NCBI GenBank assembly: GCA_035631875.1
Contig: DASQHX010000011.1
Coordinates: forward strand, 62,001 to 126,000
Direction of reading: 5' to 3'
Source of the DNA: Nitrosopumilaceae archaeon
GTDB taxonomy: Archaea; Thermoproteota; Nitrososphaeria; Nitrososphaerales; Nitrosopumilaceae
DNA: 64,000 bases
In this document: one piece after another, positions 1 through 64,000 of the stretch
Layout of the letters: the number at the start of each line of letters is the position of its first letter
Numbering within the stretch: the first letter of the stretch is position 1
The notes under the pieces: generated by a model
What the model was told of the DNA's origin: nothing
What the model saw: the letters and a program-made list of their open reading frames with translations, nothing else
Databases searched by the model: none
Position numbers and translations under genes: made by a program

Positions 1-117
1 GACAACCAGATTTTCGCATCGTTTTGTTATACGGTTTTCTTTAATATATTATTACAAGGGTGATTAGATCATTGAAAATTAGCAAAAGCTTTAAATCCAG
101 TCTGACAAGAACGGGGA

Positions 118-717
118 ATGATGACTACTGTTAGTAAAACAATCGATATCAAATCCAAAGTCTCTAACGTCTTTACCTATTTTGCAAGACCAGAACACAT
201 CTCTGACCAATTTGAAGAGAGAGTGGGAATGACTGTGGTACCCATGGATGTTAAGGCAGGTATGGGTGTAGGAACTACCTTTAGAGTAATAGGTGATTTT
301 GATGGTAAAAGACTGGAATGGGATTGTGAAACAACAGAATTCATACCAGAACAAAAAATTGCAGCTAAAATGATCAAAGGTCCTTTCAAAAAATGGGACA
401 TTGCAGTTGAATTCAAATCACTGGAAGATAACCTAACTAAACTTACCATGACAGTAAATTATGAAATGCCATTAGGCCCACTGGGCAGCATTTTAAACAA
501 AATTAAATTTGCAAAGACAGCAGAAAAGGGAATGGAAACTGCTCTCTACAAAGTTAGAGGACTCTTGGAAGGGAATGGTTCAATTCCAGTGTACATTACA
601 CTTGATGCGTATAGAAAACTTTTAGAGGAAAAAGCAAAAATGAACAACGCACCAGTTTCTACCGTCTTGACTAAAATATTAGAAAAATACTCTCAAATTG
701 AGACAGTTAAAAACTAA
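118..717 (+). CDS. SRPBCC/START-like protein with C-terminal ribbon-helix-helix-like segment
   Basis: A 199-residue protein that I read as two parts. Residues 1-150 have the pattern of the SRPBCC (polyketide cyclase/START-like) fold, a beta-rich hydrophobic pocket: an opening KTIDIKSKVSNVFTYFARPEH segment of the kind typical of these proteins and mid-domain strands such as LTKLTMTVNYEMPLG. The last 45 residues, from IPVYITLDAYRKLLEEK on, look like a beta strand plus two helices, as in ribbon-helix-helix DNA-binding domains. Two consecutive ATG codons lie at 118 and 121, and either could be the start. The ligand is unknown. It stands alone upstream of tRNA-Lys, and a TATA-like TTTAAATCC at about 90-98 gives a short leader. 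Family assignment is by pattern only. Confidence 0.8.
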   Translation: MMTTVSKTIDIKSKVSNVFTYFARPEHISDQFEERVGMTVVPMDVKAGMGVGTTFRVIGDFDGKRLEWDCETTEFIPEQKIAAKMIKGPFKKWDIAVEFKSLEDNLTKLTMTVNYEMPLGPLGSILNKIKFAKTAEKGMETALYKVRGLLEGNGSIPVYITLDAYRKLLEEKAKMNNAPVSTVLTKILEKYSQIETVKN

Positions 718-774
718 AAATTAATTTTATTTCAACTCAAGTTTAAATAACGAACTTTGTGTTTCCTATTTTGC

Positions 775-863
775 GGGTCTATGGCTCAGCCAGGTAGAGC
801 GAGGGACTCTTATGCTCTTTCAGAGAAATCCCTATGTCGTGGGTTCAAATCCCACTAGACCCG
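775..863 (+). tRNA. tRNA-Lys(CTT) with 15-nt anticodon-loop intron
   Basis: The acceptor stem GGGTCTA (775-781) pairs with TAGACCC (856-862), and G863 is the discriminator. The D stem is GCTC/GAGC and the T arm GTGGG-TTCAAAT-CCCAC. The anticodon stem AGGGA (802-806)/TCCCT (829-833) encloses 22 nt instead of 7. Removing 15 nt (813-827) after position 37 leaves the loop CTCTTAA, with anticodon CTT. That is the canonical archaeal intron site (37/38). A TATA box TTTAAATAA at 742-750 lies 33 nt upstream. Confidence 0.93.
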
Positions 864-882
864 CTAATTTAGAAAAAATATT

Positions 883-1044
883 CTAATGCATACATTGACA
901 GTTTACCAATTTTGTATCAAAAGTACAATCATGAGGACCATCTGACCTTGCATCTATGGGAATATCTTTCATACATTCATCATGTCGTCCCTTTTTACAA
1001 AACCAACAAATTTTTGTAGGATCATTTTGAGAATTTGTTTCCAT
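883..1044 (-). CDS. Small cysteine-rich (zinc-type) protein, 53 aa
   Basis: Short reverse-strand frame from ATG (1042-1044) to TAG (883-885). The protein contains KICWFCKKGRHDEC near the N-terminus (CxxC plus a third Cys) and ends with NCQCMH, so it carries six cysteines and several His that could bind zinc. A 15-bp gap separates it from the C2H2 protein upstream on the same strand, so the two probably share a transcript. Similar small zinc proteins are common in thaumarchaea, but I cannot name this one. Coding status rests on the cysteine pattern and the tidy spacing. Confidence 0.6.
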   Translation of the reverse strand: METNSQNDPTKICWFCKKGRHDECMKDIPIDARSDGPHDCTFDTKLVNCQCMH

Positions 1045-1058
1045 AAGAATCTCTCAAA

Positions 1059-1220
1059 TCAAAATACAGCTACATCGCCTGGAGCAGGAGAATGTTCGTG
1101 GCTATTTTTGTGATATTCGATAAATTCTTTATGTGTTACCTCTTGATGTTTTCTTAATTCTTCAATATTTTCAAAAGTTTCGTTACAAAGATAACATTTT
1201 GGTTTGTGTTGATCAACCAT
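1059..1220 (-). CDS. Small C2H2 zinc-finger protein, 53 aa
   Basis: Reverse-strand frame from ATG (1218-1220) to TGA (1059-1061). One classical finger is visible near the N-terminus: C-x2-C-x12-H-x4-H (CYLC...RKHQEVTH), followed by a His-rich tail ending SPAPGDVAVF. It matches in size and style the other C2H2 microprotein at 8514-8696. It is the first gene of a probable two-gene unit with 883-1044. Single-finger proteins of this kind may bind DNA, RNA or protein; nothing in the sequence decides which. Confidence 0.7.
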   Translation of the reverse strand: MVDQHKPKCYLCNETFENIEELRKHQEVTHKEFIEYHKNSHEHSPAPGDVAVF

Positions 1221-1294
1221 TGATAATACCATATCTGAAATGTCTGTGTTGTTGTAATTGAATCTTTCAGATATGATTTTGTATCACTTGCGTC

Positions 1295-2221
1295 TCAAAT
1301 TGGAGTTAGCCATTTTGAGAATCTTTTAGCTTTTCCCATGGCTACACTCAAAAAGGCATTTTGAAGCTTTCGTGTTATCTTACCAGGTTTCCCGTCTCCG
1401 ATTGTTATGTTGTCAATTTCTGTTACCGATTTTACCTCTGCGGCTGTTCCAGTCATAAATACTTCATCAGCAACATAGAGATCCTCTCTATCGATATTAG
1501 TTTCTGTTATTGAAATCTCATCAGCACTAGCTATTTTGATGACACTGTCTCTCGTTATACCATTTAATATGCCAGCACTTAGCGGAGGAGTAAATATTTC
1601 GCCATTATTTACAAGGAAAATATTTTCTGCACTTCCTTCTGAGATTTTGCCATTATAATTTAACATTATAGCTTCATCATAGCCATCTTTTAGCGCTTCT
1701 ACTCTGGCAAGTGCAGCATTTGCATAGTTCGAGGCAGCTTTTGCTTGCATAGGTTGGGATCTAGAATCTATTCTTAACCAACTTGAAACTTTACATCTTG
1801 CCCCATGTACTTTTCCTGCACTTGATTCACCAAGTTTCCATTCCCAACATGCAATAGCAAGATCAATCTTATTTGGAGTCGGAGTTAAACCAAGTACTCC
1901 ATAACCATAATAAGCAATGGGTCTGATGTAACATTCTTTTAACTTACTTGCCTTTACTGTTTCTATTATTGCTTTAGAGATTTCATTTTTTGAATATGGT
2001 AATTTCATAGAATACATTTTTGCTGATTTGAATAATCTATCAACATGTTCTGGTAATCGAAATATCATAGAACCTTTTGGTGTGTTATAGCATCTAATTC
2101 CTTCAAAGACTGCTGTTGAATAATGTAATGCATGGGTAAGAACATGTATTTTGGCATCCTTGAATGGTACAAGCTTACCATTCATCCAAATTTTTCCTTG
2201 TTCTTTCATAGAAAATGACAC
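1295..2221 (-). CDS. ilvE: Branched-chain amino acid aminotransferase
   Basis: A 308-residue fold-type IV PLP aminotransferase that moves the amino group between glutamate and branched-chain 2-oxo acids (the last step of Val/Leu/Ile synthesis, cytoplasmic). The PLP lysine is K161 in QAKAASNYANA, a context typical of IlvE. Downstream motifs EAIMLNYNGKISEGSAEN (phosphate-binding region) and GITRDSV are also present. Length matches the family (about 300). It stands alone on the minus strand with a long spacer behind its start. D-amino-acid transaminase or aminodeoxychorismate lyase share the fold, but the whole-length pattern favours IlvE. Confidence 0.93.
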   Translation of the reverse strand: MSFSMKEQGKIWMNGKLVPFKDAKIHVLTHALHYSTAVFEGIRCYNTPKGSMIFRLPEHVDRLFKSAKMYSMKLPYSKNEISKAIIETVKASKLKECYIRPIAYYGYGVLGLTPTPNKIDLAIACWEWKLGESSAGKVHGARCKVSSWLRIDSRSQPMQAKAASNYANAALARVEALKDGYDEAIMLNYNGKISEGSAENIFLVNNGEIFTPPLSAGILNGITRDSVIKIASADEISITETNIDREDLYVADEVFMTGTAAEVKSVTEIDNITIGDGKPGKITRKLQNAFLSVAMGKAKRFSKWLTPI

Positions 2222-2800
2222 GGAGTCTGGTAATTTAAAGAATTAATTAGAATTTAGTACTAGACAATATTTGAAATCACTGTTTTAATTTTATAATTGA
2301 AGCCTAATTTCTTTAAATTTAAGTCTGAGATTTTATTCCTATGAACTCAATTCTCTCTTTGTTGTGGTATCTCTTCTGGTGTATGCCTAATTGGAAATGG
2401 ATTTGAGATGAGAAAAATTTGTTTATCTATAGCAAAGGACGAGAATTAACCTCAAAAAATGTTTTCTTGAATAAAAATATAACTGGAAGTGATATGTGTC
2501 CTGATTGCAGTGGCTCTCATCTTGTGGATTATTACTAGTAATACTAATGGATCTATATAGATCAGGTCTAAATATTGCTGATGTGTATATACGATAGCGC
2601 GTGTTTTGGGTAACGCCGGGCTGATTCTAGATACGAGGCCCAAGAATAAACCCACTTTGACTTCTATAGGTATAGGCTTGTAGGGGTCAACTGCTTAAGC
2701 TAAATATCAGTTGTTTTCAAAATAAAATAAATCCAGTAATTATTCCTGCATTAAATTACTAAAAGCAAGAATTAACTAGTGTCATTTCATTTGTTTCAGT
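2222..2800. other. 579-bp spacer with possible structured RNA and decayed zinc ribbon
   Basis: No convincing full gene. Three things are visible. A 14-residue plus-strand frame at 2494-2538 reads MCPDCSGSHLVDYY then stops; it resembles the first strand of a TFB-type zinc ribbon and may be a remnant. A 21-codon Trp-rich frame lies at 2341-2406. A locally GC-rich patch folds as nested stems, TGGGT (2607-2611)/ACCCA (2650-2654) around GGGC (2618-2621)/GCCC (2638-2641), which suggests a small structured RNA. The 67-codon antisense frame across this patch looks non-coding. Confidence 0.4.
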
Positions 2801-2875
2801 ATGGTTAAAAGAAAAACAGGTAAGCATATGAGAATTGCAGACCAGCATGCTGTACGTAGAAAAAGAAAGAAGTAA
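2801..2875 (+). CDS. Highly basic 24-aa microprotein
   Basis: An ATG-to-TAA frame encoding MVKRKTGKHMRIADQHAVRR plus a KRKK end. Thirteen of 24 residues are Lys, Arg or His. Size and charge recall the tiny ribosomal protein eL41, but the sequence is not an eL41 match, so I give no name. It lies at the end of a long spacer, just past the convergent end of aspartokinase. It could be an extra ribosomal or nucleic-acid-binding peptide. Coding status is inferred from composition only; a chance frame of this length is possible. Confidence 0.45.
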   Translation: MVKRKTGKHMRIADQHAVRRKRKK

Positions 2876-2891
2876 CCTTCAATTTTTGTCT

Positions 2892-4307
2892 CTATACAAA
2901 CTTGATTTTTGATCTTTCATTATGTACTGTACGAATAGCTTTTTCTATGTTATCTCCAGTATCCTCTATTACTATTATAATTCGTGAAGTCTCTTCTTGA
3001 GCATCCATGTTTAGTATGTTTAAACCAGCTTCACCTATCTTAGAGCTAGCTTTGGATGCAATCTGTTGTACACGCCACATCTCATCTCCTATCAAAGTAA
3101 TAACGCCTCTATTGTAAGTAATTGAAGCTAACGAATCAAACGCGAGAATGTATCTCTCATTTCGTTTTACATAATCTGCATCAAGAAACAGTACTCTAGT
3201 AAATTCTATACCATCTTTTGTATAGGGAGATAAAATTACAAATTCATTATACCTCTTGTCCTTTTCAAGGGACTCAAACAAACTTTGTGCAGAAACACTT
3301 TCTATTCGTAATATTGCACAGTTCTTTTTCCCTGTAACTATCTTAAGAGGATGACCATTTTTTTTGCTAGGATTTCTCTCAATAGTAGTAAGTTTTTCAG
3401 GTTTATTCATATCAGTTATTATTATTGGCATATCTACACCATTTTCCACAATCTCTTTTATCGCAATTGGATCCAGGATTTTCATTCCAAACATACCTGC
3501 AATTCTAGCTTCATTATACGAAAGTTGTCCAATGCCTTCTAATTCTTCTTTTACAATTCTTGGATCGGCAGAAAGAACCGCACTATCCTTTTCAAAATCA
3601 ATTTTAGTATGATATTTTTTACTAAATAATATGCCAAGATCTGCAGCAGTTCTGTCTGAACCTCCTCTTTCATAGGTAGTTTCTAATCCATCAATAGTTT
3701 TTCCAATGAATCCTCCAATAGATAGTACATCATTTTTTTCTAGTAGTGCTTCTATGGCATTTACATTTTGAGAAGATTCTGCAACCAGAAAGTTTGCTGA
3801 CTCTATATTTTTGTCAGTTATGATTGGCCACGTCTCAAATTCTATTACATCTGATTTAATTCCTGAACTTTTTAGAACATAATTCATTACATGTGACATG
3901 AGTATCTCTCCAGAATATGCAAGAACTCTGGATCTTGTTTCATATGCAAATTCTTTTTTTTGTATAGCTATATTCAATGCATTTGATGATTTTTCCAACA
4001 AGGAACCAATTATTTTTTTACAATCTTCTTGGTATTTCTTGTCTACAAATTCTAATATTTTCTGATATGGTTTTTTTAATTCCTCTATGTTTACTAGATT
4101 TCCTTCTTCTGCTTTTTGACCGATTTTTAAAGCAATGTCTGTAAGGGATCTTTGTTTATTGTCATGTTCAGTTAAAGGAGCAGAAAAGACAGCAATTACT
4201 TTGGAATCTTTTTTCAATTCATTAATGCGCTTTATGATAAGAGGTATTTGTTTACCATCAATTCCTATCGCACTTCCACCAAACTTTGCAATTACTAGAT
4301 TTTTCAA
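2892..4307 (-). CDS. lysC: Aspartokinase
   Basis: A 471-residue monofunctional aspartate kinase (ATP + L-aspartate to 4-phosphoaspartate), the entry to threonine, methionine and lysine/homoserine synthesis. The N-terminal nucleotide site is LVIAKFGGSAIG (family KFGGTS). A later GGSDRTAADLGILFSKKYH segment is the aspartate/ATP loop characteristic of aspartokinases. The C-terminal 150 residues look like tandem ACT domains (for example VITLIGDEMW...IASKASSKIGEAGLNILNM), the usual site of allosteric control by Lys or Thr. No partner homoserine dehydrogenase lies next to it. Confidence 0.93.
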   Translation of the reverse strand: MKNLVIAKFGGSAIGIDGKQIPLIIKRINELKKDSKVIAVFSAPLTEHDNKQRSLTDIALKIGQKAEEGNLVNIEELKKPYQKILEFVDKKYQEDCKKIIGSLLEKSSNALNIAIQKKEFAYETRSRVLAYSGEILMSHVMNYVLKSSGIKSDVIEFETWPIITDKNIESANFLVAESSQNVNAIEALLEKNDVLSIGGFIGKTIDGLETTYERGGSDRTAADLGILFSKKYHTKIDFEKDSAVLSADPRIVKEELEGIGQLSYNEARIAGMFGMKILDPIAIKEIVENGVDMPIIITDMNKPEKLTTIERNPSKKNGHPLKIVTGKKNCAILRIESVSAQSLFESLEKDKRYNEFVILSPYTKDGIEFTRVLFLDADYVKRNERYILAFDSLASITYNRGVITLIGDEMWRVQQIASKASSKIGEAGLNILNMDAQEETSRIIIVIEDTGDNIEKAIRTVHNERSKIKFV

Positions 4308-4461
4308 AACTTAATTACAGCTCTCAAAATCCGTGTATAAAGTTTGGGTAAACTATGAACTCAAATGTGATTGAATTCAGATAAATTATACGCATTCCTT
4401 AAATCTGGAATTTAGACTAGTATATTATGTCATTTGTGATAAATTTTGAGGATGAATTCAA

Positions 4462-4605
4462 TTGAGTGACCTTATACAAGGTGAACTATTCAAAGACAAA
4501 AATACAAATCATATTCTGCAATATGTTCCGGAGATAGGTTTAGTGCATAATGAATCATTATGTAAGGAAATAACTGGCTGCATTAATTTTCAACAAAACA
4601 ATTAA
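4462..4605 (+). CDS. Possible 47-aa protein, function unknown
   Basis: A TTG-initiated frame ends at TAA 4603-4605, just before the convergent glycosyltransferase. A purine-rich GAGGATGA stretch (4449-4456) lies close upstream and could serve as a ribosome site. The product LSDLIQGELFKDKN...CKEITGCINFQQNN is soluble-looking with two Cys and has no family I recognise. A 5-codon ATG frame overlaps the start. Coding status is uncertain. Confidence 0.35.
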   Translation: MSDLIQGELFKDKNTNHILQYVPEIGLVHNESLCKEITGCINFQQNN

Positions 4606-4607
4606 AA

Positions 4608-5621
4608 TCATAATATCTTTTTGATCAGGTTTGCAGCTTTTTGAGCACCATCAAAATTTATTTGAATCCTTTTTTCATTAATTTTTTCTGGAATCAAAGA
4701 CTCTAAAAGGGAAAGATCATCAAAAGAAAAACCTACTTCCTTTGCATTTTCTTCTTGTTCAAAATGTCCCTTTATTGGTATGAAAATACCTGGGGTTCCA
4801 TAATGTTTAGATTCATCAATTGTTGATTTGCCTGCAAGAGAAATTATCAAATCTGCAGCATAAATGATTTCATGTAAATTATTTACAAAACCGAGATTTC
4901 GTATCTTATCATTATAAATTTTTAATGACGGTCCAGAAACAATGACAAGTTCTGCATCTAATTTTATTTTTTCAAAGACATCAATTACTGCATCAATTAA
5001 AAATTTACCTGCATTTGTTCCTCCTATACTTACAACAATTGTTTTTTTATTGAACAAAAATTTCTTTCTTAATTCCTCCCTTGTCCGTATAATGCTTCTT
5101 ACTATTGGTCCAACTCTTACAATGTTATCTTCATTAGGACCATTTTCAGGTAAAATTACAAGATCACATTTTTGAATTATCTCTTTCATTGAACGATTCA
5201 TCTTTTTTTCAATTAAAGATCCAATTCCACGTACAAATCTTGTTTCTAAAATATCTGTAATCAATATTGTTCTTAGTTTTTTTCCCTGTCCTATTGTGAG
5301 TGATGCAAAATCCTCATCACTAACTATGAGATTTGGTTTTTCCCTTTCTATTATATTTGATGATATAGCCTTACATTCCTTGTAATATGAATAATATTTA
5401 AAAAGCCAATTTAATGGATTTTGTAATTTACCATTATTGACTGCAAAAGGAGGAGGATGATACAAGTCTTCTATATCAAAACTATATTCTGAAAATAATT
5501 TTGATCCTCCTTCACCACTGATAAATTTTATAGAATTTTTATCAAGATATTGAGCAATAGCTATGTCTCGTGTTGCATGTCCAAGACCTATTGGACTTGA
5601 AAAGAAAACTATCTTATTCAT
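4608..5621 (-). CDS. MurG-like glycosyltransferase (GT28/GT-B fold)
   Basis: A 337-residue GT-B fold enzyme. The N-terminal SSPIGLGHATRDIAIAQYL is the acceptor-side glycine loop (family GxGH). The C-terminal half has the nucleotide-sugar motifs VVSIGGTNAG and AADLIISLAGKSTIDESKHYGTPGIFIPI, the latter resembling MurG's second nucleotide-sugar motif. Length matches the small archaeal MJ1255-type transferases. The likely role is glycosylation of a lipid or cell-surface precursor on the cytoplasmic face of the membrane; donor and acceptor cannot be read from sequence. Monocistronic, convergent with the small frame before it. Confidence 0.85.
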   Translation of the reverse strand: MNKIVFFSSPIGLGHATRDIAIAQYLDKNSIKFISGEGGSKLFSEYSFDIEDLYHPPPFAVNNGKLQNPLNWLFKYYSYYKECKAISSNIIEREKPNLIVSDEDFASLTIGQGKKLRTILITDILETRFVRGIGSLIEKKMNRSMKEIIQKCDLVILPENGPNEDNIVRVGPIVRSIIRTREELRKKFLFNKKTIVVSIGGTNAGKFLIDAVIDVFEKIKLDAELVIVSGPSLKIYNDKIRNLGFVNNLHEIIYAADLIISLAGKSTIDESKHYGTPGIFIPIKGHFEQEENAKEVGFSFDDLSLLESLIPEKINEKRIQINFDGAQKAANLIKKIL

Positions 5622-5710
5622 ATTTTGAATTCAATTGGTGATAATTTCTGCGTTTTTCTTTTCATATAAAATTCTCAAAGTTTAAATGCATTTCTAATTG
5701 GAATTTGCTT

Positions 5711-5784
5711 GGGTTCATAGTCCAGCCGGTTATGACGTCGCCCTTACACGGCGAAGATCCAGGGTTCGAATCCCTGTGGACCCA
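5711..5784 (+). tRNA. tRNA-Val(TAC)
   Basis: Acceptor GGGTTCA (5711-5717) pairs with TGGACCC (5777-5783), and the discriminator is A5784. The anticodon stem-loop is TCGCC-CTTACAC-GGCGA with anticodon TAC; the T arm is CAGGG-TTCGAAT-CCCTG. No intron. The TATA box TTTAAATG at 5681-5688 lies 30 nt upstream. Confidence 0.95.
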
Positions 5785-5862
5785 TACTTCATGCAGTATG
5801 AATTCCCATCGAAAAATGACTGAATTTTTCATTTTTGGAGTAGTGATTTTTGTTTGTGGTAT

Positions 5863-6033
5863 CTATGTGAACATCTCAGATAATTTTCTAATGATTATAT
5901 CATGTCCATAAAATACATGTAACGAACAATACTCCTTTATCATTTTTTCAATAGATTTATCATTAAAGTATTTTTCATTGTATCTCCCAAATGATTTGTT
6001 ACAGTTACGACAGTATATCTCCTTCAAATTCAC
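5863..6033 (-). CDS. Possible small zinc-knuckle protein, 56 aa
   Basis: Reverse-strand frame with a GTG start (6031-6033) and TAG stop (5863-5865). The product VNLKEIYCRNCNKSFGRYNEK... has CRNC near the start and a Cys and His (EYCSLHVFYGH) further on, a possible four-ligand zinc site. It lies 28 bp downstream of the urease-gamma paralog on the same strand, so it may be the third gene of the ureohydrolase unit. No family is recognised. Confidence 0.45.
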   Translation of the reverse strand: MNLKEIYCRNCNKSFGRYNEKYFNDKSIEKMIKEYCSLHVFYGHDIIIRKLSEMFT

Positions 6034-6061
6034 ATCAATTTTTCTTTTTTTTCATAACTGG

Positions 6062-6460
6062 TTAACTCCCACTTGCTTCGGAATCTATCATTATGTAATT
6101 TGCAGTTGGAATCGGTTCAATGTATCTGATTGTCTTTTTTGGAAAATTATCCAAAATGATATTAAATATAATTTCTCTTAACGTTTCTGGAACTCCAATT
6201 AAAACATTATCTCTTGTTAAAATTTTTAATGAGTTATTTACTATTTCTGACTCGGATTTGTTTGAACGTATTTCACTTACTATGTGTGCACAATATGCCA
6301 ACAAGGCTTCATTGACGTTTAGTTTCAAATTTTTTGCAAGTTTGTCCTTAACTAATTCTACAACATTGTGAAAAATTGCATCATCTTCGTTTCTGAATTC
6401 AAACAATATCGTAAAGGAAAGATCTGATTCTCCCTTTACCACCATCTCGATTTTAATCAA
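6062..6460 (-). CDS. Divergent paralog of urease gamma subunit (UreA-like)
   Basis: A 132-residue protein whose residues 40-120 align by eye with this genome's own UreA (15344-15661). KNLKLNVNEALLAYCAHIV matches Ure[20 protein letters not shown], and LKILTRDNVLIGVPETLREI matches [21 protein letters not shown] 30-residue N-terminal segment is extra. The start is TTG at 6458-6460, overlapping the ureohydrolase stop in the string TTGA (translational coupling); an in-frame ATG lies five codons on. UreA is normally a structural subunit of the urease (UreABC)n complex, but there is no second ureB/ureC here. This copy may therefore have been recruited as a partner of the ureohydrolase or as a urease modulator (inference). 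Confidence 0.82.
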   Translation of the reverse strand: MIKIEMVVKGESDLSFTILFEFRNEDDAIFHNVVELVKDKLAKNLKLNVNEALLAYCAHIVSEIRSNKSESEIVNNSLKILTRDNVLIGVPETLREIIFNIILDNFPKKTIRYIEPIPTANYIMIDSEASGS

Positions 6461-7575
6461 TTTCTTTTTGGAATCTTTGCTTTTGGACCGTTTCCAAAGT
6501 CATAAGTATGATTTTTTCCACGATATGCATTTGGTCGTATCGGTTTGCCTTCAGTTTGGCCTTTCTTAGTAAGAGATAATCCTGCGAGAAGTTCTACAAT
6601 CAATCTGTTTGCCAAGCCTGATGTAATTCCTCCATTGTAAGAGTTCCCATCACTTACATCATAGTTTGGTGCAACTTCTACAAGATCAAATGCAAACTTG
6701 TCTGGATCAAATGATGTGGAAAGCAACCTCATCAATCTCATCCCTTCTCTTGATGTCAAGCCGTTTGGTTCAGGCTCTCCTGTTCCTGGAGCATATGCTG
6801 GATCAAATGTATCAATGTCCCAGCTGATGTATACTGCATCTACGTTATCATTAGCCCTATCTGCCGCTTCTTTTGCAATCCTATCGATTCCTAATTCCTC
6901 TACATCTAGCATGGTAAACCATTGAAAGTCTTGATCTGCCATCCACTTGTATAGATCTGGTCCAGGCCAATATCCACGAGGTCCAATTAGTGTGTAATTC
7001 TTTCCTTTAAGACATCCTAATTCCATTATTCTTCTAATGTGAGCCCCATGGTCATACTTGAAACCGCATAGACCTTGTGGTGCACAGTCAGCATGTGTAT
7101 CAATGTGAATCATTCCTATGTTTTTGTATTTTTTTGCAAATGCTCGTACATTTGCAAAAGTAATAGAGTGATCACCACCAAGCATGACTGGGATTCCATC
7201 AACATCTAATACTTCTTTGACTTTGTCAGTCATTCTTCTATGGGATTCTACTACATCACCTGGTGAAATATTGACATCTCCATAATCAACTGTCCTGAAA
7301 ACTCCAAATGGGTCAACGCCAGTTTCGATGTTGAAATGTTCGTATGGAGGAGATGGTACGGTAGAAGCTGCTCTTATAGCTCTTGGTCCATATCTAGCAC
7401 CTGGTCTGATAGTTGTTCCAAAGTCAAAAGGTTCACCTATTATTGCTACATCAGGTCGTACTTTTTCTAACTCGGCTTTACTTCTTAACCAAGGTAATTT
7501 CAAGAACGTTGGTATACCAACAAAAATCGGTTCGTCATTACCCTTGTATGAATCTCCATAAAATTCCATTCCCAT
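6457..7575 (-). CDS. Ureohydrolase (agmatinase/guanidinase family)
   Basis: A 372-residue arginase-superfamily enzyme that splits a guanidino compound to release urea. All six binuclear-metal ligands are visible: H136 in GGDHS, D159/H161/D163 in HIDTHAD, D253/D255 in SWDIDTFDP. The substrate-loop signature PGTGEPEPNGLTSREG follows. It is longer than typical agmatinases (about 300 aa), nearer the length of the nickel-dependent guanidine hydrolases. Agmatine is a plausible substrate because a pyruvoyl arginine decarboxylase lies at 20401, but guanidine or guanidino acids cannot be excluded. It leads a unit with the UreA paralog, and two copies of the GTAGATTACG motif lie upstream (7621-7705). 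Confidence 0.9.
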   Translation of the reverse strand: MGMEFYGDSYKGNDEPIFVGIPTFLKLPWLRSKAELEKVRPDVAIIGEPFDFGTTIRPGARYGPRAIRAASTVPSPPYEHFNIETGVDPFGVFRTVDYGDVNISPGDVVESHRRMTDKVKEVLDVDGIPVMLGGDHSITFANVRAFAKKYKNIGMIHIDTHADCAPQGLCGFKYDHGAHIRRIMELGCLKGKNYTLIGPRGYWPGPDLYKWMADQDFQWFTMLDVEELGIDRIAKEAADRANDNVDAVYISWDIDTFDPAYAPGTGEPEPNGLTSREGMRLMRLLSTSFDPDKFAFDLVEVAPNYDVSDGNSYNGGITSGLANRLIVELLAGLSLTKKGQTEGKPIRPNAYRGKNHTYDFGNGPKAKIPKRN

Positions 7576-7620
7576 ATTTATCGATTTAGTAATAGATTAG
7601 TATCTACTTAAATTTGTCTA

Positions 7621-7705
7621 AGTAATCTACGTTTTTGAATGGTTCTGCAGTAGAACTTTTTCGTATTTGATTTTTGAATTATTGAAAATGTTGCGTAATC
7701 TACGT
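7621..7705 (-). promoter_or_regulatory. Two GTAGATTACK motif copies upstream of ureohydrolase
   Basis: Plus-strand AGTAATCTACGT (7621-7632) and TTGCGTAATCTACGT (7691-7705) are reverse copies of the motif ACGTAGATTACK, both oriented toward the ureohydrolase start at 7575. Related copies precede the nickel permease (22153-22238) and lie between the ParB-like gene and gene 11951 (11860-11901). They look like operators of one regulon; the regulator is unknown. Confidence 0.55.
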
Positions 7706-7779
7706 GCTATTTCAGAAAAAATTTGTCTGAAAATTTGATGTAATAAAATTTTAAATACATTAGAATTAATAATGTCCTA

Positions 7780-7911
7780 ATGGATTTGACAGGTGTTTAT
7801 GCAATGTTTGCAGCAATACTGGCTGCAAGTGGTTTCTTTTTGTTCATGGGAACTATAGGTCTTAAGGGGGACAAAAAAGAAGATGAATTGCATAAAGCAG
7901 AGAATACATAG
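7780..7911 (+). CDS. Small single-span membrane protein, 43 aa
   Basis: ATG-to-TAG frame encoding one hydrophobic helix (residues 6-27, from VYAMFAAILAASGFF on), then a charged tail KGDKKEDELHKAENT. A TATA box TTTAAATA at 7751-7757 sits about 25 bp before the start, predicting a nearly leaderless transcript. It lies 11 bp upstream of the TPR gene and may share its message. It could be a small subunit of a membrane complex, but no specific assignment is possible. Confidence 0.65.
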   Translation: MDLTGVYAMFAAILAASGFFLFMGTIGLKGDKKEDELHKAENT

Positions 7912-7922
7912 AGTTATTCAAT

Positions 7923-8432
7923 ATGTTTAGCTGGTTAAGAAAAAAAAATAATTTATCTTCTCCAGAGTACAAATTTAGGCATAGCAGAAAAGAAGCTTCT
8001 GCAGATTATGTCAAGTATGGTGAAGATCTGGCAAATGGTAATAGACCAGAGGAAGCCTTGGAATATTTTGATAAAGCTATACAGATGCTGCCAACCAACG
8101 ATTTTGCGTGGGGTGATAAAGGTTTGATCTTAGATAAATTGGGAAGAGCAGATGAGGCTTTAGAATCCTTTTCTCATGCAATTGCAATTGATTCTACCAA
8201 TCCTATTACATGGCATAATAAAGGATTAACATTGATTAAATTAAAAAGATTGGAAGAAGCAATAGAATGTTTTGATCATGCAATAGAGAACAATGAAAAA
8301 TATGCAAAAGCTTGGTATAACAAGGGAAGAGCGTTAACAATGCTAAATAAAGTTGACGAGGGGCAAAAGTCCTTTGATACAGCAAGGAAGCTTGATCCAT
8401 TCCTTTATTCAAAGCTAAAGAAAATGCACTAA
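7923..8432 (+). CDS. TPR-repeat protein
   Basis: A 169-residue soluble protein with three to four tetratricopeptide repeats. Each repeat carries the TPR pattern, for example NGNRPEEALEYFDKAIQMLP, LDKLGRADEALESFSHAIAID, LIKLKRLEEAIECFDHAI and LTMLNKVDEGQKSFDTARKLD. The repeats fill residues 30-160 after a basic N-terminus. TPR arrays build protein-protein docking surfaces; the partner is unknown. It follows the 43-aa membrane protein closely, so it may attach to a membrane complex. No enzymatic domain is seen. Confidence 0.9.
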   Translation: MFSWLRKKNNLSSPEYKFRHSRKEASADYVKYGEDLANGNRPEEALEYFDKAIQMLPTNDFAWGDKGLILDKLGRADEALESFSHAIAIDSTNPITWHNKGLTLIKLKRLEEAIECFDHAIENNEKYAKAWYNKGRALTMLNKVDEGQKSFDTARKLDPFLYSKLKKMH

Positions 8433-8513
8433 TTATCTACTAGTCTCTTAACATAAAGAGTCTGTCTTAACTATATGAAGAAATTTATTAATTGAGAACT
8501 TGCTATTAAGAGA

Positions 8514-8696
8514 ATGTTTGGCACAAAATATGGTTGTGGAGCATGTGGTGCTATTTTCAAAGATAGAGAAGATCTTTTAAAACATGCTCAAGACTTGCAT
8601 GATAAAAAAACTACCTATTTGTGTATAACATGTGATGAATCATTTGAAAATGAATCCTCATTTCGAATGCATATGGCAAGAGATCATAGAATATAA
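8514..8696 (+). CDS. C2H2-type zinc-finger protein, 60 aa
   Basis: Two finger units are visible in 60 residues. The first runs CGACGAIFKDREDLLKHAQDLH (C-x2-C-x12-H-x4-H), the second CITCDESFENESSFRMHMARDH (C-x2-C-x12-H-x4-H). This is a compact double C2H2 module as in many small archaeal putative regulators. The SSS transporter lies downstream on the same strand but has its own promoter and operator-like palindrome, so co-transcription is unlikely. Targets are unknown. Confidence 0.85.
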   Translation: MFGTKYGCGACGAIFKDREDLLKHAQDLHDKKTTYLCITCDESFENESSFRMHMARDHRI

Positions 8697-8803
8697 TTTT
8701 CCTTTTTTGGTTCTATAGTTATTCATGTTGTGTGTGTTGAACAAATTAGCAAATCAACAAAAAAACACAATTTCTTAACCTTTTTTTGAATTTCGTATAT
8801 CAA

Positions 8804-8820
8804 TTTCGACAGTCGAACTA
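8804..8820. promoter_or_regulatory. Palindrome TTTCGACAGTCGAACTA upstream of SSS transporter
   Basis: TTCGAC-A-GTCGAA is a near-perfect palindrome about 60 bp before the transporter start and just upstream of its TATA-like AT stretch (8843-8858). Near-identical palindromes lie at 10993-11010 and 13246-13263. Position and symmetry suggest a repressor or activator site for a dimeric protein. Confidence 0.5.
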
Positions 8821-8877
8821 TCTGAAAAAACTCCAACCGCCATATTTAATAATATATAGTTACTAATTACAAGGAAC

Positions 8878-10470
8878 ATGGCTGATATTCCTCTCTATTA
8901 TCCCGTTGTAGTTATGGCATTTGTTGCTGCGACTGCTGCCATAGGAGTTCTTGCAGTAAAATTTGTCAAGAAAAGTAGTAAACGTTACATTGTTGCAGGT
9001 AAGAGCTTGCCTTTATTTTTTATTGGTACAATGTTGGTTTCTGAAGCAGTTGATGGGAATGCATCACTTGGAAATGTATCATTATCAGCTTCGTTTGGAT
9101 TCTGGGGTGGTGCAGTTATACCGCTTGGTTTGGCAATTTGCCTTGTCTTAACAGGTGCTTTCTTTGGAAAAAGATTCAACCGAATGAATATGATTACACT
9201 GGCAGATTTCTACTATAGGCGTTATGGAAATGTTACCGAAGTCATGTCAGGCACTTTGATGTCAATAAGTTTCATTGTACTTGTAGCTGGAAACCTTGGT
9301 GCAAGTGGTTACATTCTATCTGTAGTTTTAGGTATACCGTTGATCTATGCTATGTTGATTTCTACAGCTGTAGTATTATTGTATACATATTTTGGTGGAC
9401 TATTTTCATGTGCATATACTGATATCTTCCACATCTATCTAGCAGTGGTTGGATTCTGGGCAGGTTTTATCTATTTCATTGGTCCTTGGTCTCCTATTCC
9501 GGGTGGATTGGAAACCATTGTAGCAAATGTACCTACTAACTTCATGGACATGTCTGGTCTATATGATGTTGGTAATGGCGCCCTAGTCAATTGGGCAGGC
9601 ATAATATCATTAGGTATAGGGGATATTGTTGCACTAGACTTTATGGAACGTGTATTTGCTGCAGATGGTGGACGAACAGCTCAAAAGGGTTCGTATATGG
9701 CTGCAGGATTAACTCTGTTGATACTTATTCCTACTACAATGATGGGAATAATTGGACTAACAGTTGAACCAAATGTTGTTAAAGCTGATCCATATACTCT
9801 CTATCCAATTATAGCAATAAAGCACATGCCCGCGGTGATTGGTATCTTGATGCTTGTAAGTACGATAAGCTGTGGTATGTCTACAGCAAACGGAGGAACA
9901 TTAGCAATTGCAAGTGTGTTATCAAGAAACATGTTACAACGTAACATTGTTACAAGATTTTTGAAAAGAGAAAAACTAACTGACAGACAATTGCTGGTGT
10001 CCACCAGACTTTTCGTTATCCCTATGTTCTTTACTGCATTTGCGTTAGGTTATCTAATTCCAAGACCTGGTGTTTACTTGATACTTGCCTTTGATATTGT
10101 CTTGGCAGGATGTCTCATACCTCTAGTCTTTGGAACATTCTGGAAAAAATCAACCTCAGCTGGAGCTGTGGCATCAATTGTTGTAGGTTCGGTGTTAAGA
10201 TTAATCTTATTTTTCCTAATAACCAATGCGGCTCCTACAGATCCAATGGCTGCATATGCTGGATTAGATACAATGATTCCACCACTAATCTCACTTCCAG
10301 TCTTTATACTAGTGAGTTTGGCAACACAAAAGAGGAATCCACCCAGACATGATGTTGTGTATCTCATACCAAATGATTCTGATGTTGTTACTGGTGCAGA
10401 TGTAAAAGATTGGGTTAACCCTATTGACACAAGACAAGTTGGCAGAGGAAGTCATGGGGGAGCAGTATGA
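8878..10470 (+). CDS. Sodium:solute symporter family transporter, probably urea
   Basis: A 530-residue integral membrane protein with about 13-14 hydrophobic spans, of the SSS (LeuT-fold) family. The segment YIVAGKSLPLFFIGTMLVSE followed by GNVSLSASFGFWGGAVIPLG is typical of SSS helices 1-2, and NMITLADFYYRRYGN is the conserved loop after helix 3. Within the SSS family the relatives beside thaumarchaeal urease genes are DUR3-like urea importers, and this gene is 2.8 kb from ureC. Urea uptake is therefore the best inference, but substrate residues cannot be read directly. It is followed by a Usp gene (35-bp gap), likely co-transcribed. Confidence 0.82.
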   Translation: MADIPLYYPVVVMAFVAATAAIGVLAVKFVKKSSKRYIVAGKSLPLFFIGTMLVSEAVDGNASLGNVSLSASFGFWGGAVIPLGLAICLVLTGAFFGKRFNRMNMITLADFYYRRYGNVTEVMSGTLMSISFIVLVAGNLGASGYILSVVLGIPLIYAMLISTAVVLLYTYFGGLFSCAYTDIFHIYLAVVGFWAGFIYFIGPWSPIPGGLETIVANVPTNFMDMSGLYDVGNGALVNWAGIISLGIGDIVALDFMERVFAADGGRTAQKGSYMAAGLTLLILIPTTMMGIIGLTVEPNVVKADPYTLYPIIAIKHMPAVIGILMLVSTISCGMSTANGGTLAIASVLSRNMLQRNIVTRFLKREKLTDRQLLVSTRLFVIPMFFTAFALGYLIPRPGVYLILAFDIVLAGCLIPLVFGTFWKKSTSAGAVASIVVGSVLRLILFFLITNAAPTDPMAAYAGLDTMIPPLISLPVFILVSLATQKRNPPRHDVVYLIPNDSDVVTGADVKDWVNPIDTRQVGRGSHGGAV

Positions 10471-10505
10471 GAGTGACTAGAACTCAAATGGAGCTGTAAT
10501 AAAAA

Positions 10506-10970
10506 ATGTCACAAAAAAATGCGGCAATAAAAAAAATATTATTGGCAATTGATAAATCTGGATACAAAGATAAAGCAACAGCATATGCAATAACACTGGC
10601 AAAATCTTTAGGATCTGAAATAACAGTGATTCATGTAATTGGTAAATCCTCACTTGGTGCAACTGCTGATGTCTTAGGTTATTACAGAGGTGGAAAACTG
10701 AAGGCATTCCAAGAAGCCTTGAAGAAGGATGCAGAAAAATTACTTGATAAAGTAGTACGGGCAGGAGAAAACGAAGGAGTTGTAGTAACTCAACAAGTCC
10801 TGATAGGCTCTCCCATTAAAAAAATCATATTAGATTACGCAAAGAATCACAAAATAGATTTGATAGTTATTGGAACTAAAGGCATGACAGGCATAGAAAA
10901 ATTCCTCATGGGTAGCGTAGCTAACGATGTAATCGCCTATGCGCATTGTCCTGTATTGGCAGTAAGATAA
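10506..10970 (+). CDS. Universal stress protein (UspA family, ATP-binding type)
   Basis: A 154-residue single Usp domain. It opens with IKKILLAIDKSGYKDKA (strand 1 and the adenine loop) and ends with the nucleotide signature G-x2-G-x9-G-S (GTKGMTGIEKFLMGS) then VIAYAHCPVLAVR. That signature marks the ATP-binding subclass. It lies 35 bp after the SSS transporter, and Usp proteins commonly accompany transporters as energy or stress sensors. Cytoplasmic dimer by family knowledge. Confidence 0.93.
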   Translation: MSQKNAAIKKILLAIDKSGYKDKATAYAITLAKSLGSEITVIHVIGKSSLGATADVLGYYRGGKLKAFQEALKKDAEKLLDKVVRAGENEGVVVTQQVLIGSPIKKIILDYAKNHKIDLIVIGTKGMTGIEKFLMGSVANDVIAYAHCPVLAVR

Positions 10971-10992
10971 CTAAAATTTGCTCTAAATTAGG

Positions 10993-11010
10993 AGTTCGAT
11001 TGTCGAACTA
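10993..11010. promoter_or_regulatory. Palindrome AGTTCGATTGTCGAACTA between convergent genes
   Basis: Perfect 7-bp arms AGTTCGA and TCGAACT separated by TTG. It sits between the convergent Usp and ParB-like genes, and its right end contains the ParB-like gene's TAG stop. It is the second of three near-identical palindromes in 4.5 kb (8804, 13246). It could be a protein-binding site or an RNA hairpin ending one transcript; there is no T-run. Confidence 0.5.
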
Positions 11011-11757
11011 ATTAAGGCGCTTTACCAGTAAATTTTTGACATAATCAGTGACATCAAGTCCATTTTGTAGTGCTTGTTCATTTAGCTGTTCCCAAATCTT
11101 TTTGTCAAATTTCTTTTTTGGATTAAAAACAAGACGTATAGTCAAAAGACCTTTTGGCGCTCCACGTTTTACTCCAGTTTTTATCATTATTTCTTGTAAT
11201 TTACCTTCAGATACTGCATTTACCAATTTCTCTTGGAGTGATTTTGGTTTTCTTGCGATTTGTATTGCTTCATAAAGTGTAATTTCTCCACTTTCTATTG
11301 CTTGCTGTAACGGCTCTGCTAATGTCAGAACACTTAACCATTCACTAACTGTGCTCTTTGACAATCCATATTTTTTGGAGACGCCTGTAATGCCAGACTC
11401 TGTAGAGTCAACCAATTTTCTTACCATCTTTGCTTTTTCAATTGGGGACAGATCTTTGCGGATTAGATTTTCAAACAATGATGCAGCTTCTGCTTCTGCA
11501 CCCTCAAGCTCAGTTACTACCGCAGGGATCTCTCTTGATCCCTTTGCACTTAGTGATAGAAATCTTCTACGACCAATTAACAACTTGTATCTCTTACTTG
11601 CATTATCAAATCTAACTACAACTGGTTGCAGTAATTCGAACTTTGATAAATGATCTTTAATCAGCTGGTCCTTAACATCTCTTCCAAAAGGATGATCTTT
11701 TCGTACATTTTCATCAGCTATATCTATTAGCTTAAGAGGAATGTTCTTTATTTTCAT
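11008..11757 (-). CDS. ParB/Spo0J-family DNA-binding protein
   Basis: A 249-residue orphan ParB-like protein. The N-terminal ParB domain carries LLIGRRRFLSLSAKG in the place of the GERRxRA nucleotide box, then ENLIRKDLSPIEKAKMVRKL (the ENxxRxxL box). A helix-turn-helix follows, ITGVSKKYGLSKSTVSEWLSVL. The C-terminal 65 residues (from TIRLVFNPKKKFDKKIWEQ) form an alpha/beta tail. No ParA is nearby, so a transcriptional or nucleoid role is likelier than partition. It is divergent from gene 11951, and the shared promoter region holds two GTAGWTTAC motifs 33 bp apart. Confidence 0.88.
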   Translation of the reverse strand: MKIKNIPLKLIDIADENVRKDHPFGRDVKDQLIKDHLSKFELLQPVVVRFDNASKRYKLLIGRRRFLSLSAKGSREIPAVVTELEGAEAEAASLFENLIRKDLSPIEKAKMVRKLVDSTESGITGVSKKYGLSKSTVSEWLSVLTLAEPLQQAIESGEITLYEAIQIARKPKSLQEKLVNAVSEGKLQEIMIKTGVKRGAPKGLLTIRLVFNPKKKFDKKIWEQLNEQALQNGLDVTDYVKNLLVKRLN

Positions 11758-11859
11758 AAATGAATTTGATTACTAAATCTATTTATAATTTCCTTCTCTT
11801 TGTAATTTACCATTTTATCACTAAAATGTACAATATTTACAATAACTTTGGAGTAAAAT

Positions 11860-11910
11860 GTAGATTACGCATCATTTTTCCGCTGTAAATCAGTAGTTTA
11901 CATTTTTTAC
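11860..11910 (+). promoter_or_regulatory. Paired GTAGATTACGCA / GTAGTTTACATTTTTTA motifs, 33-bp spacing
   Basis: GTAGATTACGCA starts at 11860 and GTAGTTTACATTTTTTA at 11893, exactly 33 bp apart and on the same strand. At 22194 and 22227 before the nickel permease the same motif occurs with the same 33-bp spacing, and the second copy (GTAGTTTACGTTTTTTA) differs by one base. Three helical turns would put both sites on one DNA face. Confidence 0.6.
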
Positions 11911-11950
11911 CCCAAACCTTAAATCATTTTTGAAAGTAGTAGTTTGAACT

Positions 11951-12244
11951 ATGGAAAAAATCAGTATTGGATTTGATACAAAAACTGAAGAACTCCTAGA
12001 CAAAATATCATTTCTAAGTTATAATATTGCAACATATAACGCTGTGAACGGTGAACTAGGACTTGATAATGAACCGGTCTCAGTAGATGAAATATTTGAT
12101 TTCATAAATGACTTGAAACATGAAGGTGAAGTGCCAAATATGCCAAACATAACAAAATTAGATGTTTTGTTAACTTTCAAGCTGCTCATGAATGCAGGAT
12201 TAGGCAAACGAACGAGTCCTGATCTTACTGTTCTATCAAACTAA
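11951..12244 (+). CDS. Hypothetical protein, 97 aa
   Basis: A mostly helical acidic protein that I do not recognise. It starts MEKISIGFDTKTEELLDKI and ends KRTSPDLTVLSN, with no cysteine cluster and no membrane span. The gene is divergent from the ParB-like gene, with the paired GTAGWTTAC motif 50-90 bp before its start. The promoter resemblance to the NiCoT permease makes a place in the same regulon likely; function is not inferable. Confidence 0.7.
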   Translation: MEKISIGFDTKTEELLDKISFLSYNIATYNAVNGELGLDNEPVSVDEIFDFINDLKHEGEVPNMPNITKLDVLLTFKLLMNAGLGKRTSPDLTVLSN

Positions 12245-12282
12245 TAGGCATAATTCACAGCTGGTTGTAAAGAAATTAAGTT

Positions 12283-12804
12283 CTATAATGTCAATATTTT
12301 TTTTGCAGAATTAATTCTTTCTAACAAGTCTTTAAGAAATACATCTGCAAAATGTTCAAATGTTTTTACACCATATTCTGTTTCATATTCTTTCTTCCTT
12401 TGGTTATACTCTGAAATTAGCCAAGTAAAATCAGCCTCTTTTAACTTGATAATGTTGTTTTGAGAGACTGCCTTAGATTCAAACATGTTAAGCATGAAGA
12501 TGCTTGCAAATTTTGTAAAGTTGTTTGCTCTGTATTTTTTTTCATATTTTTCCTTTAACACTTCATAGTTCTCTTCAAACCATTCTTTAACATCTGATCT
12601 TACTGTTAAAGAAGTATATCTTCCTGAGAAGTCAATCTTTATGTTATACATCCCTACTGTATAGTATTTCCGTTTTATCTCATTCATCATAATTATCAAG
12701 GCACTAGGAAGAAACATCCCAGGATAATATTCATCCGTATCCTTTTGTAGTTCAGATATGATCGCAGGTTTTAGTCCTATGGTTCCATATCCCTGACTTG
12801 GCAT
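12283..12804 (-). CDS. Hypothetical protein with three RHH-like repeat units
   Basis: A 173-residue unknown. I see one pattern repeated three times, a strand followed by two helices ending in a hydrophobic F/L-rich helix. The units are residues 5-47 (starting TIGLKPAIISELQ), 65-112 (YTSLTVRSDVKEWFEE then FTKFASIFMLNMFES) and 126-167 (ADFTWLISEYNQRKKEY then FEHFADVFLKDLLER). This layout suggests a triplicated ribbon-helix-helix-like module, so DNA binding is possible. Convergent with gene 11951. The repeat claim is from eye alignment only. Confidence 0.6.
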   Translation of the reverse strand: MPSQGYGTIGLKPAIISELQKDTDEYYPGMFLPSALIIMMNEIKRKYYTVGMYNIKIDFSGRYTSLTVRSDVKEWFEENYEVLKEKYEKKYRANNFTKFASIFMLNMFESKAVSQNNIIKLKEADFTWLISEYNQRKKEYETEYGVKTFEHFADVFLKDLLERINSAKKILTL

Positions 12805-12952
12805 GAGAATGTGATCAATTGGTTATTTTAAAAATCTTTAATTAGTATTTAAATAAAACCAACGATTTGATTGCTTCTGCTTCCTTATGATTTCCTATAA
12901 ACATAAAATTGATTATATAAAAAATAATTAAAAATATTTTTTGACAATGATT

Positions 12953-13207
12953 CTATAAAGGAACCATTGTATCAATGAGTCTGGCATTCGTTACATGACC
13001 ATCTTTTTGTTGAATGACCAAATCTACAGTGTGTTTCAATTTGTTTAACAGAAAAGTCACTTGTACATCCCATGAATCTTGAGGCCCCTTTTCTGGTAAT
13101 GCAAAGAGTTCTCTTATCTTGAAATCTTGGATTTCTGTGCCATAGAGTGACTCTGTTGCTTTCTTGGAAGCTTTTTCAACTTCGTCACGTGTATTGACGG
13201 GATTCAT
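12953..13207 (-). CDS. Hypothetical protein, 84 aa (PepSY/GvpO-like pattern)
   Basis: A small soluble protein starting MNPVNTRDEVEKASKKATES and ending NARLIDTMVPL. The middle (SWDVQVTFLLNKLKHTVDLVIQQKDGHV) alternates strand-like segments, resembling PepSY- or GvpO-type small domains, but the match is weak. It lies downstream of ureC on the same strand with a 54-bp gap, and the TTCGATTGTCGAA palindrome sits in that gap 40 bp before its start. It may be a urease-operon extra or separately regulated. Confidence 0.6.
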   Translation of the reverse strand: MNPVNTRDEVEKASKKATESLYGTEIQDFKIRELFALPEKGPQDSWDVQVTFLLNKLKHTVDLVIQQKDGHVTNARLIDTMVPL

Positions 13208-13245
13208 GATGTAATTTATACTTAGTAAATATAAAAATATATTGA

Positions 13246-13263
13246 TTTTCGATTGTCGAACTA
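13246..13263. promoter_or_regulatory. Palindrome TTTTCGATTGTCGAACTA after ureC
   Basis: Third copy of the TTCGAYWGTCGAA palindrome. Its right end is the ureC TAG stop, as at 11008 where it overlaps the ParB-like stop. It lies between ureC and the 84-aa gene, so it could be an operator for that gene or a 3'-end RNA hairpin for the urease message. Confidence 0.5.
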
Positions 13264-14973
13264 AAACAAGTGATACAATCTTGCCATGGCTAGTTTTTGA
13301 GATGGTTCTGTTGTGGCTAGTTTTCCATCAACTGTAACTTTGTAAGTTTCAGGATCAATCTCTATTTTTGGAACTAAATTATTGTAGAGCATATTTTTCT
13401 TACCAATTTTTCTACAATTTTTAACTGGAAGTAATTTCTTTTTCAAACCTATTTTTTTTGATAGCCCATTCCGTATTGCTAGTTTTGAAGTAAAAGTTAC
13501 AGACGTAGTATGTATTGCTTTTCCAAGTGCACCAAACATTGGACGGTAATACACTGGCTCTGGTGTTGGAATTGATGCATTGGGATCACCCATCAAAGAA
13601 TAAGCTATAAACCCACCTTTTATTACCATTTTAGGTTTCACGCCAAAGAATTCAGGACTCCAAATCACAATATCAGCTAATTTTCCTGGCTCTAAAGAAC
13701 CAACATAATCAGAGATTCCATGTGTTATTGCTGGGTTGATGGTAATTTTTGAAAGATATCTTTTCACACGAAGATTATCGTTATCTTCTGATTCTTTTGT
13801 TAAACGACTGGACATTTTTTTCATTTTATCAGCTGTTTGCCATGCTCTGATGCTCACTTCTCCAACTCTACCCATTGCTTGACTATCAGAAGAATACATG
13901 CTTAGAGCACCAATATCATGTAATACATCTTCTGCAGCTATTGTTTCACCTCTAATTCTTGACTCCGCAAAGGCCACGTCCTCTCTTACAGAGGGATTTA
14001 GATGATGACAAACCATCATCATATCTATGTGTTCATCTAGAGTATTAACCGTAAACGGTCTTGTTGGGGTTGTAGAAGAAGGAAGAATGTTTTTCTTACC
14101 TGCTATTTTCATGATATCTGGTGCATGTCCACCACCAGCACCTTCTGTGTGATAAGTATGAATTGTTCTTCCGGCTATTGCTTCAATTGTATCATCAACA
14201 AAACCGCATTCATTTAGCGTGTCTGTATGGATAGCTACCTGAGTGTCAGTTTTATCTGCAACACGTAATGCTGCATCAATAGTGGCAGGAGTAGAACCCC
14301 AGTCCTCATGTAATTTCAAACCACAAGCTCCTGCTGCAATTTGTTCCATTAATGCAGGTTCCAAGGAATCATTTCCCTTACCTAATAGACCAAAATTTAG
14401 TGGCAGATCATCCAGAGCTTCAAGCATTCTGTGAATGTTCCAAGAACCAGGAGTGCATGTTGTTGCCTTAGTACCATCAGCAGGCCCAGTACCTCCTCCT
14501 ATCATTGTTGTAGTTCCACTGCAAATTGCCTCTACGGCTTGTTGTGGAGAAATAAAATGAATATGAGTATCAATTATTCCAGGAGTGCATATAGTGTGTT
14601 CTCCAGCTATTACCTCTGTGTTTGCAGATATTACCATGTCAACTCCATCCATGACGTTTGGATTGCCTGCTTTTCCTATTCCAGCTATTAACCCGTTTTT
14701 GATACCAATATCTGCTTTGATAATTCCAAGTACAGGATCCATGATAATTGCATTTGTTATTACTAGATCAAGTGAATTTTTACTAGTAACACCACTTGCT
14801 TGTCCCATTCCGTCTCTAGCACTTTTGCCACCGCCAAAAACTATCTCGTCACCATAATTTTGAAAATCTTTTTCAATTTCGATTATAAGTTCAGTATCAG
14901 CTAGTCTAATTTTGTCGCTCTTTGTAGGACCATAAAGATCAACATATTGTTTTCTTGGAATTATCAATGTCAT
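13261..14973 (-). CDS. ureC: Urease alpha subunit
   Basis: A 570-residue catalytic subunit that hydrolyses urea to ammonia and carbamate at a dinickel centre. Nickel ligands are H137 and H139 (IDTHIHF), carbamylated K220 ([10 protein letters not shown]), H249 and H275 ([24 protein letters not shown]) and D363 (YSSDSQAMG). The flap histidine is in [20 protein letters not shown]. Length equals the family norm. It overlaps ureB by 4 bp. In ammonia oxidisers it supplies ammonia (and CO2) from urea. Confidence 0.98.
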
Positions 14974-15341
14974 TTCTGATCAATATTTTTGAATCCTTTT
15001 TTTCGCATTTTTTTTAGAGCAATCTGCTTTTTAGAAACGAGTTTGCCATTCACAAGACCATTGAATCCATATACTGTTTTCAGACCACCGTACTCTGTTA
15101 ATTCTACCTCTTTTGTGTCACCTGGTTCAAACCTAACTGATGTTCCTGCTGGTATATTCAAATGATAACCGTATGCCCTCTCGCGAGAGAAGACAAGAGC
15201 CTTATTAGTTTCAAAGAAATGTGTATGAGAGCCTACCTGTATTGGCCTGTCCCCAGAGTTGCTAATCTTAATCTTTACAGTCTTCTTACCTTTATTTGCA
15301 ATAATAGGCGTGTCATTTAAGAAATATTCTCCTGGGATCAT
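14970..15341 (-). CDS. ureB: Urease beta subunit
   Basis: A 123-residue structural subunit. The family core is clear: [40 protein letters not shown], then [20 protein letters not shown]. It stops 4 bp inside ureC and begins 3 bp after ureA, so the three structural genes are translationally coupled. It is separate from UreA here rather than fused as in Helicobacter. Confidence 0.97.
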
Positions 15342-15343
15342 TG

Positions 15344-15661
15344 CTATACTATCGGATCGTGAACTGTGACAAGCTTGGTTCCATCATCAAAAGTTGCTTC
15401 AGTTTGTACTGTTTTAATCAACTCGGGAACACCAGGTAACACATCGTCTTTTGTTAACACTTTTCTTCCTGAGCTCATTAGTTCTGAAACCGATTTTCCA
15501 TCTCTAGCTCCCTCAACTATATGATCTGCAATAAGAGCTAAAGCTTCTACATAGTTGAGCTTCAATCCTCTTGCCTTTCTTCTTCGTGCAACTTCAGCTG
15601 TCATAAAAATATAGAGTTTATCAATTTCTCTAGGGGTAAGCATCATATCAATATCTATCAT
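15344..15661 (-). CDS. ureA: Urease gamma subunit
   Basis: A 105-residue subunit with the standard opening [20 protein letters not shown] and the conserved middle [20 protein letters not shown] and [16 protein letters not shown]. First gene of ureABC. The TATA-like TTATAAATATTAAATA (reverse strand, about 15673-15688) lies 12-27 bp before the ATG, so the transcript should be nearly leaderless. It is the bona fide counterpart of the divergent copy at 6062-6460. Confidence 0.97.
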
Positions 15662-15672
15662 GACCTGTTGTA

Positions 15673-15720
15673 TTTAATATTTATAATAAATTACTATGAT
15701 CACAAAATATAATTTCATAG
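15673..15720. promoter_or_regulatory. Divergent ureA/ureE promoter with CTATGA-N15-TCATAG
   Basis: The 75-bp gap between ureA and ureE holds an AT box near 15673-15688 for ureA and TATAATTT near 15707-15714 for ureE. The inverted repeat CTATGA (15694-15699) / TCATAG (15715-15720) spans the ureE box. The layout resembles bacterial NikR sites (GTATGA-N16-TCATAC), with one base and spacing changed. Nickel control is an inference. Confidence 0.4.
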
Positions 15721-15736
15721 CATTATCTAGACTGTC

Positions 15737-16240
15737 ATGCTTACAATCACATCTGTAATAGGAAATATTTTTGACGACAAAAAACTAATGATGAAATTCA
15801 AACAAATGGAATCCAAAAAAAGATGTGAAAGACTAAAAATATCACGCCTTGAGTTAGAAAGAAGCAGAATTAGGAAGAAAACAGATTTTGGAACAGATGT
15901 AGGTCTTATTCTTGATTCTGGAACAAGACTATATCATGGCGATGTCATAATATCAAATACCAACAAATTCATCATGATTGAACAATTGCCTGAGAAAGTG
16001 ATCTCTATAAGAATAAAGAAACTAAAGAAAAATTCTACTGGATTAATAACGTTAGGGCATATTATAGGAAATAGACACAAACCAATTGTAATCAATAATG
16101 ACATTCTATACTTTCCAATTCAAGCGCATTCTGAAGTTGAGGTGTTTAAAAAACTATTAGATGTAGTAACTAATCTAGAGATTGATGTAGAGGAGCAGAT
16201 TTTTCAACCTCAACATGGAATGTATATGCATGAACACTGA
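15737..16240 (+). CDS. ureE: Urease accessory protein UreE (nickel metallochaperone)
   Basis: A 167-residue protein with the UreE layout. The N-terminal peptide-binding-like domain has TDVGLILDSGTRLYHGDVII. The C-terminal metal domain has ITLGHIIGNRHKPIVI, equivalent to the LGNRHxP nickel site, and ends with a His tail QPQHGMYMHEH. UreE hands nickel to UreG during urease activation. First gene of the divergent accessory unit ureE-F-G-D. It overlaps ureF by 26 bp. Confidence 0.95.
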   Translation: MLTITSVIGNIFDDKKLMMKFKQMESKKRCERLKISRLELERSRIRKKTDFGTDVGLILDSGTRLYHGDVIISNTNKFIMIEQLPEKVISIRIKKLKKNSTGLITLGHIIGNRHKPIVINNDILYFPIQAHSEVEVFKKLLDVVTNLEIDVEEQIFQPQHGMYMHEH

Positions 16241-16931
16241 TCACGAGTTTTTTTTAATGCAGCTGGCAGATTCTTTTTTTCCATCTGGCATGTTTGGACT
16301 GTCGAATGGTCTGGAATCACTTGCAAAGCATGATAGAATCAAAAACGAACAAGATGTTTTAAATTTTATTGAACAGCAGATAAAATTTCAACTTGTACCT
16401 TGCGATTGTATGGTTTTCTTAATTGCTATGGAGGCTGCAAAAAATGAGAACATTGAAGAACTTGTGGAAGCAGATAACAGATTCTATTCTATAAGACTCA
16501 TACGAGAAGTAAGAAACACATCTGTTAGAACTGGTTCACAAATACTGAATTGTATTATTCAAATGACATTTGACAAAAAGAAAAGTAACACTGCAAAAAA
16601 TTTTCAAAAGAAAATAGCATCTAATGAAACTGTTGGAACATATCCTGTTTGTCTAGGAATAGCTGCAAATCTTTTGAATATTCCAGCTAAAAGTGGTGTA
16701 CGCATGATGCTTTATTCATTTAGCCAAAGTGTCATAGCAGCAGCAATTAGACTGGGAATAATAGAACACATAAGCGGTCAGATAATTCTAACAACGCTTG
16801 CCGACAAGATTAATTCTATTTCAACGAACATTAAGAAAGAATCGTTAAACAGCCTTTGGCAACTAACACCTGTGACAGATATTTTTCAAATGATTCATGA
16901 ACATGATGATTCTAAAATGTTCATTACATAA
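16215..16931 (+). CDS. ureF: Urease accessory protein UreF
   Basis: A 238-residue helical accessory protein. It opens with LMQLADSFFPSGMFGLSNGLE, the UreF signature (SDSxFPxGxFxxSxGLE). It continues with VRTGSQILNCIIQ and YPVCLGIAANLLNIP, typical of later helices, then FSQSVIAAAIRLGIIEH. UreF joins UreD on apo-urease and controls UreG GTPase during carbamylation and nickel insertion. The true start may be one of the ATG codons at 16215-16230 within the ureE end. Confidence 0.94.
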   Translation: MECICMNTDHEFFLMQLADSFFPSGMFGLSNGLESLAKHDRIKNEQDVLNFIEQQIKFQLVPCDCMVFLIAMEAAKNENIEELVEADNRFYSIRLIREVRNTSVRTGSQILNCIIQMTFDKKKSNTAKNFQKKIASNETVGTYPVCLGIAANLLNIPAKSGVRMMLYSFSQSVIAAAIRLGIIEHISGQIILTTLADKINSISTNIKKESLNSLWQLTPVTDIFQMIHEHDDSKMFIT

Positions 16932-16948
16932 TTTAGAGGTGCAACTAG

Positions 16949-17614
16949 ATGTTAAAAAATAAAAAAATACCGAAAGTTGGAATTGGTGGTCCTGTAGGAT
17001 CTGGAAAAACACGTCTAATTGAGAGAGTGGTACCCATTCTCATAAAAAGAGGTTACAGGTGCTGCATAATATCAAATGATGTAATATCAAAGGAAGATGC
17101 AGAAAGAATGCAACGAACGTTATCTACAGAGCTGAAAGTTATGCCTGAAAACATGATTATAGGAATAGCCACAGGTGGTTGTCCACATACTGCTATACGT
17201 GAAGATCCGACAATAAATTTGGCAGTAATTGAAGAAATCGAAAAGAAAGATCCTACTCTTGATCTGATTATTATTGAAAGTGGAGGCGACAATGTCATGA
17301 CCACTTTTAGTCCTGCACTTGCAGATTATTTCATTTACATAATAGACGTAGCTGGAGGAGACAAGTATCCAAGAAAAGGCGGATTGGGAATAGAAAGTAG
17401 CGATTTACTTGTGATCAACAAAATTGATCTTGCAACACATGTAGGAGCAGATCTTGCTGTAATGGAAAGGGATGCAAAAAAAATACGAGCAGAAAAATCC
17501 TATGTTTTTGTTAATTGTCAGACAGGTGAAGGCATAAAACAAGTCGCTGAAAACATAATCAAATCAGTACTGTTTGATAAAAAACCAATTGTCAAAAAGG
17601 ATCAAATAAAATGA
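16949..17614 (+). CDS. ureG: Urease accessory GTPase UreG
   Basis: A 221-residue SIMIBI-class GTPase. The P-loop is GIGGPVGSGKTRL near residue 12. The nickel-binding CPH motif is in IATGGCPHTAIREDPTIN, and the switch and guanine-specificity motifs are ESGGDN and VINKID. UreG delivers nickel to urease with UreE, UreF and UreD. It overlaps ureD by 4 bp. Confidence 0.97.
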   Translation: MLKNKKIPKVGIGGPVGSGKTRLIERVVPILIKRGYRCCIISNDVISKEDAERMQRTLSTELKVMPENMIIGIATGGCPHTAIREDPTINLAVIEEIEKKDPTLDLIIIESGGDNVMTTFSPALADYFIYIIDVAGGDKYPRKGGLGIESSDLLVINKIDLATHVGADLAVMERDAKKIRAEKSYVFVNCQTGEGIKQVAENIIKSVLFDKKPIVKKDQIK

Positions 17615-18516
17615 ATTCACAAATTCCAGATATTTTCAAGAATTATGTAAACAAGAAATTAAAGATGCCAGGTCAAAATGGTACTATAGAGATAGAGATT
17701 CAAGTAAATGAAGATTCTAAAACATACATTAAATCACTGCTGTCAAAAGCACCATTTTTGATTCAAAAAGCGATGTATCCTGATACAGATTACCCAAATT
17801 TTGCCCACATCTACATAATGTCATCTTCTGGAGGTATTTTGCAGGGAGATGAACAGAAAATTGATGTTGTCATGGGTATGAACTCATCAGCAAGAATTAC
17901 CACTCAATCAGCAACTAAAATTTACAAGATGGATGGTGGTTATGCTTCTCAATACATTAACATACATAATCAGGAAGGGAGTTATCTGGAATTTATTCCA
18001 CATCAGATCATACCATTTAAGTCATCTAGATTTTATCAGGAAGTAAATCTTGAGGTTGCAGATAATGCAATTTTGATCTACTCTGAAATTATATCCGCAG
18101 GTAGAATTGCGTCTGGTGAAAAGTTTGATTTTGATCTATGCTTTCTTCGTACATCAGCTTATAGAAATGGTAAGATGCTGTTTACAGATGTCATGAGTTT
18201 GAATAAGAAAGATAAATCAAATCTTGAATCTGTATTTGGAGGAAAGACTATCTTTTCTACCGTTTACATAATTGGAAATTCTATTCAAATAGAAAGCATT
18301 GTAGACAAGATTAATTTAGCAACCAAAAGTGATTCATTATTAGCTAGCTCTTCGTCTTTACCTTATGATTCTGGTATTATTGTGAGAATGCTTGCTGATT
18401 CTGTTTCTGAAATCATATCTCTAACAGAATCTATATCTGGTATTCTTAGAAGTGTTGCCAAAAAAAATTATAAAATAGAACCTACAATTTCAAATTCGTC
18501 AATAGATATCGCATAA
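17611..18516 (+). CDS. ureD: Urease accessory protein UreD/UreH
   Basis: A 301-residue beta-rich scaffold. Recognisable UreD patterns include IYIMSSSGGILQGDEQKIDV (family SPGGGxxxGD), ITTQSATKIYKMDGGYASQY and LEFIPHQIIPFKSSRFYQE. The later EIISAGRIASGEKFDFDLC corresponds to the GRxxxGE segment. It binds apo-urease and channels nickel. Last of the accessory quartet; the thermosome gene follows after a 72-bp gap with its own TATA-like TTTTATAAT. Confidence 0.93.
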   Translation: MNSQIPDIFKNYVNKKLKMPGQNGTIEIEIQVNEDSKTYIKSLLSKAPFLIQKAMYPDTDYPNFAHIYIMSSSGGILQGDEQKIDVVMGMNSSARITTQSATKIYKMDGGYASQYINIHNQEGSYLEFIPHQIIPFKSSRFYQEVNLEVADNAILIYSEIISAGRIASGEKFDFDLCFLRTSAYRNGKMLFTDVMSLNKKDKSNLESVFGGKTIFSTVYIIGNSIQIESIVDKINLATKSDSLLASSSSLPYDSGIIVRMLADSVSEIISLTESISGILRSVAKKNYKIEPTISNSSIDIA

Positions 18517-18588
18517 ATTTTTTCTGTTTCTGAAATTTTTCGATCTATTGATCAGAAGTTTTATAATTACTAAATCCAGTGTACTTGC

Positions 18589-20286
18589 ATGAGTTCTACA
18601 AGAGATTTGCTTGGAGGCGGTACACAATATTCTGTAGGAGATGAGGTTAGAAGATACAATCTACTTGCAGGCAAATTAATTGCAGATCTCATCAAAAGTT
18701 CATTTGGACCAAGAGGATTTGAAAAAATGTATATTGATCTTTTGGGCGAAGTTACTCTTACTAAAAGTGGTTCTACAATATTGCGCAAAATTGACGTTGA
18801 GCACCCTGCCGCCAAGACTATGATAGATGCATCAAATTCAGTTGATAATGAAGTAGGGGATGGAACAATATCTGTAGTTATTTTAGCTGGTTCTCTTCTT
18901 GAAAAAGCAGAAAAATTATTGGATCTGGGCATGTCTCCTTCTACAATTGAGACAGGATACAAAAAAGCAGCAGAGCAGTCACTTGATATTGTAAGATCAA
19001 TTGCGAAATTATATAATTATAAAAATAAAGAAGTGATGATTAGATTAGCTGAAACATGTTTACGATCAAAGGCTATTTCGGTACTATGTGAAAAAAAATC
19101 TGTAGCGAAATTAGTGACTGAGGCATTTTGTACAATAGCAGATTTTACAAATAAAAAAATTGAGCCAGATGACATAAAGATAGAAGAAAAACCAGGTAAT
19201 ACGTCAGATATTGAACTAATCAGAGGAGTAGTTATTGACAAAACAATAGATCATTCTGCTATGCCAAGATTAATTGAGAAAGCTAAGATTCTTTTGATTA
19301 ACGAAGAACTTGATAATGAGAGAACCAAAACTGATGCAGAAATAACAATCAACACACCGCAAGAAATGCAAACATACATTTCAAAAGAAAATGATGATGT
19401 CAAGGAAAAAACTCAAAAGATAATCAATTCTGGTGCAAATGTTGTAATTTCCCAAAAAGGGATCAGTCTATTGGCTCAACACTATTTGTCTAGGGCAGGC
19501 ATAATATCACTTCGTCGAGTAAAAGAAAATGATCTCCATTGGCTATCAAAAGCAAGTGGTGGTCTAATAACAAATGATCTTGATATCATAACTGAAAAAC
19601 ATCTGGGATTTGCAGACAAAGTTTATGAAAAATTCGTAGGCGATGACAAAATGGTATTTGTAGAGGGATGTAAAAACCCAAAATCAGTCACTATCTTATT
19701 GAGAGCAACTTCTAAAAGAATACTTGATGAGTATCATCGTTCAGTAGTTGATGCTATTACAGTTCTAAAAGATTTCTTTATCAGCCCATCAATAGTAGCT
19801 GGTGGAGGTTCCACTGAAACAATTATTGCAAATGAGCTTAGAAAAAGATCATTTTTGATTGAAGGAAGAAAACAAACCGTAATTCAAAATTTTGCTGATG
19901 CTCTAGAAGAAATTCCATTAACCTTAGCTAGAAATTCTGGAATGAATCTAGTTGACACAATTGCTCAATTGAGAAACAAAAACTCTGAACACAACAATGG
20001 AAGTGTTCACTCATGGTACGGAATAGATGCAATTGAGAGAAAAGTTGGAGAAATGTACTCTAAAGATATTATCGAACCTCTTGTGGTAAAAGAACAAATA
20101 ATTAAAACAGCTGTTGAAGTAGCATCATTATTAATTCGTGTAGATGAAGTTGTTATGAAAAAACCTGCCATGTACACCCACACACATGGTGATGGTACTA
20201 CTCATTCTCATACAAAAGGAAACAAGCCACATGATCACTTTGATAAGCTTGGTAAGATGCAACGACCATCTCACCATTATTATTAA
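18589..20286 (+). CDS. Thermosome-type chaperonin subunit with His-rich C-terminus
   Basis: A 565-residue group II chaperonin (thermosome/CCT family) subunit. The equatorial motifs are KSSFGPRGFEKMYIDLLG, EVGDGTISVVILAG (D91) and SIVAGGGSTET. Two features are odd. The normally invariant TNDGATIL loop reads TKSGSTIL (K59-S60-G61), so the Asp equivalent to GroEL D87, which coordinates the ATP magnesium, is missing. The end is not a Gly-Met tail but YTHTHGDGTTHSHTKG...KPHDHF...SHHYY, with eight His in the last 36 residues, like nickel-storage tails. It lies 72 bp behind the urease accessory genes. A specialised urease-folding or nickel-holding subunit is a reasonable inference. Confidence 0.93.
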   Translation: MSSTRDLLGGGTQYSVGDEVRRYNLLAGKLIADLIKSSFGPRGFEKMYIDLLGEVTLTKSGSTILRKIDVEHPAAKTMIDASNSVDNEVGDGTISVVILAGSLLEKAEKLLDLGMSPSTIETGYKKAAEQSLDIVRSIAKLYNYKNKEVMIRLAETCLRSKAISVLCEKKSVAKLVTEAFCTIADFTNKKIEPDDIKIEEKPGNTSDIELIRGVVIDKTIDHSAMPRLIEKAKILLINEELDNERTKTDAEITINTPQEMQTYISKENDDVKEKTQKIINSGANVVISQKGISLLAQHYLSRAGIISLRRVKENDLHWLSKASGGLITNDLDIITEKHLGFADKVYEKFVGDDKMVFVEGCKNPKSVTILLRATSKRILDEYHRSVVDAITVLKDFFISPSIVAGGGSTETIIANELRKRSFLIEGRKQTVIQNFADALEEIPLTLARNSGMNLVDTIAQLRNKNSEHNNGSVHSWYGIDAIERKVGEMYSKDIIEPLVVKEQIIKTAVEVASLLIRVDEVVMKKPAMYTHTHGDGTTHSHTKGNKPHDHFDKLGKMQRPSHHYY

Positions 20287-20400
20287 AATATATATCTAGT
20301 CTGCGGTCTTTTATAATTCTCAATTTTATATAGTATGAATTTCTTAAAATTTCATTTTTGATTTAGATAGATTTTATATATCTATAATCTGACTGATGCT

Positions 20401-20952
20401 ATGCTAGATTTAGTTGCAAAAAAAATGTTCCTTACAAGTGGTAAAGGAGTACATCAAGACCAGCTTACAAGTTTTGAATATGCATTACGAGACGCTGGTA
20501 TCCCAAATACGAATTTGGTGTTAATTTCAAGTATATTTCCACCGGGTGCAAAAATAATTTCTCGTGCAGAGGGGCTGAAGCTTATACGTCCAGGTAGCGT
20601 TCAATTTGTAATCTATGCACGACAACAATCCAATGAACCACATCGACTGATGGCAGCTTCAGTTGGATTGGCAGAACCAAGTGACAAGAAAAAATGGGGA
20701 TATCTATCTGAATATCATTCTTTTGGAGAAACAGGAAAAGAAGCTGGTGATTATGCTGAAGATATAGCCGCACAGATGTTAGCCTCATCTCTGGGAATAC
20801 CATTTGATGTAGACAAGAATTGGGATGAGAAAAGACAACAGTGGAAAGTATCTGGCCAGATATACAAGACTAGAAATATCACTCAGAGTGCAATTGGAGA
20901 TTCCAGGGGAAGATGGACTACAGTCTTTGCCGCTGCTGTCTTGATTCTTTAA
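20401..20952 (+). CDS. pdaD: Pyruvoyl-dependent arginine decarboxylase
   Basis: A 183-residue proenzyme of the PvlArgDC family, converting arginine to agmatine plus CO2. Self-cleavage occurs at the serine of LISSIFPPGA (family VSSxxPPGA), generating the pyruvoyl group. Downstream conserved parts include FVIYARQQSNEPHRLMAASVG and GYLSEYHSFGETG. Length is typical. A strong AT box with symmetry (AGATTTTATATATCT, about 20370-20384) lies before the start. Agmatine would feed the ureohydrolase at 6457 or, in archaea, tRNA-Ile agmatidine. Confidence 0.94.
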   Translation: MLDLVAKKMFLTSGKGVHQDQLTSFEYALRDAGIPNTNLVLISSIFPPGAKIISRAEGLKLIRPGSVQFVIYARQQSNEPHRLMAASVGLAEPSDKKKWGYLSEYHSFGETGKEAGDYAEDIAAQMLASSLGIPFDVDKNWDEKRQQWKVSGQIYKTRNITQSAIGDSRGRWTTVFAAAVLIL

Positions 20953-20984
20953 AATAATTTTTCTTTAATCACAACTAACATTGT

Positions 20985-22061
20985 TTATGGTTTACTTGAT
21001 TTCTTTTTGTTAAAATAACTTTTAGAAAGCTCCTCGTAATATTGTCCTAATTTCTTGTACAATCGTTTTGGCTTTCGTGAACTTTCCTTACTTAGTGCAT
21101 ACAAACACAGAACCGGAAACGCTATAGTAGCATCTGCATAAACTACAATGACATCCTCATGAGAATCTTTTACCTTGCCCCAACTCTTCCCCTCTTGAAG
21201 TGTTGCACCAGATAGACCTCCAGTATCTGGTCTAGCGTCGGTAATCTGAATGATATAATTTTGTCCACCATGACCTAGACCCAAGATCTGATCTAATAGT
21301 GGACCTGTCTGCTGTGCAGTATTTTTGGGTACACCACCACCTATCTCTACAATTCCTGCCTTTTTTGAATTGTACAAAATTGCTGCCTGTTCAATTATTT
21401 CTCTTACAAAATCTAATGCAAATGGTTTGTTAGCAAGTCTAAGAGGTGCAAGATCAAGTGCAAGTGAAGAGTCTTTTAATGTTGAAATGTAGAGCGGTAC
21501 ATCATAATCATACGCAGAAACAACAAAGCTTCTTTCTGGATGTTTTGAATATTCTTTTGAATATTTGCCCATCCAGTTTGCAAATTCTGCAGTAGTGAAT
21601 GGTTTTTCCATAGAATTATTTTCAAACATTTTTTGTACAATCAAATCTTGTTTCTTGAGCGTTTCTTCCCCTTTGATATAGACGTCTCTTATCCTGACAA
21701 TATCTTTTTGATAAAGAATCATATCATCTACTTCAAAATGCCCCTGTTTTACAGGTAGATTCCATGCAAAATGATCTTCATGATACAAATTAGAACCTGT
21801 AGATATTATCCAATCCACAAACCCTTTTTCAATAAGAGATTTGAACAGACCTCCAAACCCAACTGGAGTCATGGCACCAGCAATAGTAAGACATATTGTC
21901 GCATCATCTTCAATCATCTTGGAGAACAGCTTAGCAGCTTCGCCAAGCTGTCTTGCGTTATAACCCGAATTTGCATAGATTTCTACAAGATCATCTATTT
22001 TCATGTCTGGGTTTATTTCTATGTGAGGAATGTTTTTTCCATGAAAATTATGATAATCCAT
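20985..22061 (-). CDS. dys: Deoxyhypusine synthase
   Basis: A 358-residue NAD-dependent enzyme that transfers the aminobutyl group of spermidine to a lysine of aIF5A. The NAD/spermidine loops are visible: LTIAGAMTPVGFGG, WIISTGSNLYHEDHF, VEIGGGVPKNTAQQTGPLL and TGGLSGATLQEGKSWGKV. The last carries the catalytic-type lysine (SWGK), followed by VYADATIAFPVL. Some archaeal relatives make homospermidine instead. Convergent with pdaD, which fits a shared polyamine theme. An operator-dense region (22125-22255) precedes its start. Confidence 0.93.
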   Translation of the reverse strand: MDYHNFHGKNIPHIEINPDMKIDDLVEIYANSGYNARQLGEAAKLFSKMIEDDATICLTIAGAMTPVGFGGLFKSLIEKGFVDWIISTGSNLYHEDHFAWNLPVKQGHFEVDDMILYQKDIVRIRDVYIKGEETLKKQDLIVQKMFENNSMEKPFTTAEFANWMGKYSKEYSKHPERSFVVSAYDYDVPLYISTLKDSSLALDLAPLRLANKPFALDFVREIIEQAAILYNSKKAGIVEIGGGVPKNTAQQTGPLLDQILGLGHGGQNYIIQITDARPDTGGLSGATLQEGKSWGKVKDSHEDVIVVYADATIAFPVLCLYALSKESSRKPKRLYKKLGQYYEELSKSYFNKKKSSKP

Positions 22062-22124
22062 TAGTCCGTAATCAATACTCTACTAGATAATATTTTCTAA
22101 TGTTACCAACTATTTCGATGAAAT

Positions 22125-22255
22125 TTTGTTAAACAAAGATATCTTCACATTTGTAGATTATTGTATAAAAATTTGTTATACAAAATTATTTTTGCAGTTT
22201 ACGTATAACTTTGTGAGAGAAATTTTGTAGTTTACGTTTTTTAAGGGCATATTTT
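22125..22255. promoter_or_regulatory. Operator-rich spacer between dys and nickel permease
   Basis: It contains the palindromic TTTGTTAAACAAA (22125-22137) and TTTGTTATACAAA (22172-22184). Three GTAGATTACG-like sites follow at 22153, 22194 (GCAGTTTACGTA) and 22227 (GTAGTTTACGTT); the last two are 33 bp apart, as at 11860/11893. A TATA-like TTTTTATAC (22250-22258) follows. TTTGTTATACAAA recurs exactly at 26324-26336. Confidence 0.55.
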
Positions 22256-22345
22256 TATACAAAGATTTCACATCATTTGCATGCAAATAATATTACTATC
22301 AAGTTTTATAATCATGTCAAGAAAATCTGATGGAGGTTTTTCATA

Positions 22346-23164
22346 GTGGTAGATGCTTGGTCATTCATTTTGTTATCAATACCCACCATGCTCATACTTG
22401 GAATGAGACATGGTCTTGATGTAGATCACATAACTGCAATTGATAATTTGGTCAGATTGCATAATGCTACAAAAAAATCTCGCTTGGTAGGGGCAGGATT
22501 TAGTTCTGGTCACATGATATCCGTCTTAGCCGAAATGATTTTTATAATATATGTAATTGGTAGCATCACAAATACTAACAATCTTGCATTTTGGGGTGGT
22601 ATAATAGGAGCTATAGCACTAGGAACAATTGGAGCTATCAACATTTATGCCATGAAAAAATGGGGAAGAAGTGGTTCAGCCATACTTGCTAGCAAAGTTC
22701 TAAACAGAACTGGAATGTTAGGGCCAATTGGTTCTGCTCTTGTTACTGGTTTAGTTTTTGGTTTAGGTTTTGATACTGCTACACAAATTTCTGCAATCAC
22801 CTTATCTGCTGTTGCATCAGCTACTGCAGGAATTCAAACAGCATTGATTCTAGCTGGATTCTTTGCTATGGGAATGATACCTGTTGATACCTTAGACAGC
22901 ATCATTCTTCGTTCTGCATTTTCTAGAATATTCAATACTAAAGGTTTTAGATACATGGCTTATGCTCTAAGTGGCGCTGCTGTAACTATTGCTTCACTTG
23001 AATCGTATGGAACCATTACTAGTAGGAACATATTGCCAGAATGGACAGGACCTCTTCTTGCTGTAACTATAATCTCTGTTTCCTTTGGGTATGCGTTTGT
23101 AACAAGAAAGAAGACAAGTGTAGATAATCATCATATTAAAGAAAAAGAAGAAAATAATCCCTAG
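22346..23164 (+). CDS. Nickel/cobalt permease (NiCoT, HoxN/NixA family)
   Basis: A 272-residue membrane protein with about seven hydrophobic spans and the NiCoT signatures in order: RHGLDVDHITAIDN (family RHAxDADHI), AGFSSGHMISV, and FGLGFDTATQISAIT (family LGFDTATE). It imports Ni2+ (possibly Co2+) at high affinity. The start is GTG 22346 behind GGAGG (22332-22336). Its presence beside urease and its motif-shared promoter argue for nickel supply to urease and possibly the ureohydrolase. The C-terminal tail is polar with HH. Confidence 0.95.
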   Translation: MVDAWSFILLSIPTMLILGMRHGLDVDHITAIDNLVRLHNATKKSRLVGAGFSSGHMISVLAEMIFIIYVIGSITNTNNLAFWGGIIGAIALGTIGAINIYAMKKWGRSGSAILASKVLNRTGMLGPIGSALVTGLVFGLGFDTATQISAITLSAVASATAGIQTALILAGFFAMGMIPVDTLDSIILRSAFSRIFNTKGFRYMAYALSGAAVTIASLESYGTITSRNILPEWTGPLLAVTIISVSFGYAFVTRKKTSVDNHHIKEKEENNP

Positions 23165-23188
23165 GGATTCTTTCTAGTTCTGTAGAAT

Positions 23189-23347
23189 TTATTTTCTGAA
23201 TCTTTTTTCTGTCACTTTAAGTTCAGTATTAGATTCGATTTCTTCAAATCTTATTTCAATCTTTGAATGGGATTTCTTCATTGCTTTCCATGTGAGAAGA
23301 CTACAACAGGCAAAAATTGTTCCTATTTCTAATGTTTCTATTATCAT
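23189..23347 (-). CDS. Small N-terminally anchored protein, 52 aa
   Basis: Reverse ATG (23345-23347) to TAA (23189-23191) frame. One short hydrophobic segment with two Cys (LEIGTIFACCSLLTWKAMK) is followed by a basic/acidic tail, TELKVTEKRFRK at the end. It looks like a tail or anchor peptide. Convergent with the nickel permease; unrelated to any family I know. Confidence 0.45.
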   Translation of the reverse strand: MIIETLEIGTIFACCSLLTWKAMKKSHSKIEIRFEEIESNTELKVTEKRFRK

Positions 23348-23591
23348 TCAAATGCAATGTAAGATCATTATAATATAAAATGATACTATGCTATAAGATT
23401 CAAATTTTGATTCTAATTGAAGAAAAATTCCATAAAATTAGATCTGTGAAAAAATAATTTTTATAATTTGATCACTAAACACCATTTCTAGACAATTATT
23501 CAAATTTAACTGAAATTGGTAAATTACACATAAAATTATGATAATATCAGATCTAAAATAACAAAGATCAAAAATTCACAACGAAAGAAGT

Positions 23592-23714
23592 TTAATCGAA
23601 TTTTACTTCTTCTTGTTGTGTTGAAGCGTTACAGTGTGCGCATTTTTCTGATGGTGTTTTAAAATATACCATGTGGCATTGTTTACAAGCTCTCAGATCA
23701 CTTAGTTTAACCAT
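23592..23714 (-). CDS. Small zinc-ribbon protein, 40 aa
   Basis: Reverse ATG (23712-23714) to TAA (23592-23594). The whole protein is one zinc ribbon: CKQCHMVYF...CAHC, with CxxC pairs 14 residues apart, then an acidic tail QQEEVKFD. It resembles the first half of Spt4/RpoE'' or Rpo12-type ribbons but is too short for either name. The ribbon and clean frame make coding likely. Confidence 0.65.
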   Translation of the reverse strand: MVKLSDLRACKQCHMVYFKTPSEKCAHCNASTQQEEVKFD

Positions 23715-23796
23715 AAGGATTAGCCCACTTCATCATACAAAAATCTTATTTTGGTTTTGTGATGTGATTTATTTGTAACATACAAAAATACAGTAT

Positions 23797-24249
23797 ATGA
23801 AAAAACAGTATAAAGAATATCTAATGCTAAACAAGAATATTTTCCTTGCTTTCCTTACATCTGTCACAATTTCCGCTTTAGCCTCACAAATATTCTCAAT
23901 TCAAGCAAAATATGTCAATAGTTCAGCAACTCTTGCAGTTGATTTATCAGTTTATTATGCAGCATTTTCAGGTTTTTTTTATATTGAAAATAGAAAAAAA
24001 TATCTCTTAGAATCAGGAAAGTTAGACAAACCTAGGCTCAAAACAGATTTGCTAAAAATTATTGTTTCACTCGGATTAGGTGAAATAATTTATGTTATAT
24101 GCAGATGGTTGATACAATATTATCTATTAATCAATAACTATGAGGCGTATCTTTCTTCTGCTTTGGCCCAGTCAATATCGTTTGTAGTTTATTTGGGCTG
24201 TGTGAATCTTATAGCTAGATCGGTAAGCTTGTACAAAGACAAAAATTAA
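23797..24249 (+). CDS. Membrane protein of unknown function, 150 aa
   Basis: About four hydrophobic helices: residues 13-30 (IFLAFLTSVTISALASQI), 45-62, 85-108 and 118-140. The loops are short and basic. It has no motif that I recognise. Some thaumarchaeal membrane proteins have this layout. A cytoplasmic basic stretch ENRKKYLLESGKLDKPRLK separates helices two and three. Convergent with the MDR dehydrogenase. Confidence 0.75.
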   Translation: MKKQYKEYLMLNKNIFLAFLTSVTISALASQIFSIQAKYVNSSATLAVDLSVYYAAFSGFFYIENRKKYLLESGKLDKPRLKTDLLKIIVSLGLGEIIYVICRWLIQYYLLINNYEAYLSSALAQSISFVVYLGCVNLIARSVSLYKDKN

Positions 24250-24266
24250 TTTTCCTTTATTCTCAC

Positions 24267-25337
24267 TCAATCTGGTTTCATTAGGATCTTGCCAAAGATA
24301 TTTCCTTTAAGCATTTTTTTGTGAGCTTCAGCAGCATTTTCAAAAGTATAAACAGAATCAATTATTGATTTGATTTTTCCTTTTGACATCCAGTATATGG
24401 ATTCTTCTAGCTCTGTTTTTGTTCCTTGAGTGGAACCCAAAATGTTTGTTCCTTTGAAAAAGATGTGTCTTAGATCAGATTTGACATCATATCCAGTTGT
24501 TGCACCAGTTGTAACAAGTGTAGCTCCATACTTTAGTAAAGTTAATTCCTTATTCCAGTGAGAACCTCCAATATGTTCAAAAATTATATCGACTCCAGGT
24601 GATTGATTCTTCTTTTTACCAAGTTCTTTTGTGATAGTAAAAACCTCTTTGTGCCAATCTTCTTTTCTATGATCCACGGCATAATCTGCACCAATCTTCA
24701 AACATCTATCAAGTTTATCTGGACTAGCTGTAGTGATAACATCACAATCAAATAATTTTGCAATTTGTATTCCAAACGTTCCCATCCCAGAACCTCCTCC
24801 CATAATTAGAATAGTTTGACCTGGCTTGATTTTGGCCCTACCAACTAGCATGTGCCAAGAAGTCGTAAGAACCATGGAAGCAGCGGCAGCCTCTTCATAA
24901 CTAATGTTGTCTGGAATCTTTGCGACATTCACCTCTGGGAGATGAGTTATTTCGCAATATCCTCCCCATAACGGCCCTGTCTGAAATCCCCAAACTTTAC
25001 GATCCCGACAATCATATTCTCTTCCATCAGTGCATGCATTACAAACTCTGCACGAAATATTTCCATGTGAAACTATTCTGTCTCCTACTTTGATAGTTGT
25101 TACATCTTCACCAACTGCAATTACTTCCCCTGCCGCATCTGTACCAGAAATGTGCGGCATTGGTATTTGGATTGGTTTACCTCTCATACCCCAAATGTCA
25201 TCATAATTGAGACCAGCTGCTTTTACTTTGAAAACAACTTCATTTGATTTTGGTTTAGGGTCAGAAATTTCTTTTAATTTTAAAATTTGTTCATAATTGT
25301 CATCAGGTGCATATTCTTCGTATACTAATGCCTTCAT
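24267..25337 (-). CDS. Zinc-type medium-chain dehydrogenase/reductase
   Basis: A 356-residue MDR-family enzyme. The N-terminal GroES-like domain includes AGLNYDDIWGMRGKP and HISGTDAAGEVIAVGEDV. The structural-zinc loop CRVCNACTDGREYDC is present. The Rossmann motif is ILIMGGGSGMGTFGIQIAKLF (GGGSGxG), so it uses NAD(P)H. Substrate options include alcohols, quinones or enoyl-CoAs. Since acryloyl-CoA reductases of Sulfolobales belong to this superfamily and the window holds carbon-cycle genes, a role in the 3HP/4HB cycle is conceivable but unproven. It lies 11 bp downstream of the radical SAM gene. Confidence 0.87.
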   Translation of the reverse strand: MKALVYEEYAPDDNYEQILKLKEISDPKPKSNEVVFKVKAAGLNYDDIWGMRGKPIQIPMPHISGTDAAGEVIAVGEDVTTIKVGDRIVSHGNISCRVCNACTDGREYDCRDRKVWGFQTGPLWGGYCEITHLPEVNVAKIPDNISYEEAAAASMVLTTSWHMLVGRAKIKPGQTILIMGGGSGMGTFGIQIAKLFDCDVITTASPDKLDRCLKIGADYAVDHRKEDWHKEVFTITKELGKKKNQSPGVDIIFEHIGGSHWNKELTLLKYGATLVTTGATTGYDVKSDLRHIFFKGTNILGSTQGTKTELEESIYWMSKGKIKSIIDSVYTFENAAEAHKKMLKGNIFGKILMKPD

Positions 25338-25348
25338 GAAATCTGTTG

Positions 25349-26227
25349 CTAAAACCCTCTAAACCCTATTGGTCTACAAAGCTCTGGATGTTCTTTAAGG
25401 TATGAGATTTTTTCTAGTATTGCTTCTTTGTCATCAGGAAAAGTACCACCAATAGGATATGCATTTGAACCATGGTTTGCTCTGAAAATTACTGGACTTT
25501 TGGGATCCATCTTACTTACAAGGTTTTCAAGCTCGGTTAATGCATCCGCATCACCAATTAATTCAAAAGGTTCTTTGAATTTAGTCAAAAATTCATCCCT
25601 TATTCCCTCTTCAAGATGTAATGTAAGAGCTCCTACATAGTCTGGTGCAGTAATACTGAGCACTTTGGCCGTTTCATCTATGTGTTCTTTTGTGTAAGTC
25701 TTTCCACCAAGGCCTAATATTATCATGCATGAGATTGCATATCCTGCATCCTTTGCTTTTTGGCAAGCCTTGATTATTGTCTGAGATGTGGCTCCCTTTG
25801 TTATCTTTTTTAGAATTTTATCAGAACCACTTTCTATACCAATATAGAACATTGTAAGCCCTGCATTGCGAATTTTTTTCAAATCATCAAAAGATTTTTC
25901 TAGTAGATTCTTTGGCATTGCATAACAAGATATGCGTTCTAGTTTTGGAAACTTTTGATTTATGTAATCAAGTATCTGAATCATTCTATTTGTTGGAAGA
26001 TTTAATGCATCACCATCTGCCAGAAAAATTCTATTTGTATCTTGCATGTGTTTTGATGCTAAATCAATTTCTGTTTTGATCTCATCCCAAGATCTTTCAA
26101 CATATTCTTTTGTACGATACATGTTACAGTAAGAACAGACGTTAAATGAACACCCTAAAGTTACTTGAAATATGAGGGATTTTGCCTCCGATGGCGGTCT
26201 GTACAAAGGATAAACGTAATCAAGCAT
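25349..26227 (-). CDS. Radical SAM protein (Elp3/HemN-like)
   Basis: A 292-residue radical SAM enzyme. The cluster motif is VTLGCSFNVCSYCNMYRTKE, i.e. C-x4-C-x2-C rather than the common C-x3-C-x2-C. SAM-binding features follow: IFLADGDALNLPTNRM, then MFYIGIESGSDKILKKITKG and ISCMIILGLGGKTYTKEHID. This set matches the Elp3/MiaB/NifB-like group of stand-alone coproporphyrinogen-oxidase-related proteins, whose reactions are largely unknown. Probably co-transcribed with the MDR enzyme that follows. Confidence 0.88.
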   Translation of the reverse strand: MLDYVYPLYRPPSEAKSLIFQVTLGCSFNVCSYCNMYRTKEYVERSWDEIKTEIDLASKHMQDTNRIFLADGDALNLPTNRMIQILDYINQKFPKLERISCYAMPKNLLEKSFDDLKKIRNAGLTMFYIGIESGSDKILKKITKGATSQTIIKACQKAKDAGYAISCMIILGLGGKTYTKEHIDETAKVLSITAPDYVGALTLHLEEGIRDEFLTKFKEPFELIGDADALTELENLVSKMDPKSPVIFRANHGSNAYPIGGTFPDDKEAILEKISYLKEHPELCRPIGFRGF

Positions 26228-26323
26228 GAAATTCTATGAATACTTTGTTCAATTTATCAGTTATCAAGTTCTTGAAATTCTTACTTATAGATTTTCTTTC
26301 GTATTTTTTCTTATAACATATTT

Positions 26324-26336
26324 TTTGTTATACAAA
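26324..26336. promoter_or_regulatory. TTTGTTATACAAA site between radical SAM and wHTH genes
   Basis: Exact copy of the 13-bp sequence at 22172-22184. It is symmetric (TTTGT-TAT-ACAAA) and sits in the divergent gap 88-100 bp before the wHTH gene, next to a related TTATAACATA. The wHTH product is a candidate binder. Confidence 0.4.
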
Positions 26337-26425
26337 GAAATACACTCATACTGACTTTATAATTGTCAAAATGATATTCCATAACACCTTTTAATTATTT
26401 AACGGTACACGAAGCTGATTAACAA

Positions 26426-26743
26426 ATGATAGGTGATCCATATGCTAAACGTCTGTTGTGGTTTGTATTTACAGGCTCAAGAGGTGGTTTAAACAGAATT
26501 CGATTGATATCAGTTATTAGAAAGACACCACTTAATGCGAATCAGCTTGCCAAAGAACTAGGATTAGATTATAAAGCAATTCAGCATCATGTTAACGTTC
26601 TTGAGAAAAATAATCTCATAACTCGAGTTGGAGAAAAATATGGGGCGACTTTTTTTATTTCCACATTTTTAGAGGTTAATTTAGAAACATTTGATGAAAT
26701 TGTAACTAAATTGGAACAAAGTAAATATGCTAAGAGAGGTTGA
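26426..26743 (+). CDS. ArsR-like winged-helix regulator, 105 aa
   Basis: A single winged helix-turn-helix domain. Residues 20-95 read as helix 1 NRIRLISVIRK, the HTH LNANQLAKELGLDYKAIQHHVNVLEKNN and wing LITRVGEKYGATFFIS. No metal-sensing Cys set is obvious. It stands before a three-helix membrane protein (10-bp gap), a pairing seen for membrane-linked one-component sensors in archaea. It may act on the TTTGTTATACAAA site upstream. Confidence 0.88.
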   Translation: MIGDPYAKRLLWFVFTGSRGGLNRIRLISVIRKTPLNANQLAKELGLDYKAIQHHVNVLEKNNLITRVGEKYGATFFISTFLEVNLETFDEIVTKLEQSKYAKRG

Positions 26744-26753
26744 ATTTTTTTAA

Positions 26754-27038
26754 ATGGAGCCAATAATGACTGCAAGTACTATTGTATCAGGAGCTAATCT
26801 AGTTGTATTAGGCATGTTAGTTGGAGTTTTTATAAAAATCTATTCAAGAACAAAAGCCCAACTTCCACTTGGAATGATATTTTTTGCTGGATTGTTATTT
26901 TTGCATAATGTAATAGGAGTATATGCTTATTTTTCAATGATGGAACTTTATGCAGCTGCTCTTCTGCCTTATTTACTTGCAGTTCATGTTGCAGAATTTG
27001 CTGGTATTCTAATATTTCTTAAGATAACATTACAGTAG
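26754..27038 (+). CDS. Three-span membrane protein paired with wHTH regulator
   Basis: A 94-residue protein with three hydrophobic helices (about residues 7-27, 38-60, 66-92). It has single His residues in helices two and three (FLHNVIGVYAYF, LLAVHVAEFAG) that could bind haem or metal. It follows the wHTH gene by 10 bp and is almost surely co-transcribed. It may anchor or signal to the regulator. Unnamed family. Confidence 0.75.
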   Translation: MEPIMTASTIVSGANLVVLGMLVGVFIKIYSRTKAQLPLGMIFFAGLLFLHNVIGVYAYFSMMELYAAALLPYLLAVHVAEFAGILIFLKITLQ

Positions 27039-27087
27039 ATTTAGATAATTGTAAATTTGAGTACAAAATTAATAAGGTTAGACAAAA

Positions 27088-27444
27088 ATGTCACTTAACA
27101 TATACGTGGATGGTTCTGGTGGGCTAAATTCTGGTTTTGGATTCTTTGTAAAAGAGACGGGAGAATCGTTTTATCAAAAAGAACCAAACATAACAAATAA
27201 TCAGGCAGAATATATGGCAATAATTATGGTTTTAAAAAAATTTCTAGATAATAGCAACGAGATAAATATTTACAGCGACTCAAAAAATACTGTGGCCCAA
27301 CTAAATCACGAATACGCTATTAATAATGACCAACTCAGAACTTTAGCAATGGAAGCTTGGAACTTAATAGGCAAATACACACATCTTCAGATAAAATGGA
27401 TTCCAAGAAACGAAAATCTTGCAGGAAAGATGCTTGGAAGCTGA
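27088..27444 (+). CDS. RNase HI-like protein lacking the last catalytic Asp
   Basis: A 118-residue RNase H-fold protein. The first three carboxylates are present: D8 in YVDGSG, E41 in NNQAEY, D64 in YSDSKNTV. The fourth, usually in PRxENxxAD, is replaced: the segment reads IPRNENLAGKMLGS with G113 in place of Asp, and the protein ends shortly after. Activity may be weak or changed. Normal relatives remove RNA from RNA:DNA hybrids. Compact and early-ending for an archaeal RNase HI (usually 130-150). Confidence 0.85.
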   Translation: MSLNIYVDGSGGLNSGFGFFVKETGESFYQKEPNITNNQAEYMAIIMVLKKFLDNSNEINIYSDSKNTVAQLNHEYAINNDQLRTLAMEAWNLIGKYTHLQIKWIPRNENLAGKMLGS

Positions 27445-27521
27445 GTAATAGTTAAACAACTCATCTTATGTAATACGGATAAACTTATTATACAAATCAA
27501 TTTGATCCCAATTCATTAAAA

Positions 27522-29627
27522 ATGACTGATTCTGTTTTCCTTTCTCCAAAATCTATTGCAATAATAGGTGCATCTGATAAAGAAGGCAGTGTTGGTCGTG
27601 CTATTACATCTAACATATTGAAAGGTTATACTGGTAAAATTTTTCCTATCAGTCCAACAAGAGAGACAGTATTTGATAAAAAAGCATACAAAAGTGTTTT
27701 GGATGTTCCTGAAGAAATTGATCTTGCTATAGTTGTAACAAAAAATGATGTAGTGCCTTCAGTGCTTGAAGAATGCGGTAAAAAGAAGTTGAAGGGTGTT
27801 ATCATAATCACTGCTGGCTTTAAAGAAGTAAATGAGGAAGGTGCTGCACTTGAAAGAAGATTAGGAGAAATTGCGAAACAATACAATTTGAGAATTATTG
27901 GTCCAAATTGCCTTGGAGTGATGAATCTTGCTCCTCAAACAATGATGAATTCTACTTTCCTTAAAGTTACTCCAAAATCAGGAGAAATCGCACTTGTCTC
28001 ACAAAGCGGTGCAATATGCGCCGCATTAGTAGAGGATGCGAGTGCACAAGGAATTGGATTTTCTGCAGTAATTAGTATGGGAAACAAAGTAGATCTCAAT
28101 GAAGTTGACATACTTAAGATGCTAGCCAAACATGAACAAACCAAAGTAATAGTAATGTATCTTGAAGACTTGGGAAATGGTCAAGAATTCTTGAAAATAT
28201 GTAAACAGATAACACGTCTTAATTCTGTAAAAAAACCTGTACTTGTTTTAAAATCCGGTCGTAGTCCTGAAGGTGCAAAGGCCGCGATGTCACATACTGG
28301 TGCATTGATGGGCTCAGACGAAATTTATGATGCATTATTAAAACAATCAGGAGCCATAAGAGTGGACACAATGGAAGAATTATTTGATTATGCCACTGCA
28401 TTTTCAAAGCAATCTCTCCCAACAAAAGGAGATTTAGTTATAGTTTCTAATGCTGGAGGACCTGCAATAATCTCTACAGATGCCTGTTCTAAGCTTGGAA
28501 TAAAAATGGCAACCATTGAGGACATACGACCAAAAATAAATGCAGTTATTCCACCATGGGGTTCTTCTAGAAACCCAGTTGATATTGTAGGTGATGCAGA
28601 TTTTAATAGATTTGATAATGTACTAAACGAAGTTCTTGCACACCCAAATGTGGGTTCAGTTATCGCAATGTGTACACCTTCTGCAACTTTGGACTACAAC
28701 AAGCTTGCTGAAGTTATTGTTAGAGTTTCTAAAAAATACAACAAAACTATACTTGCAAGCCTGATGGGTTTGGATGAAGGAATAAGGAACAAAGAAATTC
28801 TTGCAGAAGGGGGGGTACCTCATTATAGATATGCAGAAACTGCAATAAGATCCCTAAAGGCAATGCTGAGGTTTACGGAATGGTCAAAAACACCCGAAGG
28901 AAAAATACACAAGTTTACCGTCAACAAAAAGAAGGTTGAAAAAGTATTTGAAAAAGTAAAAGAAGAAGGGAGGAAAAATCTTCTTGAAGAAGAAGGACAA
29001 GAGGTTTTACGCGCATATGGTTTTCCAATTCCTAAAAGCATCCTAGCTAAAAAAGACAAAGATGCAATACAAGCTGCAAAGAAAATTGGATATCCCATTG
29101 TAATGAAAATAGTATCTCCACAAATCATTCACAAGTCAGATGCGGGTGGAGTAAAGATAGGATTAAAAAATTCACAAGAAGTAAGAACCGCTTTCAAAGA
29201 AATAATTAAGAATGCAAAAAAATACAACAAAAAAGCTATCATCAAAGGTGTTTTGGTACAAGAAATGGTAAAAGGAGGAAAAGAAACAATCATTGGTTCA
29301 AAACTTGAACCAGGATTTGGACCGGTTGTAATGTTTGGTATGGGAGGAATCTATGTTGAAGTTCTAAAAGATGTTACATTCAAACTTGCTCCAATTACTG
29401 ATTCAGAAGCAGATGAAATGATTTCCTCTATAAAAACAAACAAATTATTGCAAGGTGTTCGTGGTGAAAAACCGTCCGACACCAAAAAATTATCAGAATG
29501 TTTACAGAGAATATCGCAACTTGTTAGCGACTTTAAAGAAATAAAAGAACTTGATATGAATCCGGTTTTAGTTTTTGAAAAGGGGAAAGGTTGTAAGGTA
29601 GTAGATGTAAGAATTGGTCTTGTCTGA
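27522..29627 (+). CDS. 4-hydroxybutyrate-CoA ligase (ADP-forming) type acyl-CoA synthetase
   Basis: A 701-residue NDP-forming acyl-CoA synthetase with fused subunits. The CoA-binding domain starts SPKSIAIIGASDKEGSVGRA. The phosphohistidine region is AAMSHTGALMGSDEIYDAL. The ATP-grasp part includes GYPIVMKIVSPQIIHKSDAGGV and FGMGGIYVEVLKD. It makes acyl-CoA using ATP to ADP plus Pi, the energy-saving variant of the thaumarchaeal carbon cycle. The dehydratase for 4-hydroxybutyryl-CoA follows directly, as in Nitrosopumilus (Nmar_0206-0207), so 4-hydroxybutyrate is the favoured substrate; 3-hydroxypropionate is the alternative. Confidence 0.9.
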   Translation: MTDSVFLSPKSIAIIGASDKEGSVGRAITSNILKGYTGKIFPISPTRETVFDKKAYKSVLDVPEEIDLAIVVTKNDVVPSVLEECGKKKLKGVIIITAGFKEVNEEGAALERRLGEIAKQYNLRIIGPNCLGVMNLAPQTMMNSTFLKVTPKSGEIALVSQSGAICAALVEDASAQGIGFSAVISMGNKVDLNEVDILKMLAKHEQTKVIVMYLEDLGNGQEFLKICKQITRLNSVKKPVLVLKSGRSPEGAKAAMSHTGALMGSDEIYDALLKQSGAIRVDTMEELFDYATAFSKQSLPTKGDLVIVSNAGGPAIISTDACSKLGIKMATIEDIRPKINAVIPPWGSSRNPVDIVGDADFNRFDNVLNEVLAHPNVGSVIAMCTPSATLDYNKLAEVIVRVSKKYNKTILASLMGLDEGIRNKEILAEGGVPHYRYAETAIRSLKAMLRFTEWSKTPEGKIHKFTVNKKKVEKVFEKVKEEGRKNLLEEEGQEVLRAYGFPIPKSILAKKDKDAIQAAKKIGYPIVMKIVSPQIIHKSDAGGVKIGLKNSQEVRTAFKEIIKNAKKYNKKAIIKGVLVQEMVKGGKETIIGSKLEPGFGPVVMFGMGGIYVEVLKDVTFKLAPITDSEADEMISSIKTNKLLQGVRGEKPSDTKKLSECLQRISQLVSDFKEIKELDMNPVLVFEKGKGCKVVDVRIGLV

Positions 29628-29699
29628 TACCAAGTATTTTCTTACTGTTGAATAAAACTAGTTTAGAATATTTATATTGCTTTGAAGGAGAGTAGCTGT

Positions 29700-31214
29700 A
29701 TGCCAATAAGGACTGGCGCTGAATATATTGACAGTTTGAGAGGAAGAAATCTCAAAGTCTACCTTTTCGGTGAACTAGTCAAAGAACCGGTAGATCATCC
29801 AATAATTAGGCCTTCTATTAATGCAGTTGCTGAAACTTATGATTTAGCAGTAAGAGAGGAAGAACTTGCTACTACCAAATCATCAATAACTGGACAAAAA
29901 ATTAATAGATTTTTGCATATTGTTCAAAGTCCAGAGGATCTTGTCAATCAAAATAAGATGCAAAGGAAACTTGGACAAAATACTGGAACATGCTTCCAGA
30001 GATGTGTTGGTATGGATGCATTAAACTCACTTTACTCTGTTACTTACGAAATAGATGAAAAATATAAAACAAATTATCATAAACGATTAATTGATTTTAT
30101 AAAAATAGTACAAAACGAAAATCTTGTGATCGGTGGTGCTATGACTGATCCAAAAGGAGATAGAAGTAAAGCTCCACATGAACAGGAAGATCCTGATATG
30201 TACTTACATGTAGTAGAAAAAAATGATAAAGGAGTTATAGTAAAAGGAGCAAAAGCCCACCAGACAGGTTGCATTAACTCTCACTGGATAATTATTATGC
30301 CAACGATGAGATTACAAGAAAATGATAAAGATTTTGCAATAGTAGGAGCTGTAAAAGCAGATGATCCAGGAATAACCTATATTTATGGCCGTCAGTCGTG
30401 CGACACAAGAAGCATGGAAGAAGGAGATATTGATTCTGGAAATGCAAAGTTTTCGGGGCAGGAAGCTATGATAATTTTTGATAATGTTTTCATTCCATGG
30501 GAACATGTTTTCATGAACGGTGAATTTGAATATGCTTCAATGCTTGTTGAAAGATTTACCTGTTATCATAGGAGAAGCTATGTTTGTAAAACGGGCCTTG
30601 GTGATGTATTAATTGGAGCTGCTGCAGCTATTGCTGACTATAACGGAATTCCAAGTGTATCCCACATAAAAGACAAGCTTGTAGAAATGACTCATCTAAA
30701 TGAGAGCATATATGCTGCAGGAATTGCTTCCTCATACCAAGCTCATAGGACAAAATCTGGAGCATGGTTAAATGATGATATGCTTGCTAACGTGTGTAAA
30801 CATAACGTTACAAGATTCCCATATGAAATAGGTAGACTAGCTCAGGATATTGCTGGTGGTCTTATGGTAACACTCCCGTCAGAAAAAGACTTTAGAAATC
30901 CTGAAACAGGACCAATACTTCGAAAATATCTGAAAGGAAGAAAAGGTGTAGATGTTGAAAATAGAATGAGAATTCTTAGATTAATAGAAAACATGACTAT
31001 GGGAAGAAATGCTGTAGGGTACCTAACAGAATCAATGCATGGAGCAGGATCTCCACAAGCACAGAGAATTAACATTGCGCGTCTAATGCAACTTGAATAT
31101 AAGAAAAAACTTGCAAAGAATCTTGCTAGTGTAAAAGATGATGTTACTGATCTTACTGTAGAACAAGCAGATTATTTTGAACGGGTGTTCAAATTAAGTA
31201 AAGCTCAAAACTAA
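29700..31214 (+). CDS. abfD: 4-hydroxybutyryl-CoA dehydratase
   Basis: A 504-residue flavin and [4Fe-4S] enzyme that converts 4-hydroxybutyryl-CoA to crotonyl-CoA, the key step of the 3HP/4HB cycle. Cluster ligands are seen as C98 and C102 (TCFQRCVGMD), H290 and C296 (CYHRRSYVCKTG). Other signature parts are GGAMTDPKGDRSKAP and GSPQAQRINIARLM. I chose ATG 29700 with GGAG at 29687-29690; an upstream in-frame TTG (29682) would add six residues. It follows the ADP-forming ligase by 72 bp. Expected homotetramer, oxygen-tolerant type. Confidence 0.96.
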   Translation: MPIRTGAEYIDSLRGRNLKVYLFGELVKEPVDHPIIRPSINAVAETYDLAVREEELATTKSSITGQKINRFLHIVQSPEDLVNQNKMQRKLGQNTGTCFQRCVGMDALNSLYSVTYEIDEKYKTNYHKRLIDFIKIVQNENLVIGGAMTDPKGDRSKAPHEQEDPDMYLHVVEKNDKGVIVKGAKAHQTGCINSHWIIIMPTMRLQENDKDFAIVGAVKADDPGITYIYGRQSCDTRSMEEGDIDSGNAKFSGQEAMIIFDNVFIPWEHVFMNGEFEYASMLVERFTCYHRRSYVCKTGLGDVLIGAAAAIADYNGIPSVSHIKDKLVEMTHLNESIYAAGIASSYQAHRTKSGAWLNDDMLANVCKHNVTRFPYEIGRLAQDIAGGLMVTLPSEKDFRNPETGPILRKYLKGRKGVDVENRMRILRLIENMTMGRNAVGYLTESMHGAGSPQAQRINIARLMQLEYKKKLAKNLASVKDDVTDLTVEQADYFERVFKLSKAQN

Positions 31215-31238
31215 ATTTAGTTAATCGTTTTTACAAAA

Positions 31239-31898
31239 TTAATTATTTTTTAAATCTTTATTTTCTCTACTAGTGTTTGTATACTCGTCATCAGAAATTT
31301 TATCAAATTTGTTTGAAGTTATAGAATTGGGATTTTTAGGATCTTCACTGGGAGGAGTTCTGGGATCTCCAGAAAATTTATCAGAAAGAGTTCCTGATCC
31401 ATCTTTTTTTCCAAATTGTTTAACAAGCATTATTCCAATAATTACTGCAATTATGATGTAATTTATGGGAGGAGTAAGTATTCTTGTAACATATCCTATC
31501 TGTGGTATTACATATTCTACCTTACCTATGTAATCTTGTTTGGTTATTGGGAAATCGGTTCCTGGAATTGAGCCTGGATTTGCATCTCCCTTTGTTCTAA
31601 TGACAAGGGGGTCGTTCTGTAAAATCTCAGCCACTCTATGCACTATTACCCTGTCATGAATGCTTGGTCTATTGAAAACTATGATGTCACCTACTTTGAT
31701 ATGATCGAAAGGGACATTCCCCTGTACAACAATGACATCAAAAACATTGAGATTGGGTATCATGCTACCACTTGAAACCACATAAAATGGATTTTCTGTT
31801 CCAAATGTTACGCGTAAACCAATCCATATGATTGCAATGCCTACTGCAACTATTATTACATCCTTTACAATTGCTTTAGTTCCAGAATGCTTTTTCAA
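31239..31898 (-). CDS. Signal peptidase I (archaeal type)
   Basis: A 219-residue membrane protease that removes Sec signal peptides. An N-terminal membrane helix (residues 10-30) precedes the catalytic S45 (VVSSGSMIPNL). H87 in VIVHRVAEI replaces the bacterial lysine, as in archaeal/ER enzymes, and D105 lies in RTKGDANPG. A second helix (about 139-157) and a polar, Pro/Ser/Asp-rich C-terminal tail follow. Convergent with the dehydratase gene. Confidence 0.95.
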   Translation of the reverse strand: MKKHSGTKAIVKDVIIVAVGIAIIWIGLRVTFGTENPFYVVSSGSMIPNLNVFDVIVVQGNVPFDHIKVGDIIVFNRPSIHDRVIVHRVAEILQNDPLVIRTKGDANPGSIPGTDFPITKQDYIGKVEYVIPQIGYVTRILTPPINYIIIAVIIGIMLVKQFGKKDGSGTLSDKFSGDPRTPPSEDPKNPNSITSNKFDKISDDEYTNTSRENKDLKNN

Positions 31899-31954
31899 TC
31901 ATGTTTTATTCTTAAAGTTAGTAAGATAAATCTTACTTAACATCGTATTGCATA

Positions 31955-32689
31955 CTAGTTTATCTTTTTACCACAACTTTCGCAGAATTTTGAATCAGGG
32001 TTATTTACATAACCACATCCAACACATTCTGTAGAAGTCCCTAGTTCTATTCTACCTAATAACACAATTTCACCAATTTTTTTTATTTCATCCCATTTTA
32101 TTGCTACATCACTTCCATCATTTTTTGTAACTATAAGAACAACTCCTGCTTGTCCAATTTGAATCCCAATCTGTTTTACAATGCCAATTTTTCGTGCTTC
32201 AGAATCGTAAACAGATATTCCCGTTATGGAATTAAAAGTTGTTACTCCTGGTGAAGCAAGTTCTGATTGATAACTTGTCTGTGATGGTACATAACTAGGA
32301 ATAGAAGGTTCAACTATATTCTGACTTGCAAATGATTGTTGTTTTGCCAATCCAACCTCCGCACTCTCGTTTGGTTTGCTAAAGTTTCTGTACTCTGAAA
32401 GGACAGAACCACAAGTTGTACAAACATACTGACCTTTTTCCAAAAGGATCAAATTGTCTGCTACAATTTCATTTGGTGTTTCATAATCAATCTTTGGACT
32501 GCCTTCATAATCCTTTTCACATGTGTTACAAAAATATTTTGAAATCCTGTCTACATCTATTCTACCTACTGGGGCCAGAAATAGATCTGGACCGCCAAGA
32601 TTTCCTTTTCTCTGTTGATCATCTGTAACAGATGCCATAATGTACCCGCCAGAACCTCTTAATTTTTTTAATCGTAAATCATTACTCAT
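31955..32689 (-). CDS. Zinc-ribbon plus PRC-barrel-like protein
   Basis: A 244-residue protein with two zinc modules. The N-terminal half has CNTC (KYFCNTCEKDYEG) and CTTC (YVCTTCGSVLSEY). A central Ser/Gln-rich linker follows, then a PRC-barrel-like segment (GISVYDSEARKIGIVKQIGI...KWDEIKKIGEIVLLG). The end is a zinc ribbon CVGC...FCESCGKKIN. The start may be the internal ATG at 32635-32637 (MASVTDDQQ), since the first 17 residues are atypical. PRC barrels bind RNA or membranes-associated complexes; function unknown. Confidence 0.8.
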   Translation of the reverse strand: MSNDLRLKKLRGSGGYIMASVTDDQQRKGNLGGPDLFLAPVGRIDVDRISKYFCNTCEKDYEGSPKIDYETPNEIVADNLILLEKGQYVCTTCGSVLSEYRNFSKPNESAEVGLAKQQSFASQNIVEPSIPSYVPSQTSYQSELASPGVTTFNSITGISVYDSEARKIGIVKQIGIQIGQAGVVLIVTKNDGSDVAIKWDEIKKIGEIVLLGRIELGTSTECVGCGYVNNPDSKFCESCGKKIN

Positions 32690-32877
32690 AGTTTAAGATA
32701 ATAAAAAAGTCATTTAAGTATGTTCAGATCTAAATATTACAAAAAATTAGCTTGAAATGGTTCATCCGTGTTTCAAATATTATACAAATTTAAAAAATCA
32801 TGGTATTTTTTTCAATAAATTGGAAAGGGTTAATAGAGGCAAAAACTGAGCTAATACATCGAAAATAATGACGGAAT

Positions 32878-32905
32878 AAGCAATGAGCTTTCTCTGTCAT
32901 TGCTT
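32878..32905 (+). promoter_or_regulatory. Hairpin AAGCAATGA/TCATTGCTT in leader of DEAD-box gene
   Basis: Perfect 9-bp inverted repeat (32878-32886 and 32897-32905) with a 10-nt loop, ending 19 nt before the TTG start of the helicase. In RNA the stem would sit next to the ribosome site. This suggests a structure-dependent control such as cold sensing or autoregulation by the helicase. Confidence 0.5.
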
Positions 32906-32924
32906 AAGAAGATGATGAAAGAAA

Positions 32925-34238
32925 TTGAAAAAATTTGAAGAATTAGGAATTAAAAAATCCATACTCGATGGACTGAAGGATATGAATTTCCAGGAACCTT
33001 TTCCAATACAAGCAGCTGCAATACCAGTTCTTCTTTCAGGTCAGGATGTCATCGGGCAAGCACATACTGGAACAGGTAAGACTGCTGCATTTTCGTTACC
33101 TATTTTACAAAATATTGTTCCAAAAGGAGGAATACAAGCACTAATTTTAGCTCCAACAAGAGAACTTGCAGTTCAAATATCTGGTGAGATTAATAAATTT
33201 GCTAAATACACAGGAATAAGGAATGTTACCATTTACGGTGGTCAAAGCATTAATGTTCAATTCAATGATCTTGATAGAGGTGTAGAGATTGTTGTTGCAA
33301 CTCCAGGTAGACTTATTGATCATTTGAAACGAGGTTCAATTGAACTTAATGATATAAAGTTTGTAATACTTGATGAGGCTGATACAATGCTTGACATGGG
33401 TTTCATTGATGACATTAAATTCATCTTAGATCTAGCTCCTGAACGTAAAATAACTGCACTCTTTTCTGCTACCATGCCAGCAGAAATACTCAGACTTGCA
33501 GAAAAATACATGAAACATCCACAACAGATCTTTATAGATGCTGATGATTTAAGCGGAGAGGGTATCGATCAAGCATTCTTAATCATCAAAGATCGCGAAA
33601 AAACTGATTATTTAATGAAATTTATAAAAGAAAACAAGACTGGTCAAACTATAGTATTCTGTTCTACAAAAGATAGAACAAGACGAGTTTCACACGAACT
33701 TACCAAGGCAAACTTTAACGTTGTAACAATCCAAGGAGATTTGTCACAATTTAGACGTGATAAATCAATGTTCATGTTCAAAAAAGGAAAAGCTGACATT
33801 CTAGTGGCTACTGATGTTGCTGCTAGAGGAATAGATGTACCAGAAGTTGCACTTGTAATAAATTATGATGTTCCAAATCAGGACATGGTTTACTTTCACA
33901 GAATTGGACGAACCGCACGAGCAGGCGCTAAAGGAAGGGCAATTACACTAGTATCTTATTCTTCAGTTGGAGATTTTAGAGCAATAGCTAGACAGACAAA
34001 AGTACAGATGACAGATCTTAACAAAGAACTAGGAATTGAAGTAAAAATCCCTGACACACTAAAAAGAGAAACTGGTCATAGAGGATTTGTTGGCAGTCGC
34101 AGATACACAGGAAGAAGTCGTTATGGTGGTGGAGGCGGAGGCCGAAGATATGGAAGTAGATCTGAAGGTAGATCTGAACATGGAGAAAGACATTCAGGCG
34201 GCGGTAAACACTATTATGGTTTACGAAGTAGATGGTAA
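32925..34238 (+). CDS. DEAD-box RNA helicase (cold-shock type)
   Basis: A 437-residue ATP-dependent RNA helicase. Motifs in order: Q motif (FQEPFPIQAAAIP), I AHTGTGKT, Ia PTRELA, II VILDEADTMLD, III SATMPAE, V ATDVAARGIDVPE, VI HRIGRTARAG. The last 60 residues are Gly/Arg/Ser-rich (RSRYGGGGGGRRYGSRSEG), an RNA-binding tail as in CsdA/DeaD. The start is TTG 32925 at the usual family position (KKFEELGIK). It unwinds RNA during cold or ribosome assembly. A leader hairpin lies upstream. Confidence 0.95.
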   Translation: MKKFEELGIKKSILDGLKDMNFQEPFPIQAAAIPVLLSGQDVIGQAHTGTGKTAAFSLPILQNIVPKGGIQALILAPTRELAVQISGEINKFAKYTGIRNVTIYGGQSINVQFNDLDRGVEIVVATPGRLIDHLKRGSIELNDIKFVILDEADTMLDMGFIDDIKFILDLAPERKITALFSATMPAEILRLAEKYMKHPQQIFIDADDLSGEGIDQAFLIIKDREKTDYLMKFIKENKTGQTIVFCSTKDRTRRVSHELTKANFNVVTIQGDLSQFRRDKSMFMFKKGKADILVATDVAARGIDVPEVALVINYDVPNQDMVYFHRIGRTARAGAKGRAITLVSYSSVGDFRAIARQTKVQMTDLNKELGIEVKIPDTLKRETGHRGFVGSRRYTGRSRYGGGGGGRRYGSRSEGRSEHGERHSGGGKHYYGLRSRW

Positions 34239-34301
34239 AAAAACCCACAAATAAATCGCTCAATATATTTAGGGATATTATAATTAATTAATTAGATAAA
34301 A

Positions 34302-34634
34302 ATGGAAAAAGCAAAACCTGTAAACACAAAAACTTGGCAAACTGAAGTAATAAATTCACAGATCCCAGTATTTGTAGACTTCTGGGCAGAATGGTGCGGT
34401 CCGTGCAGAATGGTTAGTCCAGTTATTGAAGAACTTGCCGGTGAATACGCTGGAAAAGTCAACTTTGTCAAAGTAAACGTGGACGAAAGCAATGATCTTG
34501 CTTCGAAATATAATGTCTTTAGTATACCTACACTTGCTATATTCAACAAAGGCGAAGTAATTTCTCAGCAAGTAGGTGCAGCCTCAAAGTCCTCTTACAA
34601 AAACATGATTGATAAAGCATTAGAGAAGGCCTAG
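34302..34634 (+). CDS. Thioredoxin
   Basis: A 110-residue thioredoxin with the WAEWCGPCRMVSPVIEEL active site and the cis-proline loop YNVFSIPTLAIF. Standard length. Redox partner for reductases, cytoplasmic. It lies 63 bp behind the DEAD helicase with its own AT box. A second, longer thioredoxin sits at 56093. Confidence 0.96.
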   Translation: MEKAKPVNTKTWQTEVINSQIPVFVDFWAEWCGPCRMVSPVIEELAGEYAGKVNFVKVNVDESNDLASKYNVFSIPTLAIFNKGEVISQQVGAASKSSYKNMIDKALEKA

Positions 34635-34701
34635 TCATAAAAAACTAGACCTAAAATTTTTTAATCTAAAATAATTAATAACGGTCAACGCAACTTTTTA
34701 C

Positions 34702-35220
34702 ATGTCATTTGGAGATGTAGATACATTTAATCTGCTTTTTGATAAACTTCAGAATCTGTTAAATGACTCTCAGGGATATTATGAATCATTTCTTGATGCT
34801 AACAACCTATACAAGCAGGGAAAAATGTCTGACAAAGAATTTTTTGAAAAACTTGGTGATTATGTTGTTGCATATTCTGCATTAGAATTTCTTGCAGTAA
34901 AAGTAATTTTTGAATTAAAAAAATCAGTTGATAAAATTGCTGGAGGTTCTGCACCAAGTACTACACAAATAACTGGTTCTGTACATATGGGAGGATTTGG
35001 TAGTCCTCCACCTACACACATTTCAGCTGCAACAATGCCAGGGCCTGGTAGACCGCCCTCAATAGTTTCTGCCGCTTCAGCATTTGGTAATCCTGGAACA
35101 CTTCCTACACCGGATCCTAGCTTGATGCCACAATCTTCCAGTGGACCAAATTGCTCCTCTTGTGGTACACAACTGAAATCAACAGCAAAATTCTGTACAA
35201 AGTGCGGAAAAAAAGTCTAG
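34702..35220 (+). CDS. Helical protein with C-terminal zinc ribbon
   Basis: A 172-residue protein. Residues 1-80 form two or three helices (for example NLLFDKLQNLLNDSQGYYES and FFEKLGDYVVAYSALEFLAV). Residues 83-145 are a Gly/Pro/Ser-rich linker. The end is a rubredoxin-type ribbon CSSCGTQLKSTAKFCTKCG. The ribbon is shared with the convergent gene at 35251, suggesting a common partner. Type seen repeatedly in thaumarchaea; function unknown. Confidence 0.78.
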   Translation: MSFGDVDTFNLLFDKLQNLLNDSQGYYESFLDANNLYKQGKMSDKEFFEKLGDYVVAYSALEFLAVKVIFELKKSVDKIAGGSAPSTTQITGSVHMGGFGSPPPTHISAATMPGPGRPPSIVSAASAFGNPGTLPTPDPSLMPQSSSGPNCSSCGTQLKSTAKFCTKCGKKV

Positions 35221-35250
35221 TAATCTTATTATAAAATTGAATTTAGAAAT

Positions 35251-35628
35251 TTAGTCTTGATTTGCTCCACATTGAGTACAAAACTTTGCATTCAATGAAA
35301 GCTTGAAACCACATTCTGGACAGAATTTTGTGGTAGAACTCGTCTCAGTTTGTATGCTTCCATAAATTCCACCGCCGACTGATTTTACTGCACCTGTAGG
35401 GACAAATGTGTCATCATCAATAATTGGTACCGGCGCAAAATCTTTCTCCTCTATGAGAGTCATTATCCTTGGTATTGTCTGACCTGGATTTTTAGGATCT
35501 GGTACCATGTCTCCCAACCAAAATGCAAACCTTGTTAGTGTAAGTTCAGGTGTGGAGAAGGTCAATGTATGATTTGACATATAGTCCTCGGCTGCCGCTT
35601 TTCCATTGAACACTTTCATTATTTGCAT
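35251..35628 (-). CDS. Zinc-ribbon protein, 125 aa
   Basis: The C-terminus carries a ribbon FCPECGFKLSLNAKFCTQCG (CxxC twice). The N-terminal 90 residues are beta-rich (TPELTLTRFAFWLGDMVPDP, MTLIEEKDFAPVPIIDDD) and unlike any family I know. It is convergent with the ribbon protein at 34702. The start ATG is clean. Confidence 0.75.
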   Translation of the reverse strand: MQIMKVFNGKAAAEDYMSNHTLTFSTPELTLTRFAFWLGDMVPDPKNPGQTIPRIMTLIEEKDFAPVPIIDDDTFVPTGAVKSVGGGIYGSIQTETSSTTKFCPECGFKLSLNAKFCTQCGANQD

Positions 35629-35910
35629 TATTACCTGTAGCTGTATATTGTTTTTTGTACGTTTATGACCTTAAAGGATGCTTTTCTGAAAAATAGATTA
35701 TATGATAAATTAAAGATTAAACGCCAAAATGATTTTCATATGATATCTGCAATAAAGATAAAAAGGAAAAATGTCTGGAAAAGAGGAAGAATTTTCCCTT
35801 AAGATGTAGTAAAAAGGATCGGAAATTGGGTTGTTTGTAATTTTTTATTTTAACTAACAAAACAATGAAGAGAAAGGTTTTAATCAGTGTAAATTACCAC
35901 TTTTACTGAA

Positions 35911-37314
35911 TTGGATTACAAATTTTCTATTGCCATATTATCATTAATAGTAGTTTTTTCTGCTACGATGCCAAGTCTTATGGTAAATGCACAAACTGCG
36001 CCCTCTACAGGTGTTGATAGATCGATTGATGCATGTGTTAACCAATACGATAGCGGTCAATTAACACCAGATTGTTATTACATACAACAAATGGCATACC
36101 TTGGTTTGCATTATGATCGTTTCATGCTGACAAAAGGTAATGTCATACCGGCAGATACTTTGATAGTTACTGAACAAACAAACATAACACTTTCAGGTTT
36201 AAAATCAACATCCCCCATTCCGGAGAATACATTGTCTTACGCTTGGACACAAACCGCCGGTGATATGGTAAAATTATCTTCTACTACTAATCCTGTAATA
36301 TCATTTGTTGCACCAGCAGTTAATACAGATCAAGTAAAATTATTACGATTTGGATTATCAGTAGACGATGGACATGGGGGAATAGATCAAACTTCAATCA
36401 ACATTATAGTTATTCATCTTAATCGTCCACCAATTGTAACCGTAAATACTCCTCTTACAGTTAATGAAGGAAGCCAGGTAACACTTTCAGGTTCTGCAAC
36501 TGACCCAGACAATGATAATTTATCATATGCATGGGGACAATCTTCAGGCCCACGTGTAAAATTAGCATCTTATTCTGATACAACTACAACATTTACTGCA
36601 CCAATAATTTATCCTGATACAAACAAAGTCCTATTGTTTATGCTTACAGCAGATGATGGACATGGAGGTAAATCAAGTGCTACAGTAACAGTTAATGTTG
36701 TAAGTACTCACCATGCACCAACAGTAGTATGCCAAGATATGACAGTTAGTGAGAAATCTCAAGTTACGCTTTCGTCTACAGTAACAAACCCAGATAACAA
36801 TGCATTGTCATATGCTTGGAAACAAATTTCAGGTCAACCCGTAGCATTATCATCTACTACTGACGCAAACCCAACATTTACTGCACCATCTTACGATGCG
36901 GCTGGTAACGAACTTAAATTCCAAGTTGATGTTACTGATGGTATATCAGATGTTCAATCATGTCAAATGACAGTTACTGTAAATCCATTACCAGTACAGG
37001 TATTGCCACCGGTAGCAAATGCAGGTCCTGATCTAACTGTAACTAAGGGACTTCAAGTTACCTTGGATGGTAGTGCAAGCACTGGCAAACATTTGACATA
37101 TTCTTGGAAACAAACTGGAGGAGATCCTGTGGCATTGCTCTTTGCTAGTACAGTACATCCAGTATTCTTTGCACCAAATGTTGACGTTGGTCAAACAAAG
37201 ATACTAGAGTTTACACTAACAGTTAGTAATGAAAATGGACAAAGCAGTGCCTCTGTGAAAATCACAGTAGTGAATCCAAACTTGCCTCCAACAGCTGTAA
37301 TCACTCCACAATAA
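35911..37314 (+). CDS. Exported protein with four Ig/PKD-like repeats
   Basis: A 467-residue secreted or surface protein. A signal peptide covers residues 1-28 (FSIAILSLIVVFSATMPSLM then AQT). After an N-terminal Cys-containing part come four repeats of about 90 residues with the pattern LSYAW.Q..G..V.LSS...P...FTAP.....L.F.L.V.DG.G, typical of PKD/cadherin-like beta sandwiches. Threonines are frequent. The start is TTG 35911. Likely cell-surface adhesion or S-layer-associated (inference). It ends without a membrane anchor (PPTAVITPQ). Confidence 0.85.
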   Translation: MDYKFSIAILSLIVVFSATMPSLMVNAQTAPSTGVDRSIDACVNQYDSGQLTPDCYYIQQMAYLGLHYDRFMLTKGNVIPADTLIVTEQTNITLSGLKSTSPIPENTLSYAWTQTAGDMVKLSSTTNPVISFVAPAVNTDQVKLLRFGLSVDDGHGGIDQTSINIIVIHLNRPPIVTVNTPLTVNEGSQVTLSGSATDPDNDNLSYAWGQSSGPRVKLASYSDTTTTFTAPIIYPDTNKVLLFMLTADDGHGGKSSATVTVNVVSTHHAPTVVCQDMTVSEKSQVTLSSTVTNPDNNALSYAWKQISGQPVALSSTTDANPTFTAPSYDAAGNELKFQVDVTDGISDVQSCQMTVTVNPLPVQVLPPVANAGPDLTVTKGLQVTLDGSASTGKHLTYSWKQTGGDPVALLFASTVHPVFFAPNVDVGQTKILEFTLTVSNENGQSSASVKITVVNPNLPPTAVITPQ

Positions 37315-37666
37315 GAAAAACAGACTCGCTGTCTCAGATTGTATTAAGAAAACAATTCTTTTTCCTTATTGTTTTGTAATTGTTTCTAAATTTCATATGT
37401 CTAATTCATAAACAATTACTTGGATTTGTTATTTTTGGAAAAAATGGGTGCAGACTGGACCTGTCTCGGCTCCAGATGAGTAGACCTGTGAGAGTGTTTT
37501 CACCTATATTTAGGTGGACTGAGGGTTTGTCAGCCTCAGAGGGTTTGGATATGAGGAAAAAATAGCAGTAAGCTTATCGGTGGAGTTATAAAATTCCTTT
37601 TCAAATTTTTTATTTTAACTAATAACAAAAGAGAACTTAAAACTGATTAAATCATAATTGAAATAA
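37315..37666. other. Spacer with possible decayed integration site
   Basis: No gene seen. AGGTGGACTGAGGG at 37512-37525 matches the tRNA-Ala 3' end (46028-46041) but for one base, and GGGTGCAGAC at 37445-37454 matches 45991-46000 beside that tRNA. This may be an older attachment-site relic. AATTTTTTATTTTAACTAA (about 37604-37622) also occurs before the PKD-repeat gene (35839-35857), a shared promoter-like segment. Confidence 0.35.
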
Positions 37667-38308
37667 ATGGACATATACACTTGCCCAATGCATCCAGAAG
37701 TGAGACAAGACAAGGCTGGAAATTGCCCTAAATGTGGAGGTATGAAACTTGTACTTTCAGATTCCTTGAAAGCTACAGTTGTTTCCAAAAATGATGAGAA
37801 TGAAAGTGTTGGCTCATCAACGTGGAAAAATTACATACCTCTGGCAATAATAATTAGTTTGATATCAGTAACGACAGTCGTTCTGTCCTTCAGGGATTCC
37901 CAACTTGGTAATTTCGCAATCTCAAAAACCATGTCTTACTTTATGATAGGATTCTTCCTTGTTTTCGCTGGCTTTAAGCTAATAGGTTTGAAGGGTTTCG
38001 CAGAAGGTTATTCTACTTATGATCTTTTGGCAAGAAGAATTTCATCATATGGATATGCTTATCCATTCATTGAACTATTTTTTGGATTGGCAATGATACT
38101 AAATCCAACTTCAAAGCCACTTTTACTAGCGGAGATCTTGATCATGAGTTTCAGCGGATTAGGTGTAACAATAAAACTGAGAAAGAAGGAAAAATTCCAA
38201 TGCGTCTGCTTGGGAACTATCCTGAAAGTACCATTGACAAAAATTACTGTTGTCGAAGATTTTGGTATGGCAGTATTGGCATTAGTGATGTTATTTATTA
38301 TAGACTAG
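37667..38308 (+). CDS. Heavy-metal-binding domain plus DoxX/MauE-like membrane protein
   Basis: A 213-residue protein. The N-terminus is a heavy-metal-binding domain, MDIYTCPMHPEVRQDKAG then CPKCGGMKLVL. The usual form is CPKCGMxL; an extra Gly breaks the spacing here. Residues 50-213 contain about five hydrophobic helices of DoxX/MauE type (SKTMSYFMIGFFLVFAGFKL, AYPFIELFFGLAMIL) and two Cys (FQCVCLGT) in a loop. A role in metal handling or redox of exported cysteines is likely; the substrate is unknown. Confidence 0.78.
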   Translation: MDIYTCPMHPEVRQDKAGNCPKCGGMKLVLSDSLKATVVSKNDENESVGSSTWKNYIPLAIIISLISVTTVVLSFRDSQLGNFAISKTMSYFMIGFFLVFAGFKLIGLKGFAEGYSTYDLLARRISSYGYAYPFIELFFGLAMILNPTSKPLLLAEILIMSFSGLGVTIKLRKKEKFQCVCLGTILKVPLTKITVVEDFGMAVLALVMLFIID

Positions 38309-38394
38309 ATGAGGCTTTTTTCATCCATCTAAATATAGTTATAATTTCTGAATCAAGGTTAGAATTCTGTAAGGCTATCATTTTTCATAATAAA

Positions 38395-38586
38395 CTAGTA
38401 CAAAACTAATTCCAATAGACCGAGATTGTGACAGAAAGGACACATTTCATCTTTCAAACTTTCTTGTCTGGTTTTTTTCTTGGATGTAAGAATAACTCCA
38501 TTAAATCCACAATTAGTCATCTTGCATTTTGCCCTAACCGCCAATTTTTCAGAATGATTTTTTCTGAAGCAGGATATTATACTCAT
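38395..38586 (-). CDS. Possible zinc-ribbon protein, 63 aa
   Basis: Reverse ATG to TAA frame. The product has CKMTNCGFNGVI (CxxxxC) and EMCPFCHNLGLLELV (CxxC) about 27 residues apart with a basic linker, consistent with a zinc ribbon. It lies between the metal-binding protein and the tRNA-Ala attachment remnant. Only the Cys pattern supports it. Confidence 0.5.
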   Translation of the reverse strand: MSIISCFRKNHSEKLAVRAKCKMTNCGFNGVILTSKKKTRQESLKDEMCPFCHNLGLLELVLY

Positions 38587-38725
38587 TATGTTATTTGTTT
38601 GAAAGATCTATAAAAAAATGGTTTGCCATAATTGGAAATTACTTGAATCTCTACTCGTGGTTTAGACATTTCACAGATATGAACTCGCCTGCTGTTTTGC
38701 CCAAGAGTGTTTATACATTCATTAA

Positions 38726-38752
38726 GTGGACCGAGGGGTGTTTCCACCGACA
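38726..38752. repeat. Candidate left attachment site of tRNA-Ala element
   Basis: GTGGACCGAGGGG (38726-38738) is identical to the tRNA-Ala 3' end (46029-46041). A weaker match continues to CCGACA (38747-38752 versus 46053-46058), covering the acceptor and T arm. Such a tRNA-end copy is the hallmark of the distal att site of tRNA-targeting elements. Confidence 0.6.
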
Positions 38753-38834
38753 GTTGGTTCAGACACTCTCCATTCTTACCCGGTCAGGGAGGCAGAAACC
38801 CATTGGAGTGGGATCAAAACTCCTACCCAAATTT

Positions 38835-40652
38835 TTATTCGATTTTTTTTATTTCATCAAATAGTTTTTTGAAGTTTTCAATAGTATCAGATGAGAGCTC
38901 ATTTTTTTCCTTTTTTGATACTATTTTATCATAAAAATTCCTTGATACAATAGCTTTACTGGACTCGGTATTAAGAAGATCATAATTCTTCTTATCTTTT
39001 GGATCAAATAGATCTTCTATAGAATCAGTATTAGTTTTTCCTACCTGAATAATTTTCTCATCCCTAACACCATCTCGTATTAGTGAGTTTCTAGTTTTTG
39101 CAGTACCTTTTCTATCAAGTAGAATTTTATAATTTAATCCATAACCATGCAATAATGAAGCTACGGTGCCTACATTTACATTACCTACACATGGAATGAA
39201 TACAACATCATCAGGAAATTTGTATCCCTCATTTTTCAGATAATATAACATTGTCTGCAGATAGTAATAATCACTTACACCTTCTATTACGATGTTTCTT
39301 TTATTAGGAAAATTCAATCCTTTGGTAATATCCAATCCAATTGCAGTAATAATAGGCGTTAAAGTTTCAAGATCAGCTCTAGTATTAAAATTATTAATTG
39401 TTATATTATCACTATCTACACTATTTGTAACTAATCTTAGCCTTCCTAGTTTTGTTGGATCTATTAGATATGGAGAATGAGTACTAAAAATTATTTGATT
39501 ATTTTCAGATAATTTTTCCAAAAGTCCAAGTACATCAAGCTGTGCTTTTGCGTGAAGATATAAGCCGGGTTCATCTATTAAGAAAATTCTTTTTTGGTCA
39601 TCTTCTGCTGTTAGTCTAAGAAAGAATGCGATATACCATTGTAATCCCTTACTTCTCTGTTCAGGTCTATAAAGAACGTCTTTTCCTTTATCTTGTATAA
39701 AAAATAGCACATTTGATCCATCGATTCTGAATGATATTTCAATTGGGTTTTGGTTCCAATGGTCGCCAAATGCATCACTTGTAATTCTTGAAGCTTTGTT
39801 TGTTAAATTAGCTCTAGTTTGATTATCTGAAGAAACTAGTTTTTCTCTATCGATACCTGATAGTTTAGCTAAATCATCTACAATTCTGTGATTTTGTCTT
39901 AAAGCCTCTTTATTAGTAAATTCAGTATATTGGATCTCAGCAGGTAACACATCATTAAATGAGCTAAAAAGAACCACTCTTGGAAGAAATTGAGAAACCA
40001 TTTCTATGAAATTTTGTTCTTTTTTAAGCACATCTCCAAGGTCATTTAGATTTTTAATTAGAGCGTTAATAGTTGGGTTTACAGTGATTGAAGCTAGGGG
40101 ATTATTAGCATTAATCCATGTCATTATTCCATTTATTTCATTTATTCTATTTTGTATTGGTATGGATTCTAATTCAAATTTATCCACATTGTTAAGAGAA
40201 TGAGGTATGGCATTTGAAGCAAGTAATTGATTTAGTTCTAACATTTTATTTCTAACATTATTAATGTTGACCAAAGGTTCACTTATGATTTTTAATGCAG
40301 CATCCACAAAATTACCAGTAACAACATACGTCGGCTCTTTATTTGATCTTTTTATTATAACTTCGTTAGATTTAATGGTAAAATCTTTTGTAAATTTTGA
40401 TAACCACAAAAATTTCTCATCTTCACTTATTTTGAATGTACACTTTAATTCGAATTTTCCATCATTTTCTATATGCTGAGGTTTGTCGGTCTCTTTAAAC
40501 TGCCAATCGTCATTAAGTGCTTCTAAAGCTTGAAGAATGGTTGTTTTACCAGCTTCATTTTTACCTGCAAGTATGGTAATTTGCGGCGATAATACACATT
40601 TTACATGTTTTATTGATCTAAAATTTTTAATTTCAAATGATTCTAATTGCAT
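38835..40652 (-). CDS. OLD-family ATPase-TOPRIM nuclease
   Basis: A 605-residue protein with an ABC/SMC-like ATPase and a TOPRIM domain. Walker A is GKNEAGKTT (30-38), the signature is near RSKGLQWYIAFFLRLTAE, Walker B RIFLIDEPGLYLHAKAQ, the His switch FSTHSPYLI. TOPRIM acids appear in IVIEGVSDYYYLQTML and ILLDRKGTAK. This is the layout of overcoming-lysogenization-defect nucleases, of which GajA is the defence example. No UvrD-like GajB lies adjacent, so it is a stand-alone class 1 type. First cargo gene inside the left border. Confidence 0.88.
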   Translation of the reverse strand: MQLESFEIKNFRSIKHVKCVLSPQITILAGKNEAGKTTILQALEALNDDWQFKETDKPQHIENDGKFELKCTFKISEDEKFLWLSKFTKDFTIKSNEVIIKRSNKEPTYVVTGNFVDAALKIISEPLVNINNVRNKMLELNQLLASNAIPHSLNNVDKFELESIPIQNRINEINGIMTWINANNPLASITVNPTINALIKNLNDLGDVLKKEQNFIEMVSQFLPRVVLFSSFNDVLPAEIQYTEFTNKEALRQNHRIVDDLAKLSGIDREKLVSSDNQTRANLTNKASRITSDAFGDHWNQNPIEISFRIDGSNVLFFIQDKGKDVLYRPEQRSKGLQWYIAFFLRLTAEDDQKRIFLIDEPGLYLHAKAQLDVLGLLEKLSENNQIIFSTHSPYLIDPTKLGRLRLVTNSVDSDNITINNFNTRADLETLTPIITAIGLDITKGLNFPNKRNIVIEGVSDYYYLQTMLYYLKNEGYKFPDDVVFIPCVGNVNVGTVASLLHGYGLNYKILLDRKGTAKTRNSLIRDGVRDEKIIQVGKTNTDSIEDLFDPKDKKNYDLLNTESSKAIVSRNFYDKIVSKKEKNELSSDTIENFKKLFDEIKKIE

Positions 40653-40889
40653 ATATTGCTTCTCGAGATCAGATCATAGAATTATGATATATTTATCAAT
40701 TAAGTGTAGTTTTACAAATTTTTACTAATTTGAACTCATTAATGATCTGAGTTCTCACAAGTCTGAACTCATTTTGAATTTTGTTTGTACGGTACAGGTT
40801 CTTAATCAGTATACTGTTTTTTGGAACTGTCAAATCTACGTCGGATCTACTCTTTGTCAAAAGTCGTCGGGTGGCGAGAAGGTGATTTT

Positions 40890-40991
40890 TTGAACTACTT
40901 GGAAAGCATCATGATCATCATAGGAGTGATTTTTTCAGATATTACTTGGTATCTGATAGGAGTTAAGAAAGGAAAAACAATAACAAAATAA
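40890..40991 (+). CDS. Possible 33-aa membrane peptide
   Basis: TTG start preceded at 3 nt by GGTGAT (40881-40886), a canonical archaeal ribosome-binding sequence. The peptide LNYLESIMIIIGVIFSDITW then YLIGVKKGKTITK has one hydrophobic helix and a basic end. It ends 2 bp before the convergent 60-aa gene. The rest of the 341-bp gap 40653-40993 shows nothing else clear. Confidence 0.42.
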   Translation: MNYLESIMIIIGVIFSDITWYLIGVKKGKTITK

Positions 40992-40993
40992 TT

Positions 40994-41176
40994 TTATAAT
41001 TTTTTTAACGCCAGTGAACCGCCTATCATCAGTATAATTCCTATACCTAAAGCGACAATGTTTGTGATTTGCCCAGTTGTAGTATTAACTCCCCAAACTA
41101 TCAATAATATGAAACCACCTATTAACAGTCCTAAACCTAAAGCGATTTTTAGAGCATGTTCGGCAAAATCAGCCAT
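40994..41176 (-). CDS. Small two-span membrane protein, 60 aa
   Basis: Two hydrophobic helices (residues 11-30 KIALGLGLLIGGFILLIVWG and 36-56) joined by TTTGQ. No motif. It lies between the OLD nuclease and the 124-aa gene within the element, on the cargo strand. Small two-helix proteins in such islands sometimes act as membrane effectors, but nothing shows that here. Confidence 0.65.
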   Translation of the reverse strand: MADFAEHALKIALGLGLLIGGFILLIVWGVNTTTGQITNIVALGIGIILMIGGSLALKKL

Positions 41177-41273
41177 ATCTGTTTGATGTATTATAGATCT
41201 AAATCTTAACTGATCAATGATCTTTTATCATTTAGATCTTTTTATGAATAATAAAAAATTTCAAAGGTATGGG

Positions 41274-41648
41274 TCAGCTTTGCATATCTACTAATCTAGT
41301 ATCGAAATAGATTAATCCATCACCGACATAAATCACCCCACCTTCATTAGCTTTGATTATTTTTGGCTCAAGTTCTCTTTCTAATGGAATTACAGTCATG
41401 TTTGTTGGTGTTTTTTTAGAAACAAGAGCATACATGATGTGAGGTTCAGGTATTACCTTCTCATCAATTACACCATATACATCAATTTGAGAACCCCTAT
41501 ATCGATGAAGGTCAGGATCGCCCCATTTTATTTGCTTAGTCCATTCTTCAGGTTCATAGCTTATTGAACTATATCGGATGATTTTTCTCATACTGTTAGT
41601 TATTGGTAGTTGAATCATAAATATTATTTCGGTAAAATAGTATGACAA
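41274..41648 (-). CDS. Hypothetical protein, 124 aa
   Basis: An unknown with beta-rich composition: DLHRYRGSQIDVYGVIDEKV and KTPTNMTVIPLERELEPKI. Alternative starts are the internal Met at residues 11 (MIQLPITNS) and 20. It sits between the HEPN gene and the small membrane protein. Element cargo; function not inferable. Confidence 0.6.
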   Translation of the reverse strand: MSYYFTEIIFMIQLPITNSMRKIIRYSSISYEPEEWTKQIKWGDPDLHRYRGSQIDVYGVIDEKVIPEPHIMYALVSKKTPTNMTVIPLERELEPKIIKANEGGVIYVGDGLIYFDTRLVDMQS

Positions 41649-41734
41649 AAACTCGATGGTAAATCAATATTTCTAAACATAATCTATAAAATGTCAAACA
41701 ATTATTTTGTTAAATAGAAAGTAACTTTAGATTC

Positions 41735-42682
41735 TTACCATGCAGTAACTTGATAGTCGCCAAATTCTCCTCTTCCTTTGAAGGTACGCGGTACTTTCCA
41801 CTCGAAATCTTTCAAACCTCTTATAATTTCTCGTTTCATTTTTTTTCTTGTAGCAGGAACAAGCATAGCATAATCGATTTCTCTAAGGATTTTTTGTTTT
41901 CTCTCATCTTTTCTGATTTGTTTCCTTTGTGGATTTTTTAGTAAAATATGCATTATGATTATTGATTTTTTAGCATAACGTGATAGTTTGTATTTTTCTT
42001 GAATATTGGTAGTTATCCTAGCACCATGTACTAACTGACTACGGTATTTGTATAATTTATTCAAATCTTCATACACTGAAACTGGATTTAATCCTGACAG
42101 ACCAAGCAGAAACGATGTTCGTTGTACAAGTTTATACTTAATATCAGATTCACCGTCATTGAATAATGCTTCCAAACTCATTGTTGCACTAATGAAACCT
42201 TCATTTGTATAAACAAATTTGATTTCCGAATCATAAAAATAATCAAGGCTCATTTTGAGAAATTCATTTTCTTCGTTTATCGAAGTATATTTTTCGTGAA
42301 GGAATTTAATTTGTTTAAGAAAAGTAGGTGCATATTTCTGAATTCTCTTAATCGCTTGTTTTGGATATGTATGTGAAATTCCACCAATCAAAAGACCTAC
42401 CTTCTTTTTTCCAAATTCTTTTTTTGATTTAATTGATCCACCACCTCCACCGCTTAATTTTGGTGCATTATTTGTTAACAAAGTTGAAATTTTTACAAAT
42501 GGGAAAATTTTTTGTTCATTTCTGCGGTCGTTTGCATTACCTAGAATGAAAACATCTAAAACTTTACCGTCTTTTTTTAAAAATATTTCTCCTTTTTTGA
42601 GCCAGATTTTTTTATCAATTTTGACATTTTCATCTATTAAACTAGGAATGTTAAATTCCCATTGGAATAATTGAGAACTCAT
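41735..42682 (-). CDS. HEPN-domain protein (ApeA-like)
   Basis: A 315-residue protein. Residues 1-125 are an unfamiliar beta-rich N-domain with a Gly-rich loop (KLSGGGGGSIKSKKEFG). Residues 160-260 form a helical HEPN domain with R214-x4-H219 in YRSQLVHGARI, the RNase signature. The preceding MSLEALFNDGESDIKYKLVQR matches ApeA-type HEPN proteins. The C-terminus is basic. HEPN RNases act as toxins or antiviral effectors. No antitoxin-like MNT gene is next to it, so regulation may be through its own N-domain. Confidence 0.82.
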   Translation of the reverse strand: MSSQLFQWEFNIPSLIDENVKIDKKIWLKKGEIFLKKDGKVLDVFILGNANDRRNEQKIFPFVKISTLLTNNAPKLSGGGGGSIKSKKEFGKKKVGLLIGGISHTYPKQAIKRIQKYAPTFLKQIKFLHEKYTSINEENEFLKMSLDYFYDSEIKFVYTNEGFISATMSLEALFNDGESDIKYKLVQRTSFLLGLSGLNPVSVYEDLNKLYKYRSQLVHGARITTNIQEKYKLSRYAKKSIIIMHILLKNPQRKQIRKDERKQKILREIDYAMLVPATRKKMKREIIRGLKDFEWKVPRTFKGRGEFGDYQVTAW

Positions 42683-42850
42683 ATCTTATCTCTACTAGCA
42701 TTCTGTATAAGAGTAACCCACCTGTTATCTCCTTCTATCTTAATTCTTGCAACATCTTTTTGGATTAAATAACATCTGGTATCTATTTTTAGGAATAACG
42801 ACGTTCATGATTGGGATCGGTTTAATAGGATTTTATATTATTCAATATAA

Positions 42851-43654
42851 GTGCTAGAACAACTAAATAATAGAAAGAAAGCAGTATTTTGCGTTTTTCT
42901 TGTTGTAGGGATAATAGTAGTTCTAGTAGGCTTAGGTATTACTATCAAAGGGTATTGCGATCACGAGAAAGCATCTTCAAACCCATCACTCCAACCCATT
43001 CCAACAAATCAAATTAAAACACCAGAAACCATTCCAACTGGCTCTCAAATTTCTAATGTAATAATAGAGTATCAGACAAATGATGGGATCTTGAGTGCAA
43101 ATTATCCGTTTAATTACACTATAACAGCGGTAGTAAACAATCCAGATCAATTTAATAAAATAGTAGCACTTCCATGGACAGTAGTAAATGGAATGTCATT
43201 ACCAACTACAGATTTTGTCATGTCAACTCTAAAGAACGGAACCTTAACTTTTGATAATATAACTTTGAATAGGATTCCAAATAAAAATGGATTTTATGGT
43301 TCAAAGATAAATGAGATTGTTTCTACTGAAAGGAATTTGGGATTTTTTTTAATACCTTATACAAATGGAACACCTAGAGGGGGACTTTTCATTTATCAAC
43401 AAGATCCTCTTATCATACATCCACAAGTAGATGAACTTCAAGCACAAACAGATAGAGATATTCAGAAGCAAAACATAGACTCTACAGAATCTAACGCTTA
43501 TGTCTTCGGTTTAACTGTAGTGATCATTGGATTCATTCTAATTGGTTTACCATTGGAATTTATCGTACATGGTTGGCTTCTTAGAGAGGATAAAAAAGAC
43601 AATACTAAATTTTCAAGATTAGACGAAAACCCAAATTATTTACTGGTTGGATAA
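42851..43654 (+). CDS. Two-span membrane protein with extracytoplasmic domain
   Basis: A 267-residue protein. A hydrophobic helix at 12-33 (VFCVFLVVGIIVVLVGLGIT) and another at about 219-241 (VFGLTVVIIGFILIGLPLEF) flank a 180-residue polar domain, Thr/Asn/Pro-rich and probably outside the cell. The C-terminal tail is short and charged. Start GTG 42851. It is the only plus-strand cargo gene of size in the element besides the recombinase. No known family. Confidence 0.7.
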   Translation: MLEQLNNRKKAVFCVFLVVGIIVVLVGLGITIKGYCDHEKASSNPSLQPIPTNQIKTPETIPTGSQISNVIIEYQTNDGILSANYPFNYTITAVVNNPDQFNKIVALPWTVVNGMSLPTTDFVMSTLKNGTLTFDNITLNRIPNKNGFYGSKINEIVSTERNLGFFLIPYTNGTPRGGLFIYQQDPLIIHPQVDELQAQTDRDIQKQNIDSTESNAYVFGLTVVIIGFILIGLPLEFIVHGWLLREDKKDNTKFSRLDENPNYLLVG

Positions 43655-43757
43655 TTATTACTTTTTTCTGAGATATTCACTAAGAATAACTCTGATAGTT
43701 TCAGGTACAGTATCAACCAATCGTTCTTTACGTTCTCACGGTCACGAATCTTAGCGT

Positions 43758-43979
43758 TTAATTTTTCTTAAAATAACCTTGTGACCTTCTCTTATTGATT
43801 CTTCTACGCACCCTGTCTGCAACATCAAAACCATATTGCTCTCTCATGGATTCCATGAATGTCTTTCTTACCCTTCCAAACCTAGTTTTTTCGGATATAA
43901 TTGCCTCTTCGCACTCTAATTCTCTTTTTTTCTCTTGATTTGTCTCTTTTTCAGATGTTTTTCGGTTAAATATCGGCAT
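43758..43979 (-). CDS. Small basic protein, 73 aa
   Basis: I place the start at ATG 43977-43979 (MPIFNRKTSEKE), 2 bp after the stop of the winged-helix gene upstream; the longer frame would overlap it. The product is highly charged (EKTRFGRVRKTFMESMREQ, VRRRINKRRSQGYFKKN), basic at the end, so nucleic-acid binding is possible. Likely co-transcribed with the regulator. Confidence 0.6.
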   Translation of the reverse strand: MPIFNRKTSEKETNQEKKRELECEEAIISEKTRFGRVRKTFMESMREQYGFDVADRVRRRINKRRSQGYFKKN

Positions 43980-43981
43980 AT

Positions 43982-44587
43982 CTAAAACACGTACGAAAAC
44001 GATGAAGTTGTGCCCCACAACAAGTATTTTCTAATCTCTTTTTCTTCATTTTTATGCTGTGCAATTAGTTTCTCAATGATCTTTTGCATTGTTTCAAATC
44101 CGTCTTTCTGATTTTCTTTTAGATCAAATTTCTTAGCCTGTGGATCAATATGGTATCTTAATGTAAAGACCATAGTATAGTGTGATATCGCTTCAAGCAC
44201 TCCTGTTATTACATGAAATAATCCTGTTACATTTTGATTAGTGACTTTTACTCCAGAAAGTTCGTTCTTATCATCTGTATGTTCGAAAAGTGGTTTTAAT
44301 TTTCTTAATCGTTTTAATGCATCATCTGCAGTCATTTCGTAGCTTTTTAAAATATTATGAAAAGACGTATCAAGTCCACTGAAAAAGCCGGAATTTAGAT
44401 ACAGAATGATCTTTTGCTTTCCTTCCTTCTTTGTACCTATGACTCTTTGTTTTATTAGTTGATTTTTTACATCAACAAAATCATTTTTACTACACTGTAA
44501 ATTCCTAAATAATTCATTTACAGAACAACCTTGTTGTCCATATTCTGACAAATGGGATATGATCTCCTTTTTTAGCTCATCTGTCAC
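43982..44587 (-). CDS. Winged-helix regulator of the element, 201 aa
   Basis: Residues 1-65 form a winged helix (LKKEIISHLSEYGQQGCSVN, ELFRNLQCSKNDFVDVKNQL, wing VIGTKKEGKQKIILYLNSG). Residues 75-190 are long helices, possibly a dimer or sensor part. It is divergent from the recombinase. A 23-bp palindrome touches its start (44588-44610) and is its likely operator, so the protein probably represses itself and the integrase. Confidence 0.7.
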   Translation of the reverse strand: MTDELKKEIISHLSEYGQQGCSVNELFRNLQCSKNDFVDVKNQLIKQRVIGTKKEGKQKIILYLNSGFFSGLDTSFHNILKSYEMTADDALKRLRKLKPLFEHTDDKNELSGVKVTNQNVTGLFHVITGVLEAISHYTMVFTLRYHIDPQAKKFDLKENQKDGFETMQKIIEKLIAQHKNEEKEIRKYLLWGTTSSFSYVF

Positions 44588-44610
44588 ACTGGTATTATAC
44601 TAATACCGGT
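44588..44610. promoter_or_regulatory. Palindromic operator ACTGGTATTA-TAC-TAATACCGGT
   Basis: 10-bp arms with a single mismatch around TAC, lying between the divergent regulator and recombinase genes. TATTTATA (44611-44618) follows for the recombinase promoter. A half-site AGTATTAGT occurs at 44633-44641. Symmetry and place point to binding by the adjacent winged-helix protein. Confidence 0.65.
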
Positions 44611-44646
44611 ATTTATATCGTACTGATTCCATAGTATTAGTGAAAG

Positions 44647-46005
44647 ATGGAAAAATTACATGAACTAATCACCGTGAAAGAGGTAAATACTAGAAATAAT
44701 CTTGCTATACCTGATGAGGACTGCAATGAAGTCATGCGGTCTGACTATGGGAAAAAATTGACAGAAAAACTACATCAAACAACAACTGCCAAACAAAAAA
44801 CATCAAAAAAATACACACTGCTTTGTAATCCAGACATAAAACGGTGGTATGACAACACAGCAAGAGGTAGCCCGCTTACAGCAGACGTTAGGTTACGCCG
44901 ACTGTCTCACTTTTGTGAGATAACAGGTATAACGCCTATGGAGTTTGCCAAGCTAGCACAAAAAGACTTGCGTGCTGTAACAGATCTAATACAAGACCAT
45001 ATCACATGGATGGAAGAAAAAAAGCACTCGCCCGGATACATAGACAGCACACTTACAGGACTGAAATCTTGGTTGCGTCACTTTGACATCGTAATAATAC
45101 GCAAGATCAAGATCAGATATGTAGACAGTACTCCAACACTAGAAGGCGAGAGAGTTCCAGACCAATCGGAGATGACAGAAATCTTCAACCGCGCATCACT
45201 TCGCACCGCAACTACAATAGCTCTTATCTCAAAATCAGGGCTAAGGTTACAGGTGCTAGGAAACCATGACGGAACAGATGGTCTGACACTTGCGGACATA
45301 CCGGATATACAAATCCAAGGATCTACTGCGGTATGTATTGCAAAACCTCCGATGATAACAGTCAGAAGAACACTCTCGAAAACAAGACATCAATACTATA
45401 CATTTCTGACAGAGAACGGAACACGCAAGCTCCTAACATATCTCAACGAGAGAATCGCAAAAGGAGAAAAGCTTGGACCAGAATCTCCAGTCATAGCACC
45501 AAACACAAGCTACAACATACATCGCGGAAACAATCAAGGAAAGAAATTCCTTCCAACAAAAAGAATAGCGCATGAAATTCGAGAAACATTGAGACCGCGA
45601 TTTGCATGGAGACCGTATGTATTGAGGGCGTTCTTTGACACACAGCTCCTGATGGCAGAATCAAGAGGAAAGATAGCTCATGACTTTCGTGTCTTCTTTA
45701 TGGGACACAAGGGAAGCATGGAGGCAAAATACACAACCAACAAGGGAATGTTGCCTCTTGAGCTAATCGAAGAGATGAAGCAGGCATTTAGACGAAGTGA
45801 AGAATTTCTTGATCTGGAAATCAGGATTGAACAAAAAGAAAAACAACATCAACAAAAAGAAATGGAGAATTTGAAGAACGGACAAGACAACCAGATGGTT
45901 GTTTCGATTGAGCAAGTCGAAGAGCTAATCGGAAAAGGTTGGAAGCTTGTTGCCATTTTGCCACAGGGAAAAGCAGTCTGCACCTACAGTGGGTGCAGAC
46001 CGTGA
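44647..46005 (+). CDS. Tyrosine recombinase (integrase) of tRNA-Ala element
   Basis: A 452-residue site-specific recombinase. The SAM-like N-domain (about 60-150, DVRLRRLSHFCEITGITPME) precedes the catalytic domain: first Arg in KSGLRLQVLGN, the box II region RPYVLRAFFDTQLL, and nucleophile Tyr in MGHKGSMEAKYT. The C-terminal 80 residues are coiled and variable. Visibly richer in G+C than its surroundings. It ends 25 bp from the tRNA-Ala 3' end, typical of archaeal integrases that use tRNA att sites. Confidence 0.92.
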   Translation: MEKLHELITVKEVNTRNNLAIPDEDCNEVMRSDYGKKLTEKLHQTTTAKQKTSKKYTLLCNPDIKRWYDNTARGSPLTADVRLRRLSHFCEITGITPMEFAKLAQKDLRAVTDLIQDHITWMEEKKHSPGYIDSTLTGLKSWLRHFDIVIIRKIKIRYVDSTPTLEGERVPDQSEMTEIFNRASLRTATTIALISKSGLRLQVLGNHDGTDGLTLADIPDIQIQGSTAVCIAKPPMITVRRTLSKTRHQYYTFLTENGTRKLLTYLNERIAKGEKLGPESPVIAPNTSYNIHRGNNQGKKFLPTKRIAHEIRETLRPRFAWRPYVLRAFFDTQLLMAESRGKIAHDFRVFFMGHKGSMEAKYTTNKGMLPLELIEEMKQAFRRSEEFLDLEIRIEQKEKQHQQKEMENLKNGQDNQMVVSIEQVEELIGKGWKLVAILPQGKAVCTYSGCRP

Positions 46006-46025
46006 ACCAATTTGCACCAACAGTG
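45976..46025. repeat. Inverted and direct repeats next to tRNA-Ala att site
   Basis: GTCTGCACC (45976-45984) and GGTGCAGAC (45992-46000) form a 9-bp inverted repeat within the recombinase 3' end. TGCACCTACAGTG (45979-45991) and TGCACCAACAGTG (46013-46025) are direct repeats 34 bp apart. They may be recombinase arm or accessory binding sites for excision. Confidence 0.5.
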
Positions 46026-46029
46026 AAGG

Positions 46030-46102
46030 TGGACCGAGGGGGATTTGAACCCCCGACATCCGCGTTGCGAACGCGGCATCACTACCACTAGACTACCGGC
46101 CC
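46030..46102 (-). tRNA. tRNA-Ala(CGC)
   Basis: Read on the minus strand: acceptor GGGCCGG/TCGGTCC with the G3:U70 alanine identity pair, discriminator A. The anticodon loop is TTCGCAA within CCGCG/CGCGG, anticodon CGC. The T arm is GGGGG-TTCAAAT-CCCCC. It is intact. Its 3' end is the apparent integration target of the element to its left. Confidence 0.95.
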
Positions 46103-46180
46103 TTTTGTTATCAAGAATGTTATCTGTTTTTATTCATTTACTCTCAAAGAATAATACTAGGATTCTGAAGAAAATCACTG

Positions 46181-47575
46181 ATGACTTTTGATACGGTAAT
46201 TACTGATTCACATGTACTTCTACCAAGCGGAATGATAGAAAAAAATATTGTAATTGATGATGGTAAGATTGTTGATTTTACAACTGAAGTTCCACAATGT
46301 AATGTAAAAATTAACGCTAGAGGCTTGATATCTATGCCTGGAGTTATAGATCCACATGTACATTATGGTGTTTATTCACCAATAGGAAAAGCTGCAATTA
46401 CAGAATCAAGAGTAGCTGCTATTGGAGGAGTTACTACAATGATGCGAATGTTAAGGTTGGGAGGTTCATACAAAAAGCTTCTTAGTTTGCATCTTTCGGA
46501 AAGTGCTATTTCTCATTATATTGATTATACTATTCACGCATCAATTCTTCAGAAAAATCAAATCGAAGAAATGGAATTTTGTACAAAAAAAGGAATCAAC
46601 TCATTTAAAGTTTACATGAACTTGGGTGAAGATGTAAGTCATGTCTATATGGATATGGATCCTAGATCAAGTTCCTTAAACGAAGAAAAAGTGGAAGTAG
46701 ATTTAAACATGATTGAGAAAATAGTTTCAACTGCAGCATCTCTACAATGTCCCATCTTGGTTCATGCTGAGGATTATCAAATGTGTTCATGTGGTATAAG
46801 AGAAGGAAAAGAAAAAAAGAAAGATGGGCTTGGGGCATGGTCGGAGAGCAGATCAGTTGAATCTGAGATAAAATCTATTAGATCTATTTCTAAAATTGCC
46901 CGAAAAGTTGGATGTGTTTTATACTTTGTACATATTGGATCACAAGGAGCTATGAATGCTATAAAAGATGAAAAAAAGAATGGTACAAAAATTTTTGTTG
47001 AAACTTGTCCTCACTATCTTACACTGTCATATGAATCGCAAAAAGGTTATCTGGCAAAAGTAATGCCACCAATTAGAACATCAAATGATGTAGATGCTAT
47101 GTGGAAAGAAATTCAATTTGGTGCTATTAATTCAATAGGTACTGATCATGTTGCAAATAGACTAAATCTTAAGCTAGCAGGAAATGCGGTATGGGATGCA
47201 CTTGCTGGCTTTCCTGGAATAGGAACGATGTTACCTATCTTAATTAGTGAGGGTGTAAACAAGGGCAGGATGACATTAGAACAACTTGTCTCTTTAACAA
47301 GTTTCAATACTGCAAAAATATTTGGAATGTTTCCAAAGAAGGGAAGTCTTCAAAATGGCTCAGACGCTGATATTGCTATTATTGATCTGAAAAAAGAGAA
47401 CAAGGTTTCCAGTCAACTACTCGATGGTTTTTCAGATTATACTGTATATGAGGGTTGGAATCTGAAAGGTTGGCCTGTTAAAACACTAGTAAGAGGAGAA
47501 ATTGTAGCAGAAGATTTTGAAATACTAGGTAAACCAGGCTATGGAAAATTTGTTACAAGACCTGTTCTAAGTTAA
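46181..47575 (+). CDS. Dihydropyrimidinase/dihydroorotase-like amidohydrolase
   Basis: A 464-residue metal-dependent cyclic-amide hydrolase of the DHOase/hydantoinase group. The first metal motif is GVIDPHVHYGVYS. The carbamylated-Lys region is GINSFKVYMNLG. Later His residues lie in ILVHAEDYQM and LYFVHIGSQGAMN, the metal Asp in NSIGTDHVANRLN. The length and ETCPHYLTL segment suit dihydropyrimidinase and allantoinase as well as class I DHOase. Pyrimidine synthesis is the simplest role; the exact substrate is open. Confidence 0.85.
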   Translation: MTFDTVITDSHVLLPSGMIEKNIVIDDGKIVDFTTEVPQCNVKINARGLISMPGVIDPHVHYGVYSPIGKAAITESRVAAIGGVTTMMRMLRLGGSYKKLLSLHLSESAISHYIDYTIHASILQKNQIEEMEFCTKKGINSFKVYMNLGEDVSHVYMDMDPRSSSLNEEKVEVDLNMIEKIVSTAASLQCPILVHAEDYQMCSCGIREGKEKKKDGLGAWSESRSVESEIKSIRSISKIARKVGCVLYFVHIGSQGAMNAIKDEKKNGTKIFVETCPHYLTLSYESQKGYLAKVMPPIRTSNDVDAMWKEIQFGAINSIGTDHVANRLNLKLAGNAVWDALAGFPGIGTMLPILISEGVNKGRMTLEQLVSLTSFNTAKIFGMFPKKGSLQNGSDADIAIIDLKKENKVSSQLLDGFSDYTVYEGWNLKGWPVKTLVRGEIVAEDFEILGKPGYGKFVTRPVLS

Positions 47576-48241
47576 AGCATAAAATTTTCCATTTTCTTTT
47601 ACTTTGTATATTATGTCTGGTTTTGTAAAGAGTCCAACTTCTATAACGCCTGGAATTTCTATGATTTTTGTAGCCAATTCTTTTGGTTTTAGTATGTTGC
47701 CAAAATCACAATCCAAAATTATATTTCCATTTTCTGTCACAAAAGGATATCCTCTTTCTATAATGCGCAGGTTTGGTTTTCCGCCATATTTCTTAATTTG
47801 TTTTGCAGCAATATTTCTTGCAAAGGGATGTACCTCAACTGGAACACTTCGGTTTAATTTTTTAACAAATTTTGATTCATCAGCAATGATGACAACTTTC
47901 TTTGCGATATTTATTAGAATTTTTTCACGTAATAATGCTCCACCTCCTCCCTTTATCATATTTTTATTTTCATCAATTTGATCTGCACCATCAAAAACAA
48001 GATCTACGTGTTCAATTTGGTCTGCTTCAATTATTGGTATTCCTGCTTTTTCTGCTTCTATCTTAATTTGTAAAGATGTGGGAATTGCTTTTATCTTGAT
48101 TTTATTTTTTTTTAGATAAGGACCAATTGATCTAACTATAGTAGTCGCAGCCCTTCCACTACCGAGTCCCAAAACATAGTTGTTTTTAATTAATTTTAAT
48201 ACTTCGCTTGATAATGCCTTAATGGCATCATCTAATGTCAA
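47567..48241 (-). CDS. rpiA: Ribose-5-phosphate isomerase A
   Basis: A 224-residue enzyme interconverting ribose-5-P and ribulose-5-P. Motifs: VLGLGSGRAATTIV (phosphate loop), LVFDGADQIDENKNMIKGGG (catalytic Asp/Glu), GALLREKI and KKVVIIADESKFV. Typical length. It overlaps the end of the convergent amidohydrolase by 9 bp and directly follows the 313-aa protein on its strand, so it ends an operon with LSm and eL37. Confidence 0.96.
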   Translation of the reverse strand: MTLDDAIKALSSEVLKLIKNNYVLGLGSGRAATTIVRSIGPYLKKNKIKIKAIPTSLQIKIEAEKAGIPIIEADQIEHVDLVFDGADQIDENKNMIKGGGGALLREKILINIAKKVVIIADESKFVKKLNRSVPVEVHPFARNIAAKQIKKYGGKPNLRIIERGYPFVTENGNIILDCDFGNILKPKELATKIIEIPGVIEVGLFTKPDIIYKVKENGKFYALT

Positions 48242-49183
48242 CTATTCTACCTCTACTTGTTCTAGCTTTGAAAGTGCTTTCATTATTTCGTTTTTAATTT
48301 TATCAATATCTTTGTCATCTTCCTCCAGTTTTTCTTCTTCTGGAATTTTTAATGCGGTAGGAATCTGAATTTTTTTCTCAGTAGGTGTTTGTTGTTCTAG
48401 GTGAGGGGTTTCTATGACTGGCTGAGGTGTCTCTATGGCTGGTTTTGGGATTTCTAGTGGTTGAATTTCAACTTGTTTTGGTTGTTCGATTTCCATAACT
48501 GGATTGATCACTTCTTGTTTAGCAATTTGTTTTGGTGTGGCAACGGCTGGTTTCACAAACTCTAATGGAAATTCTGGAATTCTATTTGGGATTTCTGTCA
48601 GTGTTGTAATCTCTACTGATCTATGATTCTCTGGAATTGGGATTTCAATAAATGGTTTTGAAGTATATTCTTCTTTTGGTTTTTGAATCTCAGTCTCGGT
48701 TTCAACTTTCTTCATTTGTGGTTTTTCATAAACAATTTCTTTGATTGGTTCTGGTTGTTTTGTTTGGGGTACAGGAATGGTAGTAATTGCAATCTTGGAA
48801 GAAATTTCGTTTAGTCTTTGATCTAAGTGTGATAGTTTTTGATCCATTAATGTTATCAATCCATCTCCAAGTGGTCCAAGATCTGGATGCTTGCTAGCTG
48901 TCTCTAGTTTCTCAATTCTAGTTATCACAATACCGAGCTGATGTTGATATCTGAGTAACAATCTGTCACGATGTACTTTTGAGAATTCAGATTCCTGCTG
49001 ATATAATCTGGATATTGTTTTTGTAAGAATTTCTTTTTCTATTTTGAGTGATTGAATCTGGCTTTTGATAGTTGAACTTGTTCCGATAATTTGTTTGTTA
49101 TTTCTTCGTTTTGGGATTTTGTCCATGGCAACTGCCGTACAGGCTCCTGCAACTGAACCTAAAACCAAAACTAGTTCTTCCAT
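48242..49183 (-). CDS. Coiled-coil protein with Pro/Glu-rich repeats
   Basis: A 313-residue protein. A short hydrophobic N-terminus (LVLVLGSVAGACTAVAM) may anchor it. Residues 40-135 are a coiled coil (IKSQIQSLKIEKEILTKTIS). Residues 140-285 are a low-complexity stretch of repeated P-E-x-P/K motifs (for example IPKPAIETPQPVIETP). The C-terminus is an acidic helix. It lies between L37e and rpiA, with 0-bp gaps. It may be a structural or division-type protein (inference); no domain match. Confidence 0.75.
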   Translation of the reverse strand: MEELVLVLGSVAGACTAVAMDKIPKRRNNKQIIGTSSTIKSQIQSLKIEKEILTKTISRLYQQESEFSKVHRDRLLLRYQHQLGIVITRIEKLETASKHPDLGPLGDGLITLMDQKLSHLDQRLNEISSKIAITTIPVPQTKQPEPIKEIVYEKPQMKKVETETEIQKPKEEYTSKPFIEIPIPENHRSVEITTLTEIPNRIPEFPLEFVKPAVATPKQIAKQEVINPVMEIEQPKQVEIQPLEIPKPAIETPQPVIETPHLEQQTPTEKKIQIPTALKIPEEEKLEEDDKDIDKIKNEIMKALSKLEQVEVE

Positions 49184-49351
49184 CTAGGTATACCATTTGA
49201 TCCAAGTGTATTTTCTTATTCTTGCATCTGGATATCCGCAGCTAGCACAACGTTTGTGTCGTGCATGATATGCGTTTTTTCCACATCTCCTACACCTGAT
49301 GTGAGTATGCTTTTTTGTATACCCACCCATTGAGGTTGTTCCTTTAGTCAT
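49184..49351 (-). CDS. rpl37e: Ribosomal protein eL37
   Basis: A 55-residue large-subunit protein, too small for most gene finders. The sequence [20 protein letters not shown] then [20 protein letters not shown] matches eL37, with a CxxC...CxxC zinc site and basic end [10 protein letters not shown]. It follows LSm by 7 bp, the usual archaeal LSm-L37e pair. Confidence 0.97.
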
Positions 49352-49358
49352 TATACAA

Positions 49359-49589
49359 TCACTTTGGTGGTGGAGATATGATTACCACATTGTCTCCTCG
49401 GACAACTATGGTTCCAAGACTTTTTGACTCGCCCTCCGAAGGGATCTCTTCTGAAGAGTCAAGTAGCAGGTTCATGTGTTGGTCAAAACCATGTAGGTTT
49501 CCTCTGATTACTTTGCCGCCCTTTAGTTTGATAAGAACGACTTTGTTGAGGCTTTCATCCAATACTTTTACTGCCATGTCTACTGACAT
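49359..49589 (-). CDS. LSm/Sm-like RNA-binding protein
   Basis: A 76-residue Sm-fold protein. Sm1 is [30 protein letters not shown] cut at GFDQHMN, Sm2 is [13 protein letters not shown]. It forms heptameric rings that bind U-rich RNA. It stands first in an operon with eL37, the coiled-coil protein and rpiA. Standard archaeal length. Confidence 0.96.
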
Positions 49590-49659
49590 TTATTTCACTT
49601 ATTACCTCCTGTATTGAGGGTATATATTAAAATTTCATTGGTGTAATTTTCGGCTTTTA

Positions 49660-50367
49660 TCAGTAAGGCAAGTTTGACTCTTTTAGGAGATTCTGTACAA
49701 TCTCTGATAAGATCATCTTGCCATCTTTTGCAGTTGCTTTAGTAGGATCTCCCCACACACCATTTTTTGTTACAGCTAAAAATGATCTAGATGCAAGTTT
49801 GTTTAATCGGTTTTGTTGTTTTTCAGAATACTTGTCAATATTGAATCCACTTTGTGCCTTCTTCATATCTACTTTTTTTGATATTGCAAGCATTATTGAT
49901 GTTTCGACAAAACCGGCGTGATCAAACTTTCTTTTCATAAAATGCCAGTAGGAAAACACTGAAACTTGCACTTTTCCTCTTGTAATTTTATTCATTATTT
50001 TAGGAATATTTTTTAAAGATGGTTGATTACCGTGATGACCATTAAGTATTATGATGTAATTGATTTTATTTTTTGATAATGATGTACACAAATCTATAAG
50101 AAATTTTTGTAGTGTTGACTTTGATATACTCAGATTAAAGCGCGGGTGATGTTCAAATGAAACTCCATAATTTATTGTAGGTAGAAGTATAAAGCCCGTT
50201 TTTTCAGAAAGACGTCTTGCAACCTCAGATACAATATCTGAATCGGTGGAAACTGGTAGATGAGACCCGTGTTGCTCTATGGAGCCCATCGGAATGAGAA
50301 CAACACGTCTCTTAGTTTTAATTAACTTGCTTAAAGCGGGATCTGAAAGATCCTTAACTTCTATCAT
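49660..50367 (-). CDS. Creatininase-family amidohydrolase (ArfB-like)
   Basis: A 235-residue metal hydrolase. Signature pieces: IPMGSIEQHGSHLPVSTDSD, NYGVSFEHHPRFN, IILNGHHGNQPSL and DHAGFVETSIML. In archaea this family includes ArfB, which removes formate from the riboflavin/F420 precursor. Thaumarchaea make F420, so ArfB is the best guess; a creatininase role is unlikely. It overlaps purU by 4 bp, another formate-releasing enzyme. Confidence 0.85.
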   Translation of the reverse strand: MIEVKDLSDPALSKLIKTKRRVVLIPMGSIEQHGSHLPVSTDSDIVSEVARRLSEKTGFILLPTINYGVSFEHHPRFNLSISKSTLQKFLIDLCTSLSKNKINYIIILNGHHGNQPSLKNIPKIMNKITRGKVQVSVFSYWHFMKRKFDHAGFVETSIMLAISKKVDMKKAQSGFNIDKYSEKQQNRLNKLASRSFLAVTKNGVWGDPTKATAKDGKMILSEIVQNLLKESNLPY

Positions 50368-51221
50368 CTAGATCGCTTAGGTTTTACATGGACTTTTCCC
50401 CAGTAGACTTCTAGTCTTCCCTCTAGGTGCATTTTCACCGCTTCCAAAAGCGTTTTTGCTTCAATTCTTTGCCCTTTATTTTTTAGGGATTCTACAGTTT
50501 CATCTGAATCTATTGCAAATGCATCTTGAAAAATTATTGGACCCTGATCCAAATCTTCTGTTACATAATGTGCAGTACAACCAACTATCTTAGCACCGCG
50601 TTCATATGCTTGCATATAAGCAAAAGCTCCTGGAAATGCTGGTAAAAGTGATGGATGTATGTTGATTATTCTATTAGGATATCTCCAAACAAAGTTTGGA
50701 GATAAAATTCTCATGTATCTTGCTAAAACTATCAAGTCAATATCGTATTGTTTTGTAATTGCGAGTATTCTTTCTTCAGATTTTGCCTGATCAGTATCTT
50801 TAACAAGTACAAATGGGATCTTTGCTTTTTTTGCAATAGGAGCCAGTGTATTTTCTGTACCAATAATTACTATAATCTCACCTTTTAACTGGTTTTTTGT
50901 TCTAGCTTCAAGAATAGCATGAAGACAATGTGTTTCTTTTGTAACAAGAATTGCTACTCTCTTTCTAAGTGCAGCTTCATGATGTACATTTACTTCCATC
51001 TTTAGATTTTTTGCCAGTTGTTCGACTTCCTGATTAAATTTTTTTATGCTAATTTTTTGTGTAAATGACGATTCAAGATACATTCCAAACAAACCCCTAA
51101 TTACATTCTGATTAATTTTTTCAACATTACCGCCTTTTTGAAATATAAAATTTGTAAAGCCCGCTACTACTCCTTCATGATCTCTACCTACTACAGTTAT
51201 CTCTATTCTTGTTTTGTTCAT
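50364..51221 (-). CDS. purU: Formyltetrahydrofolate deformylase
   Basis: A 285-residue enzyme that hydrolyses 10-formyl-THF to THF and formate. The N-terminal ACT domain (residues 1-80, RIEITVVGRDHEGVVAGFTN) is followed by the formyltransferase fold: RVAILVTKETHCLHAILEA, NIHPSLLPAFPGAFAYMQAY and GCTAHYVTEDLDQGPIIFQ. The His and Asp of these motifs are the catalytic pair. It couples to the ArfB-like gene by a 4-bp overlap, so both formate releases may be co-regulated. Confidence 0.94.
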   Translation of the reverse strand: MNKTRIEITVVGRDHEGVVAGFTNFIFQKGGNVEKINQNVIRGLFGMYLESSFTQKISIKKFNQEVEQLAKNLKMEVNVHHEAALRKRVAILVTKETHCLHAILEARTKNQLKGEIIVIIGTENTLAPIAKKAKIPFVLVKDTDQAKSEERILAITKQYDIDLIVLARYMRILSPNFVWRYPNRIINIHPSLLPAFPGAFAYMQAYERGAKIVGCTAHYVTEDLDQGPIIFQDAFAIDSDETVESLKNKGQRIEAKTLLEAVKMHLEGRLEVYWGKVHVKPKRSR

Positions 51222-51377
51222 TCTAAATTTGTTGGAAAGCCGTACTTTATTAATGCTTAAATACCCTTTTGAGATATCTCGTAGTGATAAAATGCGTGGA
51301 TGCTATAAATTTCCAATTCTATAATGCGTGAGCGATGAGTTGAGTTTTTTAATATTATGCAAAACTGAGGAAAAATA

Positions 51378-51563
51378 ATGGATAGATCTAGAGGCTCAGA
51401 AAAAAATCGTAATAGAGGAAAAAGTTATGATCACAATAATCCGGTAAGAATTTGTACGGTGTGTTCAACTTTAGGTGATTGGCATTGTTATGAATGCTCC
51501 AAAGACTTTTGCGGTTCTCATTTTACAAATCACAAAGAAATGCAACTTTGTGTAGCACAGTAG
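51378..51563 (+). CDS. Small zinc-finger protein, 61 aa
   Basis: Basic N-terminus (MDRSRGSEKNRNRGKSYDHN) then a zinc module: CTVCSTLGDWHCYECSKDFC then GSHFTNHKEMQLC. The Cys/His order (C-x2-C, C-x2-C, C, H, H, C) resembles B-box or AN1-like fingers of other small archaeal proteins. It ends just 1 bp before the tRNA-Leu 3' end. Function unknown. Confidence 0.75.
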   Translation: MDRSRGSEKNRNRGKSYDHNNPVRICTVCSTLGDWHCYECSKDFCGSHFTNHKEMQLCVAQ

Positions 51564-51564
51564 G

Positions 51565-51649
51565 TGCGGGAGGTGGGATTTGAACCCACGAACTCCTAAA
51601 AGACAGGGTCCTAAGCCCTGCGCCTTTGACCAGGCTTGGCAACTCCCGC
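51565..51649 (-). tRNA. tRNA-Leu(TAG)
   Basis: Minus strand: acceptor GCGGGAG/CTCCCGC, discriminator A (51565). The anticodon loop CTTAGGA lies within CAGGG/CCCTG; anticodon TAG. The long variable arm (GTCTTTTAGGAGTTC) marks a class II tRNA. The T arm is GTGGG-TTCAAAT-CCCAC. No intron. A TATA-like CTTAAAAG (reverse of 51661-51668) precedes it. Confidence 0.95.
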
Positions 51650-51695
51650 ATGCACCATGACTTTTAAGACAAATTTATCTATTGTTGATAATAAT

Positions 51696-53045
51696 ATGGC
51701 AAAGCTATTTGGAACAAATGGAATCAGAGGTATATTCGGAGAAAATTTTACACTAGGTTTTGCATCTGAAATTACATTATCACTTGCAAATTTTTTCAAA
51801 AAAGGCCCCATTCTTATAGGATATGATGGCCGAGATTCTAGTATTATAATTTCAAAAATAATATGTTCCTCTTTGAATTCGGCTGGACTTGATTGTGCTA
51901 TTGCTGGATTAGTTCCCACACCGTGCCTACAGTTTGCTACAAAAAAGCTTGGTTACAATGGAGGTATAATGATAACAGCTTCACATAATCCACCACAATA
52001 TAACGGAATAAAGCCAACTGCAAAAGACGGTGTAGAAATTTCAAGAAAAGACGAACTAAAAGTAGAAGAGATTTTTTTTAAAAAGAAATGGACAATAAAC
52101 CCAAAGAATTTTGGAAAAACACAAAGGGAAGAAAAAGCTATTCGAACCTATCTAGATGGAATAAAGGCACAGATTGATATTGAAAAAATCAAGTCTAAAA
52201 AATTTAGAATAGTTATGGATCTGGGTAATGGGGCTCAGGCAATAACCGCTCCAAGATTATGTCGTGAGCTTGGGTGTGATGTGATAACTATTAATGAAGA
52301 AATTAACGGGTCATTTCCTGGAAGAGGATCTGAACCAACTCCTGAAAACTTACAGGATCTATCAAACAAAGTAATTAAAACCAAAGCAGATCTAGGAATT
52401 GCATTTGATGGAGATGGTGATAGAAGTATTTTTTGCGATAATAATGGAAAAATTTTAACTGGGGACAGATCCGCACTTCTTATTTCTAAATTCATCCTAA
52501 ACAAAAATCCAAAATCAAAACTGATTACAACAATTAACTCTACATCTAGAATAGAAGATGTTGCAGAAAAAACAAATTCTCAAGTTTTAAGAACAAAAGT
52601 AGGAAGTGTAGAAGTTTCACGGGAAATGATTGCCACAAAAGCAATAATTGGATTTGAAGAAAATGGTGGATTTATGTATGGAAAACATAATCAAGTCCGA
52701 GATGGTGCAATGACTATGGCATTAGCATTAGATTTACTTGCACATTCCAATAAAAACATGTCAGAAGAATTGGAACTTTTACCTTTGTCATTTACTACAA
52801 AAGGTAAAATTGATTGCTCAAAACAAGAAGCAAAAAAAATAATTCAGACTCTGATGAAAGAAAATCAAAAGAAGGATACAACTGATGGAATCAAAATAAT
52901 CTTTGATAAATCAAATTGGGTGATGATTAGACCAAGTGGAACCGAATCAATAGTAAGAATTTATGCAGAATCTGATTCTCTAGAAAATCTTCATGATCTT
53001 TTTGCAAAATATATGTCAAAAATAAAATCAATTCTTGGCAGATAA
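51696..53045 (+). CDS. glmM: Phosphoglucosamine/phosphomannomutase
   Basis: A 449-residue alpha-D-phosphohexomutase. I start it at ATG 51696 (MAKLFGTNGIRGIFGENFTL), the family's normal beginning; a longer frame runs back into tRNA-Leu. The phosphoserine loop is ITASHNPPQYNG, the metal loop FDGDGDRSIFC, the sugar loop GFEENGGFMYG, the phosphate loop RPSGTESIVRI. It interconverts GlcN-6-P and GlcN-1-P or mannose equivalents for glycan precursors. Confidence 0.95.
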   Translation: MAKLFGTNGIRGIFGENFTLGFASEITLSLANFFKKGPILIGYDGRDSSIIISKIICSSLNSAGLDCAIAGLVPTPCLQFATKKLGYNGGIMITASHNPPQYNGIKPTAKDGVEISRKDELKVEEIFFKKKWTINPKNFGKTQREEKAIRTYLDGIKAQIDIEKIKSKKFRIVMDLGNGAQAITAPRLCRELGCDVITINEEINGSFPGRGSEPTPENLQDLSNKVIKTKADLGIAFDGDGDRSIFCDNNGKILTGDRSALLISKFILNKNPKSKLITTINSTSRIEDVAEKTNSQVLRTKVGSVEVSREMIATKAIIGFEENGGFMYGKHNQVRDGAMTMALALDLLAHSNKNMSEELELLPLSFTTKGKIDCSKQEAKKIIQTLMKENQKKDTTDGIKIIFDKSNWVMIRPSGTESIVRIYAESDSLENLHDLFAKYMSKIKSILGR

Positions 53046-53105
53046 CACTTTTAAAACCAATTGGAAGCACTCTAGGGATGGAAATGATCCCAATGGGTGA
53101 TACAT

Positions 53106-53492
53106 GTGGCTAAGGCTTATTATGTGAAGTTTCAGGTACCTGATGACTTGGTCAGTCCAATCTATGAGGCACTAAGAGTAGCCCATCAGAGTGGAAAGGT
53201 AAAGAAGGGTACAAACGAAGTTACAAAAGCAATTGAACGCGGAATAAGTAAACTTGTTATTATAGCAGAAGACGTGGAACCTCCAGAGGTAGTGGCACAC
53301 CTTCCAATACTTTGTGAGGAACATGGTGCAGCATATGCATTCGTTCCAAGTAGACAAGATCTAGGTAAGGCTCTTGGAATAGACGTTACTTCTGCAGCTG
53401 CATCAATAATTGATGCAGGAGATGCTCAACACATAGTAGATCAAATCATAGCATCACTTTCACAAATTAAGGGTGGGCAAGCTAGTAAATGA
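53106..53492 (+). CDS. rpl7ae: Ribosomal protein L7Ae
   Basis: A 128-residue K-turn RNA-binding protein of the ribosome, box C/D and H/ACA RNPs, and RNase P. The core motifs are [34 protein letters not shown] and [17 protein letters not shown] choose GTG 53106 ([10 protein letters not shown]) because GGGTGAT (53095-53101) is a well-spaced ribosome site; an upstream GTG at 53097 would overlap it. First gene of a ribosomal cluster. Confidence 0.96.
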
Positions 53493-53695
53493 GCAGCGAG
53501 GGAGTTACTCCGGCAGAGGTCATACAAATAGTTGGTAGAACTGGGATTGCGGGTGAAGTTATTCAAGTTAGAGTAAAAATAATGGATGGAAAAGACAAAG
53601 GAAGAATCTTAACAAGAAATGTAAAAGGTTCAGTACGAATGTCTGACATTTTGATGTTACGCGAGACTGAACGTGAAGCTAGAAAAATAAAGTGA
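53489..53695 (+). CDS. rps28e: Ribosomal protein S28e
   Basis: A 68-residue small-subunit protein with the S28e signature [20 protein letters not shown] and [19 protein letters not shown], ending in [11 protein letters not shown]. Overlaps L7Ae by 4 bp. This order (L7Ae-S28e-L24e-Ndk-IF2) is the classic archaeal cluster. Confidence 0.98.
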
Positions 53696-53701
53696 TTATA
53701 A

Positions 53702-53905
53702 TTGAGTGTACTAGTAAAACCATGCAGTTTTTGTAATAGGCCAGTAGCAAAAGGATCTGGAACAATGCTTGTTAAAAACGACGGCACTGTTTTCTGGTTT
53801 TGTTCGTCAAAGTGCAAAAAAAATATGCTTGTTTTAAAACGAGATCCAAGAAGACTCAAGTGGACCGACAAATACGTTAAAGGCGGAATAAAGGTCAAAA
53901 AATAA
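53702..53905 (+). CDS. rpl24e: Ribosomal protein L24e
   Basis: A 67-residue zinc-binding large-subunit protein: [14 protein letters not shown] then [20 protein letters not shown], with the four-Cys zinc site C-x2-C...C-x3-C. The start is TTG or GTG (53702-53707 region). Part of the tight ribosomal/translation operon, 2 bp before ndk. Confidence 0.97.
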
Positions 53906-53906
53906 A

Positions 53907-54308
53907 ATGTCTGAGCAATCGCTTTTTATTGTAAAGCCAGACGGAGTGGAACGAAAATTGGTCGGTCAAATTTTGTCAAGGTTTGAAAATAAAGGATTCA
54001 AAATTGTAAAACTAAGAATGTTTACTTTTACAAAAGAAATGGCCCAAGAATTTTATTCAGACCATAAATCAAAACCATTTTTTGGCGAACTCGTGTCTTT
54101 TATAACATCTGGCAGAGTAGTGGCAGCAGTAATAGAAGGTAATAATGCAATCGCTACAACTAGACTCATGATCGGTTCCACAAAATCTTTCGAGGCATCT
54201 CCAGGTTCAATTAGAGGTGATTTTGGACTTGGATTTACAGACAACATAATTCATGCCTCCGATTCTAAGGAAAGTTTTGAAAAGGAAGTATCTGTAGTAT
54301 TCAAGTGA
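53907..54308 (+). CDS. ndk: Nucleoside diphosphate kinase
   Basis: A 133-residue enzyme making NTPs from NDPs. The catalytic H116 is in [16 protein letters not shown], and [14 protein letters not shown] is the family start. Typical hexamer subunit length. Placed between L24e and IF2 as in many archaea. Confidence 0.98.
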
Positions 54309-54314
54309 AACTAG

Positions 54315-56096
54315 TTGCAAATACGGCAGCCAATAGTAGCAGTTCTTGGTCATGTAGATTCAGGTAAGACTTCATTACTTGACAAAATTCGTGGAACTGG
54401 AGTACAAGGAAGAGAAGCAGGTGGTATTACTCAACATATTGGAGCAAGTTTTCTTCCATCTGATACAATAAAGAATGTCTGTGGTCCACTCTTTGCTAAA
54501 CTAAGTGGAGGAAAGGATGAGATTCCAGGTCTTTTGGTAATTGATACGCCAGGACATGAAGTTTTTACAAATCTACGAGCTCGTGGAGGATCTGCAGCAG
54601 ATATTGCAATATTGGTTGTTGATGTAAACAGAGGGTTTCAACCACAAACTAATGAAAGTTTGAAGATATTGCAGAGCAGAAAAGTACCGTTTGTAATAGC
54701 TTTAAACAAAGTAGATCAGATTTCTGGTTGGAAAAAAACTAATACAAAATTTATTTCACAATCAATAAAAGAACAAGATGCATTTATACAGACTGCACTT
54801 GATGAACTGCTTTACAACGTTGTCGGAACATTATCAATACTAGGTTACAATTCTGAAGCGTTTTACAGGGTTAAGGACTTTACAAAAGAAATATCCATAG
54901 TGCCAGTGAGTGCACGAACTGGAGAGGGAATTCCAGAATTACTTGCTGTGTTAGTAGGTTTAACCCAACAATATATGCAAAAAAAACTAGAACAGGAAGA
55001 AAAATCCACAAAAGGCATTGTACTTGAAGTCAAAGAGGAAATTGGTTTAGGTGTGACTGCAAACATTATTTTAATTGATGGTAACCTCAAAAAAGGTGAT
55101 ACCATAATCCTAGCAAAAAGGGATTCTGTAATTGCTACAAAAGCAAAAGCAATACTTTTACCAAAACCGCTTGATGAGATGAGAGATCCACGAGATAAAT
55201 TCAAGCCTGTTAATGAAGTTACGGCTGCAGCAGGTGTCAAAATTGCGTCACCTGATCTTGATGGTGTTCTTCCAGGAAGTCCTGTATATGCCACCTCTGA
55301 CGATTCTCAGGTAGAGGAATTGAAAAAATTAGTTGAATCTGAGATGAAATCTGTTTTTGTTAAAACAGATACAAAAGGAGTCATTCTAAAATGCGATACA
55401 ATTGGTTCTCTTGAAGCTTTAACTGATCTATTAAAACGCCAAAACGTACCGATATCTATGGCAGATATCGGACCTGTTACAAGACGTGATGTAGTTGAAG
55501 CACTTTCAATAAAAGAAAAGGACAGACATCTGGGTGTTGTAATTGCATTTAATGTTAAAATTTTACAAGATGCCCAAGATGAAGCTGATGCAAATCATAT
55601 AAGAATTTTCCATGATCAAATAATTTACAGTTTAATTGATAATTATACTCATTGGGTGGATGAAGACACTGCAAATGAAGAAAATGCTGTTTTTTCGGAG
55701 ATTACTCCGTTGTGCAAATTTACATTTCTAAAAGGATACATATTTCGGAAAAGTAATCCAGCAGTCTTTGGTGTTCGTGTGGATGTGGGTAATCTAAGAC
55801 AAAAAATTCCAATAATGAATATGTCTGGAAGAAAAATAGGGATAATCCACCAATTACAAGACAATGGAAAAAGTATTGAAATGGCTAAAAAAGGACAAGA
55901 AGTTGCGGTTTCAATCCAAAACATAACAATTGACAGACAAATATCAGAGGAAGAAGTTTTCTATTCTTTCCCACCAGCACCTGAGGTAAAGCTTTTGATC
56001 AAACAATTTGCTCACAAATTAAATCCTGAAGAATTCCAAGTATTACAAGAGATAGTGCAAATACAAAGAAAACTAAATCCTATGTATGGATATTAG
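54315..56096 (+). CDS. infB: Translation initiation factor aIF5B/IF2
   Basis: A 593-residue GTPase that promotes subunit joining. G1 is VLGHVDSGKTSLLD, G3 VIDTPGHEVF, G4 ALNKVDQI. Domains II-IV follow with LEVKEEIGLGVTANIILIDG and a C-terminal helix-linked domain IV (RQISEEEVFYSFPPAPEVKL). Start TTG 54315. It ends in convergent overlap (4 bp) with the second thioredoxin. Confidence 0.97.
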   Translation: MQIRQPIVAVLGHVDSGKTSLLDKIRGTGVQGREAGGITQHIGASFLPSDTIKNVCGPLFAKLSGGKDEIPGLLVIDTPGHEVFTNLRARGGSAADIAILVVDVNRGFQPQTNESLKILQSRKVPFVIALNKVDQISGWKKTNTKFISQSIKEQDAFIQTALDELLYNVVGTLSILGYNSEAFYRVKDFTKEISIVPVSARTGEGIPELLAVLVGLTQQYMQKKLEQEEKSTKGIVLEVKEEIGLGVTANIILIDGNLKKGDTIILAKRDSVIATKAKAILLPKPLDEMRDPRDKFKPVNEVTAAAGVKIASPDLDGVLPGSPVYATSDDSQVEELKKLVESEMKSVFVKTDTKGVILKCDTIGSLEALTDLLKRQNVPISMADIGPVTRRDVVEALSIKEKDRHLGVVIAFNVKILQDAQDEADANHIRIFHDQIIYSLIDNYTHWVDEDTANEENAVFSEITPLCKFTFLKGYIFRKSNPAVFGVRVDVGNLRQKIPIMNMSGRKIGIIHQLQDNGKSIEMAKKGQEVAVSIQNITIDRQISEEEVFYSFPPAPEVKLLIKQFAHKLNPEEFQVLQEIVQIQRKLNPMYGY

Positions 56097-56473
56097 GCAT
56101 ATTTCTGTGCAAGCATATGAATACCTGGTTCGCCAACTGCACCAACTGCCTTGTCTACTAGTTGACCATTTTTAAAAATGATAAAAGTTGGAATTGCATA
56201 CACACCATATCTAGAAGAAATTCCCTGAGCATCATCAACATTTACTCGAGCAAATTTGATAGTTTTATATTTTTTAGATAATCTGGTAAATATTGGAAGC
56301 ATGTATTGGCATGGACCGCACCAAGTAGCCCAAAAATCAACAAGTACTGGTTTATCGCTAGCAATAGCATTATCAAAATTCGCATCTGTTAGTTCCAGAA
56401 TCTCTGGTTCTTTTTGAGTTGTCATTTCGGCCATTTTCTTTTTCATTATTTCTTCAAGTTCTTTATCTACCAA
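56093..56473 (-). CDS. Thioredoxin (second copy)
   Basis: A 126-residue thioredoxin with an additional charged N-terminus (residues 1-25, DKELEEIMKKKMAEM). The active site is FWATWCGPCQYMLPIF and cis-Pro loop YGVYAIPTFIIF. The gene lies convergent with infB and downstream of archease. The N-terminal extension separates it from the copy at 34302. Confidence 0.95.
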   Translation of the reverse strand: MVDKELEEIMKKKMAEMTTQKEPEILELTDANFDNAIASDKPVLVDFWATWCGPCQYMLPIFTRLSKKYKTIKFARVNVDDAQGISSRYGVYAIPTFIIFKNGQLVDKAVGAVGEPGIHMLAQKYA

Positions 56474-56512
56474 CAGAAAATCAAAGAATTAAACACTATT
56501 TAATAATTTAAT

Positions 56513-56929
56513 CTATAAATCAAGAAGAAATCTCATCATGACGGGTTTTTCCTGTTTTATTTCCATTAGGTGAAAGGTGGGTGATTTTATCTCTAATTTG
56601 AAATGATGTTTTTTAAAATCTATTTCTTCACCGTCTATATTTGCTGCAAGACTATATTCGACATTTTTTGTTAATGTTACAGAAAACCTTTTTGCTGCAA
56701 ATCCCTCTGTTATTGTAAGTATGATGATCTCTTCAAGCCAATTGTAAAGTAAGTTATTAAGATCTTTTGCAACGATTTCAATTTTTTTATGGCTTTTTTC
56801 TTCAACTGAATTGATATCTATCATTGTATCAACAACTGATATGCCAGCATTTTCAAAGGCTTCTTCAAGTGTGTTTCCAGTGACCTCGATAAAGGCATCT
56901 GTCATATGTTCCAAATCTCTATATGCCAT
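56513..56929 (-). CDS. Archease
   Basis: A 138-residue cofactor protein that activates RtcB tRNA ligase during tRNA splicing. Features: YRDLEHMTDAFIEVTGNTLE (metal-binding DHTxD-like start, here EHMTDA), NLLYNWLEEIIILTITEGF and the conserved end FLLDL. The tRNA-Lys intron in this window shows that splicing is needed. RtcB is not in the window. Confidence 0.93.
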   Translation of the reverse strand: MAYRDLEHMTDAFIEVTGNTLEEAFENAGISVVDTMIDINSVEEKSHKKIEIVAKDLNNLLYNWLEEIIILTITEGFAAKRFSVTLTKNVEYSLAANIDGEEIDFKKHHFKLEIKSPTFHLMEIKQEKPVMMRFLLDL

Positions 56930-57034
56930 TGATTTTATGATGCAAATCTCATCTATTAATCCCTTGTAAAATTTAGTTGTTATAACAGATAGTTGTAATC
57001 AGAAAGTCTAAATGCATTAGAAAAAGAATGATTC

Positions 57035-58315
57035 TTGAATTTGGATTTACCACGGGGAATGAGAGATATAGAATTTCAAGAAACTGCTAAAATTGAATAT
57101 ATAAGACAAAAATTTATCCAAACTTCAAATCTTTTTGGATTCCACTTTATGGAACCGTCTCCAATTGAATTAGTTTCAGTAATAGAGACAAAAAGTGGTC
57201 CTTCTATTAAAAATGAAATTTATTATTTTACTGATAAAGGTGATCGGGAGGTCGCATTAAGATTTGATTTCACTATTGCACTTACTAGATATGCAGTATC
57301 GCAAAAATCAATGAAATTACCTGCTAAACTTTCTGCTTTTGGGGGTGTATGGAGATATGATGAGCCACAAAAAGGAAGATACCGATTCTTTCATCAATGG
57401 GATGTTGAAATTTATGGTCAACCCAACATAGAATCTGATGCAGAAATAATTGAATTTACATCTAAATTTCTAGATAATCTAAAATTACAAAATATAATCA
57501 TAGACATATGCGATCGTGAACTTGTAGAATCATATGTTCACAAAATCTTTCAATCAGATTCACCAAATCTTGTAGGCGACATACTAAGAGCCGTAGATAA
57601 AATTCAAAAAAAGAAAAAATATGAAATAATTAAAGAGTATAGCGAAAAAGGTTATTCTAGTTCTGATCTAGAAAAAATACTTGAATTTTCTCAAATTAAA
57701 GGATCGCCTGAAGAAATAGAAAAAAAATTAGATGTAAAAGAATTAAAAAACTGGAATAAACTACGACTCCTCTTTACCTCATTAAAAAATAGACATGTTA
57801 ACAATATCAGAATAAACTTTGGTATTGTAAGGGGTCTTGATTATTATTCTGGTATAGTGTTTGAAGCGTTTGATTCAACATCTGATCTTGGGGCACTTGT
57901 AGGTGGAGGTAGATATGATAATTTGACAAAAGCTTTTGGGCGAGAGGATTTGGGTGCAACTGGAGTGGCAGGTGGTGTTGAACGTATAGTTAACTCTCTT
58001 GAAAAACAAGGAATTGATGTTGATACAAAAACATCACAGATTTGGGTTGCATATATTAATGAAGAAATGCAAAAAATTGCACTTGGCATAGTGTCTCAAC
58101 TAAGACAAAAAGGTATACATGCAGAAGCAGATCTGGGCGGAAAACCCCTGAAAAAACAAATGGAAATGGCATCAAACTCAAAATATGTGATCATCGTGGC
58201 TCCAAAAGAATACTCTACAAAATCTGTTGTATTACGTGATATGAAAGATGGAACTGAAAAACAAGTTCAGATTGAATCTATATTATCTGATCCAAAGTCT
58301 AGTCTTCAACTCTAA
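57035..58315 (+). CDS. hisS: Histidyl-tRNA synthetase
   Basis: A 426-residue class II synthetase. Motif 2 region is RYRFFHQWDVEIYG, the histidine loops are RGLDYYSGIVFEAF and GGGRYDNLTKAFG. The C-terminal anticodon domain runs from IWVAYINEEMQKIALGIVSQ. It starts at TTG 57035 (LNLDLPRGMRDIE). Convergent with aIF6, overlapping by 17 bp. Confidence 0.96.
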   Translation: MNLDLPRGMRDIEFQETAKIEYIRQKFIQTSNLFGFHFMEPSPIELVSVIETKSGPSIKNEIYYFTDKGDREVALRFDFTIALTRYAVSQKSMKLPAKLSAFGGVWRYDEPQKGRYRFFHQWDVEIYGQPNIESDAEIIEFTSKFLDNLKLQNIIIDICDRELVESYVHKIFQSDSPNLVGDILRAVDKIQKKKKYEIIKEYSEKGYSSSDLEKILEFSQIKGSPEEIEKKLDVKELKNWNKLRLLFTSLKNRHVNNIRINFGIVRGLDYYSGIVFEAFDSTSDLGALVGGGRYDNLTKAFGREDLGATGVAGGVERIVNSLEKQGIDVDTKTSQIWVAYINEEMQKIALGIVSQLRQKGIHAEADLGGKPLKKQMEMASNSKYVIIVAPKEYSTKSVVLRDMKDGTEKQVQIESILSDPKSSLQL

Positions 58316-58970
58316 ATGCCCTTGTAAGCATTACAAGTTCAGGTCCATTCGTCAAGGTTCCTACTACAAGCGACTTGTTATTTGCTAGTATGCCTGATGC
58401 AAGATAGGGAGAACCGCCGTTTATTGTTGCAGGTTCAAGTTCTACTCCTAACACTTCCGAAAAAACTTTGATGTCATCTTCTTCAATATTCGGATGAATA
58501 ATTCCTCCATGTGATGTGGCAACCGTCATCGCTCCATCTTGGTGATAGCCTGCAACCCTTTTCTGTAATACTTCAATTCCTAGCACATCTTCAACTTTCT
58601 TTACAAATTCATTTGGAATCAAAGGAGACATTATTCCACCTTTATCATTAACACAGATCAAATTCCCAATCGCAGTATGTTTGGTTTCTAGAATATCTAC
58701 ATTAAGACCAGTTGATTTTTTGAGATGTGAAAGTTCTTCTTCTAAACAATTACGTGGTAATAACATTCCCTTATTGTTAACAACCATGAGCGGTCCAAGC
58801 AATCTTGTGTTTGCTACTGAAGTAAAAATGTAATCAGTTTGCAGAAATTCTGATAGGTTTTTTGCTTTTGATGTTGCAAAGCCATTGGGTAAAAAAACAA
58901 AATCATCATTACATTTAGTGTATATTCCTACGTTAGGACTGCGATAGACATCGTATTTGAAAATTCCCAA
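58299..58970 (-). CDS. eif6: Translation factor aIF6
   Basis: A 223-residue anti-association factor for the large ribosomal subunit. Five pseudo-symmetric repeats are visible, with pieces such as YRSPNVGIYTKCNDDFVFLP, NKGMLLPRNCLEEELSHLKK and NKSLVVGTLTNGPELVMLTR. Length standard. The start overlaps no other gene and the ferredoxin promoter lies just beyond it. Confidence 0.97.
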   Translation of the reverse strand: MGIFKYDVYRSPNVGIYTKCNDDFVFLPNGFATSKAKNLSEFLQTDYIFTSVANTRLLGPLMVVNNKGMLLPRNCLEEELSHLKKSTGLNVDILETKHTAIGNLICVNDKGGIMSPLIPNEFVKKVEDVLGIEVLQKRVAGYHQDGAMTVATSHGGIIHPNIEEDDIKVFSEVLGVELEPATINGGSPYLASGILANNKSLVVGTLTNGPELVMLTRAFRVED

Positions 58971-59048
58971 TGAGTCAAGACAATGAAAGTGAAGATATGA
59001 ATTTATCTTGTATACACTTTAAATAAGTAAATCATATCTGTAATCCTC

Positions 59049-59495
59049 ATGCCTATAGATCCAAATTTTCCAAAAAACCATACTGCTATTGAAAAATTCA
59101 AAGATCCATTAAGCGATAACTTTCACCTTGTTTGGGGTCCAGGAAGACTTGCTGAAGCTGCTTCCGATCAAAAGGTCAAGACAGCATATGCAGAAAATGG
59201 AGAAGAAATCAAACCAATGGGAATCCATGGTACTTTTGTTGCAGTAGATTGGGATTCTTGTATAGCTGATGGAGTTTGTCTTCTTAGTTGTCCTGTTAAA
59301 GTATTTGAATGGTACAAAAATCCTGGAGAAACTGGAAGAAATGACAGGAAAGATTATACCGATAAGGCAAGCCCAGTTAAAGAGGCAGATTGTATATGGT
59401 GTATGGCATGTGTAGAAGTCTGTCCAACAAAAGCAATCAAAGTTGATCAGGCAATCATGGACATTCACGAAAAAGAGATGGCAAAGTTCAGTTAG
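59049..59495 (+). CDS. Zinc-type ferredoxin (first of tandem pair)
   Basis: A 148-residue ferredoxin of the archaeal Zn-containing type. An N-terminal His-containing region (KNHTAIEKFKDPLSDNFHLV) precedes the clusters. The first cluster motif is CIADGVCLLSCPVKV (C-x5-C-x3-C), the second [15 protein letters not shown]. These would hold a [3Fe-4S] and a [4Fe-4S] cluster. It carries electrons to CoA-linked or other oxidoreductases. TTTAAATA at 59018-59025 is 24 bp from the ATG, so the message is leaderless. Confidence 0.93.
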   Translation: MPIDPNFPKNHTAIEKFKDPLSDNFHLVWGPGRLAEAASDQKVKTAYAENGEEIKPMGIHGTFVAVDWDSCIADGVCLLSCPVKVFEWYKNPGETGRNDRKDYTDKASPVKEADCIWCMACVEVCPTKAIKVDQAIMDIHEKEMAKFS

Positions 59496-59525
59496 TTTAA
59501 ACTAATATTGTCTAGGTTTAAATAA
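59492..59525. promoter_or_regulatory. TTAGTTTAAACTAA palindrome and TATA box between ferredoxins
   Basis: A perfect 14-bp palindrome (59492-59505) overlaps the first ferredoxin's TAG stop. TTTAAATAA (59517-59525) then gives the second gene its own leaderless promoter (ATG 59547). The palindrome could be an operator of that promoter. Confidence 0.5.
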
Positions 59526-60080
<555 letters not shown>

Positions 60081-60216
60081 ATTTTTCATTTCTTTATTTA
60101 TTTTTAATTTGCATTTCTAGCAGGTGCTAACTTTTATTTTTGTATTGTTATAATTGATAACAAAAATGGTAATAATGTTTTAAACAAATTTTAACTAGTT
60201 TTTATGAACAGAAACT

Positions 60217-60300
60217 GCAGAGGTCGCCTAGCCCGGCATGGCGTGGGCCTTGAGAGCCTATGTGCGCAAGCACGCGGGGGTTCAAATCCCTCTCTCTGCG
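60217..60300 (+). tRNA. tRNA-Ser(TGA)
   Basis: Acceptor GCAGAGG (60217-60223) pairs with TCTCTGC (60293-60299), discriminator G60300 as for serine. The anticodon loop CTTGAGA lies within TGGGC/GCCTA; anticodon TGA. The long variable arm GTGC-GCAA-GCAC marks class II. It is followed after 70 bp by an integrase, so its 3' end is a probable integration site. Confidence 0.95.
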
Positions 60301-60370
60301 CTTATACTCTTTATGACATCCCGCAATGAACAAAATTTTTGTCTTAAATGGAATGGAGTAATGGTATCAT

Positions 60371-61615
60371 ATGACAACACTTGACATTCACAATTCAAGG
60401 CGTAGAATAGAGTATGCCAAGAGAAGCTTTCAGAGACGATTCTCAACTTGTAATGCCAGAATAGCATGTGAATTTCTTGACAGACTAATAATAGAGAACA
60501 AGTCGTATGGCCGAATTGCTAACTATGCAGAAGCTATCAAGCGAATCTTGGATATCAAAGACAACAAGAGGATATTGGACTGGACAAAGAAGGAGATTGA
60601 ATTAGTACACAAGGTACTAGCCGAGTCTAATTATGAAAACTCGGTCAAAAAAGATACCCTGACTGCACTCAAGAGACTGTACCATTATGCATTACATGAT
60701 GAAATGGCAGACAAGTCAAAGGGAAAGGACTATGATCCTAATGTATCTTGGATTGTACCAAGCTACTTTAGAGATAGATATGAGAAGATACAGGCCAAGG
60801 ATCTGCTCACTGATCCTGAGCTTGAAAAATTGTTCAAAGCTGTCAAAGAAGTCAGCAAGGGAAGATATGTCAAGCGAAACGTAGCTGCTGTTGTTACACT
60901 CTTTGAAGGATCGTTTAGACCGGGTGAGCTGCTCAACATCAAAATAGGAGGTATACAGTTTGAAGAAGATTTTGTGCGGGTTCACACAACAGGTAAGACA
61001 GGACCCAAGACGCTTGCACTTGTGACAAGCTTTGTGCCAATCAAAGAGTGGCTTGCAGAACACCCGTCTAGTGATGACCCTGATGCCTTTCTCTGGTACC
61101 ACAACAACAAAGAAGGCATGATGACATATCCAATGCTATTTCGTATAATCAAGAGGTCTTCCCAGGTGGCAGGAATCAAAAAGCGCGTATGGGCATATCT
61201 ATTTCGACATACATCACTTACAATGTATTCAAAGAAGTTTGGCAATCTTGTCAAGCTGTACGGAAACTGGTCAAAAAGTTCCAACATGTTATCAAGATAT
61301 GAACATCTTGCATCCTCTGACCAGGAAGATGCCATACTAAAATTACATGGAATCAAAAAGCAGGACGAATCTGAATCAATTTTATTCTCAAAGATCTGCT
61401 CTTCCTGCAAGGAAAGAAACTCTTCTGACAAGAGTCATTGTGCCAAATGTGGTACGGTATTGTCAAAGAAGCTTGCACAGAAAAGAGAAGAAAATCTACA
61501 ATATGATACAAAAAGAATTGAGAGCTATGCCAAAGATGTGGCCAATCTAAAGAAAGACTATAACGAACTTAAAGAAATTATTACCAAAGTCCTCAATGCA
61601 AAGTCAAGCTCATGA
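60371..61615 (+). CDS. Tyrosine recombinase of tRNA-Ser element
   Basis: A 414-residue recombinase with an N-terminal helical binding domain (residues 20-130) and a catalytic core. First Arg in TLFEGSFRPGELLNIKIGG, box II RHTSLTMYSKKFG (H-T), nucleophile Tyr likely in MLSRYEHLASSD. A zinc ribbon (CSSCKERNSSDKSHCAKCG) and coiled-coil end follow, an uncommon C-terminal addition. Start ATG 60371. It lies 70 bp from the tRNA-Ser 3' end. Confidence 0.9.
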   Translation: MTTLDIHNSRRRIEYAKRSFQRRFSTCNARIACEFLDRLIIENKSYGRIANYAEAIKRILDIKDNKRILDWTKKEIELVHKVLAESNYENSVKKDTLTALKRLYHYALHDEMADKSKGKDYDPNVSWIVPSYFRDRYEKIQAKDLLTDPELEKLFKAVKEVSKGRYVKRNVAAVVTLFEGSFRPGELLNIKIGGIQFEEDFVRVHTTGKTGPKTLALVTSFVPIKEWLAEHPSSDDPDAFLWYHNNKEGMMTYPMLFRIIKRSSQVAGIKKRVWAYLFRHTSLTMYSKKFGNLVKLYGNWSKSSNMLSRYEHLASSDQEDAILKLHGIKKQDESESILFSKICSSCKERNSSDKSHCAKCGTVLSKKLAQKREENLQYDTKRIESYAKDVANLKKDYNELKEIITKVLNAKSSS

Positions 61616-61774
61616 TTATGCCTTTGTTAGCTTGTCCAGTCTATCAATCTGCTTTCCTATGGATTCAATCTTTTCCTTGATCTTTTCTAATAGCTCCTTT
61701 TGTATTGATATAGATTCGTTCATGTCAGTTATTCGTGGAATATTTTTAAGGTCAATTACTTCCAGATGATGCAT
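61616..61774 (-). CDS. Small coiled-coil protein divergent from actin-like gene
   Basis: I start it at ATG 61772-61774 (MHHLEVIDLKNIPRITD), because a TATA box (reverse of 61799-61808) lies about 29 bp before, predicting a leaderless message; a longer TTG frame begins at 61819. The 52-residue product ends in a heptad-like helix (KELLEKIKEKIESIGKQIDR). It is convergent with the recombinase and mirrors the leader ORF of the actin-like gene. Possibly a DNA-binding adaptor or regulator; unknown. Confidence 0.6.
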   Translation of the reverse strand: MHHLEVIDLKNIPRITDMNESISIQKELLEKIKEKIESIGKQIDRLDKLTKA

Positions 61775-61881
61775 TACAGGATCAAAATTCAATCTAGCAT
61801 ATAATTTCAAAAATATCAATTACGCAAATTTGCGTTACGCAAAAATGTATAAAAACACCACAATTCTGATCCTGTAATGCA
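61771..61881. promoter_or_regulatory. Mirror-image divergent promoter with central operator
   Basis: TGCATTACAGGATCA (61771-61785) and its exact reverse complement (61867-61881) each contain a start ATG. TATA boxes at 61799-61808 (minus) and 61846-61855 (plus) sit 26-29 bp before each start. In the middle is the perfect palindrome ACGCAAATTTGCGT (61822-61835), with a third ACGCAAA at 61837-61843. A regulator bound there would control both directions. Confidence 0.65.
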
Positions 61882-61930
61882 AGATCTCCGTAATGGAATC
61901 GTAAAGATCGTTAAAGGGGGGCCAAGATGA
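61877..61930 (+). CDS. Leader ORF (17 aa) ending inside a strong hairpin
   Basis: ATG 61877 to TGA 61930 encodes MQDLRNGIVKIVKGGPR, just downstream of the plus TATA box. Its last codons form the left arm of an imperfect long hairpin: TTAAAGGGGGGCCAAGAT (61911-61928) against a partly mismatched arm from ATCTTGGCGCCC to CCTTAAA (61948-61968). The actin-like gene starts 23 bp later. This resembles a translational or attenuation leader. Confidence 0.4.
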   Translation: MQDLRNGIVKIVKGGPR

Positions 61931-61990
61931 CTGAAAAAATTTTCATCTATCTTGGCGCCCTCCTTAAATGGCATACAATATTCTGGAATT

Positions 61991-62833
61991 ATGATATCAA
62001 TAGGACTTGATATTGGTACAGCTTTTGTCAAGTGCGTCTCTGATACCAAGAAGATAAAATTCCCATCGCTTTACGCATACAAGTTGGTCCACGAGTGGGA
62101 CAAGAAAGGAAAGCTAGTAGAAGGTGTAGGAGAAGAGGCAGTAAAATTATCACAGGACCCTGATACTATACTTATCAAACCAGTGATGCTTGGCAGGCCA
62201 GTCCATGAAGAGGCCTTTGCCAAGCTTGTCAGACATGCAGTAGTATTATCATCAGAGAAGAGAGATGCAATAGGCTCCAAGCCTGATGATATGGCATTTG
62301 CGATTGGACTGCCATATGATGCCGCAGCACATCGTGGTACCATACAAAAAATGATTGCAAGGCTTTACAGGCCAAAGGCATGTGATGTTGTACCGCAGGT
62401 TCTAGGAACCCTAGTAGATGCAGAAAAGTCCAGCGGTATAGTGATGAGTATAGGTCAGGGAACAACCGAGATCGTGGCCTTTGTAAACAACAAGGCAATT
62501 CGCGGTATCTCGGTACACCATGCTGTGGGATACATTAGCTCAAGGCTTGGTAGTGAGATGGCATATCTTGATGATACCATATACTCGAGTCCAAAAACGG
62601 GTCAGTTGGTAGCAATGCTTGCAGATTCACTTCTCAATAAACTGCATATGATAAGACAGGACCTTGAAAAGCTGCCAGTAATTGTATCAGGTGGTGGGAT
62701 ACTTGTGCCTGGGATGCAAGAGGCAGTGATGGCCAAGCTTGGTGATATGACAGTACCGCAGGACCCTGTCATGTCAAACGCTCAGGGGCTGTACAAGATC
62801 GCTTCATGGTATAGTATCCAAGAGAAATGCTAA
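61991..62833 (+). CDS. Actin-like ATPase (ParM/Ta0583 type)
   Basis: A 280-residue actin-fold protein. Phosphate 1 loop: IGLDIGTAFVKCVSD. Phosphate 2: IVMSIGQGTTEIVAFVN. Adenosine motif: VIVSGGGILVPGM. This is the compact ParM/Ta0583 form that forms filaments for plasmid segregation. I start at ATG 61991; a TTG frame begins 39 bp upstream inside the leader hairpin. The next gene overlaps it by 7 bp, so a two-gene partition unit is likely. Confidence 0.88.
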   Translation: MISIGLDIGTAFVKCVSDTKKIKFPSLYAYKLVHEWDKKGKLVEGVGEEAVKLSQDPDTILIKPVMLGRPVHEEAFAKLVRHAVVLSSEKRDAIGSKPDDMAFAIGLPYDAAAHRGTIQKMIARLYRPKACDVVPQVLGTLVDAEKSSGIVMSIGQGTTEIVAFVNNKAIRGISVHHAVGYISSRLGSEMAYLDDTIYSSPKTGQLVAMLADSLLNKLHMIRQDLEKLPVIVSGGGILVPGMQEAVMAKLGDMTVPQDPVMSNAQGLYKIASWYSIQEKC

Positions 62834-63123
62834 GCAAGACTGAACGAGAATTTTTAGCATGCAGGGCCGTATTCTCAAAAAGGCATGCAAGACAGTACAG
62901 GTATACAATCAAGAAGAGAGTATACAAGTCTCTTGATGATTTACGATTCATTATAGAAAATAATGAATTTGTTGGTCTTGATCTCAAAGAGCTTGAAACA
63001 GAGCTTGAGCAAATCGTGGTCTTGATTGGTTCTACATACATTTTACATTCTGGAAAAGCGTCATCACATACCCAGACATCGACCAATCCTTTTTCTGCAA
63101 TAAATTCTGGCTGGGGTACGTAA
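62827..63123 (+). CDS. Small protein coupled to actin-like gene, 98 aa
   Basis: Overlaps the actin-like gene by 7 bp. The first half is basic and helical (LSKTEREFLACRAVFSKRHA, RQYRYTIKKRVYKSLDD), the second is acidic then polar. Its place matches that of ParR-like adaptors which bind the centromere DNA and the filament, but no ParR similarity is visible by eye. The partner role is inference from context. Confidence 0.65.
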   Translation: MLSKTEREFLACRAVFSKRHARQYRYTIKKRVYKSLDDLRFIIENNEFVGLDLKELETELEQIVVLIGSTYILHSGKASSHTQTSTNPFSAINSGWGT

Positions 63124-63323
63124 CTCCTTAAAAACATCCCAAATCTTACTTGTGAGCTACTAAAACTTAAACACAAAATTCCTGCATTTGCACACAGGCA
63201 ACATCACCACCAACTATACAGTATTGTTGATTTGTTTACAATTGTACCAAACTATACAACTAGAAAAGTTTCTGATTTGTTCGGAATTGTCATGATATGT
63301 TATGACATCTGGTGCTCTTTGGT

Positions 63324-63404
63324 ATGATTGATGATACAATACAATATGCAGACAGTCAATCAAGGCGTAAACTCTCTCCTCAAATCTATCACAACAATAC
63401 CTAG
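63324..63404 (+). CDS. Possible 26-aa ORF coupled to AbrB-like gene
   Basis: ATG 63324 to TAG 63402-63404, encoding MIDDTIQYADSQSRRKLSPQ and six more residues. Its last base is the first of the GTG start of the AbrB-like gene (TAGTG), a common coupling arrangement, which is the only reason to report it. The gap 63124-63323 shows no other gene. Confidence 0.35.
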   Translation: MIDDTIQYADSQSRRKLSPQIYHNNT

Positions 63405-63580
63405 TGTTGGAAATTGTACTGCAAAAGCAAAGGTCTAGGAACTACAAAGATACCAACTACAAGTACCGTATCACAATACCTACACAAATTGTAGAACAGC
63501 TTGAACTAGAAGGAAGAAAAAAGCTTAAGATCTTTGTTGTGGAAGATGCAATTGTAATCAGGAAGATCCCTAACACATGA
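63404..63580 (+). CDS. AbrB/MazE-like DNA-binding protein, 58 aa
   Basis: A single swapped-hairpin AbrB-like domain. The segment YKYRITIPTQIVEQLELEGR is the classic beta-strand/IP/helix start, followed by KKLKIFVVEDAIVIRKIP. It starts at GTG 63404 (or TTG 63407). Such proteins repress nearby promoters or act as antitoxins. It could bind operators of this element. Confidence 0.75.
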   Translation: MLEIVLQKQRSRNYKDTNYKYRITIPTQIVEQLELEGRKKLKIFVVEDAIVIRKIPNT

Positions 63581-64000
63581 AAAATCACATCAAAAATCTA
63601 TCTAATCCTCAGGTTCTTTGCTCCCCATATCTTTTATTCCTTCCTTTCTTTTTTTCTTTAATAATTTTTTTAGACTGTCTAACGACGTTTTCTTTTTACA
63701 AACTTTCTTGATCAGTATTTTTCTTTGTTATTTCTTCCGGTGTTACTATCATTCTTAGCTATCTTGATATCATTTCAACTGCACTAAGGTAATCTTTACT
63801 TTTCTTGCAATACTAAATTATATCAATCATCATAACTTTACAAATTCTAGTAATGATTATTCCCTTTCAAATTCTTTCAGCCATGTAACTTTTAAAACAA
63901 TAAATCCATCTCATTTTCAACTTAATTTTGCAGTTATATTTTACCAAACTATTTTCTTTGCTATGATGAAAGTAATTTTGTTTCCATTTATCAAAAACCA
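63581..64000. other. AT-rich end of window without supported gene
   Basis: Very T-rich plus strand with many stops. A reverse frame covering 63941-64000 (20 codons to the window edge) and short reverse frames near 63600-63750 exist but have no start or family support. No attachment-site copy of tRNA-Ser is seen here. Confidence 0.5.

Follow-up and report, generated by a model that had tools for sequence, protein, structure and literature searches.

What does a thermosome subunit with a histidine-rich tail and an altered ATP site do immediately behind the urease accessory genes of an ammonia-oxidizing archaeon (AOA)? The gene lies in a 64,000-nucleotide stretch (the window) of a Nitrosopumilaceae genome that is 1.76 Mb in size, 99.99% complete, and harbors four Cpn60_TCP1 genes. 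An earlier note on this DNA read it as a urease-dedicated, possibly ATPase-poor chaperonin subunit; both its observations and its interpretation are upheld in part. The explanation favored here, to which about equal weight is given for and against, is that of a dedicated accessory chaperonin, degenerate in its ATPase and offering metal through its His tails, which would serve a co-inherited module for the conversion of guanidino compounds to urea and on to ammonia.

A divergent group II chaperonin with a histidine-rich tail

The gene is a single open frame encoding 565 residues that match Cpn60_TCP1 (PF00118) over positions 1–490 of 490 (E = 5e-148), in keeping with its first identification as a thermosome subunit (Table 1). 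No other domain is matched and GroES homology is absent, which places the protein outside the HspA-type nickel chaperones. Its AlphaFold model (pLDDT 83) shows a group II fold with a disordered tail, and the best Foldseek matches are Mm-cpn and the KS-1 thermosome (TM 0.86 by query length). The full-length domain and a fold with a built-in lid identify it as a group II chaperonin. Among the four Cpn60_TCP1 genes it is the outlier, scoring 494 bits to PF00118 versus 625–636 bits for the other three, which are canonical thermosome subunits sharing 43–45% identity with it. It passes NF041082 and NF041083 but, at 526.8 bits, does not reach the 671-bit cut-off of TIGR02339 (thermosome_arch) and is thus a divergent paralogue. 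The body of about 520 residues is under purifying selection, with dN/dS values of 0.09–0.28 against relatives.

Table 1. Features of the chaperonin locus and of the co-inherited module, in window coordinates.
Feature	Position	Strand	Basis
His-tailed divergent group II chaperonin (thermosome paralogue), 565 aa	18589..20286	+	ORF; PF00118; AlphaFold model
C-terminal tail, 36 residues, 8 His (THTHGDGTTHSHTKGNKPHDHFDKLGKMQRPSHHYY), predicted disordered	20176..20283	+	conserved pattern; pLDDT mostly <50
TKSG replacing TNDG, residues 58-61; Ser60 = GroEL D52 = KS-1 D64	18760..18771	+	alignments
Asp91 of GDGT = GroEL D87, intact	18859..18861	+	alignment
Asp388 = GroEL D398 = KS-1 D393, retained in this protein; replaced by Asn or Ser in many others of the family	19750..19752	+	alignments
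Urease structural genes ureA (15344-15661), ureB (14970-15341), ureC (13261-14973)	13261..15661	-	divergent from accessory genes
ureE-ureF-ureG-ureD; UreE ends in HEH, without long His tail	15737..18516	+	gene calls, domain matches
Promoter-like block GATCAGAAGTTTTATAATTACTAAA between ureD and chaperonin	18551..18575	+	conserved in 10 Nitrosotalea-type loci, gap otherwise variable
SSF-family sodium:solute symporter	8878..10470	+	PF00474
Arginase-family ureohydrolase, 372 aa	6457..7575	-	PF00491
Stand-alone urease-gamma-like (UreA-like) protein, 132 aa, 4 bp overlap with ureohydrolase gene	6062..6460	-	PF00547 matched by orthologues; AlphaFold model
NicO-type nickel/cobalt transporter, 2 kb downstream of chaperonin	22346..23164	+	PF03824, E 9e-20; kept in syntenic loci

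The eight histidines of the tail have a binomial chance of 5e-7 at 2% His. Their pattern is retained in all 13 of the first orthologues taken from public genomes, so the His-rich tail seen in one protein proves to be a conserved family trait. It follows HxHxDGxxHxHxxGxxHxH...QRxxHHYY and persists although overall identity drops to 42–55%; a second form, NTHCHIDGTVHAHHDGGKAHNHFEQEGLEQRQMHHYY, occurs in Nitrosopumilaceae. Alignment with the other three Cpn60 proteins of the genome, as the earlier note had proposed, shows that these have NDG and tails devoid of His runs. The segment HxHxDGxxHxH is similar to metal-binding loops such as that of the NicO protein in locus L061 (HHHTHDDGMIHAHPHTH). 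Besides nickel, His-rich tails bind zinc, copper, and cobalt. In one family member (L017:875-2737, on the same contig as L076), the apical domain contains an extra His-rich insertion of ~45 residues.

When the tail columns are left out of tree building, all 61 tailed sequences group as a single clade (SH-aLRT 99) on a long stem, apart from both the canonical thermosomes and a chaperonin encoded between ureC and ureE; the order of the deep branches is unsure because a quick method and a distant outgroup were used. Of 400 genomes of the order, 88 match a profile built on the tail alone. Among 398 genomes across the phylum no tail occurs outside AOA, and all 14 matches fall in two AOA families. 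From named loci and gene order, groups f1, f8, and f2 are taken to be Nitrosopumilaceae with Nitrosotalea, Nitrososphaeraceae, and Nitrosocaldaceae, respectively. The tailed chaperonins are an undescribed family: in the open-licence PubMed Central literature searched, no earlier account of the tail, of the decaying ATP site, or of a tie to a ureohydrolase module was found, nor anything usable on a nickel or His-rich thermosome.

Decay of the ATP site

The conserved TNDGATIL loop reads TKSGSTIL at residues 58–65, just as first noticed, and GDGTT has become GDGTI. However, the lost aspartate is not the equivalent of GroEL D87, as had been claimed. Alignment with E. coli GroEL pairs S60 with D52, D91 with D87, and D388 with D398, while the KS-1 thermosome pairs S60 with D64 and D388 with D393. 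With the equivalents of D87 and D398 intact, this protein has a substitution at one of three acidic ATP-site positions. The motif is likewise KSG or KNG in near relatives and, given the dN/dS values above, the KSG of this gene is not a sequencing slip.

Across 74 tailed sequences, the D52 position is occupied by D in 29, H in 23, N in 13, and S in 7 (2 gaps), and the D398 position by D in 42, N in 27, and S in 5. Both aspartates are lost in 24 of the 74 and both kept in 21, and the D87 equivalent within GDGT is retained in every tailed member. Asp is found at both the D52 and D398 positions in 25 of 25 canonical AOA subunits. The suspected degeneration of the ATP site thus extends to the family. 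On the family tree, parsimony requires four changes at the D52 position and five at D398. Most Nitrososphaeraceae members still read KDG, as does L013, the nearest Nitrosotalea outgroup; loss of NDG is therefore a later, repeated change within the family rather than its origin, and the expectation that it would track the tail fails.

Mutation of these aspartates cripples the ATPase of GroEL and KS-1. Titles of PDB entries record the use of Mm-cpn D386A for holding the pre-hydrolysis ATP state; a search of the open-licence PubMed Central literature on GroEL D52A/D398A gave nothing usable. CCT rings containing one ATPase-dead subunit type still fold (2017 study, PMC5413064), which suggests by analogy that loss of catalytic residues is compatible with a working mixed ring.

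Urease and the ureohydrolase module

The chaperonin starts 72 nt after the end of ureD (17611–18516), so its description as lying behind the urease accessory genes is accurate for this locus; elsewhere, the family often adjoins a symporter or a ureohydrolase. Nitrosotalea-type loci share the position directly behind ureD, as do L049 and L052 among the other Nitrosopumilaceae loci and L077, from a Nitrososphaeraceae MAG. The SSF symporter is the neighbor in genus g60 and in most of the remaining Nitrosopumilaceae, and the UreA-like/ureohydrolase pair is the neighbor in other Nitrososphaeraceae. The conserved promoter-like block in front of the gene, whose core CAGAAGTTTTATAATTACTAA is unique within the window, suggests that the chaperonin has its own TATA-type promoter in Nitrosotalea-type loci, and co-transcription with ureD is not to be assumed. 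A further stretch, AAGTTTTATAATCA at 22301–22314 (+), is similar to this block and precedes the NicO gene by about 30 nt, although such matches are also expected by chance.

The tail is essentially confined to urease-bearing AOA. A search for urease alpha (PF00449, E < 1e-15) is positive in 147 of 400 genomes, including 76 of the 88 with the tail. The other 12 were considered as urease-free exceptions, yet urease genes are present in 7 of them (truncated ureC, ureG, or others), bringing the count to 83 of 88, and the remaining five are MAGs that are 59–92% complete. Among near-complete tail genomes, only two fragmented, 92%-complete MAGs lack any urease gene, and sister genomes of their genus are urease-positive; a convincing case of the same tail in a urease-free thaumarchaeon was thus not found among these genomes. 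The converse does not hold, as the tail is missing from 71 of 154 urease genomes. The six near-complete genomes of this kind that were checked (G096, G120, G135, G186, G080, and G218) harbor just two canonical-scoring thermosomes each. Compensation by a His-rich UreE in chaperonin-less genomes was considered and rejected, for UreE is equally tail-less there.

These data bear directly on the proposal that the protein is a urease-dedicated nickel chaperonin, which would fold or nickel-load urease together with UreDEFG. It is favored by the proximity of ureD (41–134 bp away on the same strand at 13 loci of two families: L005–L013, L016, L049, L052, and L077), by the confinement of the tail to urease genomes, and by a UreE that has no long His tail in this genome. 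The proximity to ureD in Nitrosotalea and a few other genera points to urease and also counts against the explanation favored here. However, the urease genomes without the chaperonin, complete ones with only two canonical thermosomes among them, the unchanged UreE in those genomes, and the many family members encoded away from urease genes make exclusive dedication to urease rather unlikely, at roughly one case in five in our judgment. Among urease genomes, the chaperonin instead tracks a different set of genes.

Four genes recur in chaperonin neighborhoods, and all are present in the window: the UreA-like gene, the ureohydrolase gene overlapping it by 4 bp, the SSF symporter, and NicO. The AlphaFold model of the UreA-like protein matches urease gamma (2fvh, E = 2.5e-6), and a profile search finds the protein in 78 genomes. 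The specific ureohydrolase, 80–97% identical, is found in module genomes and in none of 16 urease-free genomes tested; other matches are paralogues of 26–38% identity. SSF is encoded in 21 of 21 tested chaperonin genomes and in G002, G113, and G146; barring weak matches to other family members, it is absent from all 29 urease genomes that have neither chaperonin nor module and from 16 urease-free genomes. SSF at first resembled an ordinary urea transporter, but its absence from the 29 urease genomes argues against this, and it more likely brings in the substrate of the ureohydrolase.

Within urease genomes, chaperonin presence follows the ureohydrolase/UreA-like/SSF module. The 87 near-complete urease genomes comprise 53 with chaperonin and module, 1 with chaperonin only, 4 with module only, and 29 with neither, an agreement of 82/87 for a module proxy (UreA-like profile or ureohydrolase) and a completeness cut-off that were both chosen in this analysis. 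Most module calls derive from the UreA-like profile and a subset from the ureohydrolase itself. Shuffling within genera gives a mean agreement of 56, and 0 of 20000 shuffles reach 82, with kinship inside genera remaining. The near-complete exceptions are G080, G002, G113, and G146, which have the ureohydrolase without the chaperonin, and G282, which has the chaperonin without the ureohydrolase. NicO transporters occur near chaperonin loci and have a His-rich loop in Nitrosopumilaceae; in L061:6835-7599 and L064:13562-14001, a NicO-type transporter with such a loop lies directly behind the UreA-like gene.

Proposed function and known systems

Ureohydrolases of the arginase fold (arginase, agmatinase, guanidinobutyrase, guanidinase) act on guanidino compounds to liberate urea; this would account for the module being found only alongside urease. 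The SSF symporter probably imports a guanidino compound, the ureohydrolase and the gamma-like protein would split it into urea and an amine, and urease would then free ammonia for oxidation. To our knowledge, it is unusual for an arginase-fold enzyme to have a gamma-like partner, which here might tether the ureohydrolase to urease. Derived from a thermosome paralogue, the chaperonin would act alone or in mixed rings with canonical subunits, holding or folding a metalloenzyme of this route; the ureohydrolase/gamma-like pair is the likeliest client, with urease a possible further one. The C-termini of group II chaperonins emerge at the chamber floor, so the tails would enrich nickel, or a metal like it, beside the client. 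The ATP motor may be dispensable or supplied by partner subunits, which would account for the repeated loss of catalytic aspartates.

Chaperonins are usually regarded as generalists with a near-invariant ATP site. The conserved His tail, the repeated loss of ATP-motor residues, and the co-inheritance suggest that this family is probably a dedicated pathway helper and not a general chaperone. A ring body that is kept while catalytic residues are repeatedly lost and a metal-type tail serves one pathway would, if true, represent a rare client- or metal-dedicated archaeal chaperonin. The module would further predict an organic nitrogen source upstream of urea in many AOA, missed by published scans for guanidine genes and bearing on nitrification in soil, groundwater, and ocean. 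More specifically, the chamber tails might deliver nickel to the ureohydrolase/gamma-like complex, perhaps also to urease, in a metal-loading ring whose ATP hydrolysis is lost or borrowed. This version is less likely than not, and the ureohydrolase may use Mn, making nickel loading unneeded.

A different use of the tails, as a metal store or buffer, would have them sequester nickel (or zinc or copper) on a ring that serves as a scaffold and does no folding work. A comparable role has been proposed for Hpn and HspA. The strong conservation of the tail, the decay of the ATP site, the nearby NicO transporters, and the additional apical insert of L017 all suit such a store. Yet a body of ~520 residues under purifying selection is a large scaffold for it, and GDGT is kept in every member; the reading is improbable, somewhat more so than dedication to urease. 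Helicobacter HspA, which likewise belongs to a chaperonin system, has a His-rich extension at its C-terminus, and comes from an organism with nickel enzymes, lends it some weight, since the HspA tail is described as nickel storage (PMC3856676). HspA, however, belongs to a different protein family, being a GroES co-chaperonin with a His/Cys-rich nickel tail rather than a ring ATPase. Its citation as a urease-linked precedent does not stand, because deletion of the tail impairs hydrogenase and not urease maturation (PMC3856676).

Relative to the archaeal thermosome (KS-1 alpha and Mm-cpn), the protein shares full-length homology, the fold, and GDGT, at 38–41% identity in structural alignment. 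It differs in its changed D52/D64 position, and the family in a His-rich rather than Gly-Met tail and in forming a separate, long-stemmed clade restricted to some AOA. An Hsp60 was previously reported in the urease loci of Nitrosocaldus and Nitrososphaerales and as absent from Nitrosopumilales (Abby et al. 2018, PMC5797428). What the two share is a chaperonin gene lying within or next to a urease locus of AOA. However, the gene matching that report lies between ureC and ureE, encodes ~518 aa with ~30% identity to canonical subunits, retains NDG, and lacks a His tail; position behind ureD, His tail, and separate clade thus rule out identity with the present family. L080, L081, L083, and L084 carry this ureC–ureE lineage in genomes without the His tail.

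In the hadal MAG MTA1, an additional thermosome of distinct phylogeny was noted close to urease and a Na+/solute symporter (Zhong et al. 2020, PMC7265257); it is very probably a member of the His-tailed family. It was read there as a pressure adaptation, and the main text mentions neither histidine nor nickel, arginase, or agmatinase. A general stress chaperonin, acting against high pressure or acid, would fit that single case. In contrast, the family spans two AOA families, its named loci coming from groundwater and Nitrosotalea MAGs, and within genera its presence follows the ureohydrolase module, so that a stress role is very improbable and the least favored of the readings weighed here.

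The ureohydrolase has guanidinobutyrase and guanidinase as its best solved relatives, with which it shares the arginase fold and the metal ligands DxHxD and DxD. Known guanidinases are recognized by a diagnostic Thr and Trp (T105 and W313 in N. inopinata; PMC11410670), and published scans of AOA were negative for guanidine genes (PMC11410670; PMC12625717). The present enzyme is not a known guanidinase, as GTGWPEP of GdmH reads GTGEPEP and the diagnostic Trp is replaced by Glu. The ureohydrolase/urease-gamma paralogue pair (6062–7575, minus strand) is conserved across AOA families. The ureohydrolase is 89–97% identical to Nitrososphaeraceae orthologues but about 80–82% identical to most orthologues from its own family. 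SSF is 81% identical to that of G022 and G113 versus 50–56% otherwise. These identities suggest that the module was transferred between AOA families.
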